A stretch of 17,660 nucleotides of DNA, taken from Candidatus Rokuibacteriota bacterium (GTDB taxonomy: Bacteria; Methylomirabilota; Methylomirabilia; Rokubacteriales; JACPHL01). Every line of letters starts with the position of its first letter. Position 1 is the stretch's first letter. The stretch is from the NCBI GenBank assembly GCA_016188625.1, contig JACPHL010000005.1, positions 1-17,660 on the forward strand, in the 5' to 3' direction. Made by a program: the position numbers and the translations under genes. This document shows, piece by piece, positions 1-17,660 of this stretch. The notes beneath the pieces were generated by a model. The model worked only from the letters and a program-made list of their open reading frames with translations. It searched no databases and was not told the origin of the DNA.

Positions 1-2
1 AG

Positions 3-17
3 AGGGGCGGAGCCCCT
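3..17. repeat. Short GC hairpin at the window edge, possible degenerate repeat end
   Basis: AGGGGC, a 3-base loop GGA, then GCCCCT forms a 6-bp perfect stem. The style (G-run, short loop, C-run) matches the hairpins at 1747-1776 and 9156-9183, so this may be the tail of another intergenic repeat or a weak terminator of a gene lying outside the window. Nothing else is visible in bases 1-69. Confidence 0.3.
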
Positions 18-69
18 ATGGGGAGCGCCTTGAGGCCGCAGGCCCCGAGGCGCGACGGGCCGAGGGCGC

Positions 70-576
70 GTGAGTGCACAGCGTTACTCCGACGCTAGGC
101 CCCGGCAGCCCGACGTGACCCCGGCTTCCCTGGAGGGGGCGCTCGGTCACGTCTTCCGCGAGCCGGCCCTCCTCGAGCGGGCGCTCACCCACCCCTCCTA
201 CGCCCACGAGCACCCCCCGGAGCCGGACCAGGAGCCCCTGGCCTTCCTCGGCGACGCCGTCCTCGGCCTCGTGGTGGCGGAGCTGATGATGCGGCGGGCC
301 CCGGCCGAGGGGGTCGGGCCGCTGACCCAGCGTCGGGCGCAGCTGGTCTCCGGCCGGAACCTGGCGCGTTGGGCGCGGGCCCTCGGGCTCGGGGCCTCTC
401 TCCGCCTCGGCCGGGGCGAGGGGCAGGGCGGGGGGCGCGAGAAGGACTCGATCCTCGCCGCCACCCTCGAGGCCGTCGTGGGGGCCCTCTACCTGGACGG
501 CGGGCTCGCGGTCGCCAGCGCCCTCGTCCACCGCCTGGTGGACGCCGGAGGCTTGTCGCCCTCCGACCCGGCGTGA
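70..576 (+). CDS. RNase III family protein, single domain, altered active site
   Basis: The 168-aa product has the RNase III endonuclease fold signature: ALTHPSY (residues 38-44), the family motif as QEPLAFLGDAVL (54-65), and SILAATLEAVVGALYLDGG (127-145). RNase III normally cuts double-stranded RNA in rRNA and mRNA processing. Aligned to E. coli RNase III, Glu38, Asp45 and Glu117 are kept (E55, D62, E134), but metal ligands Glu41 and Asp114 are Ala (A58, A131). Spacing between motifs is exactly conserved, so the alignment is secure. The usual C-terminal dsRNA-binding domain (~70 aa) is absent, because a stop follows about 20 residues after the last motif. GTG at 70 is the first usable start after an in-frame stop at 31. 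Family membership is clear. Catalytic activity is doubtful, and whether this is the organism's only rnc cannot be judged here. Confidence 0.85.
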   Translation: MSAQRYSDARPRQPDVTPASLEGALGHVFREPALLERALTHPSYAHEHPPEPDQEPLAFLGDAVLGLVVAELMMRRAPAEGVGPLTQRRAQLVSGRNLARWARALGLGASLRLGRGEGQGGGREKDSILAATLEAVVGALYLDGGLAVASALVHRLVDAGGLSPSDPA

Positions 577-590
577 TACGGTACAAGGTA

Positions 591-595
591 GAGGT
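591..595 (+). promoter_or_regulatory. Ribosome binding site for the M50 protease
   Basis: GAGGT lies 7 bases before the GTG at 603, in the 26-base gap after the RNase III-like gene. It supports the GTG as the start and suggests that the two genes are co-transcribed. Confidence 0.5.
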
Positions 596-602
596 GTGAT
601 CC

Positions 603-1742
603 GTGCGGTTCCGGCGGTTCTGGCGACGCCCGCTTCCCGAGGTGCCTGCGTGGGAGGAGTTCCTCCCCCTCGAGGGTCTCCTCCGGGCGCAGGTCGAGGA
701 CGTCCTCGTCATCCACGACCGGCAGGTCTCCGACCGGGCCGTCGCCTTCGGGGGGGAGCTCACGATGGCGCCCCGGCGGGCCGTCGCCCTCCTGCGCGAT
801 CGCCTCCGCCCCTTCGGCTACACGCCCTTCCTCCGGCGGGACCGGGGGAAGACCTGGGTGCAGGCGCTCCCCCTCGCCCAGGTCACGACCGAGCCCAACC
901 CGCTCGTCAACCTCCTGCTCTTCGCGGCGACCGTCTTCACCACGCTCCTGGCCGGGGCCCACTACCTCGCGGAGATCCCGCTGGCGGAGCTGGCGCGCCA
1001 GCCGAGCCGCCTCGTGGCGGGCGTCCCGTTCTCGCTCTCCCTCCTCGCCATCCTCCTCGCCCACGAGCTCGGCCACTACACCCTCGGGCGCCGCCACGGC
1101 CTCCCCATCACCCTCCCCTACTTCATCCCCGTGCCGCCGCCGTTCCTGGTCGGGACGATGGGGGCCTTCATCAAGCTGCGGGGGCCGATCCGCGACCGCG
1201 AGTCCCTCTTCGACATGGCCGTGGCCGGGCCCCTGGCCGGGCTCGTCCTGGCCGTCCCGCTCTTCATCGTGGGCCTCCGCCTCTCCGAGATCGTCCCGCT
1301 GGACCCGTCGGAGGAGGTGTCGATCGTGCTCGGGCCCTCCCTGGCCAGCTGGTGGCTGGTCCAGACCGTGCTGGGGCCGATCCCGGCCGGGCACGGGGTG
1401 GATCTCCACCCGACCGCGGTCGCGGCCTGGTTCGGCTTCTTCGTGGCCGCCCTGAACCTGCTCCCGGTGGGCCAGCTCGACGGCGGGCACCTGGCGTACG
1501 CGCTGCTCGGGCGGCGTCATCGCCTGATCTCGCAGATCGGGTTCGCGCTGGTCCTCCTCCTGGGCCTCTTCTTCTGGCCGGGGTGGATCGTGTGGGGGGT
1601 CCTGCTCCTGGCCATCGGGCTCCAGCACACCCCGACCATGGACGACATCACGCCCCTGGACCCCTCGCGCCGGCTCCTGGGCTACTTCGCCCTCGTCCTC
1701 CTCCTCCTGCTCCTCCCCCCGGTCCCCCTCGTGGTCCGCTAA
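603..1742 (+). CDS. M50 family site-2 protease (intramembrane zinc metalloprotease)
   Basis: The 379-aa membrane protein starts at GTG with a good Shine-Dalgarno. It has a hydrophilic N-terminal part (1-98), then several hydrophobic segments. The zinc motif HELGH is at 154-158 in a membrane segment, and the third ligand lies in NLLPVGQLDGGH (285-296, Asp293). GTMGAFIKLRGPIRDR (184-199) between them is typical of the site-2 protease branch that includes plant EGY proteins. Such enzymes cut membrane-anchored substrates within the bilayer, often regulators such as anti-sigma factors. No PDZ domain is seen. The C-terminus is a hydrophobic Leu-rich segment ending at 379. All catalytic residues are present, so activity is expected; the substrate is unknown. 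It lies just downstream of the RNase III-like gene and is followed by a repeat-rich gap. Confidence 0.9.
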   Translation: MRFRRFWRRPLPEVPAWEEFLPLEGLLRAQVEDVLVIHDRQVSDRAVAFGGELTMAPRRAVALLRDRLRPFGYTPFLRRDRGKTWVQALPLAQVTTEPNPLVNLLLFAATVFTTLLAGAHYLAEIPLAELARQPSRLVAGVPFSLSLLAILLAHELGHYTLGRRHGLPITLPYFIPVPPPFLVGTMGAFIKLRGPIRDRESLFDMAVAGPLAGLVLAVPLFIVGLRLSEIVPLDPSEEVSIVLGPSLASWWLVQTVLGPIPAGHGVDLHPTAVAAWFGFFVAALNLLPVGQLDGGHLAYALLGRRHRLISQIGFALVLLLGLFFWPGWIVWGVLLLAIGLQHTPTMDDITPLDPSRRLLGYFALVLLLLLLPPVPLVVR

Positions 1743-1746
1743 TTCA

Positions 1747-1776
1747 CTCGGAGGGGGGTTCCACCCCCCTTCCGAG
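1747..1776. repeat. REP-like hairpin CTCGGAGGGGGG...CCCCCCTTCCGAG
   Basis: The two arms pair over about 13 bp around a TCC loop, with one bulged T in the right arm. The unit starts five bases after the protease stop. The same unit, including the TCC loop and the bulged T, recurs at 9156-9183. It could act as a 3'-end stabiliser or weak terminator, but no T-run follows. Confidence 0.7.
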
Positions 1777-1792
1777 CCTCCCCCCCAAGGTT

Positions 1793-1811
1793 GCGCGGGC
1801 CAAGCCCGCGC
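1793..1811. repeat. Perfect 8-bp GC hairpin
   Basis: GCGCGGGC pairs perfectly with GCCCGCGC around a CAA loop inside composite repeat A. No T-run follows, so a classical terminator is unlikely. Confidence 0.55.
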
Positions 1812-2131
1812 TCGGAGGGGACCACCCCATCCGCGTGTCAAGGATCCTGAGCGCGCGAGTAGCGCTAGTAAACTCGGAAGGGCTCCATCCCCCAACCGAG
1901 CCCCCCACCGGCCCTGCAGCCCGCCGGGGAGGCGTCGACCCCTCGCTCCACACGCTCCGCGGCGCGCCCGCCAGTGGCTCGCCGGGCGGGGCCCCTCCTG
2001 TTTGTCTTCCGCTCGCCTGTCGGCTTCCCCACCCGGCTCGCTCACGGCGGGCACCCGCGCCGCTCCGCTTAACGTTCCGCTCGGGGCCGACGCCTCCCCG
2101 CGATCCCCTTTCGCTCGTCGCAGGACTGGGG

Positions 2132-2137
2132 TAAGAT
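2132..2137 (+). promoter_or_regulatory. Candidate -10 box for the metabolic block
   Basis: TAAGAT (4 of 6 matches to TATAAT) sits 28 bases before the GTG at 2166, just after repeat A ends. The best -35 candidate at 17-base spacing is TTTCGC (2109-2114), which is weak. It is the only TA-rich hexamer near the start of a new transcription unit, so it is plausible but unproven. Confidence 0.3.
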
Positions 2138-2165
2138 AGGCGCACTCATCTCCGGGGGGGAGCCC

Positions 2166-2975
2166 GTGCGGGTGGCGCTGATCCAGATGAACAGCCGGGA
2201 CGACAAGGCGGCCAACCTCGCCCGGGCCGAAACCCTCCTGGACGAGGCGCGCGTCCGGGGGGCCGAGCTGGCCATCCTCCCCGAGCTCTTCCCCTACCTC
2301 GGCCCCAGGCGCCGTCACCCCGAGGTCGCCGAGCCGATCCCCGGCCCCACCTCCGAGCGCCTCGGCGAGCTGGCGCGCCGCCACCGGCTCTGGCTGGTCG
2401 CCGGCTCCTACCTCGAGGCCGTCCCCGGGCAGGAGCGGTTCTTCAACACGAGCCTGGCGTTCGATCCCGTCGGCGCGATCGTCGCCCGCTACCGGAAGCT
2501 CCACCTCTTCGACGTGGACGTGGCCTGGCAGGCGTACCGCGAGTCGGCGACCGTCACGCCGGGGCGGGACGTGGTGACGGCCGAGCTGGCCGGGGTGACG
2601 GTGGGGCTCACGATCTGCTACGACCTCCGCTTCCCGGAGCTCTACCGCCGCCTGGCCCTCCGCGGGGCGAGGCTCATCACCGTCCCCTCGGCCTTCGCCC
2701 TGGAGACCGGCAAGGATCACTGGGAGGTCCTGCTGCGGGCCCGGGCGATCGAGCAGCAGGTCTTCATCCTGGCCGCCGCCCAGGTGGGGACCCACGCGCC
2801 GGGGCGCGCCTGCTACGGGCACGCCATGGTGGTGGACCCGTGGGGAGCGGTCCTGGCCGATGCCGGCGACCGGGAGGGTGTGGTGACGGCCGAGCTCGAC
2901 CTCGCCTACCAGGAGACGGTGCGGAAGGGCCTCCCGGCCCTCCAGCACCTCCGCCATGACCTCTTCGCCATCTGA
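2166..2975 (+). CDS. Carbon-nitrogen hydrolase (nitrilase superfamily amidase)
   Basis: The 269-aa protein has the full length of a nitrilase-superfamily domain and its catalytic set: Glu40 in ILPELF, Lys111 in YRKLHLF, and Cys151 in ICYDLRFPELYR. A further conserved Glu lies at 126. YRKLHLFDVDV and CYDLRFPELYR are characteristic of the Nit1/Nit2 branch (omega-amidase or deaminated-glutathione amidase), so the likely reaction is hydrolysis of an amide or carbamoyl bond, in the cytoplasm. No signal peptide is seen. It starts at GTG, with a G-rich stretch ending in GGAG (2159-2162) closely before it. It heads a same-strand block with a glutamine-synthetase-like ligase, a dehydrogenase and an importer, which suggests a role in nitrogen compound metabolism. 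The exact substrate is not readable; a general repair amidase is the alternative. Confidence 0.88.
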   Translation: MRVALIQMNSRDDKAANLARAETLLDEARVRGAELAILPELFPYLGPRRRHPEVAEPIPGPTSERLGELARRHRLWLVAGSYLEAVPGQERFFNTSLAFDPVGAIVARYRKLHLFDVDVAWQAYRESATVTPGRDVVTAELAGVTVGLTICYDLRFPELYRRLALRGARLITVPSAFALETGKDHWEVLLRARAIEQQVFILAAAQVGTHAPGRACYGHAMVVDPWGAVLADAGDREGVVTAELDLAYQETVRKGLPALQHLRHDLFAI

Positions 2976-2997
2976 GCGGTCCTCGCCCCTGGACCGC
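2976..2997 (+). terminator. Weak hairpin after the amidase gene
   Basis: GCGGTCC pairs perfectly with GGACCGC around an 8-base loop, starting right at the stop codon of the amidase gene. There is no T-run, so it may be a weak or factor-dependent pause site rather than a terminator. The next gene starts 45 bases after the stop. Confidence 0.3.
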
Positions 2998-3020
2998 CCC
3001 TTGCCCTGAGGCACCCTCGC

Positions 3021-4385
3021 GTGCCGGGGAACCTCGACCTCAAGACGCTGGCGGAGCTCGTCCGTCAGGGCGAGATCGACACCGTCCTCACCGTCTTCCC
3101 CGATCTCCAGGGCCGGCTCATGGGCAAGCGGGTGGTGGGGCGCTACTTCCTCGACCACGTGGCCGAGGAGGCGATCCACGCCTGCGCCTACCTCTTCACC
3201 GTCGATGTGGACATGGAGCCGCTGCCCGGGTACAAGTTCGCCTCCTGGCGGACCGGGTACCAGGATGTGAAGGCGGTGCCGGACCTCGGCACCCTCAGGC
3301 GGATCCCCTGGCTCCCGAAGACCGCCCTGGTCTTCTGCGACGTCTTTACCGAGGAGGGCGAGCCGGTGGAGATCGCCCCGCGCACCATCTTGAGGCGCCA
3401 GGTGGAGCGGGCGCGGGAGGCCGGCTTCCGGGTCATGATGGGCTCGGAGCTGGAGTTCTACCTCTTCCGGGAGGGCTTCGAGGCCGCCCGCGCCAAGCGC
3501 TACCACGACCTCGTTCCCTTCTCGCAGTACCTCGAGGACTACCACATCCTCCAGACCACGAAGGAGGAGGCGGTCATCCGGGAGATCCGGAACGCGATGG
3601 AGGGGGCCGCGGTGCCGGTGGAGTTCTCGAAGGGGGAGTGGGGGTGCGGCCAGGAGGAGATCAACCTCCGCTACGCCGAGGCCCTGGAGATGGCCGACCG
3701 CCACACCCTCTACAAGCACGGGGTGAAGGAGATCGCCCACGCCCACGGGATGGCCGTGACCTTCATGGCCAAGTACGACATGGCCGCCGCAGGCTCCTCC
3801 TTCCACCTCCACTCGAGCCTCTGGGACGCCCAGGGGAAGCGGAACCTCTTCTCCGAGAGGGGCAAGCGCTCAGGCTCGGCGCTCTTCCGCCACTGGCTCG
3901 CGGGACAGACGGCCCTCGCCCGCGAGCTCGCCTACTTCTACGCCCCCTACGTCAACTCCTACAAGCGCTACCAGGCCGGCTCCTTCGCCCCCACCCGGAT
4001 CGTGGCCGGGTGGGACAACCGGACCTGCGGCTTCCGGCTCTGCGGGGAAGGGCAGGGATTCCGGGTGGAGAACCGGATCCCCGGGGCGGACGCCAACCCC
4101 TACCTGGCCTTCGCCGCCACCATCGCGGCCGGGCTCCACGGGATCGCCAAGAAGCTCGACCCGCCCCCCCTCTACGAGGGGAGCGCCTACGACGACCCCG
4201 GCCTCCCCGAGGTCCCGAAGACCCTCCGGGAGGCGATCGAGGCGCTGGAGGGCTCGAAGGTGGCCCGCGAGGCCTTCGGCCAGGAGGCGGTCGAGCACTA
4301 CCTCCACACGGCGCGCCTCGAGCAGGAGGCCTTCGACAAGGCCGTCACCTGCTGGGAGCTCATGCGCAACTTCGAGCGGATCTGA
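3021..4385 (+). CDS. Glutamine synthetase family protein (GlnA/PuuA-like ligase)
   Basis: The 454-aa length and motifs fit the type I glutamine synthetase fold. A beta-grasp N-domain contains DLQGRLMGKR (28-37), metal-binding Glu143 and Glu145 are in SELEFYLF, and Glu206 and Glu213 are in GEWGCGQEEINL. His262 is in GSSFHLHSSL, followed by NSYKR (312-316), NR (333-334), and RVENRIPGADANPYLAF (348-364). The family makes gamma-glutamyl amides with ATP. The DGSS loop that helps bind ammonium in true GlnA is not found; the corresponding region reads ACAYLFTVDVD (54-64). This points to a PuuA-like enzyme that glutamylates an amine rather than ammonium, which is my inference. No adenylylation-type tyrosine motif is visible. 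It starts at GTG 3021, with GAGG at 3008-3011. The SDR gene follows after 10 bases, suggesting an operon. Confidence 0.88.
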   Translation: MPGNLDLKTLAELVRQGEIDTVLTVFPDLQGRLMGKRVVGRYFLDHVAEEAIHACAYLFTVDVDMEPLPGYKFASWRTGYQDVKAVPDLGTLRRIPWLPKTALVFCDVFTEEGEPVEIAPRTILRRQVERAREAGFRVMMGSELEFYLFREGFEAARAKRYHDLVPFSQYLEDYHILQTTKEEAVIREIRNAMEGAAVPVEFSKGEWGCGQEEINLRYAEALEMADRHTLYKHGVKEIAHAHGMAVTFMAKYDMAAAGSSFHLHSSLWDAQGKRNLFSERGKRSGSALFRHWLAGQTALARELAYFYAPYVNSYKRYQAGSFAPTRIVAGWDNRTCGFRLCGEGQGFRVENRIPGADANPYLAFAATIAAGLHGIAKKLDPPPLYEGSAYDDPGLPEVPKTLREAIEALEGSKVAREAFGQEAVEHYLHTARLEQEAFDKAVTCWELMRNFERI

Positions 4386-4395
4386 GCGGCGGGAG

Positions 4396-5202
4396 ATGGC
4401 GACGAGGGGAAGGACGCGGCGGGGCGACGGCGCCGGGCTCGGCCCGAGGCTCAAGGGCAAGGTGGCCTTCATCACCGGGGCGGGAAGGGGGATGGGGCGC
4501 GAGGGGGCCCTCCTCTTCGCCGGGCATGGGGCCAAGATCGTGGTGGCCGACATCGACCGGGCCGCGGCGGCCGAGACCGTCGCGCTCATCAAGGAGGAGG
4601 GCGGGGTGGCCCTCGCGACCATCGGGGATGTCGCGGCGGAGGCCGACGTCAAGCGCATGATCGCCGAGGGCGTCCGGGCCTTCGGCGCCCTCCACATCCT
4701 CTACAACAACGCCGGCGTCCTCTGGAAGGACCGGGACCGCTCGGTGACCGAGACCGAGGAGGCGAGCTGGGACCGCGTGATCGCCATCAACCTCAAGTCG
4801 GTTTTCCTCGTCGCCAAGCACGGGATCCCCCACCTCCGCAAGGCCGGCGGCGGCTCGATCATCAACGTCGGCTCCGTCTCGGCCCTGGCCGGCTTCACCC
4901 GGGCCCAGGACGCCTACACCTCGGCGAAGGGGGCGCTGATCTCCCTCACCAAGTCCCTGGCCATCCAGTTCGCGAAGGACGGGATCCGCTGCAACATCAT
5001 CCACCCCGGGATCGTGGACACCCCGATGCAGGCCCCCCACCTCACCGCGGCCCTTCGCAGAGAGTTCGAAGCGTCGATCCCCCTGGGGCGGATCGCCCAT
5101 CCCCGGGAGATCGCCTGTGCGGCCCTCTTCCTGGCCTCGGAGGAGTCGTCGTTCATGACCGGCGCCGAGCTGGTCGTGGACGGCGGCTTCACCGCTCAGT
5201 GA
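4396..5202 (+). CDS. Short-chain dehydrogenase/reductase (SDR family)
   Basis: This 268-aa classical SDR has the nucleotide motif TGAGRGMG (27-34), an acidic residue at the end of strand 2 (Asp52) that favours NAD(H), NNAG (104-107), and catalytic Ser160, Tyr174 and Lys178 in YTSAK. HPGIVDTPM (203-211) and VDGGFTAQ at the C-terminus are also typical. It would oxidise an alcohol or reduce a carbonyl in the cytoplasm; the substrate is not readable. The ATG at 4396 lies directly behind GGGAG, too close for an ideal ribosome site, and no other in-frame start precedes the Rossmann fold, so translation may be coupled to the ligase gene 10 bases upstream. The Arg-rich first ~18 residues are an unusual extension for an SDR. 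Confidence 0.9.
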   Translation: MATRGRTRRGDGAGLGPRLKGKVAFITGAGRGMGREGALLFAGHGAKIVVADIDRAAAAETVALIKEEGGVALATIGDVAAEADVKRMIAEGVRAFGALHILYNNAGVLWKDRDRSVTETEEASWDRVIAINLKSVFLVAKHGIPHLRKAGGGSIINVGSVSALAGFTRAQDAYTSAKGALISLTKSLAIQFAKDGIRCNIIHPGIVDTPMQAPHLTAALRREFEASIPLGRIAHPREIACAALFLASEESSFMTGAELVVDGGFTAQ

Positions 5203-5232
5203 GGGCCCGGTCGACTCACCCCGAACCGTGAA

Positions 5233-5238
5233 GGGAGG
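5233..5238 (+). promoter_or_regulatory. Shine-Dalgarno that fixes the binding-protein start
   Basis: GGGAGG lies 4 bases before the ATG at 5243. A GTG at 5228 is also in frame but has no such signal and would put the ribosome site inside the coding region, so 5243 is preferred. The signal peptide then begins at its natural place. Confidence 0.65.
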
Positions 5239-5242
5239 ACGT

Positions 5243-6247
5243 ATGGTCTCGCTCAGGATGACGACGGTGCTGGCGGCGCTGATGGTTGGCCTGTTGGCGC
5301 TCTTCGGGTCGGGCGCCGGGGCGGAGGAGGTGGTCGTCTATACCTCCCTGGAGACCGACGAGGTGGTGGAGTATCTCAAGGTGGCGAAGAAGGACATGCC
5401 GGACCTCGACGTCAAGTGGATCCGGCTCTCCACGGGGGACCTCGGCGCCCGCATGCTGGCCGAGAAGGACAACCCCCAGGCCGACGTGATCTGGGGGTGG
5501 GCGGTCACCAACCTGATCCCCTTCGCCCAGCAGGGGCTCGTCCAGCCCTACGCCCCCAAGGGCGTGGAGCGGATCCCGGCCGAGTTCAAGGACCCCAAGC
5601 ACCACTGGGTGGCCATCGACCTCTACATGGCCGCCTTCTGCGTCAACACCGAGATGGCGAAGAAGAAGAACATCCCCATCCCGACCTCCTGTGAGGACCT
5701 CACGCAGCCGGCCTACAAGGGCGAGGTCGTCATGCCCAACCCCGCCAGCTCGGGGACGGGGTATCTCCAGATCTCGAGCCTGCTCCAGATGAAGGGTGAG
5801 CAGGCGGGGTGGGAGTTCCTGAGCCGCCTGGACAAGAGCATCGCCCAGTACATCAAGAGCGGCTCCAAGCCGGCCAAGATGGCCGGCGCCGGCGAGTACG
5901 TCGTCGGGGCCTCGTTCGAGTTCGTCTGCGCCAAGCTCCGGGAGAAGGGGGCGCCGGTCCAGCTGGTGATCCCGAAGGAAGGGGCGGGCTACGAGCTCGA
6001 GGCCAACGCCCTCATGAAGGGGGCCAAGCGCCCGGCCGCGGCCAAGCGGTTCCTGGACTGGGCCATCAGCGAGAACGCCATGCGGGAGTACGCCAAGTGG
6101 AAGGCCGGGGTGACCCTCGCGGGGATGCCCCAGCCGGAATACCTCCCCGGCCCCCTCAACCAGATCCTCTACCGGATGAACTTCGAGTGGTCGGCCGCCA
6201 ACTACGGCCGCGTCGTGAAGGAGTGGGAGAAGCGCTTCCTCCGCTAA
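5243..6247 (+). CDS. ABC transporter substrate-binding protein, PhnS2 / Fe(III)-type family
   Basis: The 334-aa protein begins with a clear Sec signal peptide (1-27, cleaved after GAGA), with no lipobox Cys. The mature part starts EEVVVYTSLE and contains LLAEKDNPQADVIWG-like and VMPNPASSGTGYL motifs, then SGSKPAKMAGAGEY. These are characteristic of the family annotated as putative 2-aminoethylphosphonate-binding protein (PhnS2), related to ferric-ion binding proteins. It would capture a small solute in the periplasm and deliver it to the permease below. The phosphonate assignment is by family name only; no phosphonate-degrading gene is in the window, so substrate specificity is open. It follows the SDR gene after 40 bases, and a strong hairpin separates it from the ATPase gene. 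Confidence 0.85.
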   Translation: MVSLRMTTVLAALMVGLLALFGSGAGAEEVVVYTSLETDEVVEYLKVAKKDMPDLDVKWIRLSTGDLGARMLAEKDNPQADVIWGWAVTNLIPFAQQGLVQPYAPKGVERIPAEFKDPKHHWVAIDLYMAAFCVNTEMAKKKNIPIPTSCEDLTQPAYKGEVVMPNPASSGTGYLQISSLLQMKGEQAGWEFLSRLDKSIAQYIKSGSKPAKMAGAGEYVVGASFEFVCAKLREKGAPVQLVIPKEGAGYELEANALMKGAKRPAAAKRFLDWAISENAMREYAKWKAGVTLAGMPQPEYLPGPLNQILYRMNFEWSAANYGRVVKEWEKRFLR

Positions 6248-6265
6248 CCGGCCAGCGGTAGCCCC

Positions 6266-6296
6266 GGGGCGGGACGCCGGGCTGGCGTCCCGCCCC
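6266..6296 (+). promoter_or_regulatory. Perfect 13-bp hairpin in front of the ATPase start
   Basis: GGGGCGGGACGCC (6266-6278) pairs perfectly with GGCGTCCCGCCCC (6284-6296) around GGGCT. It lies between the binding-protein and ATPase genes and ends 7 bases before the ATG at 6304, occupying the place of a ribosome binding site; no Shine-Dalgarno is seen. In ABC importer operons such hairpins often keep binding-protein expression above that of the membrane parts, by mRNA protection, attenuation or reduced initiation. No T-run follows, so a plain terminator is less likely. Confidence 0.75.
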
Positions 6297-6303
6297 TCCC
6301 GCC

Positions 6304-7389
6304 ATGTCGAAGGATCTCATCCTCGATCGCGTCAGCAAGCACTTCGGCTCCCTCTGGGCCGTCCACGAGGTCTCGCTCGAGGTCCGGGAGGGGGAGTTCG
6401 TCTGCTTCCTGGGTCCCAGCGGATGCGGGAAGACGACCCTGCTCCGCATGGTCGCGGGGTTCGAGACGCCGAGCGCGGGGCGGATCCTTCACGACGGCCG
6501 GGTCATCAACGATCTCATCCCGCAGAAGCGGAACTTCGGCTTCGTCTTCCAGTCCTACGCCCTCTTCCCGAACATGACCGTCTTCGACAACGTCGCCTTC
6601 GGGCTCCGGGCGCGGCGGATCGCCCGCGCCCGGATCGCCCCGCGGGTGGACGAGCTCCTCGACCTGGTCGGCCTCCGGCACTACCGCGAGCGGTACCCCG
6701 CCCAGCTCTCTGGCGGCGAGCAGCAGCGGATCGCCCTGGCCCGGGCCCTGGCCACCAACCCGAGCGTCCTCCTCCTCGACGAGCCGCTCTCCGCGCTCGA
6801 CGCCAAGATCCGGGTCTACCTCAGGAGCGAGATCAAGCGCCTCCAGCGGGAGCTCGGGATCACCATGATCTACGTCACCCACGACCAGGAGGAGGCCCTC
6901 TCCCTGGCCGACCGGATCGTGGTGATGGAGCGCGGCAGGGTCCAGCAGATGGGGTCGGCCGCCGAGATCTACCGGCGGCCGCGCTCGTCCTTCGTGGCCG
7001 ACTTCGTCGGGACCTCGAACTTCCTCGACTGCCGGCGGGACCGCGCCGAGGGCCTGGTCGCCTTCGGGGACCGCCTCCTCCGGGTCGCCCAGCCGCTGCC
7101 CGCCGATGGGGAGCAGGTCTCGCTGGCCATCCGCCCGGAGGCGGTGGAGCTGCTGGAGACGCCGTCGGAGCTCGGGGGGCGGGAGCCGCGGAACGTCCTC
7201 GAGGGGGAGGTCGAGACGGTGACCCTCCTCGGCGCCGTGGTTCGCCTCGCGGTCCTGGTGGGCCGGGAGCTGATGCTCGTGGACCTGACGCAGCGCGAGT
7301 TCGACCGGCGGCCCGCCCGCCCGGGGGACCGGGTCGCCCTCTACCTCCCGCCCGAGGGGTTCATGGTCTACCCGGGGGGCCGGGGGTAG
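6304..7389 (+). CDS. ABC transporter ATP-binding protein (PhnT2/FbpC/PotA type)
   Basis: The 361-aa ATPase has Walker A GPSGCGKTT (37-45), Q-loop FVFQSYALFPN (80-90), signature LSGGEQQR (135-142), Walker B LLLDEP (156-161), D-loop SALD, and H-loop His193 in VTHDQEEA. A C-terminal extension (about 235-361) matches the TOBE-type regulatory domain of the spermidine/iron/2-aminoethylphosphonate import group. It powers uptake on the cytoplasmic face together with the permease encoded 2 bases downstream. All nucleotide-binding residues are intact. The start codon is placed by the family N-terminus; no ribosome site is seen because a hairpin fills that region. Substrate cannot be inferred from the ATPase. 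Confidence 0.92.
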   Translation: MSKDLILDRVSKHFGSLWAVHEVSLEVREGEFVCFLGPSGCGKTTLLRMVAGFETPSAGRILHDGRVINDLIPQKRNFGFVFQSYALFPNMTVFDNVAFGLRARRIARARIAPRVDELLDLVGLRHYRERYPAQLSGGEQQRIALARALATNPSVLLLDEPLSALDAKIRVYLRSEIKRLQRELGITMIYVTHDQEEALSLADRIVVMERGRVQQMGSAAEIYRRPRSSFVADFVGTSNFLDCRRDRAEGLVAFGDRLLRVAQPLPADGEQVSLAIRPEAVELLETPSELGGREPRNVLEGEVETVTLLGAVVRLAVLVGRELMLVDLTQREFDRRPARPGDRVALYLPPEGFMVYPGGRG

Positions 7390-7391
7390 CG

Positions 7392-9074
7392 ATGGCCCTC
7401 GCCCGGGGACGACCCGCCGAGATCGACTGGTCGCTCGCCCACCGCCGCTTCGTGGACGAGCGCTACCTGCTCTACCCGGCCATGGCGGGCGTCTTCCTCC
7501 TCCTGGTCGTCTTCATCCTCTTCCCCATCCTCCAGGTCATCCAGCGGAGCGTGGCCGGGCCCGAGGGGGTCACCCTCGCCAACTACGCCCGCTACTTCAC
7601 CCACCCCCGGATCGCCAGCACCGCCTGGCGCAGCCTCTGGGTCTCCGGGCTCTCGACGGTCCTGACGGTCTCGCTCGCCTTCGTCTTCGCCTACGCCCTG
7701 ACCCGGACCACGATCCCGGGCCGCGGCCTCCTCCACACCCTCGCCCTCCTCCCCCTGGTCGCCCCCTCGCTGGTCCAGGCGCTGGCCCTGATCTTCCTGT
7801 TCGGCCGGAACGGCCTGATCACCGCGCGCCTCCTCGGCGCCGACGTGAACATCTACGGCTGGCACGGGATCGTCATCTCGGAGGTCTTCTACTGCTTCCC
7901 CCACGCCCTGATCATCCTCTACACCACCCTCTCCGCCGTGGATACCCGCCTGGACGAGGCCGCCGAGAGCCTGGGGGCGAGCGGGTGGCGGACCTTCTGG
8001 ACCGTGACCGTGCCCTCGGCCAAGTACGGGGTGATGAGCGCCTCCTTCCTGATCTTCAACCTGGTCATCACCGACTTCGGCAACCCCAAGGTCATCGGCG
8101 GCGACTACAACGTCCTCGCCACCGAGATCTACAATCAGGTCTCCGGGCAGCAGAACCTGGCCATGGGCTCCACGGTGAGCGTCATCCTCATGATCCCCGC
8201 GGTCCTCGCCTTCATCCTCCAGTATTACTTCAGCCGGCGGAACTACGCCCTGATCTCCGGGCAGGCCCGGCCGTTCCTCCGCCCGACGCGACGGGGAGCC
8301 GCCCGGGCGTTCGGCGCCTTCTGCTGGCTCGTCTGCGCCATGATCCTCCTGGTCTACGCCACCATCATCACCGCCTCGTTCATCAAGCTGTGGGGGTACG
8401 ACTTCACCCCGACCCTCAGGCACTACCGCTTCGAGGCCTCGGACGGGTGGCAGGTCCTCTGGGTGAGCCTGAAGATCTCGGTGATCGGCGGGATCGTGGG
8501 GGCGATCTTCAGCCTGCTCGTGGCCTACATCGTCGAGAAGAAGCAGCCGCCCGGGGCGCGGCTCCTCTACCTCCGGGCCGTCATCCCGGCGGCGATCCCC
8601 GGGATGGTGCTCGGACTCGCCTACATCTTCGCCTTCAACCGCCCCGGGGTGGTCTTCTACGGGACGATCTGGATCCTCGTCATCGCCAACATCGTCCACT
8701 ACCTGGCCCTGGGGGTCCTGGCGGGGATCGCCAACATGAAGCAGATCGACCGCTCGCTGGAGGAGGCGTCGGTGAGCCTGGGGGCGGGGGTCCTGATGAC
8801 CTTCCGGCGGGTGCTCTTCCCGCTCTCGCGGGTGGCCTTCGTCTCCTCTGCGCTCTACTTCTTCATGACGAGTATGGTGACCATCAGCGCCGTGATCTTC
8901 CTCTACGCCCCGGACACGAAGACGGCGGCCCTCTCGGTCCTCCTCCTCGACGACGCCGGCGAGGCGGGGGAGGCCGCAGCCATGTCCACCCTCATCATCG
9001 CGGTCATCCTCGCCGTCTTCCTCCTCGTCCGCCTCCTCCTCGGCCGCCAGGGGTTCAAGCTGATCCGGGGCTAG
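7392..9074 (+). CDS. ABC transporter permease, two fused membrane domains (PhnU2/FbpB type)
   Basis: The 560-aa inner-membrane protein contains two binding-protein-dependent permease domains in one chain. Each carries its EAA loop, which contacts the ATPase: EAAESLGASGWRTFWTVTVP (189-208) and EASVSLGAGVLMTFRRVLFP (458-477). Hydrophobic segments are frequent throughout (for example 31-50, 86-105, 113-137, 215-227, 262-279, 310-330, 361-381, 395-415, 424-445, 485-504, 531-550). Fused permeases of this length are normal for ferric-iron and 2-aminoethylphosphonate importers, so one chain with the ATPase dimer would complete the transporter. The ATG starts 2 bases after the ATPase stop. The gene ends at the border of the second repeat-rich gap. 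Confidence 0.92.
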   Translation: MALARGRPAEIDWSLAHRRFVDERYLLYPAMAGVFLLLVVFILFPILQVIQRSVAGPEGVTLANYARYFTHPRIASTAWRSLWVSGLSTVLTVSLAFVFAYALTRTTIPGRGLLHTLALLPLVAPSLVQALALIFLFGRNGLITARLLGADVNIYGWHGIVISEVFYCFPHALIILYTTLSAVDTRLDEAAESLGASGWRTFWTVTVPSAKYGVMSASFLIFNLVITDFGNPKVIGGDYNVLATEIYNQVSGQQNLAMGSTVSVILMIPAVLAFILQYYFSRRNYALISGQARPFLRPTRRGAARAFGAFCWLVCAMILLVYATIITASFIKLWGYDFTPTLRHYRFEASDGWQVLWVSLKISVIGGIVGAIFSLLVAYIVEKKQPPGARLLYLRAVIPAAIPGMVLGLAYIFAFNRPGVVFYGTIWILVIANIVHYLALGVLAGIANMKQIDRSLEEASVSLGAGVLMTFRRVLFPLSRVAFVSSALYFFMTSMVTISAVIFLYAPDTKTAALSVLLLDDAGEAGEAAAMSTLIIAVILAVFLLVRLLLGRQGFKLIRG

Positions 9075-9083
9075 AAGACTCGG

Positions 9084-9105
9084 AGGGGGGCGCTGCCCGC
9101 TTTTT
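9084..9105 (+). terminator. Possible terminator after the importer genes
   Basis: A G-run with GGGC-GCT-GCCC pairing is followed by TTTTT (9101-9105), a T-run that is rare in this window, ten bases past the permease stop. The stem is short (4 bp plus imperfect pairs), so termination strength is uncertain. It coincides with a degenerate copy of the REP-like hairpin. Confidence 0.35.
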
Positions 9106-9155
9106 CCGGCGGCCTTCCGGGCCCCGTACGGGAGGCGTCGACCCCTCGCTCTAAC

Positions 9156-9183
9156 TCGGAGGGGGGCTCCGCCCCCCTTCCGA
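9156..9183. repeat. REP-like hairpin, best copy
   Basis: TCGGAGGGGGGC pairs with GCCCCCCTTCCGA around TCC, with one bulged T, the same architecture as at 1747-1776. Confidence 0.75.
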
Positions 9184-9202
9184 CGGCCCTGGGCAAAGCC
9201 CA

Positions 9203-9237
9203 CCTTTCGCCAGTCCGGCTTCGCCGCTGGCGAAAGG
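9203..9237. repeat. Perfect 11-bp hairpin with an inner stem
   Basis: CCTTTCGCCAG (9203-9213) pairs perfectly with CTGGCGAAAGG (9227-9237). The 13-base loop holds a second stem, CGGC-TTC-GCCG (9216-9226). It is the most stable-looking structure in the gap before mutS and has no counterpart in copy A. Confidence 0.6.
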
Positions 9238-9458
9238 CTTCGGGGCCTGCCCCCCCCCCCAAGCGTCACTCGGACACATTCCTGGCGGCGCGCTCGGGCT
9301 TCCCCATGGTCGGGCCGCCGGCCTTCACCCGGGCGAGGAGGGCGCTCCGCTTACGTTCCGCTCGGGGCCGCCGCCTCCCGCCCAGGTGCCCGGTCGGGGG
9401 CCACCGGCCGGGGACCGGTCGTGAATCGCCCGGGCGGCGCTGATCCCGGAATCTTCCG

Positions 9459-12041
9459 ATGAGCCATCCCGAGCTGACCCCCATGATGCGCCAGTACCGG
9501 GAGTGGAAGCGCCAGCACCCCGATTGCCTGCTCCTCTTCCGCCTCGGCGACTTCTACGAGCTGTTCTTCGACGACGCCGTCGTCGCCAGCCGCGTCCTTG
9601 AGATCGCCCTGACCTCCCGCCAGAAGGGGGAGGGGAAGATCCCCATGGCCGGGGTCCCCCACCACGCCGTGGACGGGTACGTGGGGCGCCTCCTCAAGGC
9701 CGGCCACAAGGTGGCCATCTGCGACCAGGTCGAGGCCCCGGGGGCGGGGAAACGGCTCATCCGCCGCGAGGTGGTCCGGCTGATCACGCCGGGGACCGTG
9801 ACCGATCCCCAGCTGCTCGACCGGGGGGCCAACAATTTCCTCTGCGCCCTCTACCCGGCCCGCGACGGCCTGGGCGCGGCCCTCATCGACGTCACCACCG
9901 CCGACTTCCTGGTCGGGGAGGAGCCCAGCCGGGAGGGGCTCCTGGCGACCGTCCTGCTCCGCCGGCCGGCCGAGGTCCTGCTGCCGGCCTCGTCGAAGGA
10001 CGAGCCCCTCCTCGCCGCCCTGCGGGAGGCAGGGACCCCGGTGACCTTCCGCGAGCCGGCGACCTTCGAGCTCCGTCCCGCGGTCGAGCTCCTCCAGCGC
10101 CACTTCGGCGTCGTCGCCCTGGAGGGGCTGGGGCTCGGGGGCCTGAGCTGGGGCCTCCAGGCCGCCGCCGCGGCCCTCGCCTACCTCGCCGAGACCCAGC
10201 GGGTCCCCCTCGTCCACCTCACCCGGGTCCAGCGCCTCTCCCGGGCCGATCACCTCGTCCTCGACGACACCACGGTCCGGAACCTCGAGCTCCTGGAGAC
10301 CCTCGAGGAGCGCGCGGTCCGGGGCTCCCTCCTCTGGGCCCTCGACCAGACCGTGACCGCCATGGGGAGGCGCCTGCTCCGCGCCTGGCTCCTCCGACCG
10401 CTCCTCGACCCGGCGGCGATCGCCCGCCGTCTCGATGCCGTCCAGGAGCTGATGGAGGCCCCGCTCCTCCGGGAGGCGATCCGGGAGGCCCTCGGGGAGG
10501 TGGGGGACCTGGAGCGGCTGGCCAGCCGGGTCGCCCTCGGGGTGGCCACCCCCCGCGACCTCGTCGGGCTCAGGAGCGGGCTCCGCCCGCTCCCGGCCCT
10601 CCGGGAGCGCCTGGCGGAGGTCGCGGCCGCGCTCCTCGCCGGGACGGCGGCGGGGCTCGAGGACCTCGGTGAGCTCCGCCGGCTGCTCGAGGACGCCCTG
10701 GTGGACGACCCGCCCATCACCGCCCACGAGGGCCACCTGATCCGGGAGGGCTTCAGCGCGGAGCTGGCGGCCCTGCGGGCGGAGATCCACGAGGCCAAGG
10801 CCTGGATCGCCGGCCTGGAGGCGCGGGAGCGGGCGCGCACCGGCATCCCGACCCTCCGCGTCCGGTTCAACCGCGTCTTCGGCTACTCCATCGAGGTCTC
10901 CAAGACGCACCTCAAGCAGGTCCCCGACGACTACATCCGCCGCCAGACCCTGGTGGGGGCGGAGCGCTTCGTCACCCCCGAGCTCAAGGAGTACGAGGCC
11001 ACGGTGCTCGGCGCCGAGGAGCGCACCCATCGGCTCGAGTACGAGCTGTTCGAAGGGGTCCGGCAGAAGGCTCAGCAGGAGGCCGAGCGGATCCTCCGGA
11101 CGGCCCGCGCCGTGGCCGCCATCGACCTCCTGGCCGGCCTGGCCCGGCTCGCCCACGAGCGGGGGTACACGCGCCCCGAGGTCCATGCGGGGGAGGAGCT
11201 TCAGATCCTCGACGGCCGCCACCCGGTCCTCGAGCGGGAGCCCACCGGGCCGGGCTTCGTCCCCAACGACCTCGCCCTCGACGGCCGGGAGGTCCAGTGC
11301 CTGATCCTCACCGGCCCGAACATGGCCGGCAAGTCCACCTACATGCGTCAGGCGGCCCTGATCGTCCTCATGGCGCAGATGGGGAGCTTCGTCCCGGCCC
11401 GGCAGGCGCGGGTCGGGGCCGTGGACCGGATCTTCACCCGGATCGGAGCCCGGGACAACCTCCTCAAGGGCCGGAGCACGTTCCTCCAGGAGATGACGGA
11501 GACCGCGGTCATCCTGCGGCACGCGACGCCCCGGAGCCTGATCCTCCTCGACGAGATCGGGCGGGGAACCTCGACCTTCGACGGCCTGGCGATCGCCTGG
11601 GCCGTGGCCGAGTACCTCCATGAGCGCTGCCCGGGGGCCAAGGTCCTCTTCGCCACCCACTACCACGAGCTGACGCGCCTGGCCGCCGAGCTGCCGCGGG
11701 TCCGGAACGTCCACGTCGCGGTGCGCGAGTGGCACGAGGAGATCATCTTCCTCCACAAGGTGCGGCCGGGGGGCACGGACCGGAGCTACGGGATCCAGGT
11801 GGCCCGGCTGGCCGGCCTCCCCCCCGAGGTCCTCGCCCGCGCCAGGGCCCTGCTCGCCGAGCTCGAGGAGGCCGGCCCACGCGTCGTCCCCGCCGAGCCG
11901 ACCCCCCAGCTCGCGCTCTTCCCCCCCACCCCGCACCCGGTGCTGGAAACCCTCGCAGGCCTGGACCTCGACCGGCTCACCCCGCTCGAGGCCCTCACGA
12001 CCCTCCACGCCCTCCAGGTCAGGCTCAAGTCCGGCCCGTGA
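9459..12041 (+). CDS. mutS: DNA mismatch repair protein MutS
   Basis: The 860-aa full-length MutS has the mismatch-reading Phe-x-Glu motif in DFYELF (F32, E34), connector and lever domains, then the ATPase. The ATPase shows Walker A GPNMAGKST (619-627), the signature-type segment GRSTFLQEMTET, Walker B LLDEIGRGTSTFDG with Asp698 and Glu699, and ATHYHELT. It binds mispaired DNA as a dimer and recruits MutL. The C-terminus ends in the usual LTPLEALTTLHALQ helix. The ATG at 9459 has only a weak upstream purine stretch; the family N-terminus (LTPMMRQYREWK) supports this start. It is the first gene of a compact mutS-mutL-miaA-hflX run, and its stop overlaps the mutL start by 4 bases (GTGA). Confidence 0.97.
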   Translation: MSHPELTPMMRQYREWKRQHPDCLLLFRLGDFYELFFDDAVVASRVLEIALTSRQKGEGKIPMAGVPHHAVDGYVGRLLKAGHKVAICDQVEAPGAGKRLIRREVVRLITPGTVTDPQLLDRGANNFLCALYPARDGLGAALIDVTTADFLVGEEPSREGLLATVLLRRPAEVLLPASSKDEPLLAALREAGTPVTFREPATFELRPAVELLQRHFGVVALEGLGLGGLSWGLQAAAAALAYLAETQRVPLVHLTRVQRLSRADHLVLDDTTVRNLELLETLEERAVRGSLLWALDQTVTAMGRRLLRAWLLRPLLDPAAIARRLDAVQELMEAPLLREAIREALGEVGDLERLASRVALGVATPRDLVGLRSGLRPLPALRERLAEVAAALLAGTAAGLEDLGELRRLLEDALVDDPPITAHEGHLIREGFSAELAALRAEIHEAKAWIAGLEARERARTGIPTLRVRFNRVFGYSIEVSKTHLKQVPDDYIRRQTLVGAERFVTPELKEYEATVLGAEERTHRLEYELFEGVRQKAQQEAERILRTARAVAAIDLLAGLARLAHERGYTRPEVHAGEELQILDGRHPVLEREPTGPGFVPNDLALDGREVQCLILTGPNMAGKSTYMRQAALIVLMAQMGSFVPARQARVGAVDRIFTRIGARDNLLKGRSTFLQEMTETAVILRHATPRSLILLDEIGRGTSTFDGLAIAWAVAEYLHERCPGAKVLFATHYHELTRLAAELPRVRNVHVAVREWHEEIIFLHKVRPGGTDRSYGIQVARLAGLPPEVLARARALLAELEEAGPRVVPAEPTPQLALFPPTPHPVLETLAGLDLDRLTPLEALTTLHALQVRLKSGP

Positions 12042-13714
12042 CCCGCATCCGGATCCTCCCGGCCGCCCTCGTCAACAAGATCGCCGCGGGCGAGGTGGTC
12101 GAGCGCCCGGCCTCGGTGGTCAAGGAGCTCGTCGAGAACAGCCTCGACGCCGGGGCCGAGCGGATCGTGGTGGAGGTCCGGGGAGCGGGGCGACAGCTCA
12201 TCCGGGTCGCCGACGACGGCCACGGGATGACCCGGGAGGAGTGCCTCCTGGCGCTTCAGCGGCACGCCACCTCCAAGATCGGGCTGGAGGAGGACCTGGC
12301 GGCGATCCAGACCCTCGGCTTCCGGGGGGAGGCCCTCCCGGCCATCTTCGCGGTCTCGCGCCTTCTGCTCCTCTCCACGGTGCCGGGCGCGGCGGGGGGG
12401 ACCCTCGTCCGGGGCGAGGGCGGGCGGGTCGCGGAGGTCCTGGAGGCCGACGGACCGGTGGGGACGAGCGCGGAGGTCCGCGACCTCTTCTTCAACACCC
12501 CGGCCCGGCTGAAGTTCCTCAAGAGCCCCCCGACCGAGCAGGCGGCGATCGCGCGGACGGTCACCCAGCTCGCCCTGGCCCACCCGGGCTGCCACGTCCG
12601 CCTGGTGAGCAACGAGCGCACCCTCCTGAACGCCCCGCGGGCCCGGACCCTGCGGGACCGCCTGGGGGCGCTCTACGGCTTCGGGGTGGCCGCCCGGCTC
12701 CTCGAGGTCCTGGGGGAGGCCGGGGAGGCCCGCCTGGAGGGGTTGATCTCGCCGCCCCAGATCAGCCGGACGCATCGCGAGGAGATCGCCCTGGTCGTCA
12801 ACGGCCGGCCGGTCCGCGACACCCTCTTGACGCAGGCGCTGCTGGAGGCCTACCGGCCGCTCCTGCCCCGGGACCACTTCCCCCTGGCCCTCCTCGTCCT
12901 GACCCTCCCGCCCTCTCAGCTGGACATCAACGTCCACCCGACGAAGGCGTGGGTCCGCTTCCGCCAGCCCCGGCATCTCCACGACCTCGTCCACGGCGCG
13001 GTGAGCGCGGCGCTCCGCCGGCTCGAGGCCGTCCCGGCCCGGGCGGTCTCGCTCCCGGCAGCGGGGGCGGCCGAGCCCGGGGCGGCGCCTGCGGCCGCGG
13101 CGGCGATGGGTCTCCAGGCCTCGCTCTTCCGCGAGGAGGAGGCCGCCTACGGCGCGGGCCGTCTCTTCGGCGAGCCGGTCGGCCAGATCGAGGAGACCTT
13201 CATCGTCGCCTACACGGCCGAGGAGGTCTTCTTCGTGGACCAGCACGTGGCCCACGAGCGGGTCCTCTTCGAGCGGCTCCGGACGGACCTGGAGGCCGGC
13301 CCGCTGGCGGGGCAGGAGCTCCTCTTCCCGCAGCCCCTCGAGCTCGCCCCGGCCCGTCGCGAGCTCCTCGAGGCCTGGCTCCCCGCCCTCGGCAGGCTCG
13401 GGTTCAGCCTCGAGAGCTTCGGTGGCACCACCCTCCTCATCCGGAGTGTCCCCTCCCTCCTCCGGGACGACGACCCCCAGCGGCTCGTGGACGACCTGGT
13501 CGGAGAGCTCCCGCCCGGGGAGGCCCAGGTCTCCCCCGCGGCGCTCGACCGGCTGCTCGCCTTCGTGGCGTGCCGGGCGGCGATCAAGGCGTTTCTCACC
13601 ACGCGCGTCGGCGACGCCGCGTTTTTCGTCGGCATCGCGATTCTCTACAGCGCGACCGGCTGTCTGACGTTTCGGGATATCACCATCAAGCGGGACCTGC
13701 GCCGTGACTGGTGA
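12038..13714 (+). CDS. mutL: DNA mismatch repair protein MutL with an aberrant C-terminus
   Basis: The GTG at 12038 overlaps the mutS stop. The 558-aa protein has a complete GHKL ATPase domain: Glu30 and Asn34 in KELVENSLDAGA, DDGHGM (59-64), RHATSKI, and GFRGEAL (94-100). The C-domain carries the endonuclease motif DQHVAHERVLFE (401-412) and the ACR motif (511-513), so it is of the nicking MutL type that works without MutH. After CRAAIKA (512-518) the expected ~50 residues with CPHGRP do not follow. Instead KAFLTTRVGD (517-526) and onward to TGCLTFRD (540-547) resemble the complex I subunit NuoL. This tail uses TTT, ATT, TGT and GAT codons that are rare elsewhere in the window. Other frames contain no CPHGRP either. 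Zinc binding, and hence nuclease function, may be impaired. Replacement, recombination or an assembly error are all possible. Confidence 0.93.
   Translation: MTRIRILPAALVNKIAAGEVVERPASVVKELVENSLDAGAERIVVEVRGAGRQLIRVADDGHGMTREECLLALQRHATSKIGLEEDLAAIQTLGFRGEALPAIFAVSRLLLLSTVPGAAGGTLVRGEGGRVAEVLEADGPVGTSAEVRDLFFNTPARLKFLKSPPTEQAAIARTVTQLALAHPGCHVRLVSNERTLLNAPRARTLRDRLGALYGFGVAARLLEVLGEAGEARLEGLISPPQISRTHREEIALVVNGRPVRDTLLTQALLEAYRPLLPRDHFPLALLVLTLPPSQLDINVHPTKAWVRFRQPRHLHDLVHGAVSAALRRLEAVPARAVSLPAAGAAEPGAAPAAAAAMGLQASLFREEEAAYGAGRLFGEPVGQIEETFIVAYTAEEVFFVDQHVAHERVLFERLRTDLEAGPLAGQELLFPQPLELAPARRELLEAWLPALGRLGFSLESFGGTTLLIRSVPSLLRDDDPQRLVDDLVGELPPGEAQVSPAALDRLLAFVACRAAIKAFLTTRVGDAAFFVGIAILYSATGCLTFRDITIKRDLRRDW
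13583..13678 (+). other. NuoL-like segment inside the 3' end of mutL
   Basis: Residues 516-547 of the MutL frame read like the NuoL/NdhF motif region: E. coli NuoL, from memory, has AAMKAF..TRVGD and then a hydrophobic helix ending G-T-L-N-F-R-E. The window has AAIKAF, TRVGD at the same spacing, a hydrophobic stretch, and CLTFRD. The join falls where both families contain A-x-K-A, so short shared sequence could have guided a recombination or a mis-assembly. The DNA here is visibly less GC-rich than its flanks. Confidence 0.55.
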
Positions 13715-14669
13715 GGGGGTCACGACGGGGCCCCGCGTCGAGCCGCTGCTCGCCCTCGTCGGGCCGACCGGGGTGGGGAAGACCGCGCTGGCGGTCCGAC
13801 TCGCCCGGGAGTGGGCGATGGAGGTGGTGAGCGTGGACTCCCGCCAGGTCTACCGGCGGATGGACATCGGGACCGGCAAGCCGACGCCGGAGGAGCGGGC
13901 CGCGGTCCCCCATCACCTCCTCGACGTGGTGGAGCCGGACGCGCGCTACGACGCGGCCCGGTTCGCCCGCGACGCCGCCGAGGCGATCCGGGGGATCCGG
14001 GCGCGGGGACGCCTGCCGGTCCTGGTAGGGGGGACCGGGCTCTACCTCCGGGCCTTCCTCCGCGGCCTGGCCCCGGTTCCGGGCCGGGATCCCGCCTTCC
14101 GGGCGGCCCTCGCCGAGCGGGCCCGCCGCGAGGGCCCGGCGTCCCTCCACGCCGAGCTGGCCGCGATCGACCCGGAGCGCGCGGCCCGGATCCACCCCCA
14201 CGACCTCGTCCGGATCAGCCGCGCCCTGGAGATCCATCGCGCCAGCGGCGAGCCCCCGAGCCGGCTCCTGGCCTGGCGGCGGACCGTCCCCGGGGAGGGG
14301 GTCCTCGTCCTGGGCCTGACGGTGCCGCGGTCCCGGCTCTACGCGCGTCTCGAGGCGCGGGTCGAGGCCATGCTCGCCCGGGGGCTCCTCGAGGAGGTCC
14401 GGGGGCTGCTCCGGGCGGGGTTCTCCCCGGAGCTCCCGGCCCTCCAGGGGATCGGCTACCGGCACATGGCCGCGGTCCTGGCCGGGCGGCTCCCGCTGGG
14501 CGAGGCCATCCGGGCGATGAAGCGGGACACCCGGCGCTACGCCAAGCGGCAGTGGGCCTGGTTCGCCCGCGAGCCCGGGGTGCTCTGGGTCGAGGTCGAG
14601 CCCGATGACCCCGAGGGGGCCGTGAAGGCGGTCCGCGCCCAGGTTGAAGCCGCGGGGATTTTCCCGTAG
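13704..14669 (+). CDS. miaA: tRNA dimethylallyltransferase MiaA
   Basis: The 321-aa protein has the P-loop GPTGVGKT (20-27), the substrate motif DSRQVYRRMDIGTGKP (45-60), GGTGLYLRA (109-117), GIGYRHM, and TRRYAKRQWAWF (276-287). It transfers a dimethylallyl group to adenosine-37 of tRNAs that read codons starting with U, in the cytoplasm. Length and motif order are those of the family. The GTG at 13704 overlaps the end of mutL by 11 bases, which fits translational coupling; the conserved P-loop starts about 20 residues in, as expected. miaA after mutL and before hflX is a common bacterial order, so the right flank of the odd mutL end is in its normal context. Confidence 0.96.
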   Translation: MTGEGVTTGPRVEPLLALVGPTGVGKTALAVRLAREWAMEVVSVDSRQVYRRMDIGTGKPTPEERAAVPHHLLDVVEPDARYDAARFARDAAEAIRGIRARGRLPVLVGGTGLYLRAFLRGLAPVPGRDPAFRAALAERARREGPASLHAELAAIDPERAARIHPHDLVRISRALEIHRASGEPPSRLLAWRRTVPGEGVLVLGLTVPRSRLYARLEARVEAMLARGLLEEVRGLLRAGFSPELPALQGIGYRHMAAVLAGRLPLGEAIRAMKRDTRRYAKRQWAWFAREPGVLWVEVEPDDPEGAVKAVRAQVEAAGIFP

Positions 14670-14670
14670 A

Positions 14671-15942
14671 GTGAAACCGTTGGTGATGATCACCCGGAAC
14701 GGGGCTGAAGCGGCCATCCTGATCGGGCTTCGCCGCCCCCGGCAGCGCCGCTGGGAGGTCGAGGAGTCCCTGGAGGAGCTGGGCCGGCTGACCGAGGCCG
14801 CCGGCGCGCGGGTGCTCGCCTCCGTCATGCAGGAGCGCGAGGCCCCGTCCCCCGCCCTCCACTACGGGCGGGGGAAGGTGGACGAGCTGGCGCGGCTCGC
14901 CGAGGCGCTCGGGGCGGACCTCCTAATCTCCGACGACCCCCTGACCCCGGTCCAGGAGCGCAACCTCCAGCGCGCCCTCGGGCGGCGGGTCATCGACCGC
15001 ACCGCGCTCATCCTCGACATCTTCGCCCAGCGGGCCCGGACCAGCGAGGGGAAGCTCCAGGTGGAGCTGGCGCAGCTCACCTACCTCCTCCCCCGGCTGG
15101 TGGGGCAGTGGGCCCACCTGGAGCGGCTGGGCGGCGGGATCGGGACCCGGGGCCCCGGGGAGACCCAGCTCGAGTCCGACCGCCGGGTGATCCGGCGGCG
15201 GATCCGGGAGATCGAGGACGACCTCCAGGACGTGCGCCGGCACCGGCGCCTCCTCCGGGAGCGGCGGCGGGACCTCGGGCTCCCGGTGGTGGCCCTGGTG
15301 GGGTACACCAACGCCGGCAAGACCACCCTCCTCAACCGGCTCACCGGTGCCGGCGCCCCGACCCGGGACCAGCTCTTCGTCACCCTGGACCCGGCCGCCC
15401 GCCTGGTGGCCGCCGCCGCCCACCAGCCCTTCATCCTCACCGACACCGTCGGCTTCATCCGGAAGCTCCCCCCCCAGCTGGTCGCCGCGTTCCGGGCGAC
15501 CCTCGAGGAGCTGGGGGAGGCGGACCTGCTCCTCCACGTGGCCGACGTGAGCCACCCCCGGCTCGAGGAGCAGATGAGCGCCGTTCACCGCACCCTCCAG
15601 GCCCTCGATCTCGCCGACAAGCCCATCCTCCTGGTCCTGAACAAGGTGGACCGCCTGGGCGGCCAGGACGGCGGCCTGCGCCAGCTGACAGACGAGGGCG
15701 GGATCCCGGTCTCGGCCCTCACGGGGGAGGGGACCCCGGAGCTGCTCCAGCGGATCGAGGTCGCCCTGAAGGTCTCCCTCCTCCACGCCCGGGTCCTGGT
15801 CCCCTATGGGCGGGCCGGACTGCTTGGCGCCCTCTACGAGCGGGGGCGCGTCCTGCGGCGCGAGGATCGGCCCGACGGGATCCTCCTCGACGTGGAGCTC
15901 CCCCAGCGCCTGGCGGGGCTCGTGGCGGGCCTGGAGGCGTAG
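14671..15942 (+). CDS. hflX: GTPase HflX
   Basis: The 423-aa protein has the HflX N-domain with YGRGKVDEL, then the diagnostic glycine-rich motif GGGIGTRGPGETQLE (154-168) and a coiled linker rich in Arg and Glu. The G domain shows G1 GYTNAGKTT (211-219), G3 DTVGF (258-262), and G4 NKVD (324-327). HflX binds the 50S ribosomal subunit and rescues or splits stalled ribosomes, mainly under stress. GTG 14671 is chosen because it follows the miaA stop by one base. A TTG at 14644 would overlap miaA and add nine residues, and an ATG at 14686 is a shorter alternative. All nucleotide-binding motifs are intact. It closes the mutS-hflX run, and a new promoter lies just downstream. Confidence 0.95.
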   Translation: MKPLVMITRNGAEAAILIGLRRPRQRRWEVEESLEELGRLTEAAGARVLASVMQEREAPSPALHYGRGKVDELARLAEALGADLLISDDPLTPVQERNLQRALGRRVIDRTALILDIFAQRARTSEGKLQVELAQLTYLLPRLVGQWAHLERLGGGIGTRGPGETQLESDRRVIRRRIREIEDDLQDVRRHRRLLRERRRDLGLPVVALVGYTNAGKTTLLNRLTGAGAPTRDQLFVTLDPAARLVAAAAHQPFILTDTVGFIRKLPPQLVAAFRATLEELGEADLLLHVADVSHPRLEEQMSAVHRTLQALDLADKPILLVLNKVDRLGGQDGGLRQLTDEGGIPVSALTGEGTPELLQRIEVALKVSLLHARVLVPYGRAGLLGALYERGRVLRREDRPDGILLDVELPQRLAGLVAGLEA

Positions 15943-15954
15943 GCCGTTTCCTGG

Positions 15955-15984
15955 TTGACACGGCCCCGGGACGCCCTGAATAAT
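15955..15984 (+). promoter_or_regulatory. Sigma70-type promoter for the CsgG/SH3 gene
   Basis: A perfect -35 TTGACA (15955-15960) and a -10 AATAAT (15979-15984; 5 of 6) are 18 bases apart, 12 bases after the hflX stop. Such TA-rich boxes stand out in this GC-rich DNA. Transcription would start near 15991, giving a leader of about 75 bases. AATCGG (15982-15987) can pair with CCGATT (16017-16022), enclosing GAAGGG/TCCTTC, so the leader could fold. Confidence 0.65.
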
Positions 15985-16054
15985 CGGGGATTGGACGGAA
16001 GGGCTGAAGTCCTTCGCCGATTCCGACCTGGGTGGAACGGCGACCCCCCCGGCC

Positions 16055-16062
16055 AAGGAGGT
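16055..16062 (+). promoter_or_regulatory. Consensus ribosome binding site deciding the CsgG/SH3 gene start
   Basis: AAGGAGGT lies 5 bases before ATG 16068, the strongest Shine-Dalgarno in the window. It rules against an in-frame upstream start at 16032, which would bury the signal peptide behind 12 Arg/Pro-rich residues. Confidence 0.8.
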
Positions 16063-16067
16063 CAACG

Positions 16068-17180
16068 ATGACGAGGTGGCGATCGCTCGGGGTGTGGCTG
16101 CTCGTGGCCGTGATGGCGGGCCCGTTCGGCCCGGCGTACGTCGCGGCCCAGCTCGTGGAGCCCAAGGCCAGGGTGACGACGGAAGGAGGAAAGGACATCC
16201 GAGAGGCCCAGGAGGAGCCCTCCGACGGTCCCAAGGCGCGGGTGGCGGTGGCCCGCTTCACCGACAAGACCGGCAAGGGGTGGTGGACCGGCTCGATCGG
16301 CGACGGCATGGCCGACATGCTCGCCACCTCCCTCTTCCACACCAACCGCTTCATCGTCCTGGAGCGTCAGACGCTCGGTGATGTCCTGAAGGAGCAGGAC
16401 CTGGCCGTCGCGGGCCGGGTCAAGCAGGAGACGGCGGCCCCCGTCGGCGAGATCGAGGGGGCCGAACTTCTGGTGACGGGGGCGGTGACCGAGTTCGATC
16501 CAGGCGCCGCGGGCGGGGGTGGCGGGGTCGGGGGCTTCGGCGGCTTCGGCCGCGTCTTCGGCGCCATCGCCGGCGGGTTCAAGCGGGCCCACATGGCGAT
16601 CGACGTGCGGGTCATCGACACCAAGACCTCCCGGATCGTCGCGGCGACCTCGGTCCAGGGCGAGGCGACCGACGTCAACCTGGGCGCTCTTCTGGGCGGG
16701 GCCTCCGGAGGTGGCGCGCTGGCCGGGGCCCTCGGGGGGTGGTCCAACACCCCGGTGGAAAAGGCCCTCCGGATCACCATTCAGGAGGCCGTGAAGTTCA
16801 TCGTCGCGAAGACCCCGGCGACCTACTACCGTGTCCCGTCGCAGGGGGCGCTGGCTCCCTCGACCGCTGCGCCGACGGGACCGCCGGCCGCCGGCTTTCA
16901 GCCGGTCGGGGCTCCGCCCCCCACCGCTCCGCAGGTGGCTGCCCCTGCGCCCCAGCTCCCACCGACGCCCTCCGCGGCCCTCCCCGAGATCGTGTACGCA
17001 CGGGCGGGCGCGGGGGTGAGCCTCCGAGAGGGAGCGGGGCCGGACCACAAGGTGATCACGGTCCTCGCAAAGGGAACACGGCTCTTCGTCCTGGACGAGA
17101 AGGACAGGTGGTACAATGTGAGGACCGAGGACGGCAAGGAGGGGTGGGTGGCCTCCTGGCAGACTTCCGTGCAGCCGTAG
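16068..17180 (+). CDS. Secreted CsgG-family protein with C-terminal SH3 domain
   Basis: The 370-aa protein begins with a signal peptide (1-27, cleaved near YVAA/Q), with no lipobox Cys, unlike true CsgG lipoproteins. Residues 56-250 match the CsgG/curli-assembly family: VAVARFTDKTG, a segment like GDGMADMLATSLF, RFIVLERQTLGDVLKEQ, and GAELLVTGAVTEF. A glycine-rich insertion lies at 147-170. A Pro/Ala linker (258-306) leads to a bacterial SH3 domain (308-369) with VSLREGAGPDHKVI and WYNVRTEDGKEGWV. It is probably periplasmic or outer-membrane associated. The CsgG part may oligomerise or form a channel, and the SH3 part may bind peptidoglycan; both roles are inferred. No curli genes are nearby. 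It is driven by its own promoter and followed by a strong hairpin. Confidence 0.85.
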   Translation: MTRWRSLGVWLLVAVMAGPFGPAYVAAQLVEPKARVTTEGGKDIREAQEEPSDGPKARVAVARFTDKTGKGWWTGSIGDGMADMLATSLFHTNRFIVLERQTLGDVLKEQDLAVAGRVKQETAAPVGEIEGAELLVTGAVTEFDPGAAGGGGGVGGFGGFGRVFGAIAGGFKRAHMAIDVRVIDTKTSRIVAATSVQGEATDVNLGALLGGASGGGALAGALGGWSNTPVEKALRITIQEAVKFIVAKTPATYYRVPSQGALAPSTAAPTGPPAAGFQPVGAPPPTAPQVAAPAPQLPPTPSAALPEIVYARAGAGVSLREGAGPDHKVITVLAKGTRLFVLDEKDRWYNVRTEDGKEGWVASWQTSVQP

Positions 17181-17214
17181 TGGGCGCGGGGGATCCAGGG
17201 GCGATCGCCGGTTC

Positions 17215-17246
17215 CCGAAGGCTCTGGGGGTGCCCAGGGCCTTCGG
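17215..17246 (+). terminator. Strong hairpin between the CsgG/SH3 gene and pgsA
   Basis: A 14-bp stem (17215-17228 with 17233-17246) has one G-T wobble and the loop GGTG. It lies 34 bases after the stop and 27 bases before pgsA. The downstream bases CTGTCTC are only mildly T-rich, so it is a possible GC-type terminator or an RNA processing/stability element. Confidence 0.5.
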
Positions 17247-17273
17247 CTGTCTCGGCCGGCGCGGGATGCGTCC

Positions 17274-17660
17274 ATGGGACTGGCCAACTGGTTGACCATC
17301 GTCCGGATCGTGCTGATCCCGGTCTTCGTGATCCTCCTGGTCGAAGACCGGGTGGGGATCGCCCTGGCCGTCTTCTGCCTCGCCGGCCTCACGGACGCCC
17401 TGGACGGCTACATCGCCCGGACCCGCGGCAAGGCGACCCGCCTCGGGGCGTTCCTCGATCCCGTGGCGGACAAGCTCCTCCTGAGCGCCTCCTTCATCAC
17501 CCTGACCTATAAGTTCCCGCACCTCCTCCCCTTCTGGCTCACCGCGGTGGTGATCAGCCGCGACCTCCTCCTCATGCTGGGCGCGGCGCTCGTCCACATG
17601 AGCGGGGGGCAGATCCAGCCCGCCCCGACCCTGCTCGGCAAGGCGACCACGGCGCTCCAG
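17274..17660 (+). CDS. pgsA: CDP-diacylglycerol-glycerol-3-phosphate 3-phosphatidyltransferase, 5' part
   Basis: An open frame of 129 codons runs from ATG 17274 to the window edge with no stop. The N-terminus MGLANWLTIVRIVLIP is typical of PgsA. The CDP-alcohol phosphotransferase motif is complete: D41-x2-D44-G45-x2-A48-R49-x8-G58-x3-D62-x3-D66, followed by K67, with hydrophobic helices at about 8-23, 28-40 and 86-106. The enzyme makes phosphatidylglycerol phosphate, the first step to phosphatidylglycerol and cardiolipin, in the inner membrane. Full-length family members are about 180-200 aa, so roughly a third is missing. A weak CGGGA lies upstream of the start. Phosphatidylserine synthase or another CDP-alcohol transferase is less likely given the N-terminus. 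Confidence 0.9.
   Translation, partial: MGLANWLTIVRIVLIPVFVILLVEDRVGIALAVFCLAGLTDALDGYIARTRGKATRLGAFLDPVADKLLLSASFITLTYKFPHLLPFWLTAVVISRDLLLMLGAALVHMSGGQIQPAPTLLGKATTALQ

Follow-up and report, generated by a model that had tools for sequence, protein, structure and literature searches.

Introduction

In the Aquifex MutL protein, changing the histidine of the CPHGRP motif abolishes nuclease activity (PMC2744016), and in Thermus, a MutL changed at the arginine of the same motif leaves a hypermutator uncured (PMC10366529). A short foreign patch can replace native sequence, with short shared sequence at the join, by short-patch double illegitimate recombination (SPDIR; 2016, as outlined in PMC7192050 and PMC6321871). 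Local assembly errors that damage protein-coding genes also occur in draft metagenome assemblies, with 13 recorded in one 1.13-Mb genome (PMC7111523). Here, we examine a mutL gene in which a stretch resembling NuoL lies where CPHGRP is expected. The window (the whole stretch of DNA analysed, 17,660 nt) is contig C321 of a draft genome of 2.6 Mb, 84.5% complete and split into 344 contigs, which, judging from its fragmentation, is presumably a metagenome-assembled genome.

Results

The gene order mutS-mutL-miaA-hflX is conserved when compared with a relative, bearing out a sequence-only reading of this DNA that had placed mutS and mutL upstream and miaA downstream in normal order. The features of the locus are as follows.

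9459 to 12041, + strand: mutS, intact, upstream neighbour (68% identity to the mutL-adjacent mutS of G003, the nearest relative)
12038 to 13714, + strand: mutL, whole open reading frame
12038 to 13591, + strand: native mutL, from the start to ACRAAIKA, including the DQHVAHERVLFE and ACR motifs (G003 identity, profile matches, alignment)
13577 to 13591, + strand: left join, GCGGCGATCAAGGCG (AAIKA), of a coding type found in both mutL and nuoL (nucleotide runs shared with L022, L103 and L080/L135)
about 13592 to 13684, + strand: foreign NuoL-like patch, FLTTRVGDAAFFVGIAILYSATGCLTFRDIT (TIGR01974 and PF00361 matches; no CPHGRP, compared with 26 relatives)
13685 to 13714, + strand: native mutL end, IKRDLRRDW and stop (relatives of the order end alike, e.g. 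IKRELRRTW and stop)
13704 to 14669, + strand: miaA, intact, overlapping the mutL stop (60% identity to the mutL-adjacent miaA of G003)

Elsewhere in the window, a CsgG-like gene near the contig end (16032-17180) has GC3 below that of other genes over long stretches, and over its C-terminal part no alignment with the counterpart in G003 is obtained.

The first 518 residues of the protein are ordinary MutL, with the DQHxAHERxxxE and ACR motifs in the alignment with G003, and residues 4-522 are 69% identical to G003 MutL. A profile search recognizes the N-terminal ATPase region (TIGR00585, E 1.4e-149), and the MutL_C domain PF08676 matches residues 381-518 (E 1.1e-35). The DQHA(X)2E(X)4E motif is present as DQHVAHERVLFE, with V in place of A, as is also the case in G003, and the ACR motif is present as ACRAAIKA at 13568-13591. 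After this point the similarity to MutL is interrupted. The patch shares 4-6 of 30 alignment columns with G003, whereas the lowest identity outside it is 12/30 in mutS, 9/30 in miaA and 10/30 in the rest of mutL, the last in a variable linker.

The sequence-only reading had described a NuoL-like stretch after the ACR motif, and profile searches agree: the 46-residue MutL tail matches positions 165-201 of TIGR01974 (E 4.8e-8) and also PF00361 (E 2.8e-6), and, with the whole MutL as query, the NuoL genes of more than 25 relatives of the order match the patch stretch. The likeness of residues 519-548 to NuoL is far above chance. The match is to a fragment, at 32.4 bits compared with a TIGR01974 cut-off of 407.5 and confined to positions 165-201 of 630, and is not that of a full member of the family.

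In order to establish what the end of MutL normally looks like, we compared the 26 relatives of the order with readable ends, the family being represented here by this one genome. CPHGRP is encoded in all 26 and is absent from the consensus here, just as the sequence-only reading had stated for the region after ACRAAIKA; the tail is therefore rejected as a normal end of the lineage. From the ACR motif to the stop there are 168 nt in these relatives (one has one extra codon) compared with 144 nt here. The patch is approximately 31 codons (~93 nt) long, its last codon (T) being assignable to either side of the right join, and it sits where approximately 39 MutL residues (~117 nt), CPHGRP among them, would be expected. 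It is in frame at both ends, and the internal swap from ~117 to ~93 nt leaves the gene 24 nt shorter. The C-terminus as a whole had been thought to be replaced. However, the last nine codons, IKRDLRRDW followed by the stop, are the ordinary MutL end of the order, so that the foreign stretch is internal. The change is an internal, in-frame replacement of ~39 residues by ~31 and not a new C-terminus. The original observation was real but incomplete and is confirmed in part, and its interpretation is likewise supported in part.

A join at a shared A-x-K-A sequence had also been proposed, and the nucleotide comparison upholds it. At the left join, 15 nt are identical to the mutL of L022, and runs of 14-17 nt that extend into the patch are identical to the nuoL of L103 and of L080/L135. 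The A-A-I-K-A coding tract is common to mutL and nuoL genes; among the sequences compared, some actual genes of the two kinds agree in up to 15-16 nt at the left join. The reported shift in codon usage and composition fared less well. The patch does have lower GC (62% compared with 75%) and GC3 (80% compared with 97%), but GC3 is equally low in 5 of 502 30-codon windows of the contig; composition is therefore weak evidence of foreignness, and we rejected it as proof of foreign origin.

A suggested source was the nuoL of the same genome. Its two nuoL genes (on C238 and C257) show 35-40% protein identity to the patch and no DNA match, which rules them out as the donor. None of the 94 other genomes of the phylum (95 genomes in total) has a match to the patch at E 1e-8. 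Among the matches listed, the nearest NuoL is from Chloroflexota, at up to 74%, and no near-identical donor is found among those listed from GTDB contigs. Nor did one appear in 400 genomes from the phylum of a Chloroflexota match, in 396 genomes from one class of that phylum, or in 396 genomes from the phylum of G043. No patch donor was found in viral contigs (24-mer search) or plasmids. The native mutL tail was not found elsewhere in the assembly; a weak match to it on C36 sits among unrelated genes and was judged to be spurious.

We assessed the reliability of the draft by setting approximately 0.45 Mb of it against over 1 Mb from the relative G028, using BLAST in one direction; gene segments that had a counterpart came to approximately 178 kb. 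Split-gene candidates whose length was unchanged overall probably reflect antisense reading frames and were left out. An in-frame scan did not flag mutL, the positive control, owing to a right flank of only nine residues, indicating that the scan would miss patches near gene ends. Local breaks affect five genes in the ~178 kb compared.

rho: -67 nt, frameshift, profile positions 230-251; L231 (G000:C272), about 8180, + strand (named by profile)
tsf (EF-Ts): -136 nt, frameshift; L228 (G000:C241), about 14941, - strand (named by profile)
ispG: +11 nt near-tandem duplication (GGTGGGCCCCGGGTGGGCC), frameshift; L228 (G000:C241), about 8486, - strand (named by profile)
TonB-dependent receptor gene: about -106 nt, frameshift; L277 (G000:C11), about 6474, + strand (named by eye)
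era: in-frame loss of 20-21 residues between DTPG and NKVD; L233 (G000:C282), about 3430-3640, - strand (named by profile)

In era, which encodes the sole Era copy of the draft genome, DTPG and NKxD are 45 residues apart compared with 65-66 in 13 relatives. In most bacteria, Rho, EF-Ts, IspG and Era are indispensable or almost indispensable. Therefore, the breaks in these four genes can hardly all be true, single copy being established for era only. In the reciprocal test, no frame-changing break in G028 passed the same filter. The losses in the other broken genes, at approximately 60-136 nt, are comparable to the 117 nt lost in mutL. Breaks occur approximately once in every 36 kb of the gene sequence compared, a rate at which finding one in a 17.7-kb window would be unremarkable.

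Discussion

We consider it very probable that the mutL patch arose through a local assembly error in a metagenome-type draft, with a nuoL stretch that came from another organism. The mutL of the real genome would most likely end normally, with CPHGRP followed by IKRDLRRDW. The consensus would have lost approximately 117 native nt from between AAIKA and IKRDL, probably at a place of poor read support, and the gap may have been bridged by ~93 nt of nuoL from another, presumably co-occurring organism, the foreign sequence having entered via the shared A-A-I-K-A coding tract. An assembly chimera was one of the options in the sequence-only reading, and it is strongly favoured because rho, tsf, ispG and era are locally broken in the same draft. 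It is further supported by a loss in mutL similar in size to the other breaks, by a patch that is not intragenomic, by a left join at a shared tract, and by the normal MutL end in all readable relatives of the order. Three observations count against it. Only mutL has a foreign insert, whereas the other five genes have simply lost sequence or, in one case, gained a duplication; the frame is kept at both joins, which on this reading would be partly luck (a chance of about one in three at the right join); and the left-join tract that known genes have in common is 16 nt at most, under the usual smallest k-mer of assemblers.

The same mosaic could conceivably have arisen by SPDIR in nature, in a population of this uncultured lineage, a ~90-nt piece of nuoL from another phylum having replaced the CPHGRP site after a short single strand of foreign DNA had paired with the native sequence at AAIKA and close to IKR. 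The MutL endonuclease would then probably be lost, and the lineage would be a mutator. Consistent with such an event are the shortness of the foreign patch, the join at a short tract of mutL and nuoL, and the preservation of frame at both ends in an otherwise intact locus; the process has already been described, in the outline available from PMC7192050, and nuclease or repair function depends on CPHGRP (PMC2744016, PMC10366529). Nevertheless, the draft has been shown to be unreliable over lengths of this order, the change would need to have become fixed in the sampled population despite disabled mismatch repair, and the searches made found no donor. We regard this course of events as quite improbable, and a real recombination scar at mutL as unlikely. 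If true, it would be a natural case of cross-phylum short-patch recombination that disarms mismatch repair.

Little credence can be given to a chimera formed in the library or during amplification, in which template switching at the shared tract would leave a chimeric molecule in a thinly covered consensus. Although the left join, with its shared tract, fits, and the visible result would be identical to that of an assembly error, two switches within ~93 nt of one molecule would be needed, and the simple loss of sequence from rho, tsf and era would be left unexplained. As for a functional new MutL C-terminus of the lineage, raised as an option by the sequence-only reading, the frame is open and the native last residues are retained, but the proposal is contradicted by the normal, CPHGRP-containing end of all 26 readable relatives and by the very retention of the native last nine codons. 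Moreover, in the patch a fragment of a membrane-protein family (PF00361) takes the place of the metal-site motif, and no second genome of the taxonomic family lends support. We give this proposal virtually no weight.

Read as an assembly error, the contig would be uninformative on MutL function or mutator state, and an artefact of this kind would serve as a warning, given that the representative genome of the species appears to be locally wrong in several essential genes. Some such errors are in frame and hence invisible to gene callers. The proteins of this draft would be unsuited as evidence for lost genes, new domains or a mutator state unless reads are checked.

Set against known systems, the protein corresponds to the MutL endonuclease (TIGR00585, PF08676) in everything up to ACRAAIKA and in its last nine residues, and differs in a consensus that lacks CPHGRP and ~33 surrounding residues. 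The patch resembles NuoL and the proton-pumping antiporter family (TIGR01974, PF00361) over ~37 of 630 positions, in the right order and frame, yet it is a fragment and not a NuoL protein. With SPDIR, as far as PMC7192050 and PMC6321871 present it, the locus shares the replacement of native sequence by a short foreign patch and the short shared sequence at the join; unlike the events outlined there, the mutL case yielded no donor in the searches made, lies in a draft with other local errors and is known from the consensus alone. Compared with the local errors in metagenome-assembled genomes described by Chen et al. 2020 (PMC7111523), whose defining sign is the lack of perfect read support, the mutL case is distinguished by the presence of a foreign gene stretch. 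The two are alike in having a short wrong stretch in an otherwise correct contig, in the corruption of a protein-coding gene, and in the recurrence of such errors at several places in one draft genome.
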